Of a stretch of 64,000 nt of DNA, positions 1 through 64,000 are shown piece after piece. Within the stretch, counting starts at the first letter, position 1. Every line of letters starts with the position of its first letter. Source of the stretch: Verrucomicrobia bacterium LW23 (lineage in GTDB: Bacteria > Verrucomicrobiota > Verrucomicrobiia > Methylacidiphilales > UBA1321); the NCBI GenBank assembly GCA_003054695.1, contig QAZA01000023.1:1-64000 (forward strand). The letters are read 5' to 3'. The position numbers were made by a program, and so were the translations under genes. Below the pieces are notes generated by a model that did no database searches, had not been told where the DNA came from, and was given only the letters and a program-made list of their open reading frames with translations.

Positions 1-3000
1 CTCTCCTTCGTCCTCATCGCAGCTTCCATGCTCTGGCTCAAGTGAATGTCGACAGCCTCTAGTCCAAAAATCAGACCTCCACCTTGCACTACTGCAGCCA
101 AAGTCATACCCGTTTCCAGGACAACCCTGGCGGTTTCGAGGGCATCGGCGCTTCTTGCGGCCCAGGCGCCGGTGTGCATGAGTGCTTCGGTGAATACGCC
201 GCCGGGCAGTTGCCCTCCGTAGACATTCTTGATGTATGCAATGTCGGCGACGTCTTGTGCATAGGTGCGTACGGGCACGGGCTGGCTTTCCAGCTTCTGG
301 ATGGAGTCTTGCACGACGTCGCCGGAGTTTCGGGGGCCTCTGGGCGGAGCGCGCGGCGGGGTCGGGTCCACGGGCGTTCTGGGAGCAGATTCGGTATTGC
401 GGACAATTCCGGGAGGCCTGGAGTCGAAAATGCTTCCGACGAGTGTGCTTTGGTAGATGGGATCGTCCCAGGTGGCGCCATCGTTGACGGCATAGATGGT
501 GCGGAAAGGGTCTCCTGTATCGCCTGCGTCCTCAATATCCTCCGCGCAGAGGCCGTGGGGGTCGACGAGGGTCCAGGGGTTGCAGACGACGTAGGTGTAG
601 AAGTTGGGGCCGTCGACGAAGCCGGCGGGGTCGGGGGTGATGAAGGAGCCGGTTTCCAGGTCTCGGTAGCGCATGCCTTCGTTGAGGAGGCCGGTGGGGT
701 CTTCGTCTTTGGTGTTGGCGCGCTGGCGGTCGGGGGTGGTGCCGGCTTCCAGAGGGCGGGTGCCGTAGGCTTCGTACTGAGCCTGGAAGAGGGGGCTGCC
801 GGCGCTGTCGGTGCGGGTGACGATGTCGCCGCGCAGGTTGCTGTGGGCGTAAGCGGGTGTGCCGGAGCGCAGGGTGTAGAGCAGGCTACCGATGCCTCCC
901 TCGCCGGGGCCGCGGATGGTTTCCACGGTGATGTTTCCGGCTTCGACTTCGTAGATGCTCAGGCCGCCGCTGAAGATGACCTGGGTGGTGGCTCCGCCGG
1001 CCAGGGATTCGTCGCGCAGGATGCGGCGGGTGCGGGAGTCGTAGGCGTAGGTGTAGGTGCTTGCAGCGCCGCCGCCGGTCGGTTGGCGGTGGAGCTGGAC
1101 GAGGCGGTTTTCCTTGTCGTAGCTATAGGAATCGGTGCCTGCGTCGGGCGCGCCGCTGACGGTACGGGTAGTGCGGTTACCGTGGAGGTCGTACCCGAGT
1201 TGCACCAGGCGGGAGCCATCGGTGTACTGGGTCAGCTGGTTAAGGTTATTGTAGGTGTATGTGGTTGCTGAAGGCGCCGGGCCGCCCGTTACCACCTTTG
1301 TCAGGCGGTTATTGTTGTTGTCGTAGGTGTAGGCGGTGGCGGAGTCTGCGGGCGCGGCGCCGGCGAGGTTCGCGTTTCCGTACGCGGTGGTCTCGACTTT
1401 GAGGCGGTTGTCCGCATCGTAGGTGTTGGTAATAGTGCGGTTGGGAAGGGACGCGGCTGTCGCGTAGGTTTCCGCAACCTGGGTCACGTTGCCTGCCGGA
1501 TCGTAGGTGTAGTCCTGCAGGCCGAGCAGAAAGTTGGAAGTGCTGCGAATTTCGCGGCTGGTCACGCGGTTGAGGGCGTTTACCGTGGCGGTTTCCGTAG
1601 AGCCGTTGGGCAGAGTTTTGACTACCAGGTTGCTGTTTAGGTCGTACTGGCGGGCAGTAGTGCGGCCACCTTCGGTGGAGGAGGTAAGGCGGTTAAGGGC
1701 GTCGTAGGTATGGGTGATGGTGCGGCCGCTGCCTCCGTACAGGGCTGCAAGCAGATTGCCGTTGAGGTCGTAACTGTAGTGATGGGTGACGCCGCCGGTG
1801 GTTTCCGTCTGGATCCGGTTGCGGAGGTTGTACGTGTAGGCCAGGTCTGTCGCCCCACCTTTTCCAGGCTCCGATACAACGAGGACGTTGCCGAGCGCAT
1901 CGTAGGTGAAGAATTTGCTGGAATTAATGTTATCGCCCGGGCTGCTGCTGCCTACGCCGACGTAACTGGTACTGATAACCCGCAAGTTGTTATCGTAAGT
2001 GAAGTAGGTGGTGTTTCCGTTTTTATCCGTGAAGGATGTCCTGGTAAGTGCTCCGTATGTGCTGGACTCGGTCCGACCAGCTACGTCAGTGGTAGTCAGA
2101 AGCCGGTTCAGGGCATCGTAGGTAAACTGGGTTGCGTTGCCGTTGCCGTCCGTAATACTCAGCTGGTTGTTCAGCGCATCGAAGGTGAACGATACGGTAA
2201 TTCCCTCCGCAGTTGTGGTGGTGGCTCGCCTTCCGAGGATGTCGTAGGTATTGGTGGTGACATTGCCGTTGGGGTCGGTCGCCGTCAGCACATTGTTCAT
2301 TACGTCGTAGGTTGTCGACGTGGTGACGCCAAGGGGAAGCGCCGTTGAGACGACCGGGTTGCCGGCATCATAGGTGGAGGTGGTGACGTTACCCTTGGGG
2401 TCTGTCGTCGTAAGCACAAGGCCGGTAACATCGTACGTCCAGCTCGTTACGGCCTGGACGCCGTTGACTGCGGGGCTTGTCTGCGATGTTCTGCGGTCGC
2501 GTACGTCGTACTGGAACGTCGTCACATTTCCCAGGGCGTCGGTAATTCCAGCGACATTGCCGACAGCATCGTAGGTAATGCTTTGCGTCGCGCCATCCGC
2601 GTACTGGGTGGAGGTAAGGCGTCCAAGCAGATCGTATGAGGTGGTAGTAACCTGGCCTTTGGCGTTGGTGACCTGAGCTACATTGCCAAAGCTGTCGTAA
2701 GTAAACTGGGTGACGTTCCCCTGCGCATCGGTGCCGGTCAACGGCCGGTTCATGGAGTCGTACGTGGACGATGTAATCAGGTTCCCGGGGCGGATTGTGG
2801 ACAGAAGATTGCCGGCTCCGTCATAAGTCCACTGCGTAACATTGCCCAGCGGATCGGTGCTGCTGATGCGGCGATTCTCGGAGTCGTAGGTGGAAGTCGT
2901 TACCCCGCCTTTGGCATTCACCACCTGGATGACATTATTGCGCGCGTCGTAGGTGCTCGTTGTCGTGGCCGCCTGTGGAGTGCCGTATGCCGTTGTTATG

Positions 3001-3971
3001 GAGAGGAGATTCCACATGTTGTCGTAGACATAAACGTCCTTTCTCCCGTTCGGATATGTCTTGGAGAGCGGAAAATCGAAATAGCTGTTGGTGTGATACT
3101 CCGAGGTCGTAACACGCCCGAGAGAGTCCGTTTCGCGAACCTTGCGGCGAAACTGATCGTACTCATACGTCCAGGTGTCGCCGCGTTCGTTGGTAAAACT
3201 CGTCAGGTTGCCGAAGTTGTCGTACCCGTTTTCCGTAAAATTGCCGTCGGCATGCGTTTTACGAACCACCTGGCCGCGGGCGTTGTAAGCGACATACGTC
3301 GTCCGGTTGAGCGGATCGGTGGTGGAAACAAGAAGATCCAACGCGTTGTACGCATACGTCCACGTTTGACCGAGCGGATTTGTCTTCGACAGGCACAGCC
3401 CACGAGAATCGTAGGTATGCGACTCTACGCCGCCATTTTTCATAGTCCTGGTAAGGATCTGGCCGAAGCCGTTGTAGGTAAACGCCTCAAAAGTGCCATC
3501 CGGGTAATCGATACGCGTCACGCGGTGGGAAGCGTCACGTGTGAAAGTGGTGACTCCGCCCAGCCTGTCCCGCACCGTCAGCGGAAGGTAGAGGGAATCG
3601 CGCGTGTACTCGACAAAAGTGCCATTCGGATTCGTGACTTTGAGGAAGTTGCCCAAATCCGTGCACTCACAATAGGTAACATACCCGCGAGTATCGGTAG
3701 CAGCCGCCACATAACCGCGCGGAGTAGTCCCGCCAAAGGAGGTATCGTAACCCTTGCCGTCCGTAGCCCGGGTAAAGCTGCTCTCACGTCCCAGCCGGTC
3801 AAAATGCTTTTCCACATTGCGCGGCCCCATAAAGAAAGACTCCGTGCCGCCCGTGGCGTACGTAAATGCGGGCCGATGCACGCTGTTGTTGACCAGCCCC
3901 ACCGTGCTCACCACCTCCTGCGTATCATAGCTGATCTGATGCTGGTGCGGGTACGCGCGGTGTGCAGTCCG
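1..3971 (-). CDS. RHS/YD-repeat protein, main body (partial, runs off left edge)
   Basis: This is the long open frame on the minus strand, with no stop from about 3971 to base 1. It translates into dozens of YD repeats of the type TYDxxGN, xxYDxLGR and FTYDSFGN. The core closes with a typical RHS end (RYRDLETGSFITPDPAGF, then NFYTYVVCNPW and VDPHGL, around 690-550), followed by a unique C-terminal region (550 to 1). In RHS/YD families the core forms a secreted shell and the variable tail is often a toxin; whether this tail is toxic is unknown. The upstream limit is an in-frame stop at 3972-3974, and the next upstream RHS sequence lies in another frame. The tail reads through the repeat motif at 45-62. 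The protein end is outside the window. Confidence 0.85.
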
Positions 3972-4525
3972 TCACGGGGATCGTAAGCCGCAACCACAAG
4001 CGGGCGGGTAGCGGGTTGAACTTGCGCGTAGTCGTACACCGCCTGCGTGCCATCATTGTACGCAACGCTGGAAAGTACCTTGTACGTAACCGAGGGGCTC
4101 ACGTTGCTGTCAACAAAATCGGTATAGTTGAACTGAACGAAACGGCCGTCACTGGCCGTAACCCGGCTGACCTGATTGTAATTGATGTACGAAATGCTAA
4201 GAAAACGCCCGGCCGGCTCCGTTACTTTGGTAACACGATTGCTGCTATCATAAGTAAGGGCATACACATTTCCCTGCGAATCAGCAAAGTCCACCATGCG
4301 GTAGTACGTAACTCCACTTGTATTCACAAGCGAAGTAAAGTGATAACGCCACCCGTTAGCCAACTGGAGATAAAACTCCCCGCCGTCCTGATACAGAATC
4401 TCCCCCACAGCCTGCTGCGGCCGCCACTCAGTGGGGCTGGTGCGGTAAAAGCGGATCGCCTTTCCACTGTTGTGATTGACGACAAGCTGATCCGCCAAAC
4501 CGTTCTTGCCCGCCTCAAAGGTCAT
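3908..4525 (-). pseudogene. RHS N-terminal segment, separated from the body by a frameshift
   Basis: This frame carries RHS-type sequence (LQLANGWRYHF, FADSQGNVYALTYDSSNRV, RFVQFNYTDF) and ends at a TGA at 3908, after AYDPRDGLHTAR. The homologous sequence continues in the other frame as AYPHQHQISYDTQEVV, so a frameshift lies at about 3955-3975. The sequence ACCGCGCGTACC fits an extra CG dinucleotide. Upstream of the ATG at 4525 the frame stays open to a stop at 4583-4585, reading RWFGAGHNWRHQYQWE, which is RHS-like, but with no start codon and no signal peptide. The gene is therefore also 5'-truncated. A sequencing error could explain the frameshift but not the missing 5' end. Confidence 0.7.
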
Positions 4526-4585
4526 TTCCCATTGGTATTGATGGCGCCAGTTATGGCCTGCCCCAAACCAGCGGGCACATGTTTA

Positions 4586-4841
4586 AAACTCAAACGTGAT
4601 CGTATTATGCTACTTGCAGAATTTGCTAATCGTCAATAATTTATAATTGTCAATATCCGTGATCGGGAATTGACACATGCCGACGAGCTTTCCCCTGATG
4701 CTTGTCACCTGAACAATCCCATTTAAGGTAGTCGAACCGCCAGATGTGGCTGTAAACTATCTCTCGCGTAAAATTTCGACACAAATGAGTTTGCTCCGAC
4801 GTCCTACTGATCAACGTCGTGGGCGAAGCTGCCCTATGATC
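4586..4841. other. Gene-free AT-rich spacer upstream of the RHS gene
   Basis: This stretch has lower GC than its neighbours and no convincing ORF. Read on the minus strand it contains two close copies of ATTGACxATTA (about 4630-4655), which could be promoter or operator half-sites, but no well-spaced -35/-10 pair was found. Confidence 0.4.
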
Positions 4842-5033
4842 TCATCCTGACCACCGCAGGCCAGGCGCGAAGTCGTTCAAGCGAGGGATGCTATCGCGAC
4901 GCTGACTTTTGCACACCTCAACCCTGGAATACCAGCAAACAGGGCCGATGCTCAGCACATATAGCACAAGCGCCACAATCAGCCCGCCGGCGATGATTCC
5001 ACCCGTGTAAGCTTGGGGAAAGCGCGATCTCAT
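4842..5033 (-). CDS. Small membrane protein, third and shortest of a tandem paralogous triplet
   Basis: This predicted 63-residue protein starts MRSRFPQAYTGG and has one transmembrane helix (about 11-31) ending in the motif LYVLSIGPV, which it shares with the two genes upstream. After the helix the sequence (CWYSRVEVCKSQRRDS) no longer resembles its paralogs, so it looks truncated or decayed. The start at 5033 was chosen because the paralogs also begin MRS followed by a Gly-rich stretch. The function is unknown. It would be a short inner-membrane protein with a small non-cytoplasmic or cytoplasmic tail. Confidence 0.55.
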   Translation of the reverse strand: MRSRFPQAYTGGIIAGGLIVALVLYVLSIGPVCWYSRVEVCKSQRRDSIPRLNDFAPGLRWSG

Positions 5034-5076
5034 AGTGCCCGTTTCCAAATTCCATCTCAGTGCCCGCATCTTCCCT

Positions 5077-5433
5077 TCACTTCTCGTCCGCTTCGTGGGC
5101 GTCCACGCCCCACAGGTGCAGGTAACCGAAGAGCAGGTGGCGCGCGGCCTCGTTGCGCTCGCAGACGAACAACAGGGGCGCGTACTCAAACTTGAGCGCA
5201 AAGCTGTCCTCCTCCATGCGGCCGCGGCCCGTAAACTCCTCATGCGCAAAGGAGATCCGCGCGCTGCGAATGCCGTGGAAGGCAAAGACGGACTTCACTC
5301 CCAGGGCCATGCTCATAGGCCCGATGCTGAGCACATAAAACGCAAGCACCGCCATCAACCCGGCGACGGAGCAGCCGGCGATAGCGGCGAAGCCCTTCAC
5401 ACCTGCGCCAGGTCCGGATGAGCTTGAGCGCAT
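5077..5433 (-). CDS. Small membrane protein, second of a tandem paralogous triplet
   Basis: The 118-residue protein starts MRSSSSGPGAGVKG. One hydrophobic helix (about 13-33) ends with FYVLSIGPM, matching the family motif (L/F)YVLSIGP. A soluble domain of about 80 residues follows (SFALKFEYAPLLFVCE, LLFGYLHLWGVDAHEADEK). The tail of the gene upstream has a comparable layout (YSPVMFVYRRW). The start at 5433 gives the same MRS opening as the paralogs; an ATG lies one codon earlier. The product is probably a single-pass membrane protein of unknown role. Confidence 0.65.
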   Translation of the reverse strand: MRSSSSGPGAGVKGFAAIAGCSVAGLMAVLAFYVLSIGPMSMALGVKSVFAFHGIRSARISFAHEEFTGRGRMEEDSFALKFEYAPLLFVCERNEAARHLLFGYLHLWGVDAHEADEK

Positions 5434-5483
5434 CATAAAAACCGATTCAACTCGTCGTGGCATCATTTTGTCAACGCCAAGTA

Positions 5484-5852
5484 TTACGGAGGCGTTACAG
5501 CCGGAGGCGCGCCTCCGGTGGCGCGCGGCGCAGGAGGAATCGCGTACACGTTCATCACAGCGACACCGCAGACGCGCAGCCACGCATCAAGCGCCGCCTT
5601 GCCCGGTGGCCATCTCCGGTACACAAACATCACCGGACTGTAAATCATGTCAATCGTCCCGTGCTCGCGCGGTACCGGGGCGCCATACAAGGTCAGCAGC
5701 CGCCATTGAGGATCATGGTAGCGCTCAAACCAAAAGTAGACGCCGTTAAGATTGCACACCGGACCAATGCTCAGCACGTAAAGCACCGCCGCAACAACCA
5801 GCCCCACAGCCACATATCCGCCCGGTCGGGCCGGGGAAGTGTGCGATCTCAT
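5484..5852 (-). CDS. Small membrane protein, first of a tandem paralogous triplet
   Basis: The 122-residue protein starts MRSHTSPARPGGYVAVG, with one transmembrane helix (about 12-32) ending LYVLSIGPV. A soluble part follows with WFERYHDPQWRLL and TIDMIYSPVMFVYRRWPPG, and a Pro/Ala-rich end. It is the most complete member of the triplet and the first in the transcription order. It lies 50 bp from the next copy. The family is not one I can name; similar short proteins with this LSIGP motif are plausible in this phylum, but that is an inference. Confidence 0.68.
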   Translation of the reverse strand: MRSHTSPARPGGYVAVGLVVAAVLYVLSIGPVCNLNGVYFWFERYHDPQWRLLTLYGAPVPREHGTIDMIYSPVMFVYRRWPPGKAALDAWLRVCGVAVMNVYAIPPAPRATGGAPPAVTPP

Positions 5853-5915
5853 GGTGTTGGCGAGATAAAATCGGAATGCAGTGTGGAGGCATAGGAGCCC
5901 TCATTTCGGCGGCCA

Positions 5916-5960
5916 TGTCAGCCAATTACTAATTTAGTGCAAATTAGTAGTTGGTTGACA
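5916..5960. promoter_or_regulatory. 20-bp imperfect inverted repeat upstream of the Fic gene
   Basis: Arms 5916-5935 and 5941-5960 match at 18 of 20 positions around a 5-base spacer (core CCAATTACTAATTT and AAATTAGTAGTTGG). The site is AT-rich, unlike its surroundings, and lies 42 bp before the ATG at 6002. This is the geometry of a dimeric repressor operator. The Fic protein has a C-terminal winged-helix-like region, so autoregulation is a reasonable guess. A divergent control of the small membrane proteins is also possible. Confidence 0.55.
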
Positions 5961-6001
5961 TATGGCCACCCGCCCGTACGCTTTGCGAAAGATACCAGGC
6001 C

Positions 6002-7390
6002 ATGAAGATTCCGCCTACTCCTCCAACCATCGAAGAGATTGAGTCCAACCTTGCGCCAGAGCGTTTCTTCAAGCTCATCGTCAGTTCGCGACAAGCCGAA
6101 TATGCGGAAAAGCCCATGCAGTATATGTCCTGGGATGTATTGCGGCGCAAAATCCCGCCGGAGGGTCTTACCGCGAATGAATGGTGGCTCCTTCACAAAT
6201 TCCCCCGGAGGATAAAGTACGAAAAACTACCACTTTCGGACAAGAATGGAAATCCTTTCCGATATTTTATGGTACCGTGGTTCCTGGAAGCCGTGCATAA
6301 GATCGATCTAAAGGCCGGAGGCAACATAAGTTCCCCCGAACTAGCTGTAAGCAGGCAATCCAGGGACCAGTACATCATCACTTCCCTCGTCGAGGAAGCC
6401 ATCACATCAAGCCAGCTTGAAGGCGCAGCAACGACCAGGGAGGTTGCCCGCGATATGCTGCAGTCGGGTCGAAAGCCGAGAGACATCAGCGAGAAAATGA
6501 TCCTCAACAATTTTCTCACCATGCAGGAGATTGTGAAGATAAAGGATAAAGAGCTGACCCCCGAGCTTGTGTTCCATATCCATCGTCTCGTCACTCGTGA
6601 CACCATGGACGACCCATCGGCATCGGGGAGACTGAGGTTGCCAGCCGAACGGCGTGCAGTGATGGATATGGACGGAACGATTTTTCACGAACCACCCGCA
6701 GCGGAGGACCTTGCGGAACGGCTGAAAGCCATGTGCGAGTTTGCAAATGCCAGGACTCCACAATCCTTCATCCACCCGCTCATCCGCGCCATTATACTCC
6801 ACTTCTGGCTCGCCTACGATCATCCGTTTGTTGATGGCAATGGGCGCACCGCCCGCGCCTTGTTTTACTGGTCCATGCTGAGGAGCGAGTACTGGCTCTT
6901 CGAGTACATCTCTATCTCCCAGGTTTTAAACAAAGCCCCGGCAAAGTATGCCATCTCTTTCCTCCATACGGAAACAGACGACAACGATCTTAACCACTTT
7001 ATTGCTGCTCAGCTTTTGGTAATGGACCGGGCGCTGGAAGAACTTCACAAATATGTTGCACGGAAATCGTCTGAAATACAGCTAATCCAGAGTAAGTTCC
7101 TTGCGCTCAATCTCTTTAACCACCGGCAGGAAGCGGTGTTGCAGTCCGCGCTCAAAAATCCTGGCAGCCGATTCACTATCGAGGCGCATAAGATATCCTA
7201 TCGAGTCTCCTATCAAACCGCCCGCACGGATCTCCTGACGCTGGCCGACAAGGGCCTTCTCAGAAAGCTGAAGCGCGACAAGGAGTTTGTTTTTGTGGCA
7301 CCCAAAAATCTTGACGATCGCCTGATGACCCTCTCTCAAGCCCTCGAGCAGGAGCAGGACGAGGAAAGAAGCCAGGAAAGCGGGGGCTGA
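6002..7390 (+). CDS. Fic family protein (Fido AMPylase) with N-terminal inhibitory motif
   Basis: Numbering from the ATG at 6002 (462 aa). Fic enzymes transfer AMP from ATP to hydroxyl side chains of target proteins. The catalytic loop HPFVDGNGR is at 274-282 and complete, with the active His274 and the phosphate-binding Gly-Asn-Gly-Arg. An inhibitory helix motif SSQLEG (136-141) fits the (S/T)xxxE(G/N) consensus, so the enzyme belongs to the group with its own N-terminal inhibitor and needs no separate antitoxin. The C-terminal 100 residues look like a winged helix (YRVSYQTARTDLLTLADKGLL). A TTG at 5951 would add 17 residues but lies inside the palindrome, so the ATG is preferred. Base composition is lower in GC than the flanks, suggesting acquisition. 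Confidence 0.88.
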   Translation: MKIPPTPPTIEEIESNLAPERFFKLIVSSRQAEYAEKPMQYMSWDVLRRKIPPEGLTANEWWLLHKFPRRIKYEKLPLSDKNGNPFRYFMVPWFLEAVHKIDLKAGGNISSPELAVSRQSRDQYIITSLVEEAITSSQLEGAATTREVARDMLQSGRKPRDISEKMILNNFLTMQEIVKIKDKELTPELVFHIHRLVTRDTMDDPSASGRLRLPAERRAVMDMDGTIFHEPPAAEDLAERLKAMCEFANARTPQSFIHPLIRAIILHFWLAYDHPFVDGNGRTARALFYWSMLRSEYWLFEYISISQVLNKAPAKYAISFLHTETDDNDLNHFIAAQLLVMDRALEELHKYVARKSSEIQLIQSKFLALNLFNHRQEAVLQSALKNPGSRFTIEAHKISYRVSYQTARTDLLTLADKGLLRKLKRDKEFVFVAPKNLDDRLMTLSQALEQEQDEERSQESGG

Positions 7391-7883
7391 GCATCACCAT
7401 TCTCCCCCTGCCACAAATCTCCCCAAAATTCACGCTTGCCTTTTTACACGGGCTTGCTAGCGTCGAAACTTCCGTTGCATGTTCTGTTGAGGCATTGACA
7501 CTCCTACCGGACTTAACAGTACTGGCGTGCGCGGACGGTATAGTATACATTCTATATAAAGCAACGCCGGCCAGGGCCGGCACACCGACGATTAACCCCA
7601 TTCCATAGAATATGGAAGCCTGCCCATAAGCGGCGGGGCTGGACAGCCAGCGGTGACCGACAAGTGTCTGCGGAAATGGAAATGCTGCATGCTTCGCGAG
7701 TGCGCGGGCCCGACGTTCAGGGCCGGCCGCACCGCGCTACCGCACGACCTCTGGGGCTCGCCCCTCGGGCTGTATGGCATGGCCGCTTTCGATTTTTCCG
7801 CCGACGCATTGCGGCGCCCCGCACGGCATACCTTCAGCTCCCCTCCGCTCCCGGCGCAGGTCCTAGACCCGGCAACGAGCACC
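7391..7883. other. Spacer and leader region upstream of rpsB
   Basis: No gene is supported here; the open frame into rpsB from 7653 lacks S2 homology before 7884. An AT-rich stretch (GTATAGTATACATTCTATAT, 7539-7558) could hold the rpsB promoter. It is followed by a perfect 7-bp palindrome GCCGGCC-AG-GGCCGGC (7566-7581) and a GC-rich 300-base leader. A structured leader for autoregulation by S2 is possible, but I recognise no known S2-binding motif. Confidence 0.35.
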
Positions 7884-8699
7884 ATGACACGCGTAGACGT
7901 TAAAGAACTGTTGGAAGCAGGCGTACACTTTGGCCACCGCACGCAGCGCTGGAACCCGAAGATGAAGCCTTATATCTTTGAAGCCCGTAACGGCATCTAT
8001 GTCATTGACCTGGAACAGACTGCGAAGCAGCTGGCCGCAGCTCAGGACTACCTGCGCTCCATCGCCGCCAATGGCGGTCGCGTGCTGTTTGTCGGGTGCA
8101 AAAAGCAGAGCCAGGAGGCCATCCGCGAGCTCGCCCCCCTCTCCAACTCGTTCTACGTGACCGAGCGCTGGCTGGGCGGCACCCTCACCAACCTCGCCAC
8201 CATCCGCAAAAGCGTGGCCCGCATGAAGCTCATCGACGACATGGAGGCCAAGGGCAAGTTCGACAAGCTGCCCAAGCACGAAGTCTCCGCCCTGCGCCGT
8301 GAGAACGTGAAGCTGCACAAGAACCTGGACGGCGTGCGCGATATGGATCGCAACCCCGGCGCCATCATCATCGTGGACGTGCCGCGCGAACACATTGCCG
8401 TGGCCGAAGCGCGCCGCCTGCGCATCCCCACCCTGGCCATCGTCGACACCAACGCGGACCCCGATCTGGTGGACTACCCCGTGGCCGGCAATGACGACGC
8501 CATCCGCTCCATCCGCATCCTGCTGGAGGCGATGAACAACGCCATCATCGAAGGCAACCAGAACCGTGGCCGTGGTGGCGACAAGCCGGCCGCTGCCGCC
8601 GCCTCCGGCGCCGACAAGCCCGCTCCCGCCCCGGCCCCGGCTGCCCCCGCCCCCGCGACGTCCGCCGCCCTGGAAGACCTGACTGGCGTCTCCGCCTGA
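7884..8699 (+). CDS. rpsB: 30S ribosomal protein S2
   Basis: The 271-residue protein has the full S2 fold: VKELLEAGVHFGHRTQRWNP at the N-terminus, YVIDLEQT, LFVGCKKQ, TERWLGGTLTN, then ALRRENVKLHKNLDG and the closing DTNADPDLVDYPVAGNDDA. S2 is needed for 30S assembly and for binding S1. The start at 7884 gives the usual N-terminus; the open frame extends upstream without homology. From about residue 228 there is an extra tail rich in Ala, Pro and Lys, longer than in E. coli S2. It is followed by tsf, the classic rpsB-tsf order. No Shine-Dalgarno sequence precedes the ATG. Confidence 0.97.
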   Translation: MTRVDVKELLEAGVHFGHRTQRWNPKMKPYIFEARNGIYVIDLEQTAKQLAAAQDYLRSIAANGGRVLFVGCKKQSQEAIRELAPLSNSFYVTERWLGGTLTNLATIRKSVARMKLIDDMEAKGKFDKLPKHEVSALRRENVKLHKNLDGVRDMDRNPGAIIIVDVPREHIAVAEARRLRIPTLAIVDTNADPDLVDYPVAGNDDAIRSIRILLEAMNNAIIEGNQNRGRGGDKPAAAAASGADKPAPAPAPAAPAPATSAALEDLTGVSA

Positions 8700-8703
8700 A
8701 GCG

Positions 8704-8753
8704 CCAGCGCGGGGCGCTGGACCCCTGTAGCTGACGGCCCTGTGGGGGCCGTC
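8704..8753 (+). terminator. Two hairpins between rpsB and tsf (attenuator-like)
   Basis: Stem 1 is CCAGCGC/GCGCTGG (8704-8710 and 8714-8720, 3-base loop). Stem 2 is GACGGCCC/GGGCCGTC (8733-8740 and 8746-8753, 5-base loop). Both are perfect, but no T-run follows. They may act as a partial terminator or processing site that lowers tsf expression relative to rpsB. The rest of the spacer to 9096 shows nothing recognisable. Confidence 0.45.
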
Positions 8754-9096
8754 GCTGCGGAGGGTTGAGCGCTTCGACTGCTGTTGCCTTCGCAGCACTA
8801 TTCAATCCGATGCGGCCGGTGGGCCGGTGGCTTGCTGAGTCTCTTGGCAATCCTCCGGTACGCTCAGGCCGTTTCGGTGTGCTCTGCAACAAAGATGTTA
8901 CAGGGAGGCGCTGGCCCAGCTCACACGCCCCATGCTAATGTGCCGATTGATTGCCGGGTATACACTTGCATTCGCTGGCACTTTCCCGCCTTCCCTTCCG
9001 TCAAATCCCCCCTAACACTTTCGTACCCAACCCTTTCTCCTCTGCGGCCACCCTCTTTCGGCCGGCCGCGGCGCGGAAAACCAACACTACACGACT

Positions 9097-9726
9097 ATGT
9101 CGACCACTACCGCCGTCTCCCCCGAACTCGTGAAACAGCTGCGCGATAAAACCAGCGCAGGCATGATGGACTGCAAAAAAGCCCTCGTCGAAGCCAAGGG
9201 CGACCTCGAAGCCGCGGAAGTTATCCTGCGCAAAAAGGGCATGTCCGCCGGCACCAAAAAGGCGGGCCGCGAAGCCAAGGAAGGCGTCATCGGGTCCTAC
9301 ATCCACTTTGACCGCGTGGGCGTGCTGGTGGAGATCAACTGCGAGACCGACTTCGTCGCCCGCAACGAGTCTTTCCGCGCCTTCGTCAAGGACGTCACCC
9401 TGCAGATCGCCGCCGCCTCCCCCAGCTACGTCTCCCGCGACGAAGTACCCGCCTCCTTCCTGGCCACCGAGCGCGAAATCGCCGCCGAACAGGTAAAAGG
9501 CAAACCCGCCAACATCATCGACAAGATCGTGACCGGCAAGCTGGAGAAGGTGTACGCCGAAAAGTGCCTCCTCGACCAGGCCTTCGTCAAAGACGACAAG
9601 CAGACCATCAAAGACCTGCTTAACAGCAAGATTGCCGAGCTGGGCGAGAATATCATCATCCGCCGCTTCGTCCGCTACTCCCTAGGCGAGACGCAGGCCG
9701 CTCCCGCCGCCCCCGCGGCCGAGTAA
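9097..9726 (+). CDS. tsf: Elongation factor Ts (short form)
   Basis: EF-Ts is the guanine nucleotide exchange factor of EF-Tu. The 209-residue protein has the N-terminal UBA-like domain (LVKQLRDKTSAGMMDCKKAL, about 10-29; LRKKGMSAG) and one core module (NCETDFVARNESF, KIVTGKLEKVYAEKCLLDQ). It lacks the duplicated core and coiled-coil part of the E. coli protein (283 aa) and so is the short type also seen in Thermus. The tail (about 198-209) is Ala/Pro-rich, like that of the S2 gene before it. No Shine-Dalgarno sequence is visible. Confidence 0.96.
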   Translation: MSTTTAVSPELVKQLRDKTSAGMMDCKKALVEAKGDLEAAEVILRKKGMSAGTKKAGREAKEGVIGSYIHFDRVGVLVEINCETDFVARNESFRAFVKDVTLQIAAASPSYVSRDEVPASFLATEREIAAEQVKGKPANIIDKIVTGKLEKVYAEKCLLDQAFVKDDKQTIKDLLNSKIAELGENIIIRRFVRYSLGETQAAPAAPAAE

Positions 9727-9780
9727 GTGCTTGCTGCCGGTGGGTTTAGCCCCATCGACATAACGATTGCACACAACGTA

Positions 9781-9836
9781 CGCCATCAGCTACCCTTTCG
9801 CTATGAAAGGTGTAAGCTGATGGCGTATTTGTGTTT
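9781..9836 (+). terminator. Intrinsic terminator after tsf
   Basis: An 11-bp perfect stem CGCCATCAGCT/AGCTGATGGCG (9781-9791 and 9815-9825) has a second pairing inside its loop (CCCTTTC with GAAAGG). It is followed by TATTTGTGTTT, a weak T-rich run. The position 55 bases after the tsf stop supports a terminator of the rpsB-tsf unit. Confidence 0.6.
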
Positions 9837-9876
9837 AAAGGCAGTGCAGCAAAGTCCACGGCCTCGCCCCCATTCC

Positions 9877-9912
9877 GAAACTTGGTGCCTTTGTGCCTTG
9901 GTGGCTAATCCC
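9877..9912 (-). repeat. Single arm of the periodic AACCACxAAG intergenic repeat
   Basis: On the minus strand the segment reads TTAGCCACCAAGGCACAAAG followed by GCACCAAGTTTC. It shares the roughly 9-10-base rhythm of the arms at 17.9, 51.4 and 58.0 kb. No opposite arm is visible nearby, so this may be a decayed or one-armed copy. The rest of the spacer 9837-10043 shows no gene. Confidence 0.6.
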
Positions 9913-10043
9913 CTTTGCTCCGCCTTTTCTTGATGAAACTCGAGGAAGATCCCCGCTCCATCGATTTCTGAAAATCTCTGAGCGAGAAGCCCCATCTTTC
10001 GACTCGCAACGCCCTCGCAAATCCGTAAACTTGCGTCGTTGCC

Positions 10044-11516
10044 ATGACGTCGCCCGCCGCCATCCCCGCCGCCGCCTACAAAAAGACGCTCTTCCTCAAC
10101 CCACCGTCCTGGCAAGGGTTTGACGGCGGCGCCGGCTCCCGCTACCAGGCCAAACGCGAGGTCCGCTCCTTCTGGTTCCCCACGTGGCTGGCCCAGCCCG
10201 CGGCGCTAATACCTGGCAGCAAACTGGTGGACGCCCCGCCGCATGACGTTACGCGCGAACAAGTTGTGGCGATGGCGCGCGACTACGAGCTCGTCATCAT
10301 CCACACCAGCTCCCCCACCCTGCGCGGCGACGCCGAGCTGACCGAGGCCCTTAAAAACGCAAAGCCGGACCTCCTGGTCGGCTTCGTCGGCGCCCAGGCC
10401 GCCGTGCTGCCGGACGCCACCCTCGCCGCCTCCGAAGCCATCGACTTTGTCTGCCGCCGCGAGTTCGACTTCACCTGTCAGGATCTAGCCAAAGGCTTGC
10501 CGCTCAAGCAGATAGCCGGCATCAGCTGGCGCGACCGCTCCGCCGCAGGCGCGCCGACCGTCCACAATCCGGAGCGCGAGCTCATCCATAACTTCGACGA
10601 ACTGCCGAGCGTCATGGACGTCTATAAGCGCGATCTCGTCATCGAGAACTACGCGATAGGCTACCTGCGCCATCCCTACCTCTCCCACTACACCGGCCGC
10701 GGCTGCCCCGCCCAGTGCACCTTTTGCCTCTGGCCGCAAACCGTTGGCGGGCACCAGTATAGGGCGAAATCGCCGGCGGCTGTGGCGGCGGAGATGGCGT
10801 ACGCAAAGAAGCTTTTCCCCCAGGTCAAAGAGTTCTTTTTTGACGACGACACCTTCACCGCCCACGGCCCCCGCGTCCGCCAGATCGCACCGGAGCTCGG
10901 CAAACTCGGCATCATGTGGAGCTGCAACGCCCGCGCCAACGTGCCGTACGAGACACTTAAAGTGATGCGCGACAACGGCTTGCGACTCATCCTTGTTGGC
11001 TACGAAAGCGGCAGCCAGCACATCCTGGACAACATCAAAAAAGGGGTGCGCCTGGAAACCGCTCGCGAGTTCACCAAAAATTGTAAAAAACTCGGAATCA
11101 CCATCCACGGCACCTTCATCCTCGGCCTCCCCGGCGAAACACGCGAGACCCTGCGCGAAACCATCCGCTTTGCCCAGGAGATGGACCCGTTTTCCATGCA
11201 GGTAAGCCTGGCCGCCCCCTACCCCGGCACCGAGCTTTACCGTCAAGCCATCGAAAACGGCTGGTTCGGCGAAGACACCGCCGCCATGCTCGACGAGCGC
11301 GGCCAGCAAACGGCCGTCCTGCAATATAAAGACCTAAGCCGCAAAGAGATATTCGACGCGCTGGAGCAATTCTACCGCTCCTACTACTTCCGCCTCCGCC
11401 CCATCTCCCGCATCGTCTGGAGCATGCTGCAGGACCGCCAGGAAATGAAACGCCGCCTGCGCGAAGCCTCCGAATTCTTTGCCTTCCTTAAATCCCGCCG
11501 CACCAGCGCCGCATAG
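10044..11516 (+). CDS. hpnJ: B12-binding radical SAM protein, HpnJ type (hopanoid side-chain enzyme)
   Basis: The 490-residue protein starts with a segment typical of HpnJ (KTLFLNPPS, GFDGGAGSRYQAKRE, SFWFPTWLAQPAAL), followed by a cobalamin-binding-like domain (about 50-150). The radical SAM domain has the cluster-binding cysteines C221, C225 and C228 (GCPAQCTFCLWPQTVGG) and later ETLRETIRFAQEMDP. HpnJ is known to build the cyclitol ether head group of bacteriohopanepolyols. No other hopanoid gene is in the window, so its partners, such as squalene-hopene cyclase, must be elsewhere or absent. The family call rests on the N-terminal block; another B12 radical SAM role cannot be excluded. Confidence 0.8.
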   Translation: MTSPAAIPAAAYKKTLFLNPPSWQGFDGGAGSRYQAKREVRSFWFPTWLAQPAALIPGSKLVDAPPHDVTREQVVAMARDYELVIIHTSSPTLRGDAELTEALKNAKPDLLVGFVGAQAAVLPDATLAASEAIDFVCRREFDFTCQDLAKGLPLKQIAGISWRDRSAAGAPTVHNPERELIHNFDELPSVMDVYKRDLVIENYAIGYLRHPYLSHYTGRGCPAQCTFCLWPQTVGGHQYRAKSPAAVAAEMAYAKKLFPQVKEFFFDDDTFTAHGPRVRQIAPELGKLGIMWSCNARANVPYETLKVMRDNGLRLILVGYESGSQHILDNIKKGVRLETAREFTKNCKKLGITIHGTFILGLPGETRETLRETIRFAQEMDPFSMQVSLAAPYPGTELYRQAIENGWFGEDTAAMLDERGQQTAVLQYKDLSRKEIFDALEQFYRSYYFRLRPISRIVWSMLQDRQEMKRRLREASEFFAFLKSRRTSAA

Positions 11517-11519
11517 ACC

Positions 11520-11538
11520 AGGGACATGTAATGTCCCT
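11520..11538. repeat. Small palindrome AGGGACAT-GTA-ATGTCCCT
   Basis: A perfect 8-bp inverted repeat begins four bases after the hpnJ stop. The same GGGACAT core recurs within the larger palindrome between gatA and gatB (13424-13440). It could form a hairpin in the transcript end, but no T-run follows. Confidence 0.6.
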
Positions 11539-11655
11539 GCCTGCCGGCGCGCGCAAACGGATAAAATGCTTGTCGCGCCTCTCTGCGCTTGGTTTAATCA
11601 CACCCTTCCGGGTGCCGGGGCGGCATCGGGGTTATTACTCTATTCTAAATTTCCC

Positions 11656-11943
11656 ATGTCCTCGCAAGGCATTGATGTTCAATATGTAGCGGACCTCGCG
11701 CGTCTCAGGCTCAGCGCGGATGAGGTAGCCACGTTCCAAAAACAGCTCTCGGATATCCTGGGCTATGTCGACCAGCTGCAAAAGGTGGATGTCTCCAGTG
11801 TGGAGGCGATAACTGCCTCCGCCCCAACAAGTAACAACTTGCGCACCGACGAGCTCAAACCGAGCATCTCCGCCGAGGAAGCGCTGGCCAACGCGCCCGT
11901 GCAGTCCGACAACCTGTTTATTGTCCCCCGGATGGTTGAATAA
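11656..11943 (+). CDS. gatC: Asp/Glu-tRNA amidotransferase subunit C
   Basis: GatC (95 aa) holds the GatA-GatB complex together. Family features are VQYVADLARLRLSADEVATF near the start, ILGYVDQLQKVDVSSVE and the LRTDELKP / ALANAP / FIVPRMVE ending. The upstream open frame begins earlier, but homology starts at MSSQGIDVQYV, so 11656 is used. The stop codon is directly followed by the gatA ATG, which implies translational coupling. GatCAB makes Gln-tRNA(Gln) or Asn-tRNA(Asn) by amidating mischarged tRNAs. Confidence 0.95.
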   Translation: MSSQGIDVQYVADLARLRLSADEVATFQKQLSDILGYVDQLQKVDVSSVEAITASAPTSNNLRTDELKPSISAEEALANAPVQSDNLFIVPRMVE

Positions 11944-13398
11944 ATGAGCATGATCCACTTCTCCGTTACCGCGCTACGTAAACAGTTGGCAGCCAAGGAA
12001 ATAAGCCCCGTCGAAGTCGTCGACGCCCTGCTCGCCCGCATCGAAGCGATCGATCCGCAGGTGAAAGCCTACCTGCACGTGGACGCGGCTGCCGCGCGCG
12101 AAGCCGCCAAGTCCGCCGACGTAACCAGGCCGCTCGGCGGCGTGCCGATCGCCATCAAGGACGTGCTCAACGTGAAAGGCGATCCGTGCACCTGCGCGTC
12201 TAAAATACTGAAAGGATACATCGCGCCGTACGACGCCACGACGATCGGCAAGCTGCGCGACGCCGGAGCTATCTTGTTGGGCCGCACCAACATGGACGAA
12301 TTTGCAATGGGCTCCAGCACCGAGAATTCCAGCTGGGGAAGCACGCGCAACCCGTGGTCGCTCGCCCACATCCCTGGCGGTTCGTCGGGCGGTTCCGCCG
12401 CGGCCGTCGGCGCGCATGAGGCATTTGCGGCGCTCGGCTCAGACACGGGTGGCTCCATCCGCCAGCCCGCCGCCCTGTGCGGTTGCGTGGGGCTTAAGCC
12501 GACGTATGGACGTGTCTCGCGTTTTGGCCTGGTGGCATTCGCGTCGTCGCTGGATCAGATTGGTCCGTTTACGAAAACCGTTGAAGATGCGGCACTTCTG
12601 ATGAATGTGCTGAGTGGTCACGACCCCCTGGACAACACAAGCTCGCGCCAGCAGGTGCCCGACCTTACGGCGCGCCTTACTGGCGACATCAAGGGGATGA
12701 AGCTTGGCGTGCCCAAGGAGTATTTCATCGAAGGCATTGACCCACAGGTAGATGCAGCGGTTAAGGCTGCAATCGCTAAATATCAGGAGCTGGGCGCCGA
12801 AATTGTCGAAATCTCGCTTCCGCACACGGAGCACGCGGTCGCCGTCTACTACATCCTCGCCACCGCCGAAGCCTCCGCCAACCTGGCGCGCTTTGACGGC
12901 GTGCGCTATGGAACCCGCGCCGAGAAGCCGACGGGCGTGCTGGACATGTACGGCCGTACCCGCGCCGAGGGCTTCGGCCCCGAGGTAAAGCGCCGCATTA
13001 TCCTCGGCACCTACGTGCTGAGCAGCGGCTACGCCGACGCCTATTACAAGCACGCGCAAAAGGTGCAGGAGCTGATCCGCCAGGACTTCCACAAGGCGTT
13101 TGAAAAGGTGGACGCGATCCTCACGCCGACCTCCCCAACAGCCGCGTTCAAAGCCGGGGAGCGCACGGCCAGCCCGCTGCAAATGTATCTGGCGGATATC
13201 TTTACGATTGCGGTGAACCTTGCCGGCGTGTGCGGCATCTCCCTGCCGTGCGGCTTTACAATGCCCGAGGGCGACACGCCGCGGCTGCCGATTGGCCTGC
13301 AGATTATCGGGCCGAACTGGGGCGAGGAGACGATCCTCCGCGCGGGGCATGCTTACGAGCAAAGCACCGGCTGGCACAAGGAGTTGCCGCCCATCTAG
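11944..13398 (+). CDS. gatA: Asp/Glu-tRNA amidotransferase subunit A
   Basis: GatA (484 aa) is the glutaminase subunit, releasing ammonia from glutamine. The amidase-signature triad is complete: Lys72 (GVPIAIKDVL), the cis-Ser147 (GGSSGGSAAAV) and the nucleophile Ser171 (GSDTGGSIRQPA). The spacing between these matches known GatA proteins. The gene follows gatC without a gap and precedes gatB by 120 bases, which include a large palindrome. The C-terminal part (GLQIIGPNWGEETILRAG) is normal, and length is as expected. Confidence 0.97.
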   Translation: MSMIHFSVTALRKQLAAKEISPVEVVDALLARIEAIDPQVKAYLHVDAAAAREAAKSADVTRPLGGVPIAIKDVLNVKGDPCTCASKILKGYIAPYDATTIGKLRDAGAILLGRTNMDEFAMGSSTENSSWGSTRNPWSLAHIPGGSSGGSAAAVGAHEAFAALGSDTGGSIRQPAALCGCVGLKPTYGRVSRFGLVAFASSLDQIGPFTKTVEDAALLMNVLSGHDPLDNTSSRQQVPDLTARLTGDIKGMKLGVPKEYFIEGIDPQVDAAVKAAIAKYQELGAEIVEISLPHTEHAVAVYYILATAEASANLARFDGVRYGTRAEKPTGVLDMYGRTRAEGFGPEVKRRIILGTYVLSSGYADAYYKHAQKVQELIRQDFHKAFEKVDAILTPTSPTAAFKAGERTASPLQMYLADIFTIAVNLAGVCGISLPCGFTMPEGDTPRLPIGLQIIGPNWGEETILRAGHAYEQSTGWHKELPPI

Positions 13399-13405
13399 CC
13401 CTCCG

Positions 13406-13458
13406 GAGACATTGCGTGTCCCTGGGACATGCATTGTCCCTGAGACACGCAATGTCTC
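13406..13458. repeat. Large palindrome between gatA and gatB
   Basis: Outer arms GAGACATTGCGTGTC (13406-13420) and GACACGCAATGTCTC (13444-13458) are perfect complements over 15 bp. Inside is a second stem, GGGACA/TGTCCC (13424-13429 and 13435-13440). The 3' side continues into TTTCTCACTTTCTC. It could be an intrinsic terminator that reduces gatB expression, or a repeat insertion. The inner core is shared with the palindrome at 11520. Confidence 0.7.
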
Positions 13459-13518
13459 TTTCTCACTTTCTCTGAATCCCATCTCTTTCTCTCACAACAT
13501 CTTAACTCGCCTGGCTTT

Positions 13519-14979
13519 ATGGAATACGAAGCGGTTATCGGCCTGGAAGTACACGTCCAGCTCAAGACAAACACGAAGATGTTTTGCGGCTGTATTAACA
13601 AGTACGGCGGCCTGCCCAACACGCATGTGTGCCCCATCTGCCTGGGCATGCCGGGGGTGATGCCGACGCCGAACCACGATGCGGTGGTGAAGACGATTTT
13701 GACCGGGCTGATGCTGGAGTGCAATATCGCGACGCGTTGTAAGTTCGACCGCAAGAACTACTTCTATCCGGACATGCCGAAGAATTACCAGATTAGCCAG
13801 TACGACGAGCCGCTGTGCGAAGGCGGCGCCGTAACGCTGAATCTGCTTGCCTACCCCAAGGATGCGCAGAAGCTGGAGACGACGGTGGTGGACAAGAAGG
13901 TGCGCCTGGTGCGCATTCACCTGGAGGAGGACGTTGCGAAGAGCCAGCACGACGAGGGCCAGAGCGGCGTCGATTTCAACCGCGCCGGAACACCGCTGAT
14001 GGAAATTGTGAGCGAGGCCGATATGCGCACGCCCGAAGAGGCGTTTGCGTATCTCACTGCGCTTAAACAGATTCTGATTTATGGCAACGTGAGCGACGCC
14101 GACATGGAGAAGGGGCAGCTGCGTTGCGACGTGAATGTCTCCGTGCGGCCCAAGGGTCAGGAAAAATTTGGAACCAAGTGCGAGATCAAGAATCTGAACT
14201 CGATCAGCGCGGTTCGCCGCTCGCTTAAGTACGAGATTGACAGGCAGATAGAAGTGGTGAGCGAAGGCGGCACCATCCGCCAGGAAACCCGCCGCTGGAA
14301 CGATGTGAAGGGTGAAACCGCCGTGATGCGCATTAAGGAACAGGCGCACGACTACCGCTACTTTCCCGAGCCGGATCTGCTGCCGCTGAACACCAGCCTG
14401 GGCCTGCGCTCGGAAGCCGAAGTGCTGATGCCCGAGCTGCCCTCCGCAAAGAAGGCGCGCCTGGCCACGCAGTACGGCGTAAGCGAGTACCAGGCGAGCG
14501 TGCTGTCGTCGGAAGTGGCTCTGGCCGACTACTTTGAGAAGGCGGCGGAAGCTGCGAAGGACAAGGGGCTCGTCGCGAATTTTCTGCTGAACGACTACCT
14601 GGCGATCAACTCGGACCTCTCGACGATCGCGGTGCCAGCACCATGGTTCTCGGAGCTGGCCAACGAGCTGACGGCCGGGAAGATCAACAGCAAGCAGGCC
14701 AAGGAAGTGTTCGGGCTGATGGTGAGCGATAATCCCGGCAACCTGACGCCGTTGGAAATCATTAAGGCTAAAGGCTTTGTGCAGGTGACCGACACCGGCG
14801 CGCTGGAGGCGTGGTGCGACCAGGCCATCGCCAATGGCGCGCGCAGCGTGGCCGATTACAAGGCCGGCAAGGTGGCGGCGCTGAACGCGCTGAAGGGCCA
14901 GGTGATGAAGCTGAGCAAAGGCCAGGCGAATCCGCAGACGGTCGGGGAGATTCTGGAGCAGAAGCTTAAAGCGTTGTAG
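13519..14979 (+). CDS. gatB: Asp/Glu-tRNA amidotransferase subunit B
   Basis: GatB (486 aa) binds the mischarged tRNA and activates it for amidation. It opens with YEAVIGLEVHVQLKTNTKMF and has the family's Cys pairs (MFCGC, CPICLGMPG), which bind zinc in known structures, then YFYPDMPKNYQISQYDEPL, GVDFNRAGTPLMEIVSE and CDVNVSVRP. The C-terminal YqeY-like helical domain (about 330-486) ends GEILEQKLKAL. Length is standard. The gene ends 27 bases from the convergent EcsC-like gene, with no terminator between them. Confidence 0.97.
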   Translation: MEYEAVIGLEVHVQLKTNTKMFCGCINKYGGLPNTHVCPICLGMPGVMPTPNHDAVVKTILTGLMLECNIATRCKFDRKNYFYPDMPKNYQISQYDEPLCEGGAVTLNLLAYPKDAQKLETTVVDKKVRLVRIHLEEDVAKSQHDEGQSGVDFNRAGTPLMEIVSEADMRTPEEAFAYLTALKQILIYGNVSDADMEKGQLRCDVNVSVRPKGQEKFGTKCEIKNLNSISAVRRSLKYEIDRQIEVVSEGGTIRQETRRWNDVKGETAVMRIKEQAHDYRYFPEPDLLPLNTSLGLRSEAEVLMPELPSAKKARLATQYGVSEYQASVLSSEVALADYFEKAAEAAKDKGLVANFLLNDYLAINSDLSTIAVPAPWFSELANELTAGKINSKQAKEVFGLMVSDNPGNLTPLEIIKAKGFVQVTDTGALEAWCDQAIANGARSVADYKAGKVAALNALKGQVMKLSKGQANPQTVGEILEQKLKAL

Positions 14980-15006
14980 CACAAACGTTTACACTTGCAC
15001 CAACGC

Positions 15007-15687
15007 CTACGCCTGCGTCTGCGCCACAAGCACTTCCCTGGCTGTCGCCGCGATGGTTTTGGTGGATTTGTAGTCGACGATTCCACCGATAACGCCGCCG
15101 GCCAGGGGGAGCATTTTGCCAAAGGAGACCAGGCCGGTTTGGCCAAATTTGGTGAGGAGACGGGCGCCTACAATAAGGTTGATCCTTTTCAGTACCTCCA
15201 CGGAGATGCGCTGCACGCCGGCGTAAGCCATCTTTTTGCCGAGGACAATGCCGGCTTTGCCGATGATGCCGCCGGCGGCGGCGCCGGTAAGACAGATGTA
15301 GCAGAGCGTCTTAACTTGTTCATCCTTAACATCATAGCCACGCATGTGCGCGATGGCGGCGACCATGCGCACCTGCATATAGATGACGCTGCTGATGTTG
15401 GCCGGGATGGTTAGCGGTGCAAACAGGAAGCCCGGGGGCAGGCCGAGCAGGATGCCCGAGGTGGTGCACTGGGCAATTTGCCAGGAGATGAGGGAATCGA
15501 TCTTCTTTTCCAGGTCGCCCTCCTTCTTAAGATACGTGGCGGCAAGCTCTTGCGCGCAGGGGATGGGGTTGCCTTCGGTGATGGCTTTGGCGTAGGCGAA
15601 GTCCAGGATTTGCAGGACGAAGTCGGGCGTCATGCCGGGCTTACTGGCGTCGGCAGCGGCTGATCCGGCGGGCGGTTCGTCTTGCAT
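15007..15687 (-). CDS. EcsC-family membrane-associated protein
   Basis: The 226-residue protein has an N-terminal helical part, then hydrophobic Gly-rich stretches: SGILLGLPPGFLFAPLTIPA (about 80-99), YICLTGAAAGGIIGKAGIVL and MLPLAGGVIGGIVDYKST. The pattern, with a conserved MQVRMVAAIAHMRGYDV segment, fits the EcsC family, whose molecular role is not established. The ATG at 15687 starts the protein with an acidic, Pro/Ala-rich stretch. It stands alone between gatB and the oxidoreductase gene. A different hydrophobic family is possible. Confidence 0.65.
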   Translation of the reverse strand: MQDEPPAGSAAADASKPGMTPDFVLQILDFAYAKAITEGNPIPCAQELAATYLKKEGDLEKKIDSLISWQIAQCTTSGILLGLPPGFLFAPLTIPANISSVIYMQVRMVAAIAHMRGYDVKDEQVKTLCYICLTGAAAGGIIGKAGIVLGKKMAYAGVQRISVEVLKRINLIVGARLLTKFGQTGLVSFGKMLPLAGGVIGGIVDYKSTKTIAATAREVLVAQTQA

Positions 15688-15811
15688 GAAAGCGATGCTA
15701 TGGAGAGGGGCGGAGCTGTGTCAATGGGAGTTGCTTAGCGGTAAAAATGTTACATTACTGTCATGGGTGGAGATTCTGTCCTCCACTTGGGACTTCCATT
15801 TAGAAAAAGAG

Positions 15812-15846
15812 ACGGCCTGAGCGGAGCTAACCTCCGCACAGGCCGT
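15812..15846 (-). terminator. Intrinsic terminator after the 15.9-17.0 kb oxidoreductase gene
   Basis: On the minus strand, ACGGCCTG...CAGGCCGT encloses GCGGAG/CTCCGC with a small loop, followed by CTCTTTTTCT. The stem is long and GC-rich, and the T-run lies on the correct side, 28 bases after the stop codon of the minus-strand gene. Confidence 0.8.
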
Positions 15847-15874
15847 GATGCTTTATTTGTTGTGGAGGAGCAAC

Positions 15875-16966
15875 TTATGCGCCCGCGGTGGCCTTCGCCG
15901 TCGCCTCCGCCACCAGCTGGCAGCGGATGCAGAGCTCGGCGGCTTTGAAGGCGTGGGCCTGGGTCATGGCGTTTTCGGTACGGTTCAGGCAGTCCAGGAT
16001 GAGTTGGCCGAAGTAAGGGTAGCCGACTTTGCCGGTGAGGGACATGTGCTGGGTGCCTTCGTCGGTGATGAGGTAGAGCTGGTTGCCTTCGCCGTCGCGG
16101 GCCACGTCGATGTATTTGCGCAGCTCGATGTAGCCTTTGGTGCCGAGGATGAAGGTGCGGCCGTCGCCCCAGGTGCCGAGGCCGGCGGGCGTGAACCAGT
16201 CGACGCGGTAGTGGCTGGTGGCGCCGTTGTTGCCCAGCAGGCTGGCTTGGCCAAAGTCTTCCAGCTCAGGGTGTTCCGGGTTGGCAAAGTTGCCGACGGT
16301 GGCGCTGATGACCTCGGCGTCGGTGGCGCCGCTGTAGTGGAGGAACTGCTCGATCTGGTGGCTGCCGATGTCCGTAAGAATGCCGCCGTACTGCTCCTTG
16401 TTAAAGAACCACGACGGGCGGCCGGCGGCGCCGAGGCGGTGCGGGCCCATGCCGATGACGTTGACGACTTTGCCGATGGCGCCGCTGTGGACGAGGTCGC
16501 CGGCGTACATGGCGCATTCCACGTGCAGGCGCTCGCTGAAGTAAACGGCGTACTTCTTGCCGGTCTTTTCCACCGCAACCTTCGCGGCATCAAGCTGTTC
16601 GAGCGAGGTGAAGGGGGTTTTGTCGGTGAAGTAGTCCTTGCCGGATTCCATGACGCGGATGCCCAGGGGGCCGCGCAGGTTGGGGATGGCGGCGGCAGCG
16701 ACGAGCTTGACGTCGGCGTCATCGAGGATGGTCTCGAGGTTGGGGGCGACTTTGACGCCGGGGAAGTTTTTCTGGAAGGCTTCGACTTTCTTCGGGTCCG
16801 GGTCGTAGACCCAGCGGAGCTCGCCGCCGGCTTCGCTCAGGCCGTTGCACTGGCCATTGATGTGGCCGTGATCGAGCGCGGTGGCGGCGAAAACGAATTC
16901 GCCGGGTTTGACGACCGGGCTGGGTTTGCCCTTGGGGGCATAGTTCATGCCGTCGGATTTACTCAT
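15875..16966 (-). CDS. Gfo/Idh/MocA family oxidoreductase
   Basis: The 363-residue protein has a Rossmann-like N-terminal half (ATALDHGHINGQCNGLSEAG, WVYDPDPKKVEAF, VKLVAAAAIPNLRGPLG) and the family's second domain with GGILTDIGSHQIEQFLHYSG, equivalent to the GGG.L.D.G.H motif. The usual EKP motif reads DKTPF (near 116). Members oxidise sugars, inositols or related alcohols with NAD(P); the substrate is not predictable here. It lies 48 bases after a sugar-isomerase-like gene on the same strand and ends in a terminator, so the two may act on one pathway. Confidence 0.88.
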   Translation of the reverse strand: MSKSDGMNYAPKGKPSPVVKPGEFVFAATALDHGHINGQCNGLSEAGGELRWVYDPDPKKVEAFQKNFPGVKVAPNLETILDDADVKLVAAAAIPNLRGPLGIRVMESGKDYFTDKTPFTSLEQLDAAKVAVEKTGKKYAVYFSERLHVECAMYAGDLVHSGAIGKVVNVIGMGPHRLGAAGRPSWFFNKEQYGGILTDIGSHQIEQFLHYSGATDAEVISATVGNFANPEHPELEDFGQASLLGNNGATSHYRVDWFTPAGLGTWGDGRTFILGTKGYIELRKYIDVARDGEGNQLYLITDEGTQHMSLTGKVGYPYFGQLILDCLNRTENAMTQAHAFKAAELCIRCQLVAEATAKATAGA

Positions 16967-17014
16967 AAATAGCGTTTGCTTAAGGACTTATGCAAGTGCG
17001 TGAATCGCGGCAGG

Positions 17015-17788
17015 TTAGGAAACCAGGTTGTCGCGGGTGTACTCAAAGCTCATGCGGATCGAGTCGAACGGATCGCCCGGGCAGGTGTCTTGCTCGATGA
17101 TAAACCATTCCATACCAGCGGCTTCCGCGGCGGGGACGATCGCTTTCCAGTCCAGGTTGCCGTAGCCTACTTCCGCAAACTTGCCGCGGTCGGCGCCGAC
17201 GGGGAACGCGAAGTCCTTGGCGTGGAGGAGGGGGAGTCGGCCGGTGAGCTTTTTGCACCAGGCCACGTTGTCGCCGCCGCCGTATTGCACCCAGAAGGTG
17301 TCGATTTCGCCCTGCAAAAATTTGGGGTTGGTTTCGTCGTAGATCTTCTCCAGCAACGTTTTACCGCCAACGCGCGCGAATTCCGTGGCGTGGTTGTGGT
17401 AGGTGAGCACCTGGCCGGCGCTGGCGAGCACTTCGCCTGCTTTGTCGAGGTCCGCGATGAGGCTGGCGACGCTGGCTTCGTCGTCAAATTTGACGTCCGC
17501 CGGGTACGGGTAGGCGGTGTATTTGGTGCCAAGCTTGCTGAGGCGGGCGCTGACGGCCTGGGGATCCTTGCGGATGGTGTTGCCGTTCTCGTGCGTGGCG
17601 GCGCACACTAAGCCGTTGTCGTTGAGGATCTTGACGAGTTCCTCCTCGGGGATGGGGCCCATGCCGCTGACTTGCACGGCCTGGTAGCCGATTTCGCGCA
17701 CTTTCTTGAGGGTGGCGGCGATGTCGGCGGGGGTTTTGATGAAATCGCGCAGCGTGTAGAGCTGGATGGCGACCTGGGAGAGTTTCAT
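17015..17788 (-). CDS. Sugar phosphate isomerase/epimerase (xylose-isomerase-like TIM barrel)
   Basis: The 257-residue protein fits the AP-endonuclease-2/xylose-isomerase-like barrel: QVAIQLYTLRDFI at the start, REIGYQAVQVSG, LTYHNHATEF with a metal-ligand His, GEIDTFWVQYGG, LLHAKDF, and WFIIEQDTCPGDPFDSI at the end. These enzymes isomerise or epimerise sugars and inositol intermediates using a divalent metal. The start at 17788 was chosen because the extra upstream codons lie in the palindromic repeat and encode only repeat-derived sequence. It is flanked by two Gfo/Idh/MocA genes on the same strand, a common catabolic arrangement. Confidence 0.85.
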   Translation of the reverse strand: MKLSQVAIQLYTLRDFIKTPADIAATLKKVREIGYQAVQVSGMGPIPEEELVKILNDNGLVCAATHENGNTIRKDPQAVSARLSKLGTKYTAYPYPADVKFDDEASVASLIADLDKAGEVLASAGQVLTYHNHATEFARVGGKTLLEKIYDETNPKFLQGEIDTFWVQYGGGDNVAWCKKLTGRLPLLHAKDFAFPVGADRGKFAEVGYGNLDWKAIVPAAEAAGMEWFIIEQDTCPGDPFDSIRMSFEYTRDNLVS

Positions 17789-17832
17789 GAGGGGAGTTTT
17801 TAAGAAAGGGAAGTGCTGAGAACAGGGATTAT

Positions 17833-17937
17833 CCGAACCTTGGTGTCTTGGTGACTTGGTGGTTAAACTTCCTTCAAAACGCATTGCGTTTGAGAGAAGA
17901 GTTTAACCACCAAGTCACCAAGACACCAAGGTTCGGA
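17833..17937. repeat. Perfect 37-bp inverted repeat of the AACCACxAAG family
   Basis: Arms 17833-17869 and 17901-17937 are exact complements over 37 bases around a 31-base loop, which contains its own palindrome (AAACGCA-T-TGCGTTT). The arm reads GTTTAACCACCAAGTCACC, then AAGACACCAAGGTTCGG, with about 9-10-base periodicity. It lies between the isomerase start and the terminator of the upstream gene. Confidence 0.95.
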
Positions 17938-17943
17938 AGAAAA

Positions 17944-17992
17944 AAGCCCCGCGTCCCTTCCGCTGCACACGGCGAAAGGGGAAACGGGGCTT
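17944..17992 (-). terminator. Intrinsic terminator after the 18.0-19.2 kb oxidoreductase gene
   Basis: On the minus strand, AAGCCCCG...CGGGGCTT encloses a second near-perfect stem (CCCTTTCGC with GCGGAAGGG), followed immediately by TTTTTTCTTCC. It begins eight bases after the stop codon. This would separate transcription of this oxidoreductase from the isomerase downstream. Confidence 0.88.
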
Positions 17993-17999
17993 CGCTTCA

Positions 18000-19184
18000 C
18001 TATAAGTTGCTGAACGACTTGGCAAAGTCCGCCGCAGGAGTGGGCTCACTCGGCGCGGCGGCTTTGACAAACGTGCTCTCACTTATCTTTTTTTTTAGAA
18101 ACGCCTCGTAATCGGCGCCGGAGAGCGGGAGGGCTACTGTACTCTCGGTAAACGAGGAGTAGATCATGGAGTTGGCGAGTTCCACCGAGTGGATGCCTTC
18201 CTCGGCGGGGGCGATGAGCTCCTTGCCGTCCAGGATGGCCTCGACGAAGTTCGTCATGATCTCGTTGTGCTGGCCGCCGCCGCCCACCGCGGGGGGCACT
18301 TTGATGTCCCACGTCTGGGGGCGCTCGAAGCCGCTCTTTGTTGTGCGGCTAAACTCGGTCATTGGTATCTCGTTGCGCAGGAAGGAGAAGCCGGTGTTGT
18401 CCAGCACCACGCGGCCACGTTCGGCGGTTACTTCCAGGCGATTGGTGCCGGGGGCCTCGCCGGTGCTGGTGATGAAGACGGCGTTGGTGCCGTTCTTGTA
18501 CTCCATGTAGGCGGTCACGTCGTCTTCCACTTCAATGTCGTGGTAGCGGCCAATTTTGCAGAAGGCGCGGATTTTGTCGGGCATGCCAAAGATCCACTGG
18601 AACAGATCCAGATTGTGGGGGCACTGGTTAAGCAGCACGCCGCCGCCCTCGCCGGCCCAGGTGGCGCGCCAGCCGCCGCTGGCGTAGTAGGCGTAGGTGC
18701 GGAACCAGTCGGTAATGATCCAGTTGATGCGGCGGATTTCGCCCAGTTCGCCGGCCTGAATCATGGCGCGCAGCTTGCGGTGGCCGGGGTTGGTGCGCTG
18801 GTTAAACATGGCGGCAAACACCTGCTTGCCGGGGGTGTTGGCGCCCACTTTGGTGGCGGCGGCGATCAGGCGCTCGCAGTCGGCCTTGTGTACGGAGATC
18901 GGCTTCTCCACCAGCACGTGCAGCCCCTGTTCCAGGGCGTCGATGCCGATGGTGGTGTGGGAGTAGTGCGGGGTGGCAATGAGGAGGGCGTCGATCTCGC
19001 CGGAGCGGATCATTTCGCCGCTGTCGCGGAACACTTTTTTGCCGGGAAACCGCTCGGCGAGGTTGGGGGCAACGTCGCAGACGGCGGTGAGGGTGGCGCG
19101 AGGGATGTTTCCCGCGTCGATTTGTTTTGCGTGACCGGAACCCATGGAGCCGAGACCGGCGATACCAAAGCGAACAGACTTCAT
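18000..19184 (-). CDS. Gfo/Idh/MocA family oxidoreductase
   Basis: The 394-residue protein has a clear NAD(P)-binding start, VRFGIAGLGSMGSGHAKQI (GxGxxG-like, residues 4-22), the cofactor-loop motif VEKPISVH, and the second-domain motif GGVLLNQCPHNLDLFQWIFG. Such enzymes oxidise sugar or inositol derivatives. The ATG at 19184 places the Rossmann fold at the N-terminus; the frame is open further upstream but has no homology. The C-terminal segment with TESTVALPL is typical. It differs clearly from the other oxidoreductase at 15.9 kb, so this is not a recent duplication. Confidence 0.93.
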   Translation of the reverse strand: MKSVRFGIAGLGSMGSGHAKQIDAGNIPRATLTAVCDVAPNLAERFPGKKVFRDSGEMIRSGEIDALLIATPHYSHTTIGIDALEQGLHVLVEKPISVHKADCERLIAAATKVGANTPGKQVFAAMFNQRTNPGHRKLRAMIQAGELGEIRRINWIITDWFRTYAYYASGGWRATWAGEGGGVLLNQCPHNLDLFQWIFGMPDKIRAFCKIGRYHDIEVEDDVTAYMEYKNGTNAVFITSTGEAPGTNRLEVTAERGRVVLDNTGFSFLRNEIPMTEFSRTTKSGFERPQTWDIKVPPAVGGGGQHNEIMTNFVEAILDGKELIAPAEEGIHSVELANSMIYSSFTESTVALPLSGADYEAFLKKKISESTFVKAAAPSEPTPAADFAKSFSNL

Positions 19185-19677
19185 TGTTAGGTGGTGTCTC
19201 CTCGCCGCCTGAGCCTGGGTGTGATTACCTGGCTGGTTGTGATGCGCATAGAGCGCGGCGGCGGCGATTAAACGGTTAAGCAAGGCCTGTCAATGCTGTC
19301 AATTCAGCCATCAGTCAGGCCCCGCTTTTCGAATATGAACCGCAATGCTACAGCACCCGCCCCCTATCGTGAAGCGAAAATGTCGAAAAAGCGGAAAGGG
19401 ATCTGTTGCCGCAAAAGTTTTGACACCGAAGGAAGCGGTGAGGAGGGGTAAAGAAGAAGGACGCTGACTCAGAAAGGATGACACCGTCAAAGGAGGCGAC
19501 GTCGATGAGGCAAGGAGTGGGAGAAGAGCTCTTACCGAGGATGCGTCAGCGTTATCGGGGCCGTGGGTAAGAAGGAAAGAGTCGATTGCTCGAGGAGTTG
19601 TGTGAGCAGTTTGGGGCTAGAGGCCGTCGACATTTGGCCTCCTCCTCCTTTATCCTCTGCTTAGAGGCTTATATCCC
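19185..19677. other. Gene-free, purine-rich spacer
   Basis: No convincing ORF on either strand. From about 19380 to 19610 the + strand is strongly purine-rich (runs such as GGAGGGGTAAAGAAGAAGG) with short inverted repeats (ACGCTGAC at 19461, GTCAGCGT at 19544). It ends with an inverted copy of the GTCGAC border motif at 19617-19634. Confidence 0.5.
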
Positions 19678-19898
19678 CCTTAGAGCGAGACATCTGTGAA
19701 GCCGTACTGAAGTACGGAGGAGAATGTCTCGCTCTAAGGAGGACGTAAGGAAGGTTGAACATCGTGGAAGCATCCCCTTGGCGAAACTTTCCGCCCTTGG
19801 CGATGTTATCTGAAGGTCCGTAGATCCAAGGCAGATAGTATCGCCAAGGACGGAAAGTTTCGCCAAGGGGATGCAGTGGAAATGTCGACAGCCTCTAG
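19617..19898. repeat. Element bordered by inverted CTAGAGGCnGTCGACATT motifs, with two large hairpins
   Basis: The 282-bp segment begins CTAGAGGCCGTCGACATT (19617-19634) and ends with its near-exact complement AATGTCGACAGCCTCTAG (19881-19898; one mismatch). Inside are hairpin A, with perfect 16-bp arms CCTTAGAGCGAGACAT (19678-19693 and 19724-19739) and an inner 7-bp stem, and hairpin B, with 35-bp arms at 19770-19804 and 19840-19874 that differ at one position. It has no ORF. Terminal inverted repeats without a transposase suggest a non-autonomous element or a structured RNA. Confidence 0.75.
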
Positions 19899-19903
19899 TG
19901 CAT

Positions 19904-20048
19904 CGGCAAGGATCTATTTTAGGATTAGACGCGCATGGACGGGGAATGTCCGAGAACCTCGAAGAGGTTCTATAACCTCGTTGAGGTTGTCAGAGCCTTG
20001 CGAACATCTCTTCTTGAACCGCCCTGATCCTAAAATAGATCCTTGCCG
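19904..20048. repeat. Perfect 22-bp inverted repeat enclosing two triloop hairpins
   Basis: Arms 19904-19925 and 20027-20048 are exact complements (CGGCAAGGATCTATTTTAGG plus AT). In the loop are GAACCTC-GAA-GAGGTTC and AACCTC-GTT-GAGGTT, two triloop hairpins of the type also seen at 58.2 and 60.3 kb. It lies six bases after the border motif of the preceding element. Confidence 0.85.
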
Positions 20049-20210
20049 AAACGCTAGCCGCAACCACGCGATCACGCTGATGAGTGGGAAAGTGGGTTGG
20101 GGAGGACGGGAAAGCGGTGAAGAAGGGGCGGCCCTCGCATTGCGGGGCGGATGTGGTGGGGTATATGAGGGGCGCCGATGGCTACAAGAAAGCCCTTTTG
20201 AGATGAAAGT

Positions 20211-20291
20211 CAACCACGGATGACACGGATTGCACGGAGGGGAGGGAAAGATTCTGGCGTGCGATTCGAGCTCGCATGTCGACAGCCTCTA
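20211..20291. repeat. Composite repeat CAACCACGGAT...ATGTCGACAGCCTCTA
   Basis: The unit starts CAACCACGGATGACACGG, continues ATTGCACGGAGGGGAGGG, then GTGCGATTCGAGCTCGC, and ends ATGTCGACAGCCTCTA (20276-20291). A second, diverged copy with the same order of blocks lies at 50281-50352. The terminal motif also borders the element at 19617-19898 and occurs at 45-62. It abuts the stop of the NfeD-type gene. Confidence 0.75.
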
Positions 20292-22190
20292 AAGCTCAAG
20301 CCGCGCCTTCGGCGCCGGTGTGTCGGCGGCGGCTACCTCCACGGGGCGGACGACGGTGCGCATACCCTCAAGCTTCTCGATAACCACGCGTGCGCCGCGG
20401 GGTACCATCACGCCTTCGGTCACGACATCCACCGCAACGCCGCCAAAGCGGGCCGTGCCGCTGGGGCGCAGCATGCTGATCGCCTCGCCCTCATCGCCCA
20501 CGCGCAGGTGGTGCCCGGCGACGACATCAGACGCCATGCCGGAGCCCGAAAAGGTGGCGGCTTCGAGCCCGGCAAACAGCACGCGACGGGGCATAAAGCG
20601 GGCAATGACAACCACGGCGATGATCGCCAGGCCAATGCCCGCCGTCACATTCACCATCGGCACAAACAGCGCCGCGGCACTGGGGATGAGCGACTCGCTG
20701 GGGTACGTGTCGGTCATCGAGAGGATGAGACCGGCAACCATCATGAAGAAGCCCGTGGCGCCGAGCACAAAAATGCCGGGCAGCAGCAAAATCTCCGCCA
20801 GCACAAGCAGGGTACCTATGACAAACAGGATGAGCGGCCCAAAGCCTGTAAGCCCCGCGACGTGATGCGCAAAGAACTGCAGCAAAAAGCATAGCGCCGC
20901 CAGGCCGCCAAATATCATGGTGCCGGGCTTCTGCATCTCCAGGTAGGCAAGGACGACAGCGGCCATGATAAGCAAGGGCGAGAGATCGACCAGGATGCGC
21001 GCAACCTCCTCAAAGCCAGAGACCTGGAACGTTGCGGTGCGTGCGTTGGGTCCGCCGGCCAGTCGCACCAGCTCGTCCACACTGGCTACGGTGCCGGCGC
21101 TAAGCAACGGGCGCGGCGGGTTGCCGTATTTCGCCTCGGCATCGCGGGCGGTAAGGGTAAGCACCTGCCCTTTGGCGTGCACCAGACGGCCGTCGATGCG
21201 CACCTCCACCTCGGGGTTCACCATCGCCTCCAGCACGGCGGCGTTGTGGCCGTTGGCCTCCGCAAGGCCGCGCGCCATGGCCTGCATGGCGGAGAGAAAC
21301 TTGCCCTGCACCAGCTTGGGCAGCTCTAACACCTTGCCGTCCTGCGGGTTCATCAGGATGGGCGATGCGGCGCCGATAGATGCCGTGGGCGCCATGTAAA
21401 TGTGGCGCGTGGAAGCGGCGATCATGGCGCCGGCCGAAAGCGCGCGGTTATCCACGTACGCGTAGGTGCGGCTCTGGTACGGAAAGCGCGAGATGATCTT
21501 GACGAGATTCTGCGTGGAATCGACGCGGCCACCGTTCGTATCGATGCGCAGGATAAGCACGTCCGCCTTCTTCTCGATGGCCTCTTTGACACCGCGGCGC
21601 GCCTTGAGCTCCATCAGCGGGCTCACATCATCATCCAGCGTAAGCACATACACCAGGGGAGCGGCGGGCAGCGGGCCGTCCTGCGAGAGCGGCTTCGGGG
21701 CCTCCACAGGCGGGGCCGAGGCGGGTGGGGAAAGTGGCGCGGCGTTGGTTGCGGCGCCGGCGGTAACGGCCGGGATGTTGGTGGACGGCGCTGACGGCAG
21801 ATCGGGCGGGGCGGGTGGCGCGTTGGTGGAGGAAGCCACCGGGGCCGGCGATGCCGCGGGCGCCGCCGCGGGCGATGTCGCCTGAAGGGAAGGCAAGGCG
21901 GTGGCGGGCTCGACCGTGCGGGAGGCGGGAGGAGAGTACGGAACGGAGTCGGTCTGCGCGGACTCCTCCGCCTTTGTAGGGCGTTCGCGCGCGGCGGAGC
22001 GCTCGCGTGTCGTATCGTCCTTGCGCGTGTCGTCGGCCCTGTCAAAGGAGGGCAGGAACTGCGCCGAGGGGGCCGCGTGGGCCATCGCGGCCATCAGGCA
22101 GACGACGGCCAGGGCCGCAACAAGCACGATTCCAGACACGGACGCAGGCCCCAGCCTCTCAATACCCGGCGTGTAGTCGACAATCCTCAT
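20289..22190 (-). CDS. NfeD-type membrane-bound serine protease (ClpP-class)
   Basis: The 633-residue protein starts at an ATG at 22190 and has an N-terminal membrane helix/signal (about 18-40), a long Pro/Ala/Thr-rich linker (about 50-175), and a ClpP/SppA-like protease domain with LILRIDTNGGRVDST and the nucleophile region ALSAGAMIAAS (Ser252), followed by a Lys-rich stretch (KLVQGKF) that may supply the Lys of the Ser-Lys dyad. A cluster of four to five membrane helices follows (about 405-530), then a C-terminal NfeD OB-fold (HHLRVGDEGEAISMLRPSG, GVMVPRGARVVIEKLEG). Family members cleave membrane-associated proteins such as stomatins. No stomatin gene is adjacent here. It follows a small membrane protein gene. 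Confidence 0.88.
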   Translation of the reverse strand: MRIVDYTPGIERLGPASVSGIVLVAALAVVCLMAAMAHAAPSAQFLPSFDRADDTRKDDTTRERSAARERPTKAEESAQTDSVPYSPPASRTVEPATALPSLQATSPAAAPAASPAPVASSTNAPPAPPDLPSAPSTNIPAVTAGAATNAAPLSPPASAPPVEAPKPLSQDGPLPAAPLVYVLTLDDDVSPLMELKARRGVKEAIEKKADVLILRIDTNGGRVDSTQNLVKIISRFPYQSRTYAYVDNRALSAGAMIAASTRHIYMAPTASIGAASPILMNPQDGKVLELPKLVQGKFLSAMQAMARGLAEANGHNAAVLEAMVNPEVEVRIDGRLVHAKGQVLTLTARDAEAKYGNPPRPLLSAGTVASVDELVRLAGGPNARTATFQVSGFEEVARILVDLSPLLIMAAVVLAYLEMQKPGTMIFGGLAALCFLLQFFAHHVAGLTGFGPLILFVIGTLLVLAEILLLPGIFVLGATGFFMMVAGLILSMTDTYPSESLIPSAAALFVPMVNVTAGIGLAIIAVVVIARFMPRRVLFAGLEAATFSGSGMASDVVAGHHLRVGDEGEAISMLRPSGTARFGGVAVDVVTEGVMVPRGARVVIEKLEGMRTVVRPVEVAAADTPAPKARLEL

Positions 22191-22324
22191 TACTACACAT
22201 CGTAATGCAGGATGGGCCAAAGTCTAGCACGCAAGCGCTCACTGCTATGCAATTTGCCGGGGGCGCCCGGCGCAGGATACAAGTCGCGCCGGACGGAAAA
22301 CAGGTAACGCTTGCCTCTCGGCGC

Positions 22325-22630
22325 TCAGCCGATAAAGCGGCTGAGGAGGAGGACGCCGGAGCCGAAAATCAGCAGCACCATGAACATGATGTTCGTGCCA
22401 CGGTAAATGTCCTCCGAAAACTCGCGCGTAATGGTATTAAGAAGCAGCGTGGGAAACCACGCCAGCAGCAGCACGCCCAGGTAAAGGCCCGTCAGCGTGC
22501 CCACCACTTGCACCGGCCACAGCAACAGCAGCACGGAAAGCAGGCACATCGTCTCGCAGATAAGGGCGATACGACGAGGAAGGATATCACCGGGATGGGA
22601 GTTGCTGGCAGAGGGAGAGATGGCGCTCAT
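22325..22630 (-). CDS. Small three-helix membrane protein
   Basis: The 101-residue protein has a polar N-terminus (1-22), then hydrophobic stretches at about 25-45 (ETMCLLSVLLLLWPVQVVG), 47-66 (TGLYLGVLLLAWFPTLLLN) and 80-100 (MFMVLLIFGSGVLLLSRF). I do not recognise the family. It lies 134 bases upstream of the NfeD-type gene on the same strand and may be cotranscribed with it. The gap up to 23012 on its other side holds no gene. Confidence 0.6.
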   Translation of the reverse strand: MSAISPSASNSHPGDILPRRIALICETMCLLSVLLLLWPVQVVGTLTGLYLGVLLLAWFPTLLLNTITREFSEDIYRGTNIMFMVLLIFGSGVLLLSRFIG

Positions 22631-23012
22631 AGTCGGTAAAGGGTGGGGTGGAAGGGGACCGACGGAAGCGGAGGCCGCAAACCTGGATTGACGGGTGTGG
22701 CGGACCGCATACCGACGAAATGCTTTATCGGGTAAAATGTGCGGAAAGTCAGGTACAGATCAGACGGCGCTCTTGGGGAAGTTTGCCGCGTGATTTCCAA
22801 CGAAATGAATCATACACGAACTTAGAGAATGCGTCCGCAACAAAATGCGTCCACTACCATTTTTCTCGTTGACATCTTATTATCTTTCAGCGGTTTACAA
22901 CATCCTGACCTCCCAATCACGCGGCTATATTCAAGACCAGATCGCTCCGCAATTGGGGAGAAATCCAGGACGCTTTTGAGCCCGCGCCTCCCCTGCCCTG
23001 CCGCCGCAAAAC

Positions 23013-23043
23013 AAAACCCCGGGCCTTGCGAGCCCGGGGTTTT
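23013..23043. terminator. Strong bidirectional terminator after the pilus/secretin operon
   Basis: A perfect 12-bp stem AAAACCCCGGGC/GCCCGGGGTTTT (23013-23024 and 23032-23043) with a 7-base loop has an A-run on one side and a T-run on the other. It lies 30 bases after the stop of the last secretin gene (minus strand) and can act in both directions. Confidence 0.9.
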
Positions 23044-23072
23044 GCGATGCTTTCCTGCTGAGGGATTTCCCT

Positions 23073-25550
23073 TTAGCGGAGAGTGGGGTTGAGGCGCTCG
23101 CCGTTGTTGAGGTAGATCGTGCAGGTGGTGAAGATCAGCAGATTCCTCTTGGTGCTCTTGGAAGCCCGGGACTGGAACAGGCGGCCGACGAGCGGAAGGT
23201 CGCCGAGGAAAGGCACGCGGTCGTTGATGGTCTGTACATCTTCGCGCAGCAAGCCGCCCATCACTACCGTGGAGCCATCCTTCACCGTCACCTTAGTGGC
23301 GATGGTGCGGCGGCTGAAGACGGGCTGCGGGATGCGGTTGTTGGACATCAGCAACTGCTCGTTCTCCAGGTTAACCACGAAGATCGGGTCGCCGTAGTTG
23401 ATGAAGCCGTCGAAGTCGACCAGCTCGGGCACCAGGGACAGATCGATGTTGGTGCTGTCGGCGGCGATCTGCGGCTTGGCGGCCAGCTTGACACCAATGT
23501 CCTGCGCCTGGAAGGTGCGGGGGAACGTGGGGATGACCGTGGGGGGACCGACCGCGCGAAGCGTGGAATCGGAGTCCTCGTCGCCGGCGTTGTCGGACGC
23601 TTCCACAGACTCGGGCGGATCGAACTCGATAGGGAATCGGAAGGTGCGGATGGCGTTGAGGCGCGCATCTTCACCCGACTTGACGCGGACGTGGGGCATG
23701 GAGAGCATATCGAAGCTCTTCTTCTGCGACAGCGCAGTGATAACCGCCGCGAATTCGGCCGTGGTGATCTGTGCGGAGATCTTGATGCTGTTGGGGTTGG
23801 GCACCAGCACGCCGGAGAGGAGAGTATCCAGGCCGGAGTTGTTGAGGCCCTGGCTGCCACGCAGCGCCGTCGACGTGGAGGACACAGCAGGATTGAAGCT
23901 GGTGCCGGGGTCGAACGGGTTGAAGGAGGGAGCGCCGGGGATGAGGTTGAAACCGTAGTTAAAGGTCAGGTCATTCAGGTCTTCCTGACCGATTTCCACA
24001 ACCTTGCACGAGACGTCGACCATGAGGGCGCGCTCGCCACCTTCAAACAGCGCTTCCATGTAGTCCAGCTGATCCTGGCTGTTGACGACGGACAGGATAC
24101 CCGAATCCGGGTAGTAGACGGCCGAGGCGCCGGGCGGGAAAAAGATGCCCTTGCTCTCCAGCACTTCGCGGATCTCGTTGGCGGTGGTGCCCGTGCCGCG
24201 CGGGCCAGTGGGGCGGGGGCGGGGCGCGGGAGCGCCGGGGTTACGAGTCGGCTCCGTAGCGGGAGGCGTGGTGAAGAAGGCGGGCGATACGTTGAACGCG
24301 CGGCGCAGCAGCACCGAGTCGTCGGCGGAGGCGGGCACGATAAACACGCCGACGTCTTCCACGCGGCTTTTGACGCCGGCGAGCTGGGTGGCGTAGCGCA
24401 GCACCGTCTCCATCGGCACGTTGGTCATGTTCAGCGTCACCAGCTGAGCGCCGCGCTCCGCCTCGGGGCGGACGGCGAAGGTGATGCCTCTCTTTTCCGG
24501 GTCAAACTGGCGGCTCAGGGAGCTGAGCGTATCGGCGACCTGGCGGATGGTGTTGCCGCTGAAGTTAACGGATGGCAGACGGATGTCACGCAGGCGGGAG
24601 GCGACCTGGGCGGTCGGCTTTTGGGTCATCCCTTCTTCCTGCGGGATCAGGGAGGCCATGCCGAGGTTGGGCGAGTAGGTGTTAACCTGCGCTTCGGTCA
24701 CATCATTCAGGCGCTGTTCGCGATTGAGAAGCTGCTGAAGCTTCGCTGTCTCCAGCTTCTTCTTGATGATGCGGGACTGCCAGTCCATCGCGGCCTTATT
24801 ATACTTGTCGCGGGAGAGGATCAGCGTGCAGCGCTTCTCGGCTTCGTCGTACTGGCCGGTGCGCCAGTACTGCTCAATCTCGACAAACCACACCTGCACG
24901 TCCTCCACCTTTTTGGCAAAGGCGGGGTTCCAGCCCACGTTGGTCAGCAGGTCTTTGTCGATGCCGGTCTTCTTGGCGGACTCGATGCTGGCCTTGAGCT
25001 TCTCCAGGCGGGAGCGCTCGTGCGGGGGCGGGTTGTAGGAGAGGTTCTCGTTGATCAGCGCCAGAACGGCGTCACGGGCGCCCAGGTTGGCGCCCTTGTT
25101 GATCAGCGCCCAGTTGATGGCGGAAAGGTGATCGACAACGTCACGGTAAAGCGGGGTCTCGACGCCGACAGCCTTGAGCTTCTCCTGCGCGGAGACGTAG
25201 CGGGCGCGGGCTTCGACAATCTGGCCGTTAAGCTCGAAGGCTTTGCCGGCCTGGAAGTCACGCATGGCGTCGGTCTGAATCTCGACGCGCTTGCGGCTTT
25301 CCTCCTGGGCGGCACGCTCGGCTTCCAGGCGCGAAGGGGACTTCATGCCGCTGGCGGAAATGGGCATCGAGGGCGTCGAGGATGCCGGCGCCGGAGGCGG
25401 CGTTGCCGGCGCGGTGGGGTCCGCGGGAACGTCCTGCGCGTGCACATTGCTCAGCAGCGTGAGGGCGCAGACAGGGCCCGCGATCATGCGGTATGCCAGC
25501 GAGGCCTTGCGCCGGCCAGGACCAGACGGAGAGAGATGAGGTCGTTTCAT
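23073..25550 (-). CDS. Secretin (PilQ/GspD-like), second copy in the operon
   Basis: The 825-residue protein has an extended signal sequence (about 1-39, ending VHAQ), a Pro-rich stretch, a helical TPR-like region (about 80-290) and an N-domain typical of secretins (RLPSVNFSGNTIRQVADTL). The C-terminal secretin domain (about 540-810) contains VVMGGLLREDVQTINDRVPF and LGDLPLVGRLFQSR. Secretins form the outer-membrane ring of type II/IV machines. It is the last gene of the minus-strand operon, 27 bases after the first secretin, to which it is related domain by domain. It corresponds to the Amuc_1098 type of Akkermansia. Two secretins in one operon is unusual. Confidence 0.92.
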   Translation of the reverse strand: MKRPHLSPSGPGRRKASLAYRMIAGPVCALTLLSNVHAQDVPADPTAPATPPPAPASSTPSMPISASGMKSPSRLEAERAAQEESRKRVEIQTDAMRDFQAGKAFELNGQIVEARARYVSAQEKLKAVGVETPLYRDVVDHLSAINWALINKGANLGARDAVLALINENLSYNPPPHERSRLEKLKASIESAKKTGIDKDLLTNVGWNPAFAKKVEDVQVWFVEIEQYWRTGQYDEAEKRCTLILSRDKYNKAAMDWQSRIIKKKLETAKLQQLLNREQRLNDVTEAQVNTYSPNLGMASLIPQEEGMTQKPTAQVASRLRDIRLPSVNFSGNTIRQVADTLSSLSRQFDPEKRGITFAVRPEAERGAQLVTLNMTNVPMETVLRYATQLAGVKSRVEDVGVFIVPASADDSVLLRRAFNVSPAFFTTPPATEPTRNPGAPAPRPRPTGPRGTGTTANEIREVLESKGIFFPPGASAVYYPDSGILSVVNSQDQLDYMEALFEGGERALMVDVSCKVVEIGQEDLNDLTFNYGFNLIPGAPSFNPFDPGTSFNPAVSSTSTALRGSQGLNNSGLDTLLSGVLVPNPNSIKISAQITTAEFAAVITALSQKKSFDMLSMPHVRVKSGEDARLNAIRTFRFPIEFDPPESVEASDNAGDEDSDSTLRAVGPPTVIPTFPRTFQAQDIGVKLAAKPQIAADSTNIDLSLVPELVDFDGFINYGDPIFVVNLENEQLLMSNNRIPQPVFSRRTIATKVTVKDGSTVVMGGLLREDVQTINDRVPFLGDLPLVGRLFQSRASKSTKRNLLIFTTCTIYLNNGERLNPTLR

Positions 25551-25577
25551 GTGGCTTTCGGTGTGGTGTGGCTACGC

Positions 25578-28316
25578 TTAGGGCAGCTGTTCGTCGGCGG
25601 GCACGAGGGGAATGGGGCGGTATTCCAGGCTCTTGGAGTCGCTGAAGGGCGGGGGCTCCAGAGTACGCGGGCCGGTGGTGCTTGTCGGCATCAGCAGCGT
25701 ATCGGCATTGACGGGAATCGCCAGCGAATTGAGGGGTTTGCCGTCCGTTTTGATGAGGCGGGCGGTGAGGAAGACCATGAGATTGCGCTTAAAGGTCTTG
25801 TCAACCTTGCTCTGCCACAGGCGGCCAATGAGCGGCAGATCGCCCAGAATCGGCACGCGGTCATCCACTTTTTGGGTTTCCTCGCGCAGTAGGCCGCCCA
25901 TGACGACCGTTTCGCCGTCGATAACCTGCATGCGGGTGCGGATGGAGCGGACGTTGAAGACAGGCTGGTTAACCACGCCGTTGGCAACCGCGGGGGCTTC
26001 CTGCAGCGGGTTGGCGGAGGTCTGGCGCTGAACGATAGCCTGGCCGTAGTTGATGAAGCCTTCGAAGTCAACGACTTCCACGTTCGAGATGTCGAGGTCG
26101 ATGCGCTTGTCCGGGTACGTCACCGGGGTGACTTCCAGCGTGACACCGATGTTACGGCTTTCAAACGTGCGTGGCGTGGCCGGCAGGGCCAGGTAAACCA
26201 GCGTAATCTGCGGGTCGAAGATATCGACCGGGGCGTCGATGCCGAACACGGTGGAGTTGATCTCCGGGCGCTCGAATTCGGTCGGGTAGCGCAGCTCGCG
26301 GACAACTTCGATTTTTGCGGGCGAGCGGTTCTTCGCGATGACCTTAGGCGCGGCGAGCAGGTCGACGCCCTTGAGGTTATCGAGCAGGTTCATCACGGCC
26401 TGGATGGCGTAACCGTCGATACGGAATCCGACCGCAAAGGTGTTGGGCGTGTTGGGGATAAGCGCGCCGCCGGTGATGAAGTTTTGCGGGGGAACCACGT
26501 TGCCGGTGTTACCCTGCAGCAGGGCGTCCAGGCTGTTGGGCGTTACGCCGCCCAGCGGGGAAGAACCGGCCGCGTTGAGGGAGCTGCCGGGCGTGTTGGC
26601 GCCGGTGCGAAGGGCGGAAGCCGCGGCGTAGTTGCTATTGAAGATGGTGGCCGCGGTGGGCAGCGAGATCGTCGGGGTCAGCAGGCCGTCGTTCTCGATG
26701 ATGTAGTTGAAGGAGAGTTCCTTGAGCGAGTCGTCGGTGAACTCCGCGAGCTTCGTCTCGATCTCCACCATCGGCACTTCGACCTGGGCGGATTCGATAA
26801 GGCGCTGGATGATTTCCATCTGGTCCGGCGTGTTGCGCACCACCAGTTTGCTGGAGCCCAGCAGGAAGGTGGCCGTGGAGCCGGTGGGGAACTGAACGCC
26901 GCGGCCGATCAGCTCGGCCTTCACGTCGGCGGAAACGGAGCGGACGTCGGGCACGAAGGTAGTGCCGGGGCCGGCGCCAACGGGGGTGAGCGAGGTCGTC
27001 TTGAAGAAGTCGGCCGGGACGGGGAACGTCTTGGAGATGAACTGGTCGGTCACGTCGGTGGCCGGCAGCAGAACAACGGCGTACTCTTCCACGCGGTACT
27101 GCAGGTTGGTAAGCGTGGAGATCAGCTGAAGGATTTCCTCCAGGCTGCGGTCGGTCACGTCCAGCGTCACTTTAGTGATGATGGCCGCGGGAATAGGAGC
27201 GTTGTCGGCGGGGGCTGCGTTGGGATCAGCTGGCGCGCCGGGGGACGGGGCCGCGGCGGGGCGGTTGATCGGCAGTTTGAGGACGAAGTTCACGCCTTCC
27301 TGGGCGGGGTCGAACTGGCGGCTCTTGTCGCCAAGGAAGCGAACCACTTCGTCGATGTCGAGCGCGTCGAACTGCACGCGGGGCAGGCGGACGTCCTGCA
27401 ACTTCTGCGTAATGATGGCGATCGGCGAGCTACGAGTGGAGGTAATCGGGCGGAAGACTTCCCGGGGAGCCTCGGCGGTCGGCTTCTGGAACCAGTTATC
27501 GGACACTTCCAGCATCCGGCCTTCCTTGGTAACGGAGCGGTGCTTATCGAGCGCCTGCTTGCGGTAGCGCTCCACCTTGCGCTTGTACTCGGTGGCGGTC
27601 TTGTTCCACTTGTCGATCACCAGGATCTGGTCGAGAGCGCGGTTGGCTTCGTCGTACTGGCCGGTCTCCATAAAGCGGTCGGCCGTGCGAAACAGAAGCT
27701 GCACGTTATTGACCTGCTCGACAAACTCGGGGGTAACGGCGGGATTGTTGACGACGCCTTCGGCGTTGGTGCGCTCCCAATCCAGGTACTTGCGGTAGTG
27801 CTGGATGTTGCGGAAGGCGACGCGATAGACTTCCTCGCGGGGTTCGGCTTCGATCGCGGCGCGCAGGGCCAGCTCGGCCTCGTCCATCAGCTTGTCGCGC
27901 TGGGCGTGGGTCACCGTCGGGGTGCCGTCGGGATTTTTCTTCTTGGCTTCCTCAAACATGCGCACGCCCTGGGCGTACTTCACGCGGCTAAAGCCGATGC
28001 GGGCGTAAGCATAGTACTCGGAGTTCTGCGGCAGGTGGGCCATCGCGTACATGTAGCGGGCCAGCGCGGTCTCGTACTCCTTCTGCTTCAACAGGTTATT
28101 GCCCTCCCCAACAGCGCGGATCGCGTCCTGCCGTTCGCGGGCGCGCACGGACGCCTCCGCAGCCACCGGGCGGGCGGTGTTGCGGGGTGCCGACGCGGGG
28201 GCGGTGTTGATCGTGGGCGCCGATGCAGGTACATCCTGTCCAAGGGCGGCCGTGGAGCACATCACGGTAAGTGAGGCTCCCAGCACCATGAAGCGGCTTA
28301 GGGTGGGTCGGTTCAT
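25578..28316 (-). CDS. Secretin (PilQ/GspD-like), first copy in the operon
   Basis: The 912-residue protein has a signal peptide (about 1-26, ending ALGQ), a helical repeat region (about 60-280), secretin N-domains (DVRLPRVQFDALDIDEVVRF; VTLDVTDRSLEEILQLIS) and the C-terminal secretin domain with VVMGGLLREETQKVDDRVP and ILGDLPLIGRLWQSK. It should form an outer-membrane channel for pilus fibre or protein passage. Order and architecture match Amuc_1098 of Akkermansia muciniphila, which sits beside a PilM-like protein and Amuc_1100. The paralog downstream is shorter and about equally diverged across its length. Confidence 0.92.
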   Translation of the reverse strand: MNRPTLSRFMVLGASLTVMCSTAALGQDVPASAPTINTAPASAPRNTARPVAAEASVRARERQDAIRAVGEGNNLLKQKEYETALARYMYAMAHLPQNSEYYAYARIGFSRVKYAQGVRMFEEAKKKNPDGTPTVTHAQRDKLMDEAELALRAAIEAEPREEVYRVAFRNIQHYRKYLDWERTNAEGVVNNPAVTPEFVEQVNNVQLLFRTADRFMETGQYDEANRALDQILVIDKWNKTATEYKRKVERYRKQALDKHRSVTKEGRMLEVSDNWFQKPTAEAPREVFRPITSTRSSPIAIITQKLQDVRLPRVQFDALDIDEVVRFLGDKSRQFDPAQEGVNFVLKLPINRPAAAPSPGAPADPNAAPADNAPIPAAIITKVTLDVTDRSLEEILQLISTLTNLQYRVEEYAVVLLPATDVTDQFISKTFPVPADFFKTTSLTPVGAGPGTTFVPDVRSVSADVKAELIGRGVQFPTGSTATFLLGSSKLVVRNTPDQMEIIQRLIESAQVEVPMVEIETKLAEFTDDSLKELSFNYIIENDGLLTPTISLPTAATIFNSNYAAASALRTGANTPGSSLNAAGSSPLGGVTPNSLDALLQGNTGNVVPPQNFITGGALIPNTPNTFAVGFRIDGYAIQAVMNLLDNLKGVDLLAAPKVIAKNRSPAKIEVVRELRYPTEFERPEINSTVFGIDAPVDIFDPQITLVYLALPATPRTFESRNIGVTLEVTPVTYPDKRIDLDISNVEVVDFEGFINYGQAIVQRQTSANPLQEAPAVANGVVNQPVFNVRSIRTRMQVIDGETVVMGGLLREETQKVDDRVPILGDLPLIGRLWQSKVDKTFKRNLMVFLTARLIKTDGKPLNSLAIPVNADTLLMPTSTTGPRTLEPPPFSDSKSLEYRPIPLVPADEQLP

Positions 28317-28371
28317 AAGCGGGTGGTTGTTTACAGTCTAATTTGTAAAAAGTCAATCAAGTATTTCGGGC

Positions 28372-29388
28372 CTAGGGATTTGCTCTTACTGGCGTCGCGG
28401 GAGGTTGTGCGTACCGATCCAGTTCCTCGGGGGTTACCTTGGGAATTTTGTTCTCCACCTTGTTGGTGAGGTCATAAATCAGGCCTTCTTCCTTGGCGTT
28501 GAGCAGTTGGTACTTCTTGCCGGGCTCCTGGGGAATTTCAAACTCCCCGCCGCGCCCAACGCGAATGGTTTGGTCCGTCTGCCCGGGCAGCAGCATCAGG
28601 AAGTCCGCCGTCACTTCGGGCGAATTCATCTGCTGGCCGCGCACCAGGGTGAACTTGAACTTGATCTCGGGCTTCTCGATGTCGAGCTCAGAGCGGTCCA
28701 CTTCTTCCATGATGCTGGTGCCGGGGATGGCCTGCTTCACCATCTTGAAGCGGAATTCACCGATGATGTAGCCCTCCAAATTGTCCCCTTTCCTTACACG
28801 TTTAGAAGGCTGGCCGGGAACGTCAATCAGATTGATGTAGAAAGATTCAGGTTGTTTGCCGGCCGCGGGGGGAGAGGGATCGTAGCTCTTGAAGCTGAGG
28901 CGAAATTCCTTGAAGGTCACGTCCTTAAGGCGCAGGCGCGTGATGTATTTGGGATGGCTGGTCTGGTCCTTCGGGTTGGTCTGCGCGTCAAACTCCTCCT
29001 TGTTGGTGAAGAAGTCGCCGTCCGGATCTTCGTTCGCCACGGTGGGGCTGCGGTAGTCGATCTTGAATTCCTCCAGCCACTTGAGGGGGATGCCCTGGAT
29101 GACGGAATCGGGGCTTACCAGCTCGATGCGCGAGGTATCGGGGAAGATCCAGTAGCGCTCGGAGAGGAACAAGCGGTGCGCGGGGGTCACTTCGGCCCAG
29201 AGGGCTTTCTCGGCCCAGTCCTGCTTGGCCTGCGCCAGGCGCGCCTCTTCGTCCATTTTAAACGCGGCAGCGGAGAACGGCGGCACGGTGGTGGTCGTGA
29301 CCGGGAACAGAAAGGCGAGGCCCGTGCTGACAATCAGCAGGAGCGCCAGAGAGGAGACGAGGATGATGCGGTCCCAGGGTTTCTGCAT
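28372..29388 (-). CDS. Amuc_1099-like pilus-operon membrane protein
   Basis: The 338-residue protein has one N-terminal membrane anchor (about 9-28, IILVSSLALLLIVSTGLAF) and a long soluble region of unknown fold (SPTVANEDPDGDFFTNKEEF resembles an acidic Ca-binding-like linker; then FRLSFKSYDPS and a beta-rich C-terminus). The ATG at 29388 lies one base after the stop of the preceding gene, so translation is probably coupled. Its place between the PilO-like and secretin genes equals that of Amuc_1099 in Akkermansia; a PilP-like role linking platform and secretin is inferred from position only. Confidence 0.75.
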   Translation of the reverse strand: MQKPWDRIILVSSLALLLIVSTGLAFLFPVTTTTVPPFSAAAFKMDEEARLAQAKQDWAEKALWAEVTPAHRLFLSERYWIFPDTSRIELVSPDSVIQGIPLKWLEEFKIDYRSPTVANEDPDGDFFTNKEEFDAQTNPKDQTSHPKYITRLRLKDVTFKEFRLSFKSYDPSPPAAGKQPESFYINLIDVPGQPSKRVRKGDNLEGYIIGEFRFKMVKQAIPGTSIMEEVDRSELDIEKPEIKFKFTLVRGQQMNSPEVTADFLMLLPGQTDQTIRVGRGGEFEIPQEPGKKYQLLNAKEEGLIYDLTNKVENKIPKVTPEELDRYAQPPATPVRANP

Positions 29389-29389
29389 G

Positions 29390-30541
29390 TCAGGATTCCA
29401 GGGAGGAAAGTGAAGGTTGAGCCAGGGTGAAGGAGAGAGCAGCGGGCTTGCGCAGCGAAGCTTCGGAGTCCGCGGCCGGGGCGGCGGCGGGCCTGGGCGC
29501 CGGCGGCTTGGGGGCGGGGCGAGTGGTGCCGGGGGGCTGAGTATCGAGCGGCTTGCCGGTCCACTCAATCAGGTCAACGCGCATATCCACGGTAAAGGTC
29601 TCGGTACCAAAGATATCGACCGGGCCGCGCTCGCTGCGGGGGGCGACGGGCACGCCGGGCGTTGCGGACGGGGCGTTGGTGCCGCCGGGCGCGGGCGGGG
29701 TTACCGCGGCGGCGTCGCCCTCGGTAGCCGGGGCGGCGGTTTCGCCCTGGCGCTGAAGCTCGGACTTGAGCTGATCCATGCGCACGGTCTCTTTCTTGCT
29801 GGTGTTCACCTTGACCCAGCGGATGACGTAGACCTTGTCGGACTTGACCAGATCGTTTACCACCGTGCGGAGCTCGCCGATGTTGCGGCAGGTAAAGCGC
29901 ACTTCAAACGGGTAGGCATTATAATACCCAAACTCGCCGGGGCCGACGCGACCCTTGAGGGAGTCGGTCTCGTTGCCGCCGGGCGCCGCGGCTCGGGGAC
30001 CGTCTTCGTCCTGCGTGCGCTTGACGGCTTCAATCTTGTCCACTTTGGCGTTGATGAGAATGCCGCTGATCTCCGAGAGGGCCATCAACTGCTTTTGCAG
30101 CAGCACGGTGTGCTGAAGTTGCGGCGTGTTGGGGATGTAGCGGCTGAAGCCGAAGTAGAAGCGCTCAGGCAGGGCCACGCGGTTGCCTTTGGCGCGGCGG
30201 GTCAGGTCCGCCACGGTGCGATCCAGCAGCTGCTTCCACTCGGTGCCATCCATTTGCTTGACGGCCGCGAGCGGGTTGCCGCCCTTCTCAAAGTGCAGTT
30301 TGGCAAACTCGGCCAGGCCGGTGTTGAGAATCTTGACTGTCTCGCGCAGGCGATTGGCGTTCTGGGGGCTGAGGCCGATTCCGGGGGTCTTCTTCAGGGT
30401 GTCAAGCTTCTGCTGCTCCTGGGCAACGCGCTCGGTTGCAAGGGTCAGGTCGCCCGACGTGTAGAAATATCCACCAATCCCGGCCACTCCCAGGATGGCG
30501 AACACGACAATCATCGTGATGTCGAATGAGGAAAGTTTCAT
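29390..30541 (-). CDS. Amuc_1100-like (PilO-like) pilus platform protein
   Basis: The 383-residue protein has an N-terminal membrane helix (about 8-27, ITMIVVFAILGVAGIGGYFY), a helical coiled-coil-like stretch (about 30-75) and two alpha/beta modules (ISGILINAKVDKIEAVKR; YNAYPFEVRFTCRNIGELRT), with a Pro/Ala-rich end. This is the PilO-type architecture and matches Amuc_1100 of Akkermansia, an abundant pilus-associated envelope protein known to signal through host TLR2. Sequence identity to Amuc_1100 could not be measured. The gene starts 12 bases after the PilM-like gene. Confidence 0.8.
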   Translation of the reverse strand: MKLSSFDITMIVVFAILGVAGIGGYFYTSGDLTLATERVAQEQQKLDTLKKTPGIGLSPQNANRLRETVKILNTGLAEFAKLHFEKGGNPLAAVKQMDGTEWKQLLDRTVADLTRRAKGNRVALPERFYFGFSRYIPNTPQLQHTVLLQKQLMALSEISGILINAKVDKIEAVKRTQDEDGPRAAAPGGNETDSLKGRVGPGEFGYYNAYPFEVRFTCRNIGELRTVVNDLVKSDKVYVIRWVKVNTSKKETVRMDQLKSELQRQGETAAPATEGDAAAVTPPAPGGTNAPSATPGVPVAPRSERGPVDIFGTETFTVDMRVDLIEWTGKPLDTQPPGTTRPAPKPPAPRPAAAPAADSEASLRKPAALSFTLAQPSLSSLES

Positions 30542-30553
30542 CAGTTCGGAAAA

Positions 30554-32362
30554 TCAGGGAGTGGTGGGAAGGGGTTGCTTAAGCTTCAGTTCCATATCAA
30601 ACTTGAGCGCGAGCTCTGTGTTCGCCGCCGAGGTGCCGGGGCGAATGGTCGTGTTGATATTCCTCGTGTCGATGTCGAACAGCCCCAGCTCGGCAAGCGC
30701 AATGCCGAAGCCCAGCATCGTCTGCGAGGTGACGTTGGTGGTCTGTTGATCCGAGTGGAAAAGGCCCGTGATATTGATCTGGCTGATGGGCGGCGAACCC
30801 GCAAAGGTTTTGGGCGCAGTGGACGCAGGCGGCTTGGGGCCGGGCGGTTTGCCGGGCGCGTTGGTGGCGGGGGGCGCGGGCGGCACGTCGATCGGCACCG
30901 CTTCGGCCTCCATGGCAAAGGGTTTGCCGCCGCTCATGTAAACGGGCTCGAGAGAGGTGATCCAGCTGCCGGCGGGGATTTTGCTGTGCAGGGCGCCGAG
31001 GATGCGCGGCCAGGCGACGATCTGCTGGTGCAGACGGTCGACGGCATTCTGGCCGTCCTGCAGGGCCTTTACCTCGGGCGCGTTTTTCTGGATGTCTTTC
31101 TTCACGCTGTCCAGGCGGGAGACTTCCTGCTCCAGGTTGTCGGCCAGCAGGTTCTGCTCGTTGGTCTGGCGGATGTTCCAGAGGGTGGGCAGCGCCATGG
31201 CGACAGCGAAGGCGACGGCCGCAAAGAGGAGGAAAGGCTGCTTGTTGGCCTTGGTGCGCGCGGCCTTGACGCTCGGCGGCTCCAGAGTGACTTCGACAGG
31301 GCACTCGCCGGTCTCGCGCAGGGCAAGGCCGACCAGCTCGCCCATCGACGACATGTCGTTGGTCAGGTTGCGCTGATCGAGATTCGGCCCGATGTTGACG
31401 TTGCGCAGCGGATTAAAGAACGCCACCGTAAGGCCAAGCTTCTCCGCCAGAAAGACATCCAGATACGGGATGCGCGACGAACCGCCGGCCAGCAGCACGC
31501 GGCGCGGATTGGTGCCGCCCTGGTTGGTGCGGTAGAGAATCGTGGTGCGGTTGATGTCGTTGTGCAGCTTGGTCATCGTGTTGCGGATGACTTTGCTGAT
31601 GCGTGCCGCTTCGGGATCATCGGGATCGGCGTAGGCGCCGCCCAGGCTCACAAAGCCTTTGCCCTTCTTCAGGGTCTCGGCGGAGGCGAATGGTTCGTTG
31701 AGATCGGCCGCGATGCTTTGCGTGAGCAGGTTACCCGCCAGCGGCACGCCGGAGCGGATGTAAACGCGATCCTTCTCGATGAAAAAGAAATTGGTGGACT
31801 TGGCGCCGATATCGATCAGCAGCGTGCAGTCGTCGGTCGTCTCGTAGTTGTAGCGGTAGGCGTTGTAGAGCGCCAGGGTGGAGATATCGACGCGGGCCGG
31901 GCGGAAGCCGCCGAGGGAGGCGATGCGGTATTCCTCTTCCAGCGCGTCGGACTTGATGGCGACGATGATCGCCTCGTTCTGGTCCGGCGTGGGGCCGCGC
32001 AGCAGCTGGTAGTCCCACGTGACCTCGGAGATCGGGAACGGCACATTCTGCTGCGCCTCAAAGCCGATCATCTGGTGGAGCTGGTTGGCATCCACCTTGG
32101 GCAGTTTGACAAAACGGGTAAAGACCGAGTGGCCGGCAACGGAGATGTTGACAGGTTTACCTTTAAGGCGAAATTCCTTGACGAGTTCCTGCAGCACACC
32201 GGCAACGACCGGGAAGCGGGCATCCTGATTATTAGGATCGAGCCCAAGCTCCCGCGAGCCGTAGGCAAGCAGCGTGAGCGCGCCGTTTTGCACAGAAAAC
32301 TGTGCAAGCTTAACGGTCGAGTTGCCTATATCCAAGGCGATGATGCGGGAGGCTCCAGCCAT
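30554..32362 (-). CDS. pilM: PilM-like ATPase fused to a PilN-like membrane domain
   Basis: The 602-residue protein has an actin-like ATPase domain (about 1-380): RIIALDIGNSTVKLAQ (phosphate 1), TLLIDIGAKSTNFFFIE (phosphate 2) and VLLAGGSSRIPYLDVFLAE (adenosine motif), as in PilM. A membrane helix (about 388-405, LLFAAVAFAVAMALPTLW) and a coiled coil with a PilN-like periplasmic part follow (EVSRLDSVKKDIQKN; WPRILGALHSKIPAGSWITS). PilM and PilN are separate in most type IV pilus systems, so this is a natural fusion, as in the Amuc_1101 position of Akkermansia. The rest of the N-terminal domain (MIGFEAQQNVPFPISEVTWD) is canonical. Confidence 0.9.
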   Translation of the reverse strand: MAGASRIIALDIGNSTVKLAQFSVQNGALTLLAYGSRELGLDPNNQDARFPVVAGVLQELVKEFRLKGKPVNISVAGHSVFTRFVKLPKVDANQLHQMIGFEAQQNVPFPISEVTWDYQLLRGPTPDQNEAIIVAIKSDALEEEYRIASLGGFRPARVDISTLALYNAYRYNYETTDDCTLLIDIGAKSTNFFFIEKDRVYIRSGVPLAGNLLTQSIAADLNEPFASAETLKKGKGFVSLGGAYADPDDPEAARISKVIRNTMTKLHNDINRTTILYRTNQGGTNPRRVLLAGGSSRIPYLDVFLAEKLGLTVAFFNPLRNVNIGPNLDQRNLTNDMSSMGELVGLALRETGECPVEVTLEPPSVKAARTKANKQPFLLFAAVAFAVAMALPTLWNIRQTNEQNLLADNLEQEVSRLDSVKKDIQKNAPEVKALQDGQNAVDRLHQQIVAWPRILGALHSKIPAGSWITSLEPVYMSGGKPFAMEAEAVPIDVPPAPPATNAPGKPPGPKPPASTAPKTFAGSPPISQINITGLFHSDQQTTNVTSQTMLGFGIALAELGLFDIDTRNINTTIRPGTSAANTELALKFDMELKLKQPLPTTP

Positions 32363-32649
32363 GTTCTTCTCGGAAGCTTCAGTGGTTAATGGGAAATGAG
32401 GAGGGAAAGCGAAAAGCGATTGCGAATAATGCGGGGCCGCCCGTTGGGTAAAAGCGCAACTTTCTCGCCGCCGCGCGTTTATCTCTTAAGGAGAATCCGC
32501 GCCGCGGAAGGGAGAGTCGTGCCCTCAGGTTGCCGCCGTCTTCCAGCCAGGCAATACCCGGCGGCAGGTTCGGCAAGTCACCCGACAGCGCACCCGTCAA
32601 CCCCTGCCCCCGGGATGATGCGGGGAAAGGGGTGACAGATTCACGCGTC
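32363..32649. other. Spacer inside the pilus operon
   Basis: The 287 bases between the Amuc_1102-like and PilM-like genes hold no supported gene and no clear terminator on the minus strand. An internal promoter for the PilM-like gene may lie here, but none could be assigned. Confidence 0.4.
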
Positions 32650-33315
32650 TTACCGCCCCGTGTCAAGCTTCTGCAGCGGATAACGGGAGGAGCCGGCTGA
32701 AATCCAGGGAGACTTGTCTTTGGTGAAAATAAATTTGGGGATGACCTTGAGGCCCTTCATCCACTCGGTCGGATCGGCGCCGCGGGTGGCGGGGTTCTTG
32801 CTCAGCCCACCCACCGGGCGGCCATTGATGACGGCCTCGACGGTGACGTTGGTGGTGGAGCGCTTGAGAGCCGCCTCGCCGCCAAACTTGGCCACCACCT
32901 GGGGCGGGATAAACATGCAGCCGTACTGCTCGCGGCCAGCCTGCAGCAGCATGTAGCTCACCTCGCCGGTCAGCACAACGGGGTCGCCGTCGCGGTCCTG
33001 CAAATCGAGGAACTCGCGGCCTTCGACGCTGACGCGGAAGGTCACCTCGTCCACAAACTTTTTGTCCTGCTGGGGGGTTACGTCAAAGGACCACTCGATC
33101 ATGAACCACTTTTCGGCATTGGGGCCGCGGCTGGAGCCGCCGTGGCCAGGGATGTCGTTTCGCGGCGCATCCAGGTCGGTAAGGGTGATTCGGGAGGCGG
33201 TGGGGAAACTTATTTCGTCGACGTAGCCTTGCGCAAACGCGACGGAGGGCGTGCACATAAAGAGCACAGCCAGCAGCAAAGCTGCGATGCTGGAAACGGT
33301 GGCGGCTGTTTTCAT
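32650..33315 (-). CDS. Amuc_1102-like exported protein, first gene of the pilus operon
   Basis: The 221-residue protein has a clear signal peptide (about 1-28, LLLAVLFMCTPSVAFAQ) and a beta-rich mature part (WFMIEWSFDVTPQQDKKFVD; VTFRVSVEGREFLDLQD; TGEVSYMLLQAGREQYGCMF). It would be periplasmic or surface-associated. It heads the minus-strand gene order 1102-like, PilM, 1100-like, 1099-like, secretin, secretin, as in the Akkermansia locus. The domain has no function I can name. An AT-rich region follows upstream, where the operon promoter probably lies. Confidence 0.78.
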   Translation of the reverse strand: MKTAATVSSIAALLLAVLFMCTPSVAFAQGYVDEISFPTASRITLTDLDAPRNDIPGHGGSSRGPNAEKWFMIEWSFDVTPQQDKKFVDEVTFRVSVEGREFLDLQDRDGDPVVLTGEVSYMLLQAGREQYGCMFIPPQVVAKFGGEAALKRSTTNVTVEAVINGRPVGGLSKNPATRGADPTEWMKGLKVIPKFIFTKDKSPWISAGSSRYPLQKLDTGR

Positions 33316-34173
33316 GTACGGAGTCTTGTATTCTGAAAGCCGTTCAACGTCAAAGGTTTTTCTGAGTTTCGATGCATACTATCGAAAAATAATTACTTTC
33401 ATATACAAGTGAACAGCAAGGGTTTAGACGACAAAAAACAAAAATGCCAGCGTCGCCGCCATGCGATTTGTCGACCCGTGAAAACAGCCCATTTTACGGG
33501 TGAAATCCGAGGACAGGATATCGCCTCTATCGCTGTCATAAGCGGCGCTTACAATTGAGCTGCCTTTGGTATTTTACGTAAGTTATGGCATTGGACATTT
33601 GTGGAATAGATTTTACCTTATTAGTTATAGTAATATTTACGCTTTTGTATAAATAAAGTATTTACCTGCCTTTCCCCACGCGCTTGCGATTGCACGAAAC
33701 AAATGGTTCGAAAAATAGATACCGCCCGGACCAAAATGCCAAAGCCGCCAAAGCGGAAATATTTTCCATCACATCGGCCGATGCGCCCACGCGATGACCA
33801 TGGTGGGGAGGGAGGTTTAACCCCGAAGCACACGAAGTACACGAAACTTGCGGAGGGGAGGAAAGGGGAGATGGATTTCAGGTCAGTTTGTCTGGATTCT
33901 GAATCCGCTCCCCTCCCCCCTTCGCGACCTTTGCGTTCTTTGCGTCCTTTGCGCGAAAATCGCACGGGGCGTCGCTACCTTTGGCGGGGATGCAATACGT
34001 ATGGGCTGGTTCGCGCAAAGGGCGCGAAGAACGCAGAGGTCGCGAAGGGGGGGAGGGAAAATGGAAGGAAAGGGATGACCAGACTATCTATAGATGCTCT
34101 ACCCCGTTGTTCGCCCCCGCCGCATATTTCGTATGCTTGGCGGTTAAATGTCCCCTCACGCTGCGCCCCTGCC
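33316..34173. other. Long AT-rich intergenic region with nested repeats
   Basis: From 33340 to 33700 the sequence is much richer in AT than its neighbours and should contain the promoter of the pilus operon (minus strand). TTGACG-N17-TACAAG on the minus strand lies only 9 bases from the ATG, so it is a weak candidate. From 33814 the region holds the nested repeat listed separately. No gene is supported. Confidence 0.5.
33814..34147. repeat. Nested inverted repeats of the AACCxCxAAG family
   Basis: The outer arms are TTTAACCCCGAAGCACACGA (from 33816) and a diverged complement (ATTTCGTATGCTTGGCGGTTAAA, 34125-34147). Inside is an independent inverted repeat, arms about 33920-33957 and 34010-34047, with three mismatches over the 35-base core (CGCGACCTTTGCGTTCTTTG and on), and both arms flanked by C-rich/G-rich tracts. 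The layout is the same as at 51.3-51.7 kb. Confidence 0.7.
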
Positions 34174-35346
34174 CTACCCGGCGATGGCCATGACGGCCGC
34201 CTCCAGCGTACGGACTTTGTCGCCCTGGCCGGTGGTGAGCATGCGGCTGGCCTGGAAGAGGCGTTCGACGCCCTGGGCCCAGTAGGAGGCGGGTTTATGC
34301 CGTGTTCTGGCGGCGATCTGGGCCAGCATGTAGGTGCTGATGGGCTCGCCGCTCTTTTTTCTGGGCAGCAGGGCGGTGGCTTCCGGCGTTAAATCCACGC
34401 TGGCAAAGCTGCCTTTTTGCACCAGGCGCAGCTGCCCCGCCTCGCGCAGGGCGCCGGCAAGGGCGGCCTGGCGCACCTGGTTGCTTAGCAGGATGAGGAT
34501 GCCCACCTCGCTCTCCTGCTGCGCCAAAAGCTGCGACAGCATCGACAGCGCGCGCCGGCTGTCGCCGCTCAGCACCGCCTCGCAAAAGTCCCACGTCAGC
34601 ACTTCGCGGCTGCCGCCTACAATGGCCTGCACGTCCTCGCGCGTCAGCGACACGGGGCCTGTGAACCGGGGCGGGCCGCCGCCAAACATGTCTTCCTCGG
34701 CGTTGGGGTCCAGATTCTTTGGCACCATTTTGTAGCAGCACAGCTTCTCGATTTCCGCCGCCCAGGCGGTGCTGTCAATGCCGGTGGCCTGCAGCAGCCG
34801 CTCGCCGGCGCCGGGGCGTGGATCGAAGCCCGCTTCGCGCAGGCGCTCCTCGATCTCGGCAATGATCTCCGTTTCGCTGCCGCGACGCGCCTCAGGCAGG
34901 TCGTGCACCTCGGTGCGCACGCCTTTGGCCTTGGCCAGCGCTTTGGTAAACGCTTTGACTTTGCTCCAGCTGTCGGCGCTGATCAGCACGGTCAGGCTGG
35001 TGGCGTCGGCCTGCAGAAGCTCCGGCAGCAGGCTCTCCAGCGCGGCCTTGATGTTCACGCTTTTGCCCATCACGGATTCATCCATGAAGTTCACATTCTT
35101 CCACCACACCAGCTTGCCGCCGCCAAAAAAGGGGAGCGTCATAACGGCCGCGCGCAGGCTGTCGATTTTGCGCAGGACGTCGTCCACGTTGTCGGCGCGG
35201 GCGTCAATCACCTCAAAATTCATCTCGTCCTCGGGCATCAGCGCGTCGGCCGTTTCCTGGGCGCGCTTCTTGACCAGGGCTTCGTCGTTGCCGTAAATGA
35301 TGGTGATGGGCGATCGGGCGCCGGTTGAGCTTGAAGCCGGTTTCAT
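34174..35346 (-). CDS. holA: DNA polymerase III subunit delta
   Basis: The delta subunit loads the sliding clamp as part of the clamp-loader complex. The 390-residue protein begins ITIIYGNDEALVKKRAQETA, then has SLRAAVMTLPFFGGGKLVWWKN, a HolA hallmark, and FDPRPGAGERLLQATGID, DVQAIVGGSREVLTWDFCEAVL and AILSQLL-type helices, ending in the collar domain (YWAQGVERLFQASRML). The ATG at 35346 was chosen because the frame further upstream overlaps the divergent HIT gene and has no homology. The two genes start only 24 bases apart. Confidence 0.9.
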   Translation of the reverse strand: MKPASSSTGARSPITIIYGNDEALVKKRAQETADALMPEDEMNFEVIDARADNVDDVLRKIDSLRAAVMTLPFFGGGKLVWWKNVNFMDESVMGKSVNIKAALESLLPELLQADATSLTVLISADSWSKVKAFTKALAKAKGVRTEVHDLPEARRGSETEIIAEIEERLREAGFDPRPGAGERLLQATGIDSTAWAAEIEKLCCYKMVPKNLDPNAEEDMFGGGPPRFTGPVSLTREDVQAIVGGSREVLTWDFCEAVLSGDSRRALSMLSQLLAQQESEVGILILLSNQVRQAALAGALREAGQLRLVQKGSFASVDLTPEATALLPRKKSGEPISTYMLAQIAARTRHKPASYWAQGVERLFQASRMLTTGQGDKVRTLEAAVMAIAG

Positions 35347-35370
35347 GGTCTGGTTGGATGGAGGACGCTT

Positions 35371-35856
35371 ATGGAACACCTCTGGGCGCCCTGGCGCAAT
35401 ACCTATATCTCCAAAGTCAGTGAAGCCGCCAGCCTGGCGGAAGTTTTTTCGCGCATCGCCCAAAGCACGGACGACGAGGAAAACCACGTACTCCTGCGCA
35501 GCAAAGCGTTTTTTGTGCTGCTGAATCTCTACCCCTACAATCTGGGCCACCTGATGATTGTGCCGTACCGCGCCACGGGCAATCTGGAGGACCTGAGCGA
35601 GGACGAGATGCTGGAGATGATGCAACTGACCATCCGCATGAAGGCCGCATTGACCAAAGCCTTTGCGCCGCACGGCTTTAACGTGGGGCTTAACCTCGGC
35701 GCCGCCGCCGGGGCGGGCATCAGCGAGCACCTGCACCTCCACATCGTGCCCCGCTGGCGCCACGACGCCAACTTTATGACCACCGTGGCGGAAGTGCGCG
35801 TGCATCCCGGCGACCTGGCGGCCGTGTATGCTAAGCTGAAGGAAGCGCTGGCATAG
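35371..35856 (+). CDS. HIT family nucleotide hydrolase/transferase
   Basis: The 161-residue protein has the HIT signature HLHLHIVPRW with His120, His122 and His124, preceded by MEHLWAPWRNTYI and NLYPYNLGHLMIVPYR. This form is typical of bacterial HIT proteins related to Ap4A phosphorylase. They cleave dinucleoside polyphosphates or related nucleotides. It has a good Shine-Dalgarno sequence (GGAGG, 6 bases before the ATG), unlike most genes here. It is divergent from holA, with starts 24 bases apart, so promoters must overlap coding sequence or be shared. Confidence 0.93.
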   Translation: MEHLWAPWRNTYISKVSEAASLAEVFSRIAQSTDDEENHVLLRSKAFFVLLNLYPYNLGHLMIVPYRATGNLEDLSEDEMLEMMQLTIRMKAALTKAFAPHGFNVGLNLGAAAGAGISEHLHLHIVPRWRHDANFMTTVAEVRVHPGDLAAVYAKLKEALA

Positions 35857-36034
35857 CGGAGGGGCGCGGGGGGAAGGAGACGGGGGCCTGTTTGCGAGGG
35901 GAGGCGCTGCCGGTATTTCCGGACAAAATGGCACGCTTCCTGCGCTGAGTTATTTATTACCTCATAAACCGGCTCGTTTCCCGCGCAATGTGCGGCAACA
36001 CGTCTTCCCAGGCTCAGCCCAGGACACCACCACC

Positions 36035-37264
36035 ATGAATATTCTCCTCACCGGCGGCACGGGATTTGTCGGGAGACATCTGGTATGGCGCCTGTGCTCC
36101 AACGGCGCTCGCGTTATCTTTACGGGGCGCAATCGCGCCATGGCGCAAAGCGTTCTGCGGCAGGTGGATGCGATGCGCGAGGCGGCCGGGCCGGGCTCCC
36201 CCGCCGCGCACGGCTCGGCGACGTTCCTGGAGCTTCACCACGGCGCGCCGGGCGCCCGCGACGCGATGGTGCGGGCTGCGATGGGCATGGACGCCATCAT
36301 CCACAACGCCGCGCACACGGCACCGTGGGGCCGGCTGGAGGAGTTTATGTCGCCCAATGTCACCTCCACCGAGGAGGCGATTTGTGCATGCAAAACGCAC
36401 GACGTGGCGCGCATGGTACATCTCTCCACACCCAGCCTCTACTTTGATTATAAGGATGCCCTCAACATCCGCGAAACCGATCCGCTGGCCGAGCCCGTCA
36501 ACAGCTACGCCGCCACCAAGGCGGCCGCCGAGCGCCTCGTCGCCGAATCCGGTGTAAGCGAGGCGGTTATCCTGCGCCCGCGCGCCATTTTTGGCCCGTG
36601 GGATAACGCGTTGCTGCCCAGGCTGATACGCGCCATGGAGCGCGGCCCCATCCCCATCTCCCGCGGCGGCGCCGCGTTGCTGGACCTCACCTACATCGAC
36701 AACCTCGTCGACGCCGTGCTGCTGGCCATGCACCGCCCCTTTGCGCGCGACAACCGTCCCGACGGTCTCGCCCCCGCCCCCGGCGCCGCCGTGCCCGTCT
36801 ACAACATCTCCAATGGCGAGCCGCTGAGCGTGCGCGAGCTGTTCCGCGCCATCGCCGCCGACTTTGGCCTGAACCTGCGCGTGCTGCCCCTGCCCTACCC
36901 GCTGGCCGACGCCATGGCGCGCACCGTCGAGTACTTTGCCCGCTCCCTGGGCCACAAGGAGCCGCGACTGACGCGTTACACCCTCGGCGTCCTGTCCTTC
37001 TCCCAAACGCTCAATCTCGATCGCGCCCGCCGCGAGCTTGGCTACGCGCCCCGCGTCTCCGTCCGCGATGGCATCCGCGCCACCGCCCGATGGTGGAAAA
37101 CGCAGAGCGCCGCGGCGGGCGGCGGAGGCGGCGCCACCCCCGGCGATGACGATGACGCCACGCCGCTCCTGCCAAACCGCCCGGAGAGCAACGAGGTTCG
37201 CCTCCGCTACCCGGACGGCACATCGCAACGCGTACCGGCCCGCGTCAGCAGCAGCATCCGGTAG
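36035..37264 (+). CDS. NAD-dependent epimerase/dehydratase (extended SDR, 3-beta-HSD-like)
   Basis: The 409-residue protein has the NAD motif GGTGFVG (7-13), the active-site segment with LSTPSLYFDY (130-139) and the catalytic pair Tyr158 and Lys162 (YAATK). ILRPRAIFGPWDNALLPRLI and YNISNGEPLSVRELFRAIA are typical of the extended SDR group acting on sugars or sterol-like substrates. The C-terminal 50 residues are Gly/Ala-rich and low in complexity. The start at 36035 places the Rossmann fold at residue 2. The substrate is unknown. It stands alone on the plus strand between HIT and tatA. Confidence 0.85.
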   Translation: MNILLTGGTGFVGRHLVWRLCSNGARVIFTGRNRAMAQSVLRQVDAMREAAGPGSPAAHGSATFLELHHGAPGARDAMVRAAMGMDAIIHNAAHTAPWGRLEEFMSPNVTSTEEAICACKTHDVARMVHLSTPSLYFDYKDALNIRETDPLAEPVNSYAATKAAAERLVAESGVSEAVILRPRAIFGPWDNALLPRLIRAMERGPIPISRGGAALLDLTYIDNLVDAVLLAMHRPFARDNRPDGLAPAPGAAVPVYNISNGEPLSVRELFRAIAADFGLNLRVLPLPYPLADAMARTVEYFARSLGHKEPRLTRYTLGVLSFSQTLNLDRARRELGYAPRVSVRDGIRATARWWKTQSAAAGGGGGATPGDDDDATPLLPNRPESNEVRLRYPDGTSQRVPARVSSSIR

Positions 37265-37414
37265 AGGGCGGGTGGAACGGATTGCGAGGATTTCAGAAGG
37301 TGATCTCCGCACCTGATTCACCCTTCCCGTCCATGCCTCCGGCCCTCGGGCGCTGCGCGGATTGTTAAACTCCGCACGACAAACCGCGCGGCCTTGTGCT
37401 AAGATGGGGGAAGT

Positions 37415-38272
37415 ATGGATTTCATCTGCTGGGCGTTTTTGCCTTCCGGGCCCGAATGGATATATATCGGCATCCTCTTTGTGCTCCTCTTCGGCGCGGA
37501 CAAGCTGCCCGAATTTGCGCGCGGCCTCGGCCGCACCCTGGGCGAGTTTAAACGCGCCAAGGAGGAGATGGAGGAGGAACTGCGCCGCGCCACGGAGGAA
37601 AGTAACCGCCCGCGCATCCGCCCGCGCAAGGACGAGGACGACGACGCGGACGCCATGCCGCGCGCCCCCCACACACTCCCCGTCGCCGCCCCCGTGGAGA
37701 CCATCGCGGCCGACACCCCGGGCGATGCCGTGCCTGCCCCGGCGGCCGACACCCCCGCCGCATCGCCTGCGCCGGAGAGCGCCGCCCTGGCAGCCACGGC
37801 CTCCGGCCTGGGGATCGCCGCTGTCTCGGCCTCCGCAACGGTTGCGGGGGGCGCGGAGCCTTCTGCTGCAGGCACCAGCGCCGCACCCGCAACTCCTTCC
37901 GCCGCAACGCAATCCGCATCCGCTCCCGCGGAGCCGGCCGTCGCGGCTCCCGTGCTCAGGCCCGTCGCGGGCGCCGTCGCGTTTGGCTCCACCCGCCGCG
38001 CGGAGCCCGAAGCGGATGCGGCAACACCCGCGCAGGAGGAAGTGCCCGCCCCGGCCACGGCAGCCATCTCCCCTGCCCCTGCCGTTGCGGCAGCGGACAT
38101 TGACGATTTTGAGATGCCGACCACGCAGATTGACGAGTCCGGCCAGCCCGTCGCCCCCTTCCTTCTCGGCGCCACCGACAACCCGGCGGCGCCCTCCGCC
38201 CCCACCCAGCCTGACGACGGCGAGGACCCCGACGCGGAGCCAGGTCGCCGGCCCTCCAGCTTTGTGTTGTAG
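37415..38272 (+). CDS. tatA: TatA/TatE-like twin-arginine translocase subunit with long C-terminal tail
   Basis: TatA forms the pore of the Tat pathway, which exports folded proteins. Residues 13-33 form the membrane helix (EWIYIGILFVLLFGADKLP, with the FG hinge), followed by the amphipathic helix (EFARGLGRTLGEFKRAKEEM). The usual TatA length is 60-100 residues; here 285, with a tail rich in Ala, Pro and Thr (about 85-285) ending in acidic stretches. The tail could be an artefact of GC-rich read-through, but it is open from start to stop and has no internal start with homology. No tatC lies nearby. Confidence 0.8.
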   Translation: MDFICWAFLPSGPEWIYIGILFVLLFGADKLPEFARGLGRTLGEFKRAKEEMEEELRRATEESNRPRIRPRKDEDDDADAMPRAPHTLPVAAPVETIAADTPGDAVPAPAADTPAASPAPESAALAATASGLGIAAVSASATVAGGAEPSAAGTSAAPATPSAATQSASAPAEPAVAAPVLRPVAGAVAFGSTRRAEPEADAATPAQEEVPAPATAAISPAPAVAAADIDDFEMPTTQIDESGQPVAPFLLGATDNPAAPSAPTQPDDGEDPDAEPGRRPSSFVL

Positions 38273-38418
38273 AGCTCAAAGCAGAAGCTCGGCGCCGGCC
38301 GCGGCCCAGCCCCAAATTCCGCGCGTGCTCCCCTTGAAGGCGGCGAGGCAAACGGCTATGGTGATGGGGCTGCGGGCGATATTCCGCCTACCGCGCGCAC
38401 GCAACCTCCCCCGCATCC

Positions 38419-39261
38419 ATGAGCTTATTTGGTGATTACAGCAATAACGCCTCGCCAGTCACCTGGATCGACAAGTACCCCATCTACTTGTCCCAGGCCA
38501 TCGCCATTGTGCACGTCGCGTGCATGATCGTTTTCTCCGTGCTCTTCGCGTTGCGCGTCAATCCCCTGTGGACGACGGGACTCCTCAACTTCCAGTCGGC
38601 GGAGATCCTCGGCTCCTTTCAGGTGTGGCGCATCTTCACCTATCCCCTGGTGGCCATCGCGTCCCTGGATTTCGCGATCATGTGGGTGATCTACTGGTTT
38701 CTGGCGCCGGAAGTGGAAAAGGGGCTGAGCACGCGCACGTTCATCCGCATCTACGTTGCCACCACGCTGGTGCTGGCGGCGCTGATGATGGTTGTGGCGC
38801 TGATCTTCGGCCCTGTGCTGTATCAGGGCGGGCGCGGCATCACGTGGGTGTTCTTTGCGGCTTTCTGCATCATGTATCCGGAGACAATCCTGCTGTTCAT
38901 CCCCGCCTGGGTGGTGATGTGGATCCTGCTGGTCATCAACAGCCTGGTGGACCTGATGTCCCACGACCCGGTCTCGCTTACCCTGATGTGGGCCGCCACC
39001 GGCATTGCCTTTGTTGCCGTGCGCATGACCGGCTGGGGCGGCAAATCCCTCTGGATCGCCGACAAGTTTGAAGACTGGCAACTGGCCCGCGCCGCCCGCA
39101 AACGCAACATCCAGGTGGTGCAGGAGCAAAAGGTGACCGAAGACATGGACGCCATCCTGGAGAAAATCTCCCGCGAAGGCATGGCCAGCCTCACCCCCGC
39201 CGAGAAAGCCGCCCTGGAAAAAGCCCGCACCCGCCTCATCAAGCGCGACAAGAAGGAGTAG
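38419..39261 (+). CDS. Rhomboid-like membrane protein lacking the catalytic dyad
   Basis: The 280-residue protein has about six membrane helices (24-45, 66-96, 109-131, 140-150, 155-175, 187-205) followed by a soluble tail with coiled-coil character and a conserved end (EDMDAILEKISREGMASLTP, AEKAALEKARTRL). This tail is typical of rhomboid-related proteins of the phylum. The position of the rhomboid GxSG reads GRGITWVF (about 138-145), and the segment equivalent to the catalytic His reads WAATGIAFV, without His. It is therefore probably a pseudo-rhomboid. It shares its strand with tatA and the acyltransferase. Confidence 0.7.
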   Translation: MSLFGDYSNNASPVTWIDKYPIYLSQAIAIVHVACMIVFSVLFALRVNPLWTTGLLNFQSAEILGSFQVWRIFTYPLVAIASLDFAIMWVIYWFLAPEVEKGLSTRTFIRIYVATTLVLAALMMVVALIFGPVLYQGGRGITWVFFAAFCIMYPETILLFIPAWVVMWILLVINSLVDLMSHDPVSLTLMWAATGIAFVAVRMTGWGGKSLWIADKFEDWQLARAARKRNIQVVQEQKVTEDMDAILEKISREGMASLTPAEKAALEKARTRLIKRDKKE

Positions 39262-39273
39262 GGGCAACGCCAC

Positions 39274-40008
39274 ATGATTCCCGCTCGCAAAAATGCCGTA
39301 CTGGATGCGGTGTGCTATTTCTTTCTGCTGCGATCGCTGCGCAAGCACTTCCACTCCATACGTTTGCGCGGGCGGGGGAACCTGAATGCTCTGGCGGGGG
39401 ACAGGCCGGTGTTGGCGTTTTGCAACCACACCAACTGGTGGGATGCGCTGCTTGTCTTCTTTCTTACGCGGCACCTGCCCCGAAGCGTGTACGCGATGAT
39501 GGAAGAAAAGCAACTGGTTCAGTACCAGTTCTTTACGTGGTTTGGCGCGTTTTCTGTGGATCTCACCAGTCCGCGGGCGTCGCTGCCCGGCGTGCGCTAC
39601 GCGTGTCAGCGGCTGGAGGACCCGGCCAACCTGGTGTGGATCTTCCCGCAGGGCAAAATAGTCAGCCCGCACGTGCCGATGCAAAGCCAGCCGGGCACCG
39701 CGTTTCTCGCCCGTAAATCGCCGCGCGCACTGATGCTGCCCGTCGCCTTTCGCTACGAGTTCTTCCGCGACGATAAGCCGCTGATCCTCATCGACATCGG
39801 CGCGCCCTTTGAGGCCGCCGGCGCCACCGAGCAAGTCATCCAGCAAGCCTGTGCGGACATCACCACCTCCCTTGCCGATGCCGTGGTGCGGCAGGATCTT
39901 GCCGGCTTCGACACGCTTCTCGCTCCGCGCTGGTCCATGAACAAGCGCTGGGACTGGTTCCGCCACGCCATCCGCGGCCGGCTGGCGGAGTTTGATCCGG
40001 AGAACTGA
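39274..40008 (+). CDS. Lysophospholipid acyltransferase family protein (PlsC-like)
   Basis: The 244-residue protein has acyltransferase motif I as NHTNWWD (His52 to Asp57, HxxxxD) and motif III as FPQGK (124-128, in place of the common FPEGT). The fold starts after a hydrophobic, basic N-terminus. Such enzymes move an acyl chain to a glycerol-phosphate or lipid hydroxyl at the inner membrane. The gene follows the rhomboid-like gene by 12 bases, so the two are probably cotranscribed. It converges with the Verru_Chthon A gene, 27 bases away. The substrate is not predictable. Confidence 0.87.
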   Translation: MIPARKNAVLDAVCYFFLLRSLRKHFHSIRLRGRGNLNALAGDRPVLAFCNHTNWWDALLVFFLTRHLPRSVYAMMEEKQLVQYQFFTWFGAFSVDLTSPRASLPGVRYACQRLEDPANLVWIFPQGKIVSPHVPMQSQPGTAFLARKSPRALMLPVAFRYEFFRDDKPLILIDIGAPFEAAGATEQVIQQACADITTSLADAVVRQDLAGFDTLLAPRWSMNKRWDWFRHAIRGRLAEFDPEN

Positions 40009-40035
40009 GGCGCCGCGCACCCACGCAGCCCTGCG

Positions 40036-43000
40036 CTATTGATCCAGAAAGTTAAAGCTGGTCATCTCCGTCCGCATCCAGGCGCGCACCGGGTTGGCGG
40101 CGTCCTCCAGGGCGGTGTTTTCGTAGGGGACTTTGCCCCACCAGTCCTTGCGGGTGTCGGGCGGCCAGTAGCTGCTTTGGTCGGGGCGATAGCTTGGCGC
40201 GTCGGGGCCGTCCAGGGCGGGCCAGGCGCTGCCGGAGATGGGCAGGTTGGGTTTGTCCGTAAGGCCGGGCACCAGCAGCGCGGCCCAGGGGACGTCGCCG
40301 ATGTAACGTCCGCGGCTGGGGGTGTCCTGCTTGTCGTAGTCGGGCTGTCCGGCCGGCTGCGCGGTTTTGGTGTAGCGGCCGCCTTCCACCGTACCGTTGC
40401 CGGGCATGCCGTCGGTGCCTGGCCACACGCTGCGCTCCAGCGCGGCGCGAAAGCGCTTTTCGCCCAGCACAACGTCCCCGGGCTCCACCACGCCGAAGTT
40501 GCTGTTGGCGTGATGCTTACGCACCACCTGCGCCACGCCCCACACGGTAAAGGAGTTGGACTGCACGCTTACGCAGTTCGCAAAATTGCGAATAAGCGCC
40601 TCGCGGTCCCAGTCCGTCGCGCCCTGGTCGGCAAAGCCGGAGATCTCGCACAGCTCGCCGATGTAATCCAGCTGGCCCTGCGCGCCAAAGTCGTGTCCGG
40701 CAAACTGGCGCCGCAGGATGTTATCCACCACGCCGGTCGGCGCGCTGCCGCCGCCCCCGGTGCCCGGGTAGCCGGAGCCCGTCAGCAGCGCGTGCAGGGG
40801 CTTCCAGCGGGTGGCGGCAATCTGGGGGCCGAGCGCGGCGTTGGGGTTGATTTTGCCCATGGTGCTGTGCATGTACGCAAAGGGTTGCAGCGCAGGGGCA
40901 AAGAGATCCAGCGCCAGCCAGTCCGGCAACTCCGATCCCCCCGCGCTGGGCTGAAAGCGAAAGGTCTCGAACGGCAGCCCGCGCTGCGTGCCCGTGGGGA
41001 TGCACGAGATCATGCCGATGCTGGCGCGCGGGAAGACGGAGCCGTACGCGTTGTTCTGGCAGTCCAGAAAAGCCACCTTGCTGAGGTCGCGCCCCGTGCC
41101 CTTCTCTATCGGGTTGGCCTGGCCCGGGTAGCCGCCGGGCTGCGAGCACACGCGCCAGGCGCTCGCGTTCATGGACATACGCGGGTCGGCGATCTCCAGG
41201 GTGGCGCGGGCGGGCGTGGCGGAGGCCATCTGCGCGGCGGGCGTAAAGGTGATGGCAAAGCTGAGCCGGTCGTCCTCGCCCGCCGGCGCGGCCAGGGCCG
41301 GCAGGCCGGCGCTGTTATCCCACATGGGCGCGAACTGAAAGACGGTGTCGGGATCCGCGTTGCCTTTGTTGGTAAGGCACACGCGCAGCCGCGCATTTAG
41401 CGTAATCGGCTTGTTGCGATCGAAAAAGCCGTAGGTGTTGTAGGTGCGCGTTAACGTGTGGCTGGGGTTGGACGCCACCGGCACGGGGGGGCGCCCCGTG
41501 TTCATGGCGTACTCTGTGCTGGTGATGGCCGGCGTGGCGCGGCGCACCGCCCACATGCCGCGCATCGTCAGCGCGGTGGCGCCGCTGCCTGTGGTGTTGA
41601 TGACGCTTTGCGCGCGGTAATACTCGCCGGGAAAGGTGCATACGCCGCTGTCGTGCGCCGCGTCGACGGGCGGCAGCGCGTAGCCATCCAGGCGCCCCAT
41701 GCTGCTGGTGCCGCCGGCGGTGAGGACAGGCAGCTTTTGCTCGGCGGTAAGGGCGCCGTCCTGCTCCATCACGTAGTCAAAGTTGGCGACGAACAGCCGG
41801 GACGATCCGCGAGTGCCGGCAGCCGCATAGCCGTTCAGGGAGGTGGGCATGCGCCATGTGGCGGGATCGTCCGGAGCGGTGGGCGGGCCCATGTTCACGT
41901 CGGCCTCCACCCACATGCGTACCATCACTTTGCCCGCGTCGGCGGGGAGGATGTTGGCGCCGCAGATATCTTCGATCGGCACCGCCTCGGCGCAGACGGT
42001 GAGCTCGGATATCTTCGGCGTGGGCAGGTTGGGGAGGATCGCCTTCTTGCTAAGCACACCCACGTAGCATTGCTGCGCGGGATCGAACAGCCCGTTGCCG
42101 CGCGTGCGGTTGGCCACGCCAAACGCGGCGTCCCAGCTGTACTCGGCGCGGTTGCGGATAAGATTGCTGACATTCTCCTGGCCCTCCGGCATGGAGAAAT
42201 CGGAGGCGCCGACGAGTCGCTCGCGATTGCTGGAATAGACAGCCATGGTCACGGCGTTGAAGGCGACCTGGTCGGCCTCCAGCCGCGCCTTAAGGTCGCC
42301 GCCCCACTTATCCACAAAGCTGCGCGCCGGCATGCCGGGCCAGTCGCTGCGCGAGAGAGCGTGCGCCACGCTCCACGCGGCCTGCGCAAAGCCCGTGTAG
42401 TTGGGGTACCATATGCCCTGGTTGTTGAGCGACGGATTGTTGCGACCGGCGCGGCTTTCCATCACATGGGTGTAGACCATGCCATCCTGATCGTAGCTTT
42501 GCTGGTAAAAGAGGGAGTTGTCGAGCAGCGGCGTCTGCCTCTCCCAAAAGAGGCGGCTTTTGCCAAACGCGTTAAACTCCGGCTGGCGCGCCGAGGCGGT
42601 GAGATTGAACAGGTTGGCGGTGAGGTACGCCTCCGTGTCGCCTGTTACATACTGGCTGATTTCCTCCGGCGTGCTGAGCGCCTGCCAGCGGTACTCGTAG
42701 GCATCCACGTTGGTAAGGCGTATGGCGTTGTGGATGTGCGAGAAAAGAGCGTCGCGGTTAAGCGTGGCGGCGGGGGATGCGGCAAGGTCAAGCACCCGCA
42801 AATCGGCCGCGCTGGGGTGCCAGAGGGGATACGCCACGTAGGTATCCGGCGCCGCCGCCCCCGCGGTGGTGCGCGCCTTGATGCGCACCGAGTTGGCAAA
42901 GGCCGAGGCCGTGGCCGAGGTGGCGGCCGGCACGGCCCGCCCCTTGTACTGCTTCGCCGCGCCCTGCATCAGCGGGTTCACCTTGGCGAGGTCCACAGAG

Positions 43001-43644
43001 GCGGGCTTGCCGTACGCCGTGTTGATGTTGAGCTTGGTCGACTCGTCGTCCATCCAGAACGCATAGCGCGCCACCACCGGGTTGTCCTTCGAAGCCGGCT
43101 GGCTGGGATCGCGCAGCAGATTGACCCACGCCACCCGCAGCGGCACCGCCGCGCCGCCGCCACCGGAGCCCGCGGACGCCGGGATGATCGGGTAGCGTGG
43201 CGCGCCCTTGCTGTCGGGCTCAAACAGCGGCTCGTTCAGATCCGCGTCGTCCGGCAGCGGCACGTATTCCGCCGACGGATTGGAGCTGAGCGGAATGTAC
43301 TGCACGCTGGAGGGCCCCTGCGTCACGGTCAGCAACCCCGGCGCCGTGGCCCACCCGCGCGTGGGGGAGGCGTCGATCGACACGCCCAGGTTGCCGGTCG
43401 CAGCCGGCACGGGCGGCTTGGGCTGCGGGATGTTGCTGAGCAACGCCTTCGCGTGCTCCACCGCGGCGGCGGCAACCAGGCGCGCCTTATCGTTCTCCGC
43501 CATGGCCCGAGCCGCCGCCCTCTCCCGGGAAATGGCCAGGAAGAGGCCGACGCAGAGCATCGTGATGGTGGCGAGAATCACCAGCACCATCGGCAACACA
43601 AAGCCGGCGCGGCGGCGTAGAAAGGGCGACAAATGTAAGTGCAT
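40036..43644 (-). CDS. Verru_Chthon cassette protein A (large pseudopilin-like protein)
   Basis: The 1202-residue protein starts MHLHLSPFLRRRAGFVLPM with a prepilin-like N-terminus: basic residues, then Gly-Phe and a hydrophobic helix (about 14-36, VLPMVLVILATITMLCVGLFL). The residue at pilin position 5 is Met rather than Glu, as in minor pseudopilins such as GspK/PilX. The body is a long beta-rich domain (YAFWMDDESTKLNINTAYGK is characteristic of the family). Verru_Chthon cassette proteins A-D are a set of secreted proteins found in Verrucomicrobium and Chthoniobacter; their role is unknown. The start at 43644 was chosen because upstream codons fall within an inverted repeat. The partner at 43.8 kb is type C; B and D are not in the window. 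Confidence 0.85.
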   Translation of the reverse strand: MHLHLSPFLRRRAGFVLPMVLVILATITMLCVGLFLAISRERAAARAMAENDKARLVAAAAVEHAKALLSNIPQPKPPVPAATGNLGVSIDASPTRGWATAPGLLTVTQGPSSVQYIPLSSNPSAEYVPLPDDADLNEPLFEPDSKGAPRYPIIPASAGSGGGGAAVPLRVAWVNLLRDPSQPASKDNPVVARYAFWMDDESTKLNINTAYGKPASVDLAKVNPLMQGAAKQYKGRAVPAATSATASAFANSVRIKARTTAGAAAPDTYVAYPLWHPSAADLRVLDLAASPAATLNRDALFSHIHNAIRLTNVDAYEYRWQALSTPEEISQYVTGDTEAYLTANLFNLTASARQPEFNAFGKSRLFWERQTPLLDNSLFYQQSYDQDGMVYTHVMESRAGRNNPSLNNQGIWYPNYTGFAQAAWSVAHALSRSDWPGMPARSFVDKWGGDLKARLEADQVAFNAVTMAVYSSNRERLVGASDFSMPEGQENVSNLIRNRAEYSWDAAFGVANRTRGNGLFDPAQQCYVGVLSKKAILPNLPTPKISELTVCAEAVPIEDICGANILPADAGKVMVRMWVEADVNMGPPTAPDDPATWRMPTSLNGYAAAGTRGSSRLFVANFDYVMEQDGALTAEQKLPVLTAGGTSSMGRLDGYALPPVDAAHDSGVCTFPGEYYRAQSVINTTGSGATALTMRGMWAVRRATPAITSTEYAMNTGRPPVPVASNPSHTLTRTYNTYGFFDRNKPITLNARLRVCLTNKGNADPDTVFQFAPMWDNSAGLPALAAPAGEDDRLSFAITFTPAAQMASATPARATLEIADPRMSMNASAWRVCSQPGGYPGQANPIEKGTGRDLSKVAFLDCQNNAYGSVFPRASIGMISCIPTGTQRGLPFETFRFQPSAGGSELPDWLALDLFAPALQPFAYMHSTMGKINPNAALGPQIAATRWKPLHALLTGSGYPGTGGGGSAPTGVVDNILRRQFAGHDFGAQGQLDYIGELCEISGFADQGATDWDREALIRNFANCVSVQSNSFTVWGVAQVVRKHHANSNFGVVEPGDVVLGEKRFRAALERSVWPGTDGMPGNGTVEGGRYTKTAQPAGQPDYDKQDTPSRGRYIGDVPWAALLVPGLTDKPNLPISGSAWPALDGPDAPSYRPDQSSYWPPDTRKDWWGKVPYENTALEDAANPVRAWMRTEMTSFNFLDQ

Positions 43645-43691
43645 AAAACTGTGGAGTGGATCGCGACCCGACGGTAAGCCAAGAATTCCTC

Positions 43692-43816
43692 CCCCCTCTA
43701 TCCCCACTTCGCGGCTTTGTCCTCCTTCGTGCGAAATATTCTCCTCTGCTTCCGCCGCGGAGGGGGGATAGTTTCGCAGGAAGGGGGACAAAGCCGCGAA
43801 GTGGGGATAGAGGGGG
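43692..43816. repeat. Perfect 31-bp inverted repeat between the Verru_Chthon A and C genes
   Basis: Arms 43692-43722 and 43786-43816 are exact complements (CCCCCTCTATCCCCACTTCG then CGGCTTTGTCC), around a 63-base loop containing a second G/C-rich pairing (CCGCCGCGGAGG). The sequence is unlike the AACCACxAAG arms, but the layout is the same. As it lies between two genes of one strand, it may affect their transcript. Confidence 0.92.
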
Positions 43817-43839
43817 AGGGGAAAATTGTCGAAATAGTC

Positions 43840-44940
43840 CTACTTCCTCGGCGGTGGAAGCTCTATCCGTGTCGAGATAATTGTCGCCACGCGCTGCTTT
43901 GCCGCGTACAGGGTGGCCTGATACGCAACGGCTTCCGCCTGGCCGTCGGAGGTCTCCGGCAAAAGCGGGGGATCGGGAAGCTTCAGGCCGCGGCGTATCG
44001 CAAAGTCGTCCGTGCCTACAAGCGTAATCTGCAGTGCGGCCGGCAGCGCGTGCGCGGCCAGCGGGACGGGCGAAGTCGTGCTTGCCGTCAGGTAGGAAAA
44101 GGTGGGGCGCCCCGCCGCCCTGGCGCGCATGGCGGAGGTGCCGCGCGGCATCACAAAGCACGCCGCACTGTCAAACTTGAGGGGCTCGCTTGCCGCGTCA
44201 AACGAGCTGAGCCACGGGATCGGCGTCGCGCTGCCATCCAGCGCCACCACCCAAAAGGCGGCCACGTTCTCCGCCACCGGGCTGGAGCCGTAGCGTTTGG
44301 CGTGGTCGTACTCCTTAAACAGCAAGGAGTTATATATCCACGAGTCCGCAGCCTGACTGTTGCCCGACGCGATGCCGTTGGGATAACTGAGCAGCTTATA
44401 GACTCCGTCCGCAGCGTCGGGCGCCACCAGCAGCCGGTAGAGGCGCCGCACCCCGCGCGCATCCTCCGCCAGGTAGTAGCCCACAATCCACAGATCGCCC
44501 TTAGGTGTCTGCGGCCCATGCATTTGCCCAAAAAAACTGCCGGAGCCCGGCACCTGGTTCAACCCCTCGGGCAGGAATGGCGTCAGCCCCGCCCCGCCCG
44601 GCGCGCCGGCGTTGACAATAAACTGCGCGAACGCCATGGGGATGGGATCGAGCCCCTGCTTGGAGCCCCCGTACGTCCAGCCCGGCGTGCGCACACTTTG
44701 CTCCGGGGGCTCCACGTTGCGCAGATCGCGCGCAATAAAGTCGAGCACCGCGCGGCCGTTTTGCAGTACGTTCATCTTGCTGCTGCCGCGCACCCACAGG
44801 ATGCTGACCCCGTTGACAATGCTGGCCAGCATGACAATGAGCACCAGAAAGATGGCCGTGGCCACCAGCACCTCCACCAGCGTAAAGGCACGCATGCGGC
44901 CGGGGCGGAAGCCGGGGGGCGTTGGGGATTGCGCCTTCAT
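43840..44940 (-). CDS. Verru_Chthon cassette protein C-like prepilin
   Basis: The 366-residue protein has a type IV prepilin N-terminus: basic leader (RPGRMRA), then FTLVEVLVATAIFLVLIVML with the pilin Glu at position 5. The residue before the cleavage site is Ala rather than the usual Gly, which may slow or alter processing by PilD-like peptidase. The mature part has a helix continuing from the hydrophobic segment (VLQNGRAVLDFIARDLRNVE) and beta-rich regions. It lies 195 bases upstream of protein A on the same strand. The ATG at 44940 was chosen; a TTG at 44958 is possible. Confidence 0.82.
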   Translation of the reverse strand: MKAQSPTPPGFRPGRMRAFTLVEVLVATAIFLVLIVMLASIVNGVSILWVRGSSKMNVLQNGRAVLDFIARDLRNVEPPEQSVRTPGWTYGGSKQGLDPIPMAFAQFIVNAGAPGGAGLTPFLPEGLNQVPGSGSFFGQMHGPQTPKGDLWIVGYYLAEDARGVRRLYRLLVAPDAADGVYKLLSYPNGIASGNSQAADSWIYNSLLFKEYDHAKRYGSSPVAENVAAFWVVALDGSATPIPWLSSFDAASEPLKFDSAACFVMPRGTSAMRARAAGRPTFSYLTASTTSPVPLAAHALPAALQITLVGTDDFAIRRGLKLPDPPLLPETSDGQAEAVAYQATLYAAKQRVATIISTRIELPPPRK

Positions 44941-45144
44941 GTCGGGCAAAGAGGGCAAACGTGGCGGAGGAAGAGGTGTGGTGCGACTGGTGGGACCGGG
45001 ATGCGGTGGCGATAATCAGCCGCTACGCCTATCAGTATAAGAATATATCCTCATCCACGTCAACGACATTTTCTCCGCGCAAGGCGCCAATCTTCGCCAG
45101 CCCCCTCAAACGCCGCCCACGCCCAGGCCCCGGCACGGCGGCCC

Positions 45145-45429
45145 CTACTTCTTGCTCAGAAATACCGCATGCCGCATCTCCGGGCTCCCGTGATCGGTGC
45201 ACAGCCACTGCTCCCACGCCTCCTCCACCGTCACATCCACGCCGTTATGCATGGCGGTGCGCTGCAGAAATGTCTGCAACCGCAATGCCAGATCGTTGTC
45301 CTGCGGCGTGCCGCCGCCGCGCCCCGCCTTCACCATCTCCAGCAGACCCCGGTAAATCCGTTTCAGATCGCCGAGGCTAAGCGTGAGGGTAGCTTGTCCG
45401 CTTTCCTCATTGCATGCTTCGAATTTCAT
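45145..45429 (-). CDS. Small protein of unknown function
   Basis: The 94-residue protein is soluble and mildly acidic, with helical predicted stretches (LSLGDLKRIYRGLLEMVKAG; NDLALRLQTFLQ; VTVEEAWEQWLCTDHG). I do not recognise the family. The ATG at 45429 lies 82 bases from the uxaC start, divergently, so a shared promoter region between 45430 and 45510 is likely. Codon use matches the neighbours. No membrane or export signal is seen. Confidence 0.6.
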   Translation of the reverse strand: MKFEACNEESGQATLTLSLGDLKRIYRGLLEMVKAGRGGGTPQDNDLALRLQTFLQRTAMHNGVDVTVEEAWEQWLCTDHGSPEMRHAVFLSKK

Positions 45430-45510
45430 GCATTTAATCTAGCCGGTTTCATGCACTTCGCACGCGCGGAATCCACCGTGTTGTGCGATTTCCCACGCAC
45501 GCCCTCCCCC

Positions 45511-46941
45511 ATGACCACGGCCACCCCCCTCATCCACGACAACTTTCTCCTCGGCACCGACGCCGCGCGCGAGCTGTACCACAGCCACGCGGCCAACCTG
45601 CCGATCATCGATTACCACTGCCACCTCTCCCCCGCCGAAATCGCGCGCAACCTCCGGTGGGACAACATCACCCAAATCTGGCTGTACGGCGACCACTACA
45701 AATGGCGCGCCATGCGCACCGCCGGCGTCTCCGAAAAATACTGCACGGGCGATGCCACCGACTGGGAAAAGTTTGAGAAATACGCCGAGGTTGTGCCCAA
45801 AGCCCTGCGCAACCCCCTGTACCACTGGACAGCCCTGGAACTGGCCCGCTACTTCGACATAAGTGACGTACTGCTAAGCCCTTCCACCGCAAAGGAAGTG
45901 TACGAGCGCGCCAACGCAAAAATCCGTGGCGCCGACTTCTCCTGCCGCAGCCTTATGCTGCAAAGCAAGGTTGAAGTGGTGTGTACCACCGACGACCCCG
46001 CCGACACCCTGGAGCACCACATCGCCATCGCGGCCGAAAAAGACTTCCCCATCCAGGTGCGCCCCACCTGGCGCCCCGACAAAGCCCTGGCCGTGGACCG
46101 CCCCCCCGTGCTGCGCGCCTGGCTGGAGCAGATGAGCGTCGTGTGCGGTGGCAAGGAAATCCGGCGCATCGGCGAGCTGCTGGAAGCGCTGCGCACCCGC
46201 CACGACTTCTTCGCCGCCCACGGCTGCAAGCTCTCCGACCGCGGCCTGGAGACCATCTACTCCGACCCCGCCGGTACAGAGGAAGTGGCCGCCAAAGTCT
46301 TCGTCAAAGCCCTGGAAGGCGAGCGCCTGACGCAGGCGGAAATTATTGCGTACAAAAGCTTTATGCTGCACGAGCTGGCCGTGATGGACGCCCGCAAAGG
46401 CTGGACGCAACAGCTCCACTACGGCGCCCTGCGCAACAACAACAGCGCCATGCTCGCCAAAAAAGGCCCGGACATCGGCTTCGATTCCATCGGCGACTGG
46501 CCGGCCGCCGAGGCGATGTCGCGCTACTTCGACCGCCTGGAGCAAACCGGCCGCCTGCCCAAAACGATCATCTACAACCTCAACCCCTCGCACAACGAGG
46601 TGATTGCCACGATGATCGGCAACTTCCAGGACGGCGAAACCGCCGGCAAGATGCAGTTTGGCAGCGGCTGGTGGTTCCTGGACCAGCTGGACGGCATGAC
46701 GCGCCAGATGGAAGCGCTGAGCCAGATGGGCCTGCTGAGCCAGTTCGTCGGCATGCTTACGGACAGCCGCAGCTTCCTCTCCTACACGCGGCACGAGTAC
46801 TTCCGGAGATTGCTGTGCGACATCCTCGGCAACGACATCGAGCGCGGCTACATCCCCCGCGACTACAAGCTGGTGGGCGGCATGGTGCAGGACATCTGCT
46901 ACTACAACGCGCGCAAGTACTTCGGGTTTTACGAGGTGTAG
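45511..46941 (+). CDS. uxaC: Glucuronate isomerase (uronate isomerase)
   Basis: The 476-residue enzyme converts D-glucuronate to D-fructuronate (and galacturonate to tagaturonate), the first step of hexuronate breakdown. Family marks are PIIDYHCHLSPAEIA with the metal-binding HxH, DHYKWRAMRTAGVSE, VEVVCTTDDPADTLEHH, YGALRNNNSAM and FVGMLTDSRSFLSYTRHEYF. Length is standard. The start was set at 45511, where homology begins; the frame is open upstream. No uxaB, uxuA or kdg gene is in the window, though the sugar oxidoreductases at 16-19 kb may serve related pathways. Confidence 0.95.
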   Translation: MTTATPLIHDNFLLGTDAARELYHSHAANLPIIDYHCHLSPAEIARNLRWDNITQIWLYGDHYKWRAMRTAGVSEKYCTGDATDWEKFEKYAEVVPKALRNPLYHWTALELARYFDISDVLLSPSTAKEVYERANAKIRGADFSCRSLMLQSKVEVVCTTDDPADTLEHHIAIAAEKDFPIQVRPTWRPDKALAVDRPPVLRAWLEQMSVVCGGKEIRRIGELLEALRTRHDFFAAHGCKLSDRGLETIYSDPAGTEEVAAKVFVKALEGERLTQAEIIAYKSFMLHELAVMDARKGWTQQLHYGALRNNNSAMLAKKGPDIGFDSIGDWPAAEAMSRYFDRLEQTGRLPKTIIYNLNPSHNEVIATMIGNFQDGETAGKMQFGSGWWFLDQLDGMTRQMEALSQMGLLSQFVGMLTDSRSFLSYTRHEYFRRLLCDILGNDIERGYIPRDYKLVGGMVQDICYYNARKYFGFYEV

Positions 46942-47346
46942 GGCGGAGTAAGTGCAGTTGCAGGCAAGGCGAGGCATTCCGAAGCGCCAACGGCGCTAAG
47001 CATCTGGCAGCCCAGGGTTAAGGTCTGCCGCAACCCTGGGTAAACGCATCCATCGGAGCGTCCTGAAGGGACGCAGCAAGTCCCACGATGGCGTTGAATT
47101 GCTGCGTCCCTGCAGGACGCGCCGGATTCTACTTTAACCCAGGGTTGCAAGATGCTTAGCGCCTTCGGCGCTTCAGAGCTTCAGAGCGATTGATCTGGAA
47201 GCATCCATACGTCGACTACCACAAGCGGCAACCATCCGCCCAGGACAATGTGCGCCGCGCTGCTCGCTAGATAGCAATGTGCGCATATTTCGTATAGACT
47301 TTCTATCACTCAGTGCGATACTGCTCTCGCCGAAGCATTACCCACC
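46942..47346. repeat. Multi-hairpin intergenic unit after uxaC
   Basis: Outer arms at 46981-47009 and 47146-47174 match at 26 of 29 positions (GAAGCGCC...GGCGCTAAGCATCT). Inside are CCCAGGGTT/AACCCTGGG (47011-47040), CCATCG/CGATGG, and two GCGTCC/GGACGC hairpins (47059-47075 and 47104-47120). The unit covers about 46981-47174; the rest of the spacer shows no gene. Its blocks (CCCAGGGTT, AACCCTGGG) recur at 58.2 kb. Confidence 0.75.
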
Positions 47347-47787
47347 ATGAGTGAGGATTTCTACCAGGTCTGGCAGTATATCGAACTACCGCTGCTTTTT
47401 ATAGCAGCAGGCACCGGCCCGGCGATTGGTTTGATGGTATGCCTGGCCGTTTGCCGCAAGCACACAAGCTTATCTTTGCGGACAGGTGTATTTGTTCTTG
47501 CCGTAGCTGGAAGCCTTTTGATAACAGCGCTTCTCGGCTATCCCTGGCTTGTTACCAGGTCTGAATCTAATGAAATACATCTCCAGAAAGCAATAGCCGC
47601 AGCACCAGACTACGAAAAGGGAGATATAGCTATTGGCGATACGGGTGCCAATATTGCTGGGCTTTTCATTGCCATGCTACTTACCGGCCTTCTTCATATC
47701 TTAACCTTCGGCGGCGTGCTTATCTATATATCCGCTGAGTCTGCCACTCACGAAGTAACATCACAACCAAGGGCAGGAGCAACATGA
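47347..47787 (+). CDS. Small four-helix membrane protein, first of a second tandem triplet
   Basis: The 146-residue protein opens DFYQVWQYIELPLLFIAAGT and has membrane helices at about 13-35, 45-68 and 105-128. The opening W-xx-IE-x-PLLF and GPAxGL pattern is shared with the next gene, less clearly with the third. It overlaps the next gene by four bases (ATGA), so they are translationally coupled. The base composition is clearly lower in GC than flanking genes, which suggests import. The function is unknown. Confidence 0.68.
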   Translation: MSEDFYQVWQYIELPLLFIAAGTGPAIGLMVCLAVCRKHTSLSLRTGVFVLAVAGSLLITALLGYPWLVTRSESNEIHLQKAIAAAPDYEKGDIAIGDTGANIAGLFIAMLLTGLLHILTFGGVLIYISAESATHEVTSQPRAGAT

Positions 47788-48218
47788 GCCCGGAGTTTCA
47801 CTCCATCTGGGCAGGGATTGAGTTCCCTCTGCTCTTTCTCGCCGTGGGTATAGGCCCGGCCCTTGGTCTCCTTACATGCATAGCATGCTGCGTCAAACTT
47901 CGCTCTGTTCCCCTTTCGGTATTTACACTTGCTTTCACTCTGGCGGTCAGCATCTTCTTTACCTATTATTCGTGCGAAGCCTGGCTGGATACGGAGATGC
48001 AGTGGCGCATCATCACCCACGAAAAAGAAGTAGCTGCAAACACGAGGATGCCGTACGAAGACGATGTAGGCGACGGCCTTGCCGCCCTCTTTTTTACCGT
48101 CCTGCTTGCAACGTTCTCCCACGGTTTCGGATTTGGAATAGCCGGCCTGTTTGTTTTAGGGAGCTGGTACCGAACAGACAAGCTGGAAGATTTCCATCCA
48201 TTACCATCCGTTAAATAG
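47784..48218 (+). CDS. Small four-helix membrane protein, second of a second tandem triplet
   Basis: The 144-residue protein opens FHSIWAGIEFPLLFLAVGIG with helices at about 10-32, 42-64 and 92-122, and a short polar tail. It is homologous to the gene before it over the first two helices, with a similar acidic loop between helices (EKEVAANTRMPYEDDVGDG). It has one of the few good Shine-Dalgarno sites (AGGAG, 5 bases before the ATG). The function is unknown. Confidence 0.68.
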   Translation: MSPEFHSIWAGIEFPLLFLAVGIGPALGLLTCIACCVKLRSVPLSVFTLAFTLAVSIFFTYYSCEAWLDTEMQWRIITHEKEVAANTRMPYEDDVGDGLAALFFTVLLATFSHGFGFGIAGLFVLGSWYRTDKLEDFHPLPSVK

Positions 48219-48241
48219 TAAGATATCAATAAGCCATCTCT

Positions 48242-48655
48242 ATGCTGCTCCAAACCATATGGCCCTGGCTTGAGATCCCTGTGCTGTTGTTGTTTAGCGC
48301 GGGTATTCCTGCAACTGTGTATTCCTTACTTCGATGGAAACTGCCCTGCATTTCCGATCCAGTAAGCCGGGGCGGGATTATCATTATCGCGTACATCATT
48401 AGTCTGATCACCAGCAGCGCATGCATTATGCCCTGGGCGGTTGTGGGAAGTATGCACGTGTCCGAGCCATCCGCGCCAGTGCATACAGCCGGCGACGAGC
48501 CCCCGTACTCGGAGCCTGAAGAATTGTATGGTGGAATTGCGCTGGGCCTGATGTGTGTCATCTTTTTCAACGCCGTGTTTTTTGCCATTGCGCTCTTTAC
48601 CCTGCCCCGAAAAGGGTTACGCAAAGCAGACAATGTGCCCTTGCCGCAGACTTGA
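48242..48655 (+). CDS. Small membrane protein, third of a second tandem triplet
   Basis: The 137-residue protein opens MLLQTIWPWLEIPVLLLFSA and has helices at about 7-29, 42-65 and 95-116. The W-xx-xEIPxLL opening and the spacing of helices agree with the two genes before it, but the rest is diverged. It lacks the N-terminal Ser/Glu residues of its paralogs. Only 23 bases separate it from the preceding gene. The function is unknown. Confidence 0.6.
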   Translation: MLLQTIWPWLEIPVLLLFSAGIPATVYSLLRWKLPCISDPVSRGGIIIIAYIISLITSSACIMPWAVVGSMHVSEPSAPVHTAGDEPPYSEPEELYGGIALGLMCVIFFNAVFFAIALFTLPRKGLRKADNVPLPQT

Positions 48656-48722
48656 TTATACAAGATGGCAATGCTTCTTTGCCGTTGACTTTTTACTCCA
48701 AACCCGCTGAACTAACGCGCAC

Positions 48723-49418
48723 ATGAAATCCTGGGTTGCCACCCCCATTTTCGCGCTGCTCCTCGCCATCTGCGCCGTACTCCCGGCGGCGGCGCAGTGC
48801 AAAACCAACTGCTGCACGGACCCCAAAAAGATGAAGTCCTGCGCCACGGATGAAGCCGGGGACCGGCTCTCCTACGCGGAGAAAGCATTGCGCGAGAACG
48901 TGTTGGAGGTGCAAATCGAGTCCGGCGCCATGTGGTCCGTCGGTTACTCCGGCAACGTTAATTACACCATGGCGCCGCAGTTCCTCACGCTGAACTGGAA
49001 CCTGGACAACATTGGCCTGGACGACTTCTGGGGCGGCGTTTTCCGCGGCAACACGCAGTGGAAGACCAGCTTTATCGGCGCGCCCGTGCTGGATGGCTTT
49101 GAAAACCACATGTTTGGCTTTGCCATGGGCCCGCAGTACAACTTTGTGCAGCCGGGCTGGAATCTCGTGCCCTACATCTCCGCCCGCGTCGGCCTGGTTT
49201 TCCTGGATACGACCGAGGACCCGCGCGACATCGGCCAGGATTTCAACTTCACCTTCATGGTCACGCCCGGCGCGCGCTACTTCTTCTCGGAGCACCAGAG
49301 CCTGGGCGCGCATTTTATTTACCAGCACATCTCCAACGGCGGCCTCTCCGAGCCCGAGGTGAAGAACCGCGCTTTGGATCTGATCGGTTTTCAGGTCACC
49401 TACACCTACAACTTTTAG
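48723..49418 (+). CDS. PagL-like lipid A 3-O-deacylase (acyloxyacyl hydrolase)
   Basis: The 231-residue protein has a signal peptide (about 1-25, ending AAAQ), a Cys-rich stretch (QCKTNCCTDPKKMKSC) and a beta-barrel-like body with alternating aromatic strands. The C-terminal motif HFIYQHISNGGLSEPEVKN (His202, Ser204) corresponds to the catalytic His-Ser of PagL. PagL removes the 3-O-linked acyl chain of lipid A in the outer membrane. The body ends in an aromatic strand (QVTYTYNF), as expected for an outer-membrane barrel. It is followed after one base by the glycosylase gene. Identity to proven enzymes is likely to be low. Confidence 0.78.
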   Translation: MKSWVATPIFALLLAICAVLPAAAQCKTNCCTDPKKMKSCATDEAGDRLSYAEKALRENVLEVQIESGAMWSVGYSGNVNYTMAPQFLTLNWNLDNIGLDDFWGGVFRGNTQWKTSFIGAPVLDGFENHMFGFAMGPQYNFVQPGWNLVPYISARVGLVFLDTTEDPRDIGQDFNFTFMVTPGARYFFSEHQSLGAHFIYQHISNGGLSEPEVKNRALDLIGFQVTYTYNF

Positions 49419-49419
49419 G

Positions 49420-50097
49420 ATGCCGGGCGGAGGCGCTGTCGTCATGTCCAGGGCGAACGCAAAGGTGCTGGCTCCCCTGCCCCGTCGCCTTCCGGCAGAG
49501 GCCTTTTCGCAGCCGGACCCTGTGATCGCCGCGCGCTATTTCATCGGCAAGACGTTGTTTGTCAGAGACTTGTCGAGCGCCACGCGGAGCATCACCGCCG
49601 GCGTCATAACCGAGGCCGAGGCTTACGGCGGTGCCGAGGATCGCGCGTGCCACGGCTTTAACAACCGCCGCACGCCGCGCACGGAGGTCATGTTCGGCCC
49701 CGGCGGCGCCGCGTACGTGTACCTGTGCTACGGCATCCACTGGATGATGAACATCGTCACCGGCCCCGCAAACAGCCCCATGGCGGTACTCATTCGCGCC
49801 GTGGAGGTTACGCAAGGCGCCGACCTCGTGGCGGCGCGCCGGCCCGGCGTGCCTCGCCGGCACTGGTCCTCCGGCCCCGGCAAGGTTGCCATGGCCATGG
49901 CCATTTCCAACGCCCACAACGGGTCGGACCTGCGCGACGGCTCCGATATCTGGCTGGAGGACCACGGCCATGTGGCTGAGGATCAACACGTTAGCATAGG
50001 CCCACGCGTCGGCGTCGAGTCCGCCGGCGAGTGGGCCCTCAAACCCTGGCGCTTCCTCTGGAAACCGCCCGTGCCGCCGGAACTCGGCCACCCTTAA
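49420..50097 (+). CDS. 3-methyladenine DNA glycosylase (AAG/MPG family)
   Basis: The 225-residue protein removes alkylated bases such as 3-methyladenine in base excision repair. It has the AAG fold: VIAARYFIGKTLFVRD, TEAEAYGGAEDRACHGF with the catalytic Glu region, RTEVMFGPGGAAYVYLCYGIHWMMN, AVLIRAVE and SGPGKVAMAM. The ATG at 49420 follows the previous stop by one base; an alternative ATG lies at 49444 and would lose eight nonconserved residues. Translational coupling to the PagL-like gene is likely, though the two functions are unrelated. Confidence 0.93.
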   Translation: MPGGGAVVMSRANAKVLAPLPRRLPAEAFSQPDPVIAARYFIGKTLFVRDLSSATRSITAGVITEAEAYGGAEDRACHGFNNRRTPRTEVMFGPGGAAYVYLCYGIHWMMNIVTGPANSPMAVLIRAVEVTQGADLVAARRPGVPRRHWSSGPGKVAMAMAISNAHNGSDLRDGSDIWLEDHGHVAEDQHVSIGPRVGVESAGEWALKPWRFLWKPPVPPELGHP

Positions 50098-50103
50098 CGC
50101 TAA

Positions 50104-50277
50104 ATGCTGCGCACCGGCCACCCGGGCATCGACGTTACCCTGCGCGACCGCTCCACCGCCGAGCAAACCGCCGCGCTGCGGGCCGACGAGATAGAGGTGG
50201 GCTTTTTGCGCCGGCTCATCCCGCGCGATTTCGTGTTCTCCGTATTTTCCGTGGTTCATAACTCCCCTTTGAACTGA
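50104..50277 (+). pseudogene. LysR-family regulator remnant (substrate-binding domain fragment)
   Basis: The 57-codon frame reads HPGIDVTLRDRSTAEQTAALR then ADEIEVGFLRRLIP, the start of a LysR substrate-binding domain. There is no helix-turn-helix domain upstream, because the glycosylase gene and an in-frame stop (50101-50103) directly precede it. After LIPRDFVF the homology ends and the frame runs into the repeat at 50281 onwards. A gene was thus broken on both sides, and the right junction lies close to a repeat. Confidence 0.7.
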
Positions 50278-50352
50278 AGTTAACCACGGATTGCACGGAG
50301 GGGATCGAGAGATCCTCGAGTGCGATTCCAGGTCGAATGTGGACTGCCTCCG
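50228..50352. repeat. Composite repeat AACCACGGAT...GACTGCCTC, second copy
   Basis: The block TAACCACGGATTGCACGGAG (50281-50300), then TGCGATTCCAGGTCGAATG and GGACTGCCTCCG follows the order of the copy at 20211-20291, with several substitutions in the GTCGAC motif (AATGTGGACTGCCTC). A partial inverted arm (CCGTATTTTCCGTGGTT, from 50240) precedes it. The rest of the spacer to 50490 holds no gene. Confidence 0.65.
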
Positions 50353-50490
50353 AAACAAAACGCGGCGACGCACTTATTACAGTGTCGTCGCCGCGGTGGT
50401 CTGCCGAATGCAACCGGTTGCCTGGGGAAGGGGGATGTGAGTCGAGTCGGGGAGGAATCAGAAAAGGGAAAGCAGCAGTAGTGTAAAGCC

Positions 50491-50895
50491 TTACAATTTA
50501 TAGCGTCGCCTCAGTGGGTCGGGCAGCTTTGCGCACTGGGCGGCGCTCAGGCCTTCTATGATGGGCTTGAACTTCTGCTGCTTGGCCGGCTTCTCCGGGC
50601 GCGCGGCCGATTCGTCCTCCGAAGGCGCGGGGGAATCGCCCTGCACGGAGGATGATGCCGCCGCTGTTTCCGCCTGCGGCTGAGGCAGATGGAGCGGGGC
50701 GGCGGGCTGGGGCGCCGGCATATCCGGGGCAAACTCGTAGCCGATGGTGCGGCGGAGGGAATCCGCGGCGACACCGGCGGCAGCCTTCAGGTCGGTCCTG
50801 AGGTAATATTCAAAGAGACGATGCCGGCAAAGGAGGGTCCACTCCTGAACAGAGAACTGAGCGCGGAATTTCTTGAAGTTCTGATCATCCATCAT
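50491..50895 (-). CDS. Small protein of unknown function with Pro/Ala/Ser-rich linker
   Basis: The 134-residue protein opens MMDDQNFKKFRAQFSVQEWT and has a helical N-terminal part (about 1-55, LLCRHRLFEYYLRTDLKAAAG), a linker rich in Pro, Ala and Ser (56-100) and a basic end (KQQKFKPIIEGLSAAQCAKLP). It is soluble with no signal. I do not recognise it. The linker suggests two small interaction parts. Codon use is like its neighbours. Confidence 0.55.
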   Translation of the reverse strand: MMDDQNFKKFRAQFSVQEWTLLCRHRLFEYYLRTDLKAAAGVAADSLRRTIGYEFAPDMPAPQPAAPLHLPQPQAETAAASSSVQGDSPAPSEDESAARPEKPAKQQKFKPIIEGLSAAQCAKLPDPLRRRYKL

Positions 50896-51687
50896 GGTCG
50901 TGGGGTGGGGCTGGAGGGGGGTGATGGGTGCGTCGGGCTTCGGGGCCGGTACCAGTTACCGGGTAGGCCTGACGTGCGTACTGACGTCTGCGGGACCGCG
51001 GGGTGAGCCTGCTTCCTCGTCGCGTGTGTGCGACTATTGTGGGCCGGTAGAAAGAACAGGTAGTGCGCTAACGGAACTTGCTGAAGCACAAAGAGGGCCA
51101 ACTTTTGTTTGGACGCAAAAGTGCCTCTTTTTTGCCGGAAATTGACGAAACCGGCGCGCCGCTGCCTCACTTTGCTCTCAGGGGGAACTCTCTTTATCCA
51201 GATGGACAACCGGAAGCACTGGTCAAAAATGCACGAACCGGGCATTTTTTACATAGAAGACGATAAAAAGAAGCACAAGATCTTTCTTCCACCGAGATTA
51301 GAGGTCATGACACCCCCTGGGAATATTTAGCCACGAAGCACACGAACCACACGAAATTGGTCTCAGAAGTACATTCCATGAGATACGTTCCCCTCGGCCC
51401 CCTTTGTGACTTCGTGTCTTTGTGGTGAACAATCCCCCTGTCCCCATTTTCGCAGATTGGCGGAGAGGGGAATGTTAACCACAAAGACACGAAGACACAA
51501 AGGGACGGAGGAGAAACATGGGCATTCCTGACTCAGGACACTAACGCCGGCTATAATTCCATTCTTCACGAGGGGAGGGGAAGGAGGCTTCTGGGATACT
51601 CATTCTCTCGTCCCCCTTTCGTCCCCTCAGTAAATTTCGTGTACTTCGTGTGCTTCGTGGTTAAAGACTCCCCTGCCCCTCCCCCAT
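50896..51687. other. Long spacer without a supported gene, with nested repeats
   Basis: The stretch 50896-51325 holds short open frames on both strands, none with recognisable features. From 51326 the sequence is the nested repeat listed separately. Dps is transcribed away from it. Confidence 0.5.
51326..51665. repeat. Nested inverted repeats of the AACCACxAAG family
   Basis: Outer arms: TTTAGCCACGAAGCACACGA (from 51326) and its near-complement 51632-51665 (about four mismatches). Inner arms: CCTTTGTGACTTCGTGTCTT (51401-51431) and its complement at 51473-51503 with two mismatches over 31 bases. The order outer-inner-inner-outer matches 33814-34147. Confidence 0.85.
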
Positions 51688-52179
51688 TTACTGCAGGTGC
51701 GAGCGGATCATCCAGGCGGACTTTTCGTGGGATTCCATCAGGCCGGTGAGGAAGTCGGCGGTGCCGAGATCGGCGTGTTTGTCGTTGACGGTGGGGATGG
51801 CGGTGCGGAGGTCGCGGATGATTTCTTCGTGGTCGGCAAGCAGCTGGGTGAGCATGCCGGAGGCGCTCAGGTCGCTCTCGGGGTGCTCCTTGAGGCGGGC
51901 GTTTTTGATGAACTCGTCCATGGTGCCCAGGGGGCGGCCGCCGAGGGAGCGGATGCGTTCGGCCACTTCGTCGATTTCTTCGGCCTGGGCCTCGTACAGC
52001 TTCTCAAAAAACTCGTGCAGGGAGTGGAAGCGGTCGCCAGTCACGTTCCAGTGAAAATTGCGCGTGCGTACGTATAGCACGTGCATGTCGGCCAGCAGGG
52101 TGTTGAGGATGGCGACGGTGGCTTTGCTCATCGACGAATCGAGGCCGATGGAAACTTTGGCGCTGCGGCTCTGGTGCAT
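51688..52179 (-). CDS. dps: Dps-type ferritin-like DNA protection protein
   Basis: Dps forms a 12-subunit shell that oxidises and stores iron and protects DNA during stress. The 163-residue protein has the intersubunit ferroxidase ligands His43 (RNFHWNV), His55, Asp70 and Glu74, spaced as in Listeria Dps. Other marks are SLHEFFEKLYEAQAEEID and LLADHEEIIRDLR. It has a strong Shine-Dalgarno sequence (AAGGAG, 7 bases before the ATG at 52179), rare in this window, which suggests high expression. The frame continues upstream but without homology. Confidence 0.95.
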   Translation of the reverse strand: MHQSRSAKVSIGLDSSMSKATVAILNTLLADMHVLYVRTRNFHWNVTGDRFHSLHEFFEKLYEAQAEEIDEVAERIRSLGGRPLGTMDEFIKNARLKEHPESDLSASGMLTQLLADHEEIIRDLRTAIPTVNDKHADLGTADFLTGLMESHEKSAWMIRSHLQ

Positions 52180-52300
52180 GGGGATTCTCCTTGTGGTGGG
52201 AAGGGTCACGCGAAGCGGCGACGGACGTGTCGCTCTGTCCATCAAGTTTACCACACGTCGGCACCGCCGCAACCGCGCAACGGCCGGGGCGGGGCGCTGC

Positions 52301-52450
52301 TTACTTCGTCAGTTTCACGCGGTTGCGTCCGTCCGCTTTGGCGGCGTAGAGTGCGGTATCGGCGCGGGCCAGCAGTTCCATGGCCAGGCTTTCGCCGGTG
52401 TCCTGACTCTCCCTTTCGTTCCGTTTGCCCTGTTTTAAGCGGAGCGCCAT
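52301..52450 (-). pseudogene. GGDEF (diguanylate cyclase) C-terminal remnant
   Basis: The 49-codon frame reads DTGESLAMELLARADTALY then AAKADGRNRV, the well-conserved C-terminal end of GGDEF domains. The GG(D/E)EF active site is absent, because an in-frame stop lies just upstream and the SEL1 gene ends at 52477. It is too short to be an enzyme and is best seen as the decayed 3' end of a diguanylate cyclase gene. Confidence 0.75.
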
Positions 52451-52476
52451 GATTCATTGCGCATACGACGCTCAGT

Positions 52477-54510
52477 TTAGCCGCCCAGGTTTTTGAGGGC
52501 CTCCTTGGCCATCTCCTCGCCGTTTTTGGCGCTTTCGCTGTAGAGATAGGCGGCTTTGTTGAGGTCGCGGGGGACGACGACGCCTTTTTCGTACATCCAG
52601 CCCAGGGTAAACTGGGCGGCGGAGTTTTTGACGGCGGCGGCTTTTTCGATGAGATCGAGCGCTGCTTTTTCGTCGCGCGCCACGCCTTTGCCGTGCAGGT
52701 ACAGGGTGCCCAGGTTGTACTGGGCGGCGTTGTTGCCCTGGGCGGCGGCGCGCCGGTACCAGTCGGCGGCTTTGGCTTCGTCCTGCTCGGTGCCGATGCC
52801 GTTGGCGTAGGCAAAGCCCATATTGTTTTGGGCGGCGGCATTGCCCAGCGCGGCGGCCTGCTCGTAGTAGTGCAGGGCGCGCTTGTGGTCCGCATCGCCC
52901 ACAAGGCCCTCCGCATATATGCTGCCGATGTTGTTGAGCGCGGCGGCGTTGCCCTGCGCGGCGGACTTCTCAAACCAGCTGAGGGCTTTGCCGTAGTCGA
53001 CATCCAGGTAAAGGCTGTCCTGGTACATGCAACCCAGGCGATATTGTGCCTCCTTGTGCCCTTGCGCGGCGGCCTTCTCGTACCAGAAGGCGGCGGCTTT
53101 CTCGTCCGCGCGCATGCCGATGCCCTCCTGGTGCACGGTGCCAAAGAGATATTGCGCCTGCGCGTTGCCCTCGTGCGCGTTTTGCGTCAGCCACTCAATG
53201 GCTTTGCGATAGAACTCGCGCGGCTTCTCGTGCTCGCGGTCGGAGGAGAGGCCGTCCTGGTAAAACTTGCCGAGGTTTTCCTCCGCCTCCGGGTAGCCGG
53301 CCGAGTCGGCGCTGGTGTACCACTGCAGGGCCTCCTTATAATCCTTTTTAACGCCGGCGCCGTGGTGATACATCAGGCCCAGGCTGTTTTGCGCGGCGGC
53401 GTGGCCCTCGCGAGCGGCTTTGCGATACCACGCGATGGCCTTCTCGTAATTGCGTTTAACGCCCATGCCCTCCTGAAAGTGCATGCCCAGGGCGTACTGG
53501 GCCTCCGCATTGTTATGGGCGGCGGCTTTCTCGTACCACGCCATGGCTTTGGCATCATCCTTCTCCACGCCCAGGCCATTGGCGTAGAGATAGCCCAGGC
53601 TGTACTCGGCGCTGCTGTCCTCCTGCGCGGCGGCTTTCAGAAACCACTCGGCGGCCTTGGCGTCGTCGCGCGGCACGCCCCAGCCGTTCTGATACATGGT
53701 GCCCAGGTTGTGCTGGGCGGAGGCGTAGCCCTGGCTGGCGGCGCGGAAGAAGCATTCAAACGCCTGCTCGTCGTCCTTGGGCACGCCCAGGCCCATGCTG
53801 AACATGACGCCCAGGTTGTTTTGGCTGGGCGCATAGCCGCGCATGTCGCCCGCGCGATACCAGCGCATGGCCTGCTGCAGGTGCTCGTCGGTGGCATCCC
53901 TGGTGTTTTGGTAGAGCGAGCCTAGCCGATACTGCGCCTCCGCGTGGCCGGCCTCGGCGCTTTTGAGGTACCAGTCCTGCGCCTTGCCCAAATCCTTCTC
54001 CACACCGTAGCCGCGCGACCAGATGGTGCCGAGGTGAAACGCGGCGTTGGGCTGAGTCTTGGCGGCCTCCTCAAGCCACTCGTGCACGGCGCGGCTGGTG
54101 TAGAGCGCCTCCGCCTTGGGGCGCGCCTGGGGGTAGCCCTGGGCCGCCGCTTTCAGCACCCAGTCCAGCGCGTTGGCCAGGTTTTTTTCCACGCCAAAGC
54201 CGTTTTCGTACAGATTGGCCAGCACGTACTCGGCCTCCGCATAGCGCTTCAGGGCCGAGCGCTCGTACCATTGAAAAGCCTGCGCGTAGTCCTTCTCCAC
54301 CACCAGCCCGCGGAGATAGCAGCCGCCCAGGTTGGCCTGCGCCGCCGCGTTGCCGCCCTCGGCCGCCTTGCGCACCCAGTAGATGGCCTGCGCGTTGTCC
54401 TGCGCAACGCCGCGGCCGGTGCGGTAAATAAGGGCCAGGTCCAGCTGCGCCCGGGGATCGCCATCCTCGGCAGCTGTTATAAGCTCTTCTACAGATTTGT
54501 CCGTGTCCAT
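52477..54510 (-). CDS. Large SEL1-repeat (TPR-like) protein
   Basis: The 677-residue protein consists of about 17-18 SEL1 repeats of 36 residues, each with a helix such as AxxWYxKAAxxGxAxAQ and NLGxxYxxG. Examples are ADWYRRAAAQGNNAAQYNLG and FQWYERSALKRYAEAEYVL. SEL1 repeats form a solenoid for protein-protein interaction, often in signalling or cell-envelope regulation. No signal peptide is seen with the start at 54510, so it is probably cytoplasmic. The GGDEF remnant follows, so a link to c-di-GMP signalling is possible but unproven. Confidence 0.93.
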   Translation of the reverse strand: MDTDKSVEELITAAEDGDPRAQLDLALIYRTGRGVAQDNAQAIYWVRKAAEGGNAAAQANLGGCYLRGLVVEKDYAQAFQWYERSALKRYAEAEYVLANLYENGFGVEKNLANALDWVLKAAAQGYPQARPKAEALYTSRAVHEWLEEAAKTQPNAAFHLGTIWSRGYGVEKDLGKAQDWYLKSAEAGHAEAQYRLGSLYQNTRDATDEHLQQAMRWYRAGDMRGYAPSQNNLGVMFSMGLGVPKDDEQAFECFFRAASQGYASAQHNLGTMYQNGWGVPRDDAKAAEWFLKAAAQEDSSAEYSLGYLYANGLGVEKDDAKAMAWYEKAAAHNNAEAQYALGMHFQEGMGVKRNYEKAIAWYRKAAREGHAAAQNSLGLMYHHGAGVKKDYKEALQWYTSADSAGYPEAEENLGKFYQDGLSSDREHEKPREFYRKAIEWLTQNAHEGNAQAQYLFGTVHQEGIGMRADEKAAAFWYEKAAAQGHKEAQYRLGCMYQDSLYLDVDYGKALSWFEKSAAQGNAAALNNIGSIYAEGLVGDADHKRALHYYEQAAALGNAAAQNNMGFAYANGIGTEQDEAKAADWYRRAAAQGNNAAQYNLGTLYLHGKGVARDEKAALDLIEKAAAVKNSAAQFTLGWMYEKGVVVPRDLNKAAYLYSESAKNGEEMAKEALKNLGG

Positions 54511-54705
54511 GGGGCGGATTGAGAGTATCGTATTCTCATCCGTGATCAAGAGGAGGAGCAGTGCCAACGGCTCTTTTTTCCGGCACCCCTTTTACCGGGG
54601 GCTGCCCCGCACGGGGAGAAATCGAGGGAAAGAATAATTTTCCTTGAGATTGCAGGGTTATTACCTAAAAAAGCGTAATTGTTCAACTTCCAACCTGTTG
54701 ACGCC

Positions 54706-55299
54706 ATGAAAACAACGACTTCCGCGCTTGTCCTTCTTGCCACGGGCTTTGAAGAGATCGAAGCTATCACCACAATCGACGTGCTCCGGCGCGCCAACAT
54801 GGACGTCACCGCCGCCGGCCTCACCCCCGGCCCCCTTATCGCCGCGCGCAAAACCGCGCATATGCCCGACGTACTGCTGGACGACGTGCTGGACCGCGCG
54901 TTCGACATCGTCATCCTGCCTGGCGGCAACGACGGCACCGCCAACCTCAAGGCCGACCCGCGCGTTAAGGAGCTGCTGCTGAAGCAGAAAACCGCCGGCC
55001 GGTGGATCGCCGCCATCTGCGCCGCGCCCACCATCCTGGTGGCACACGGCCTGCTCACCCCCACGCAGCGGATCATTTGCCACCCCGGCGCCCAAAGCAA
55101 CGTGCCTGCCGAGCGCCTGCTGACCAGCGCGCGCGTGGTGATCGACGGCAAGCTCATCACCAGCCTGGCCGCCGGCAGCTCCATGGAGTTTGCCTACGCC
55201 ATCGTCAACGCACTGCTGGGCCCGGATGCCCTGCGCAGTGTGGATGGCGGCGTGCTGGCCCCCTACGCCCTGGACGCCGCCCTTGCGGTGGAGGTGTAA
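54706..55299 (+). CDS. DJ-1/PfpI family protein
   Basis: The 197-residue protein has the DJ-1 core: LVLLATGFEEIEAITTIDVL with the Glu at position 17, FDIVILPGGNDG and the nucleophile elbow AAICAAPTILVAHGLL with Cys105. The end, LITSLAAGSSMEFAYAIV, is typical. Family members act as protein or metabolite deglycases, glyoxalases or chaperones, and the bacterial YajL group protects against oxidative and carbonyl damage. The start at 54706 follows homology. It is upstream of the Pro/Gln-rich gene by 52 bases and may share its transcript. Confidence 0.92.
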   Translation: MKTTTSALVLLATGFEEIEAITTIDVLRRANMDVTAAGLTPGPLIAARKTAHMPDVLLDDVLDRAFDIVILPGGNDGTANLKADPRVKELLLKQKTAGRWIAAICAAPTILVAHGLLTPTQRIICHPGAQSNVPAERLLTSARVVIDGKLITSLAAGSSMEFAYAIVNALLGPDALRSVDGGVLAPYALDAALAVEV

Positions 55300-55351
55300 T
55301 CGGATTGAATCCGGTAAACTCAACCCAACTGCTACGACGCAACAAGGTAAT

Positions 55352-56440
55352 ATGGAGGATAAACGCGCCAACTCCCTGTGGGGCAACCCGTCCCAGCCCC
55401 CGCAGCAGCCCCGGCCCCAGCCCCCGCAGCAGCCCCGGCCCCAGCCCCCGCAGCAACCCGCGCCCGCACCCACGCGGCGCTCGCCGGCCCCGCAAGGCTT
55501 TGGGCGGCAGGAATACGCGCCGCACTATCCCCAGCAGCCGCAGCAGCAGCAGCAGCCTGCCCCCGCCCCTCAGCCGCAGGAGGCGGAGCCGGAAGCCGAC
55601 TACTACGCAGGGGCGGACGGCAATGTCTACGCCGCGCCCTACACGGCCTACACGTATGACCCCGAGCCGGAGCCCGATCCCGTGCCGGAGGCTGATCCCG
55701 AACCCTTGGCGGAAGCCGAGGCACTGGCCGATTCCGCGTCGCCGTACAGCCTCTCGCTCGCCCACCAACCGCCCCCGCCGCCGCAGCCGCAGCACCAGAA
55801 TGCCTTTGCCTATGCGGATGCCGGCGCTCAGCAGCAACAGCATCAATCGCACCACCATCAACAGCAGCAACCTCAGCACACGCCGTCTCAGCCGCCGCCG
55901 CCCAGCGGCATGGATCTTGTCCCGCAGGAGGACATGGGCGACCTGGCACAGCTGATGAGCAACTACCGGGAGGCCTCGCGCCACCTCTGGAACGCCCACT
56001 TCCGCCCCGTGCTGACCACCCGCAACGCCGCACTGCTTCTGCGCCGCTTTAAGGAGGTGCGCGCGCAGATGTTCGACTGCCTGGTGCTGGACGGCATGCG
56101 CGCCATGCTCCCCATCCTGCGCTACTACAACAACCTGGAGGCGTACATCCAGATCACCATCCGCCCCAGCGAAGCCTGCCCCATCCTCATCGGCCGCGTT
56201 CGCGGCAAGGACGGCTACTGGGATCACCCCGTGGACACAACGGACGGCAGCGACATCTACCTGCGCTTCATCGATTTCTTCGACTGGGACGAGCTGGGCC
56301 CGCGCGACATGACCTACTATAAGTGCGAGATCCTCGACTTCCCCAGCCAAAACCACCTGCGCGGCCACTACGCCCTCCTGCTCGTCGATTACGGCGTGCC
56401 GGCCATTAACCTGGACGCGCTGATGGAAAACGTGGTGTGA
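55352..56440 (+). CDS. Unknown protein with long Pro/Gln/Ala-rich N-terminus and a conserved C-terminal domain
   Basis: Residues 1-195 of the 362-residue protein are low in complexity: a near-perfect tandem repeat of PPQQPRPQ (about 10-40), Gln runs and acidic stretches (PEPEPDPVPEADPEP), then His/Gln-rich stretches. From about 200 on there is a folded domain (MSNYREASRHLWNAHFRPVL; RFKEVRAQMFDCLVLDGM; YIQITIRPSEACPILIGRV; FIDFFDWDELGPRDMTYY). I do not recognise it. The N-terminus may be a flexible linker. DNA-level tandem repeats at 55390-55460 could vary in number. Confidence 0.7.
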   Translation: MEDKRANSLWGNPSQPPQQPRPQPPQQPRPQPPQQPAPAPTRRSPAPQGFGRQEYAPHYPQQPQQQQQPAPAPQPQEAEPEADYYAGADGNVYAAPYTAYTYDPEPEPDPVPEADPEPLAEAEALADSASPYSLSLAHQPPPPPQPQHQNAFAYADAGAQQQQHQSHHHQQQQPQHTPSQPPPPSGMDLVPQEDMGDLAQLMSNYREASRHLWNAHFRPVLTTRNAALLLRRFKEVRAQMFDCLVLDGMRAMLPILRYYNNLEAYIQITIRPSEACPILIGRVRGKDGYWDHPVDTTDGSDIYLRFIDFFDWDELGPRDMTYYKCEILDFPSQNHLRGHYALLLVDYGVPAINLDALMENVV

Positions 56441-56473
56441 GGATGGATGCAGGCAATCCGAGAGGTCGATCCC

Positions 56474-56938
56474 CTACGGCGCCGGCGCCACAGGCGGCGC
56501 TGACGAGCCGCCGGACGACGAACCGGGCTCCTCTCGAGAGGCGGCGAAGGCGATGTTCTTCAGCCCGACGACGCGGCAGATGTCGATGACGGCCATGGCG
56601 TGTTTGTAGGCGGCATCGCCGTCCACGCGCAGCACCATAATCTGGTTGGGGTCGATCTTGACGAGCTCGCTGAGGATGCTCTCAAGCTCCGCCTTGTCAA
56701 CCGTGCGGCGGTTGAGCGTAACCTCCCCGGTGGTGCGCACGTTGACGACAACCTCACCGGCGGTAGGCCGGGCGGGCTTGCCGGCGCGGGCGGTGGGCGT
56801 CTTCACGTCCAGATCCAGCTCGTAACGGGAGAGATTCCACGTGACGAAGAAGAACGTGAGCAGGAACATGATGACGTCGATCATCGGCGCCAGCTGGATG
56901 GCCAGTGGCTCCTGATTGAGGCGGCGACGTAAGTTCAT
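56474..56938 (-). CDS. exbD: ExbD/TolR-type biopolymer transport protein
   Basis: The 154-residue protein has one membrane helix (about 18-36) with the conserved proton-site Asp in LAPMIDVIMFLLTFFFVTW, and a periplasmic domain (ELDLDVKTP; VVNVRTTGEVTLNRRTV; IMVLRVDGDAAYKHAMAVID). ExbD works with ExbB to pass proton-motive energy to an outer-membrane partner such as TonB-dependent transport or Tol. It lies 56 bases after the ExbB gene. The C-terminus is Ser/Pro/Ala-rich. No TonB or TolA gene is in the window, so the system it serves is unclear. Confidence 0.92.
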   Translation of the reverse strand: MNLRRRLNQEPLAIQLAPMIDVIMFLLTFFFVTWNLSRYELDLDVKTPTARAGKPARPTAGEVVVNVRTTGEVTLNRRTVDKAELESILSELVKIDPNQIMVLRVDGDAAYKHAMAVIDICRVVGLKNIAFAASREEPGSSSGGSSAPPVAPAP

Positions 56939-56994
56939 GATGTCCTGAGATTCGGAGCGTTAAGATACGGCGGAGCGGGGCCAGGCGCCAGGGC

Positions 56995-57828
56995 TTACAG
57001 CCCCTTGCGGCGGCGGTAACGCGTTTTCATCGCAATAATCTCGTGCACCAGCAGCGTAGCGTGCGTGTCCAGCAGCGAGACGAGGTGGTTGACGCGGCCG
57101 CGGAAAAACGCATAGGCCGACATGGCGGTAAGGCCCACCACCAGGCCGATGCCCGTGGCCACCAGCGCCTGCGCCACACCGCCCGCCAGCACGTTGGCGC
57201 GGCTGCCCATATCGTCGGAGGCAATCTGGCTGAAGGAGTGCAAAATACCCGCCACGGTGCCAAGCAGCCCGAGCATAGGCGCCAGCACGCCGATATCCAT
57301 GATGTACAGCACCCGCTGGTTCATGGACGCCACAATGCGCGAGCCCTCCGTCTCCGCCACGGCCTTGATCGCGGCGTCGTCGGCCTCCGGGTGGCGGTAC
57401 AGGAACTTCAGCACAGCGTCGAGGATGCGCGCCGCGGATTGCGGACGCTCGGCCACGTAGGCGGCCAGGCCCTGCACGTCTTCCTTCTCAAAAAACGGCT
57501 CCAGCCGCCGCAGCAACTCCGGCGAGGCAATGGCGCTTTCGCGCAGCGTCAGCATGCAGTAAATAATCAGCGTAACGACGAGAATCGACGCCAGGCCCAG
57601 CGGGTACAGGATAAATCCCGCGCTCAGAAGCATTTGCCACAGGCTCTCCACACCGCCCGGTGCCGGCGCCGCGGCGGCCGCCGGCGCCTTACCACCCGCC
57701 GCCGGTGCGGAAGCCGCAGCAGCCGGAGCCGGCGCAGGTTGTTGGGCAAGAATAAGATGCTGCGACTCCGCCATCAAAAGCGAGCCGAGGGCCAGAAACG
57801 CAAGGATAATCCACCGAAGTACATTCAT
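56995..57828 (-). CDS. exbB: ExbB/TolQ/MotA-family proton channel protein
   Basis: The 277-residue protein has an N-terminal signal or helix (about 1-25), an Ala/Pro-rich linker (30-60) and the MotA/TolQ/ExbB domain: a helix at about 70-92 (FILYPLGLASILVVTLIIYC), then IMDIGVLAPMLGLLGTVAGI with the GLLGTV core, and a final helix pair (QALVATGIGLVVGLTAMSAY). It forms the channel pentamer with the downstream ExbD. Extra N-terminal export-like regions are found in several ExbB types. The start at 57828 is an ATG that begins the signal-like sequence. Confidence 0.92.
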   Translation of the reverse strand: MNVLRWIILAFLALGSLLMAESQHLILAQQPAPAPAAAASAPAAGGKAPAAAAAPAPGGVESLWQMLLSAGFILYPLGLASILVVTLIIYCMLTLRESAIASPELLRRLEPFFEKEDVQGLAAYVAERPQSAARILDAVLKFLYRHPEADDAAIKAVAETEGSRIVASMNQRVLYIMDIGVLAPMLGLLGTVAGILHSFSQIASDDMGSRANVLAGGVAQALVATGIGLVVGLTAMSAYAFFRGRVNHLVSLLDTHATLLVHEIIAMKTRYRRRKGL

Positions 57829-57961
57829 GGTGCAAGAACCCGCGCAGTCTGCGCGAACCGCTCCCCGCATTCAACACGAAAACACCCGGCTCCCCCAAAT
57901 AAACTGAGACTGGGACCGAATATCAGAGGGCTCTTTCCTGATGATAAGTCAGAAACAAGAG

Positions 57962-58111
57962 TTTACTCACCGCCTCCCCTCCGCCCCTTTGTGCCTTCGT
58001 GTCTTTGTGGTTAAATCTCACCATCTCCCCCTCTGCGGAGAAGGGGATTGGGGATTGTTTAACCACAAAGACACGAAGGCACAAAGGGGCGGAGGGGAGG
58101 CGGTGAGTAAA
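57962..58111. repeat. Perfect 54-bp inverted repeat of the AACCACxAAG family
   Basis: Arms 57962-58015 and 58058-58111 are exact complements over 54 bases, around a 42-base loop that pairs partly with itself (CTCCCC with GGGGAT). The arm reads TTTAACCACAAAGACACGAA, then GGCACAAAGGGGCGG and AGGGGAGGCGGTGAGTAAA. The first 31 bases follow the family pattern; the rest is unique to this locus. It is the longest perfect palindrome in the window. Confidence 0.97.
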
Positions 58112-58150
58112 AACCTGATGATGCGAATTTCAAACTCGCGACGCAGCGAC

Positions 58151-58390
58151 GAGGCGTATGGGGAAACGCCTCCGAGAACCTCGAAGAGGTTCCATAACAT
58201 AGCCCAGGGTTCCCCGAGTAAAGCGAGGGAACCCTGGGTAAAGTTGAAGTAACGAACGACCCCAACGCGGGTCGTATCCCGCTGTTGCGCAGAGGGATAC
58301 AACTCACGTTGGGGTTGATCGCATTAGGATGCCTTTCCCAGGGTTCCCTCGGGGAAACCGGAAAGGTTATACAGCCTCTTTGAGGATGTA
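58151..58390. repeat. Multi-hairpin intergenic unit between exbB and dapL
   Basis: Five to six stems follow each other: GAGGCGT/ACGCCTC (58151-58172), GAACCTC-GAA-GAGGTTC (58176-58192), CCCAGGGTTCCC/GGGAACCCTGGG (58203-58238), CCCCAACG/CGTTGGGG enclosing GTATCCC/GGGATAC (58261-58314). Elements are shared with the units at 19.9, 47.0 and 60.3 kb. The remaining spacer 57829-57961 and 58391-58434 shows no gene. Confidence 0.8.
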
Positions 58391-58434
58391 AGATCTTGTT
58401 GCGCCGTGCTTTACAGTTGGTGGCAATCTCCCGT

Positions 58435-59688
58435 TTACCAGCTGTACGTGTATCCGCTCAGGCGGCCCTTCAGCTCGCCAATCACGCGCTTCTCTTCAGC
58501 CTCGCCTTTGGCGCTGAAGGTGACGCTGAAGCGGACGTAGGTGCCGGCGTCGTCCCAGGGCACGGTGCTGATGAGGTGCTGGCGGATGAGCCACTGGCTG
58601 AAATCTTCGCCTGTCTTGAAGACGATCGGCTCGCCGCCGTCTCTTGGCGTGGCGGAGGCCGGGGCCTTGACATAGAGGAAGAACGAGCCTTTGGGCTTGA
58701 CGGCGTTGAAGCCGAGCTCGCGCAGCGCGGGGACGATCAGATCCATGCGGCGCGAATACTTGGCAGCAATCTGCTCCGTAATCTCGGGGTGATCGAACGC
58801 GTAGGCGCTGGCGTTCTGAATCGCCAGGAACTGGCCGCTGTCGCTGTTGTCCTTTACGTCGCCGTAGGCCTTGACGAGCAGGGCGTTGCCGGCCACAAAG
58901 CCGCAGCGCCAGCCGGTCATGTTGAAGTTCTTGCTGGTGGAGTGCAGCTCGATGCCCACATCCATGGCGCCGGGCGTGGCGAGGAAGCTCAGCGGCTTGC
59001 CTTCGTACACAAGCGCGGCGTACGCGAAGTCGTGGATAACGACGAGGTTGTTGGTCTTGGCAAATGCGACGACTTCCGCAAAGAACTCCGGCGTGGCGCT
59101 GGCGCCCGTGGGGTTGTTGGGGTAGTTGAGGACGAGGACCTTGGCCTTAGCCAGCACGTCGGCGGGTATGGACTTGAGGTCCGGCAGGAAGTTGTTCTCC
59201 TCCTGCAACTTAAGGTTGTGCACCACGCCGCCGTAGTATTTGCTGTGCGTGCCAAAAACGGGGTAGCCGGGCACCGTCATCAGCACCACGTCGCCGGGGT
59301 TGATGAGCGCGGCGGGCAGGATGGAAAGGGCAGCCTTGCTGCCGATGGAGTGAATGACCTGCGTCTCGGGATCCACCGTAACGCCGCACACGGCCTTGAG
59401 GTAGCGGGCCGCCGCCTGCTTGAGGGGCGCGCCGCCGTTGTCGCTGTAGCCACGGTTCTCGGGCTTGTTGGCCTCGATGGAAAGCTGCTCCACAACGGCG
59501 GGGAAGGCCATTTCGTCGGGCTCGCCCACGCCCAGATCAAAAAGCTCTTTGCCGGGGTTGGCCTCCAGAGCGGCGCGCTTGGCCCGCTTGATCTTCTCGA
59601 ACTTGTAGATGGTGGTGTCCTTGCCGTAACGGTTGCCGCCAATGCGCTCCGCAAACAACTGCTGGATGTAGCTCTCTTCTTGTGACAT
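58435..59688 (-). CDS. dapL: LL-diaminopimelate aminotransferase
   Basis: DapL makes LL-diaminopimelate directly from tetrahydrodipicolinate for lysine and peptidoglycan synthesis; this route is known in Verrucomicrobiota. The 417-residue protein has the aminotransferase class I fold, with ELFDLGVGEPDEMAFPAVVE, NRGYSDNGGAPLKQAAARYL, VLVLNYPNNPTGA, VIHDFAYAALVYEG and the PLP lysine in STSKNFNMTGWRCG. The closing FVTF-type segment (YVRFSVTFSAKGE) is typical of the group. The start at 59688 follows homology. The related alanine/glutamate aminotransferase families are less likely, given the DapL-like N-terminus. Confidence 0.87.
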   Translation of the reverse strand: MSQEESYIQQLFAERIGGNRYGKDTTIYKFEKIKRAKRAALEANPGKELFDLGVGEPDEMAFPAVVEQLSIEANKPENRGYSDNGGAPLKQAAARYLKAVCGVTVDPETQVIHSIGSKAALSILPAALINPGDVVLMTVPGYPVFGTHSKYYGGVVHNLKLQEENNFLPDLKSIPADVLAKAKVLVLNYPNNPTGASATPEFFAEVVAFAKTNNLVVIHDFAYAALVYEGKPLSFLATPGAMDVGIELHSTSKNFNMTGWRCGFVAGNALLVKAYGDVKDNSDSGQFLAIQNASAYAFDHPEITEQIAAKYSRRMDLIVPALRELGFNAVKPKGSFFLYVKAPASATPRDGGEPIVFKTGEDFSQWLIRQHLISTVPWDDAGTYVRFSVTFSAKGEAEEKRVIGELKGRLSGYTYSW

Positions 59689-59834
59689 AAGGGTGGGAAA
59701 GATGGAAAGGGGCCGATAATAGGCCAGCCGCAAGGCAATTGCAACAGCAATGCTGGGGGGACGCGGTGGTGCGAACCACCAGAAGCGGATCCCGAGGGAC
59801 AATTTCATCGATTCAACAAAGCTGCATGGCCTAA

Positions 59835-60233
59835 ATGAAAAACTATCTGGAGCAATGGTCCAACCAGTTCGCGTCGAGGCTATCGGCTACGGTTGCCAGG
59901 TCCGGGCGCGTCGAAGGCGTGCGCGACAAAGTTCTAGGGCCGCGTTCGGATTACGCGAGTATCGTTGTTGCGTTTGAGGCAAGTGACTCGCTTAAGGTCG
60001 AGTGCTCTGCTGACAATCGCGCCGAACTGGAGGCCTGTGGCTACCTTGACTATGCAGTTTTCGGGCTGCTCGACGTGTTGATGACCGCAAGTACGTATCC
60101 AATGCGAAACATTCGGTTAAACATTGTCGAGGCAGAAATACACCCGATTCACGCCAATCAATTGGCGTTCCGATGGGCCGGGCGAGATGCAGGGCGAAAA
60201 ATCATAGAGATGTTAAGCGCGAACCAGCGATAA
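59835..60233 (+). CDS. Small protein with possible EF-G domain IV-like C-terminus
   Basis: The 132-residue protein is soluble. The C-terminal 50 residues (MRNIRLNIVEAEIHPIHANQ, then LAFRWAGRDAGRKI) resemble the EF-G domain IV pattern VKVTLxDGxYHxVDSSEMAFxxAG, seen by eye. The N-terminal half (SDYASIVVAFEASDSLKVEC) is not recognised. It has no GTPase domain, so it cannot be a working translation factor. It lies between dapL (opposite strand) and a hairpin unit. Treat the resemblance as a lead only. Confidence 0.5.
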   Translation: MKNYLEQWSNQFASRLSATVARSGRVEGVRDKVLGPRSDYASIVVAFEASDSLKVECSADNRAELEACGYLDYAVFGLLDVLMTASTYPMRNIRLNIVEAEIHPIHANQLAFRWAGRDAGRKIIEMLSANQR

Positions 60234-60235
60234 CT

Positions 60236-60430
60236 CCCACCGGACCAACCCGCGGAGCGGGTTGCATATCCGCCCCACGGTGGGCCGTAGACGTATCGCG
60301 CCCGAGGTGCAACCCGCTTTGCGGGTTGGCCTCCGAGGGACGCCTACCCGGGGTAGTCCTCGCATCAGAATCCTCCGGGCAACCCCGGGCTATGTACGGG
60401 AACCGCTCCGCGGTTCTCTGAGCCATTCGA
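60236..60430. repeat. Multi-hairpin intergenic unit upstream of rsmA end
   Basis: Stems with triloops follow each other: CAACCCGC-GGA-GCGGGTTG (60246-60264), CAACCCGC-TTT-GCGGGTTG (60310-60328), CTACCC-G-GGGTAG (60343-60355) and GAACCGC-TCC-GCGGTTC (60400-60416). The stems match those at 19.9 and 58.2 kb in shape, but the bases differ in pairs. It separates the small gene from the convergent rsmA. The rest of the spacer to 60518 holds nothing. Confidence 0.8.
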
Positions 60431-60518
60431 TCGAAGTGACGTGGACACCTTTGATCAATCCGCTCTGGACCTTCCCTCACTGGCCTCCATACATCTGTCC
60501 TTTAACTTTGCTCTCCTC

Positions 60519-61394
60519 TCAGCCCGCCTTTTGCGTAGTGTTGAACAGCTCTTGCCACTCCGTTACGCTCAGGTGCTCGGCGCGGCGCTGGTCGGTGACC
60601 TGGGGCAGCAGATTGCTGAGCTTTTTGCGGCGCTGGGAGAAGCCTTTGCGGACGAAGGCGGCGAAGCGGGGCCAGTCGGCGTTGGTGATGGCCGGGGTGC
60701 GGCGTTTGCGGAAGCCCAGCACGGCGCTTTCCACCTCCGGCGCGGGGTAGAAGACGGTGGCGGGCAGTTTGCGGATAAGATGCACGTGGCAAAGGCTTTG
60801 CACCATCACGCTTACCGCGCCGTAGTCTTTGCCGCCGTGGGGGGCGATGATCCGTTGCGCCATCTCCAGCTGTAGCGTAAACAGCATGCTCTCTGGCGCC
60901 GGGTTGCGCTCCAGCAGGGTCATGAGCAGGGGCGTGCTGATGTTGTACGGCAGGTTGCCCACGACATGCACGGCGGCCTCGGCCGGTAGCGTGGGGATGA
61001 CCTCCAGCGCGTCGCCTTCCATCAGCCGGAACTGCGGCGGGGAGAGATGCGCAAGGTGCTCCGTAAGGAAGGCGACCATGCCGCGATCCTTCTCGACGGC
61101 CGTAACGTGGCACCCGGCCTCCAGAAGCGCGCGGGTAAAGGCGCCCAGGCCCGGGCCGATCTCCAGCACGTGGTCGGGCGCGGGCGGAGCAGCAGGCTCG
61201 GGTGCGGGTGCGGCAGCTTCCGCCCCGGCGGTGGCTTTGGGCGTGGAAGTGCTGACGGCCGGGCGGATCTGCCGCATGGCATCCTGCGCCAGGCACGCGC
61301 ACAAGTTCTTGTCGTGCAGAAAGTTCTGACCAAACTGCTTGAGCGGGCGCATGCCGCGCTCCTCCAGAATGCGTTTGATTTCGGAAAGCGTCAT
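60519..61394 (-). CDS. rsmA: 16S rRNA dimethyladenosine transferase (KsgA)
   Basis: RsmA dimethylates two adenines in helix 45 of 16S rRNA, a late step of 30S maturation. The 291-residue protein opens LKQFGQNFLHDKNLC, has the SAM motif EIGPGLGAFTRALL (78-91), the catalytic NLPYNIS (147-153) and FYPAPEVESAVLGF. Between the N-terminal helix and motif I there is an Ala/Pro/Glu-rich insertion (about 47-73) not usual in the family. The rest is normal. The gene sits 17 bases downstream of the acyltransferase/ligase gene on the same strand. Confidence 0.94.
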   Translation of the reverse strand: MTLSEIKRILEERGMRPLKQFGQNFLHDKNLCACLAQDAMRQIRPAVSTSTPKATAGAEAAAPAPEPAAPPAPDHVLEIGPGLGAFTRALLEAGCHVTAVEKDRGMVAFLTEHLAHLSPPQFRLMEGDALEVIPTLPAEAAVHVVGNLPYNISTPLLMTLLERNPAPESMLFTLQLEMAQRIIAPHGGKDYGAVSVMVQSLCHVHLIRKLPATVFYPAPEVESAVLGFRKRRTPAITNADWPRFAAFVRKGFSQRRKKLSNLLPQVTDQRRAEHLSVTEWQELFNTTQKAG

Positions 61395-61411
61395 GGCGTC
61401 GTCGTCGGTGC

Positions 61412-64000
61412 TTACGTGGACTCCGCGGGGGCGGCGGCCGTGGCGGCGCCATGCTCCGCAGCCTTATCCTTAACGTGATGAGGCGCATCTTTGCCGCCAA
61501 TGCCGTGCACCTTCTCGTTGGCGATGCGCTGGCACTCCGCCAGGGCCAGCTTGCCGGTGGCCAGCACAGGCATGGTCTCGATGTGGAACAGCACGCGTGG
61601 GATCCACAGGTTGGGCAGGCCGGCCTCGTGCAGGCGTTTGCGCACGTCGGCAATCTCCAGCGGCTGCGTGGTCAGGATGACCAGGCTCTCGCCCTTCGTC
61701 TCGTCCGGCACGCCTACGACGATGACGTTGGGCGCGTCGTGGTCGGTAAGGCCGTACAACTCTTCGATCTTGGCCTCAATGGTGCCGTGCGGCACCATCT
61801 CGCCGCCCAGTTTGGAGAAGCGCGAGACGCGGCCTTCTATGTAGAGGAAGCCTTTTTCGTCCATGCGGCCGATGTCGCCCGTGCGGTACCAGCCGTCCTT
61901 CAGGACGTCGGCCGTGCGGGCGGGGTCGTCCAGGTAGCCGTCAAAAATGTTGGCGCCCTTCAGCCACAGGATGCCGCTCTCCGTTATGGGCAGGTCCTCG
62001 TCCGTTTCCCGATGGCGAATGCGCACGCTCAGGCCGGGCATGATGCGGCCGACGGAGCCGACCTGCCGGTTTTGCACACCTTCGGGCCGGGTGGCGCAGG
62101 GCGGATCGTCCAGCAGGTTGACGCCGACGACCGGGGTGGCTTCGGTCATGCCATAGCCTTCGCACACAGGCAGCTTTACGGCTTTCTCAAACTCCGCGGA
62201 TACCTCCAGCGGAAGCTTTTCTGCGCCCGTTACCACCAGCTTGAGGGAGGCGAGCTGCTCGGGCCTGGCCTTGCGGATATAGTGGCGCAGGAAGGTGGGT
62301 GTGGTGATGAGCAGGTGAATCTTGTGCTCGGCAATAATCTCGATGAGCTTTTGCGTCTCGCGAGGGCTAACGTAGGTGACGACTTTGGGACCGCCGAGCA
62401 TGGGCCACCACAGCGTCACCGTTATGCCGTAGCTGTGAAAGATCGGCAGGCAGCCCAGCACAGCGCCCACGTGCACATCGGCCAGCATGCTTTGAATTTG
62501 CACCGCGTTGGCCAGGATGTTGCGGTGCGACAGGGTTACGCCTTTGGGCTCGCCACTGCTGCCGCTGGTAAAGAGAAGCGTCGCCTCCTCCCTCCCGCCC
62601 CACTTCGGCACGCCGGCCATGGCGCGCAGCACGCCGCAGGGCAGCAGCAGGCCGGCAAAAAACCACTTCTTCAGCGCCATGCCGGGCAGCCCCTTGAGCA
62701 CGGTGGTGATATCGATGCGTCTCTCCGGCCAGGGAAAGTCGGGCAGCTTCTCCCAAAGGCCGGGGGCGGAGAGCACCGTGGTAACGCCGGAGCGGCGCAG
62801 GCAGGAGACGTTGCCGTCGCGATCGAGCGTAAAGTTGAGGTTAACGCTGGTTTTGTTGGCCAGCACACAGGCCAGGTTGGCGATAGTAGCGCCGAGGCCG
62901 GGCGGCAGAATAATGCCGACGCGTCGCTCCGGGATGTTCGCCTTCATCCAGTCCGCCAAAGCCAGGCTGACGGCCAGCAGGCGCCCTCCGGTGAGTGATT
63001 TATTGCCATTAAACGCGTCCACCACCACCGGCGTAAAAAACTTGCTGCGCAGGCCGCGAATCAGCCGCGCGCCCAGGTGCGAGTTCAGCTCCGGCCGGGC
63101 CGAGAAAGCTTCCTCACCCAGGTCGTACAGGGCGGAGCGCACATCGGCCAGCGGCGTACCGGCGGCCAGCGGCTTGCCATAGTACACGTTGACGGTGCAC
63201 GGCCACACGCGGGAGAGGAACCGGCGCAGCGGCGTGTACGTGGCGCGCCACGCTTCGTTCCAGGTATTCTCCAGCCATACGGGCAGCAGCGGTGCGCCGG
63301 ATTTGCGGGCGAGCAGGCCCTGCAGGCCGTTGAGCTCCTGCAGGGAGGAGGCGCGTGTCAGCGCGTGCTCGGGGAAAATGCACACCACCTCGCCCTCCGC
63401 CAGGGCCTCCAGCGCGGCTTCCACGGCGCTTTTCGCCTTGCCGGGCACGATGGGGATGCAACGCAGCACCTTAAGCATGCGGCTGAGAAATCCCCCCTGC
63501 ACGGCCGGGTTAAAGATCACAAAGCGGATGTTGCGCGGGCAGGCCAGCTGCAGAAGAATCGCATCGCCCACCGTAAGGTGGTTGCACAGCAGTAATACGC
63601 CGCCTTTTTCCGGCAGCTCGCCGACACGCACAGGGCGGATGCGGTAGTAGAGGCGCGCCACCAGGCTTACCGCAAAGCGGATGAGATTCTCCGGCAGGAG
63701 CCAGATGACATAGAGGGCGATGCACGCGGTGGGAATCGCATACCCGGCGTACTGCAGCGGCGCGGGGATGTGGATGGCGCTGAGCGCTCCCTGCACAAAG
63801 ATGGCGACGATGCAGGTGAGATTAAGCACCAGCCCGCTGGCGCTCATTACGCGGCCGCGCTCCCTGGGGCGCGTGTTTTCCTGCAGGTAGGCGTTCAGCG
63901 GCACGGCAAACATGGCGCCGGCAAAGCCCAGGCCAAACAGGGGCACGTAAAAGAGGAGTGTTGTGGGAGGCGTCAGGCCCATAGCCACCAGGCCGCCAAT
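61412..64000 (-). CDS. Acyltransferase/acyl-ligase fusion (Aas-like) with MFS N-terminus, partial
   Basis: The gene runs off the right edge; at least 860 residues are visible, and translation is in frame from the window end. The visible N-terminus is a membrane transporter segment (FAGAMFAVPLNAYLQENTRP; GRVMSASGLVLNLTCI), as in the LplT-type MFS part. A PlsC acyltransferase domain follows (LLCNHLTVGDAILL with HxxxxD; CIFPEHALTR), and then an AMP-binding ligase domain (LFTSGSSGEPKGVTLSHRNI; GYGMTEATPV; DGWYRTGDIGRMDEKG). This is the lysophospholipid transport and re-acylation system fused in one protein. It would recycle 2-acyl lysophospholipids at the inner membrane. It ends in an Ala-rich tail and is followed by rsmA. 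Confidence 0.92.
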   Translation of the reverse strand: MGGLVAMGLTPPTTLLFYVPLFGLGFAGAMFAVPLNAYLQENTRPRERGRVMSASGLVLNLTCIVAIFVQGALSAIHIPAPLQYAGYAIPTACIALYVIWLLPENLIRFAVSLVARLYYRIRPVRVGELPEKGGVLLLCNHLTVGDAILLQLACPRNIRFVIFNPAVQGGFLSRMLKVLRCIPIVPGKAKSAVEAALEALAEGEVVCIFPEHALTRASSLQELNGLQGLLARKSGAPLLPVWLENTWNEAWRATYTPLRRFLSRVWPCTVNVYYGKPLAAGTPLADVRSALYDLGEEAFSARPELNSHLGARLIRGLRSKFFTPVVVDAFNGNKSLTGGRLLAVSLALADWMKANIPERRVGIILPPGLGATIANLACVLANKTSVNLNFTLDRDGNVSCLRRSGVTTVLSAPGLWEKLPDFPWPERRIDITTVLKGLPGMALKKWFFAGLLLPCGVLRAMAGVPKWGGREEATLLFTSGSSGEPKGVTLSHRNILANAVQIQSMLADVHVGAVLGCLPIFHSYGITVTLWWPMLGGPKVVTYVSPRETQKLIEIIAEHKIHLLITTPTFLRHYIRKARPEQLASLKLVVTGAEKLPLEVSAEFEKAVKLPVCEGYGMTEATPVVGVNLLDDPPCATRPEGVQNRQVGSVGRIMPGLSVRIRHRETDEDLPITESGILWLKGANIFDGYLDDPARTADVLKDGWYRTGDIGRMDEKGFLYIEGRVSRFSKLGGEMVPHGTIEAKIEELYGLTDHDAPNVIVVGVPDETKGESLVILTTQPLEIADVRKRLHEAGLPNLWIPRVLFHIETMPVLATGKLALAECQRIANEKVHGIGGKDAPHHVKDKAAEHGAATAAAPAEST

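Follow-up and report, generated by a model that had tools for sequence, protein, structure and literature searches.

A 54-nt perfect palindrome beside an ExbB-family gene, probably an old MITE-like element with one arm overwritten by the other

The palindrome described here lies, in the 64-kb stretch of DNA that was analysed (hereafter, the window), between a MotA/TolQ/ExbB-family gene on its left and a class I/II aminotransferase gene on its right, both encoded on the minus strand. Its arms (57962-58015 and 58058-58111) pair at 54 of 54 positions around a spacer of 42 nt, and there is no pairing beyond them, since the match stops exactly at the arm ends. The 54-bp perfect palindrome of the original prediction is thus borne out, and so is its placement between exbB and a multi-hairpin unit. 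The multi-hairpin unit (about 58171-58394) belongs to a separate repeat family that has 75 genomic matches when the two orientations are counted together, and whose members also adjoin palindrome copies at C25:2559, C45:381756 and C45:617428. Each palindrome arm contains a core (57980..58015 on the left, composed of inverted 8-nt phased CACNAAGN units, and 58058..58093 on the right), delimited by the 54/54 pairing and by comparison with 57 family copies; the spacer (58016..58057) is partly self-complementary and its orientation agrees with that of the outer ends of the same copy. No other closely spaced perfect inverted repeat in the window is as long, and the second longest (38 nt, 17832-17937) is a member of the same palindrome family, whose motif, AACCACNAAGNCACNAAG, has 14 occurrences in the window when two mismatches are allowed (0.12 expected). 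As single-stranded DNA, the region has a fold z-score of -19.4, relative to 200 dinucleotide shuffles.

When the search was extended to the 6.6-Mb genome, AACCACNAAGNCACNAAG gave 83 forward and 68 reverse matches with at most one mismatch, and a reversed control pattern gave none. We collected 57 paired copies, the studied palindrome among them, in which the arms read outward from a spacer; the list may be incomplete. Since every copy was recruited by the core motif or by a query like it, any comparison of core and end decay is biased, and a slower decay of the core cannot be claimed. The outward arrangement was observed in three of 388 genomes of a phylum sample that included the source genome, the other two having one match each, and the exact single motif had no match in 11 genomes of the same family. 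Some genomes of another family of the same order have many matches, often paired inward, and G020 and G033, of the same order, have many core-motif matches, some of them paired inward, opposite to the source genome. A plasmid search with positions 57930-58400 retrieved no match, and a literature search with core sequence strings gave, among the papers listed, none on the palindrome repeat. The family element has a loop of ~48 nt flanked by an inverted core of ~38 nt, with differing sequences, A and B, outside the core. In copy L062 (265-450, G000:C45), the 8-nt unit of one arm has expanded into a tandem array (AGCCACGA, 23.2 copies, 98% matches).

Although the A and B sequences differ, both terminate in TCTGAYTYAGGASAC in young copies. 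These copies end in TGTCCTGAGTCAGAA-type inverted repeats adjoining TA/CTAG, as IS630-type insertion sequences at contig ends do, and their terminal inverted repeat, TGTCCTGARTCAGAARTA, is the one present at 12 contig ends. Sixteen of the 24 recognised family ends are followed by TA, a dinucleotide that accounts for 2.5% of the positions in the window, and 10 of the 24 lie within CTAG. At the 12 contig ends, the end GTGTCCTGAGTCAGAAATA is followed by TA in 12/12 cases, a pattern to be expected where the assembly was interrupted by a repeated insertion sequence. A second, near-identical end type, CTAG-TGTCCTGTGTCATAAATA, precedes an open reading frame whose N-terminus best matches the IS630 transposase model (E 5.8e-19, under the full-length cut-off, the frame being a fragment) and whose first 109 residues match helix-turn-helix families. 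The IS630-like element with this end is present in contigs C10, C22, C38 and C50 of G000, where it runs off or near contig ends. A DDE_3 search identified several IS630-type genes, and the eight loci inspected were without the family end, except L214, where the end belongs to a MITE copy. Neither an intact autonomous partner nor a transposase with the exact family end was found in the assembly, and the exact end had no match in viral contigs or in the other relatives searched. Considering the shared ends, the TA/CTAG context and the IS630-like reading frame, the palindrome family seems best described as MITEs with IS630-type ends, and the nature of these ends suggests mobilisation in trans by a cognate transposase.

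The outer parts of the studied arms had been regarded as locus-specific, and this does not hold: the sequence is absent at the other loci of the window, but related sequence is present elsewhere in the genome. The GGGGAGGCGGTGAGT-like outer sequence (the B extension) is found in a single arm of L032, L033 and L034, the three clear one-arm relatives, and in both arms only in the studied copy. One arm of L074 matches the B extension weakly, and the R arms of L043 and L059 score highest against L033 B type (25 and 24). The pattern has a chance rate of ~0.9% per shuffled arm, and single matches therefore mean little.

The outer right arm (58094..58111, GGGGAGGCGGTGAGTAAA), aligned with L033, has B-type family sequence and is the putative donor. 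It runs on as in L033 (GGAGGGGAGG(C/T)GGTG(A/G)GT, followed by the B-type end), and its tail, a decayed right transposon end (58112..58139), resembles the B-type end with a score of 12 that none of 5000 shuffles reached, compared with 3453/5000 for the A type. The outer left arm (57962..57979, TTTACTCACCGCCTCCCC), outward of the shared GGAGGGGA, has B-arm-type sequence on the A side, and would contain the converted tract. It is preceded by a decayed left transposon end (57936..57961, TCCTGATGATAAGTCAGAAACAAGAG), which resembles the A-side end of L033 (12/13 match; 9/5000 shuffles as good), is weakly related to the young A consensus (620/5000) and shares 11 consecutive nt, TTTCTGACTTA, with the B-type end (15/5000). 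The probabilities given for these alignments, and for the permutation tests described below, are descriptive, since the tests were designed post hoc and several scoring schemes were tried. The flanks beyond the 54-nt arms are thus unequal, with a B-type end on the right and an end like the L033 A side on the left. Both ends are remnants, in which TA is not preserved and there is no CTAG.

We hypothesize that the studied copy is an old, decayed MITE-like palindrome with IS630-type ends, one arm of which was probably overwritten by the other. The ancestral copy would have been a quasipalindrome with ~38 matched bases and with A and B sequences differing outside the core. An inverted copy of the B (right) arm would then have taken the place of its outer A-side (left) sequence, most likely either through quasipalindrome correction, in which replication switches template across the hairpin, or through conversion between the arms, bringing the ~38 matched bases to 54. 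The tract that distinguishes the two states would have ~16 bases (16-18 bp), and the event may have spanned the whole arm. The left arm is read as the overwritten one since a family sequence otherwise found in one arm is now in both, with unequal flanks outside. Comparison with the paralogues revealed what a template switch is expected to leave, namely an arm replaced by the inverse complement of the other, between flanks that are unequal. It is from this pattern that we infer the direction, the single event and the enzymatic route. An orthologous palindrome locus was not found: the nearest aminotransferase in another genome (Verrucomicrobia bacterium Tous-C9LFEB, locus L098, 82% identity), by which the source genome appears related to the Verrucomicrobia, has different neighbours, and among 80 loci the motif is present only in L100. 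Timing and conversion were, therefore, deduced from paralogous copies.

The palindrome may instead belong to a lineage whose two arms both had B-type sequence, in which case the studied copy could simply be recent, inserted perfect from such a donor and too young to have diverged. Several young copies do keep perfect 38-nt arms (L029, L038 and L044), but the decay of both ends of the studied copy, and the absence from every other collected copy of its outer sequence in both arms, make recency unlikely.

The original prediction considered that the palindrome is either recent or maintained by template switching or conversion between arms. An event of this kind fits the studied copy, where one-arm family sequence occupies both arms between unequal flanks, but active maintenance of arm matching is not supported. 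Within-copy arm similarity does exceed that of class-preserving permutations (as good in 0/5000 for the core and 54/5000 for the extension), and L053 and L082 are other copies whose extensions match best within the copy. Nevertheless, this similarity does not mean rapid correction, since the differences in young copies are all confined to one arm: eight young, little-changed copies have nine single-arm differences, three of which correspond to one single-base insertion, and none common to both arms. Family-wide, 18 private core variants are present in one arm and none in both. Arm-to-arm copying looks rare, the studied copy being its clearest case.

The same observations bear on the hypothesis that selection keeps the long stem perfect, as a hairpin of DNA or RNA that lies between the aminotransferase and exbB-like genes. 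The predicted fold is very stable (z = -17.5 for the minus-strand RNA, far stronger than dinucleotide shuffles), and arms more alike within copies than when permuted would be in line with such selection. A pairing constraint, however, does not predict that the additional pairs should be the family sequence of the other arm, and the arm differences of young copies are uncorrected. Furthermore, the sole terminator-like site detected is outside the palindrome, its count (one) equals the shuffle mean, and the whole window has no Rfam match at gathering thresholds. We consider this selection improbable.

The proposed overwriting of one arm by the other may have a counterpart in the spacer. In three copies (L025, L038 and L041) the spacer runs opposite to the orientation expected from the outer ends, an outcome that exchange between the arms should also produce. 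Published work attributes to template switching between inverted-repeat arms both the homogenisation of arms and the inversion of spacers (PMC8604942), as well as the creation or repair of perfect stems (PMC8794818). Homologous recombination between the arms could be an alternative route to homogenisation and flips, and assembly error may account for the flips in the three copies. For the studied copy itself, duplication of one arm by an assembly or error-correction artefact is very improbable: the genome is a draft of 56 contigs with at least 12 contig ends in a repeat, and inverted repeats can confuse assemblers, but the flanks of the 150-bp element are unequal, its arms are identical for 54 nt and no further, and the relatives carry related sequence in one arm.

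Mobilisation as a REP element, through a REP-associated tyrosine (Y1) transposase, is the least credible explanation: the genome has five Y1_Tnp matches, one of them ~0.6 kb from family copy L053, but only one in five is near a collected copy, the foot of the studied copy has no GTAG/CGTC tag and the ends are IS630-like with TA. We thus rejected a REP/RAYT origin, the association with RAYT genes being restricted to that one of the five Y1 genes. The arm extensions of L053, the copy close to this gene, are nearly matching.

If one arm was indeed overwritten in this way, one perfect palindrome can be explained by the copying of an arm, once, in the relic of an old transposon, and perfect palindromes in draft genomes need not imply selection or constant repair. 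Outside the core, the two sides of family members normally differ, which provides built-in markers with which arm-copying events may be dated and counted. More tentatively, and with considerable doubt, we suggest that this MITE family, nearly confined among the sampled genomes to one lineage, has a long inner palindrome that makes its arms exchange sequence repeatedly. If true, template-switch mutation would have left a natural record, in the form of arm overwriting, spacer flips and expansion of the 8-nt unit, in a bacterium of which only the genome is known here.

Both the element and the mechanism are of known kinds. GTAG repeats were reported in Verrucomicrobia (O. terrae) (PMC3733652), and GTAG/CGTC-tagged REPs with RAYTs are, like the palindrome family, dispersed intergenic palindromes (PMC3733652). 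The palindrome family differs from them in its longer arms, its IS630-like ends and the lack of a consistent link to Y1 transposase genes. Neither tag is present at the arm ends of the studied copy; in young copies, GTAG is observed a few bases outside one arm. IS630/Tc1-mariner-derived MITEs, like the palindrome family, are short, have no gene of their own and have terminal inverted repeats with TA, often CTAG, beside the ends. ISY100, of the IS630 family, inserts almost exclusively at TA, which it duplicates (PMC2170065), and a preference of IS630 for CTAG is named in the title of a 1991 paper cited in the same work. The palindrome family departs from these MITEs in its long inner palindrome of 8-nt phased CACNAAGN units and in that the cognate transposase is absent from the assembly, so that its mobilisation is deduced from the ends. 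Finally, in quasipalindrome template-switch mutation, as proposed for the studied copy, one arm is copied and arm identity is extended, and spacers are also expected to be inverted (PMC8604942; PMC8794818; PMC3820800). What sets the studied copy apart is that the mutation would have taken place in the past, in a repeat that has since decayed, and that the copied tract would measure at least about 13-16 nt and at most the full 54 nt.
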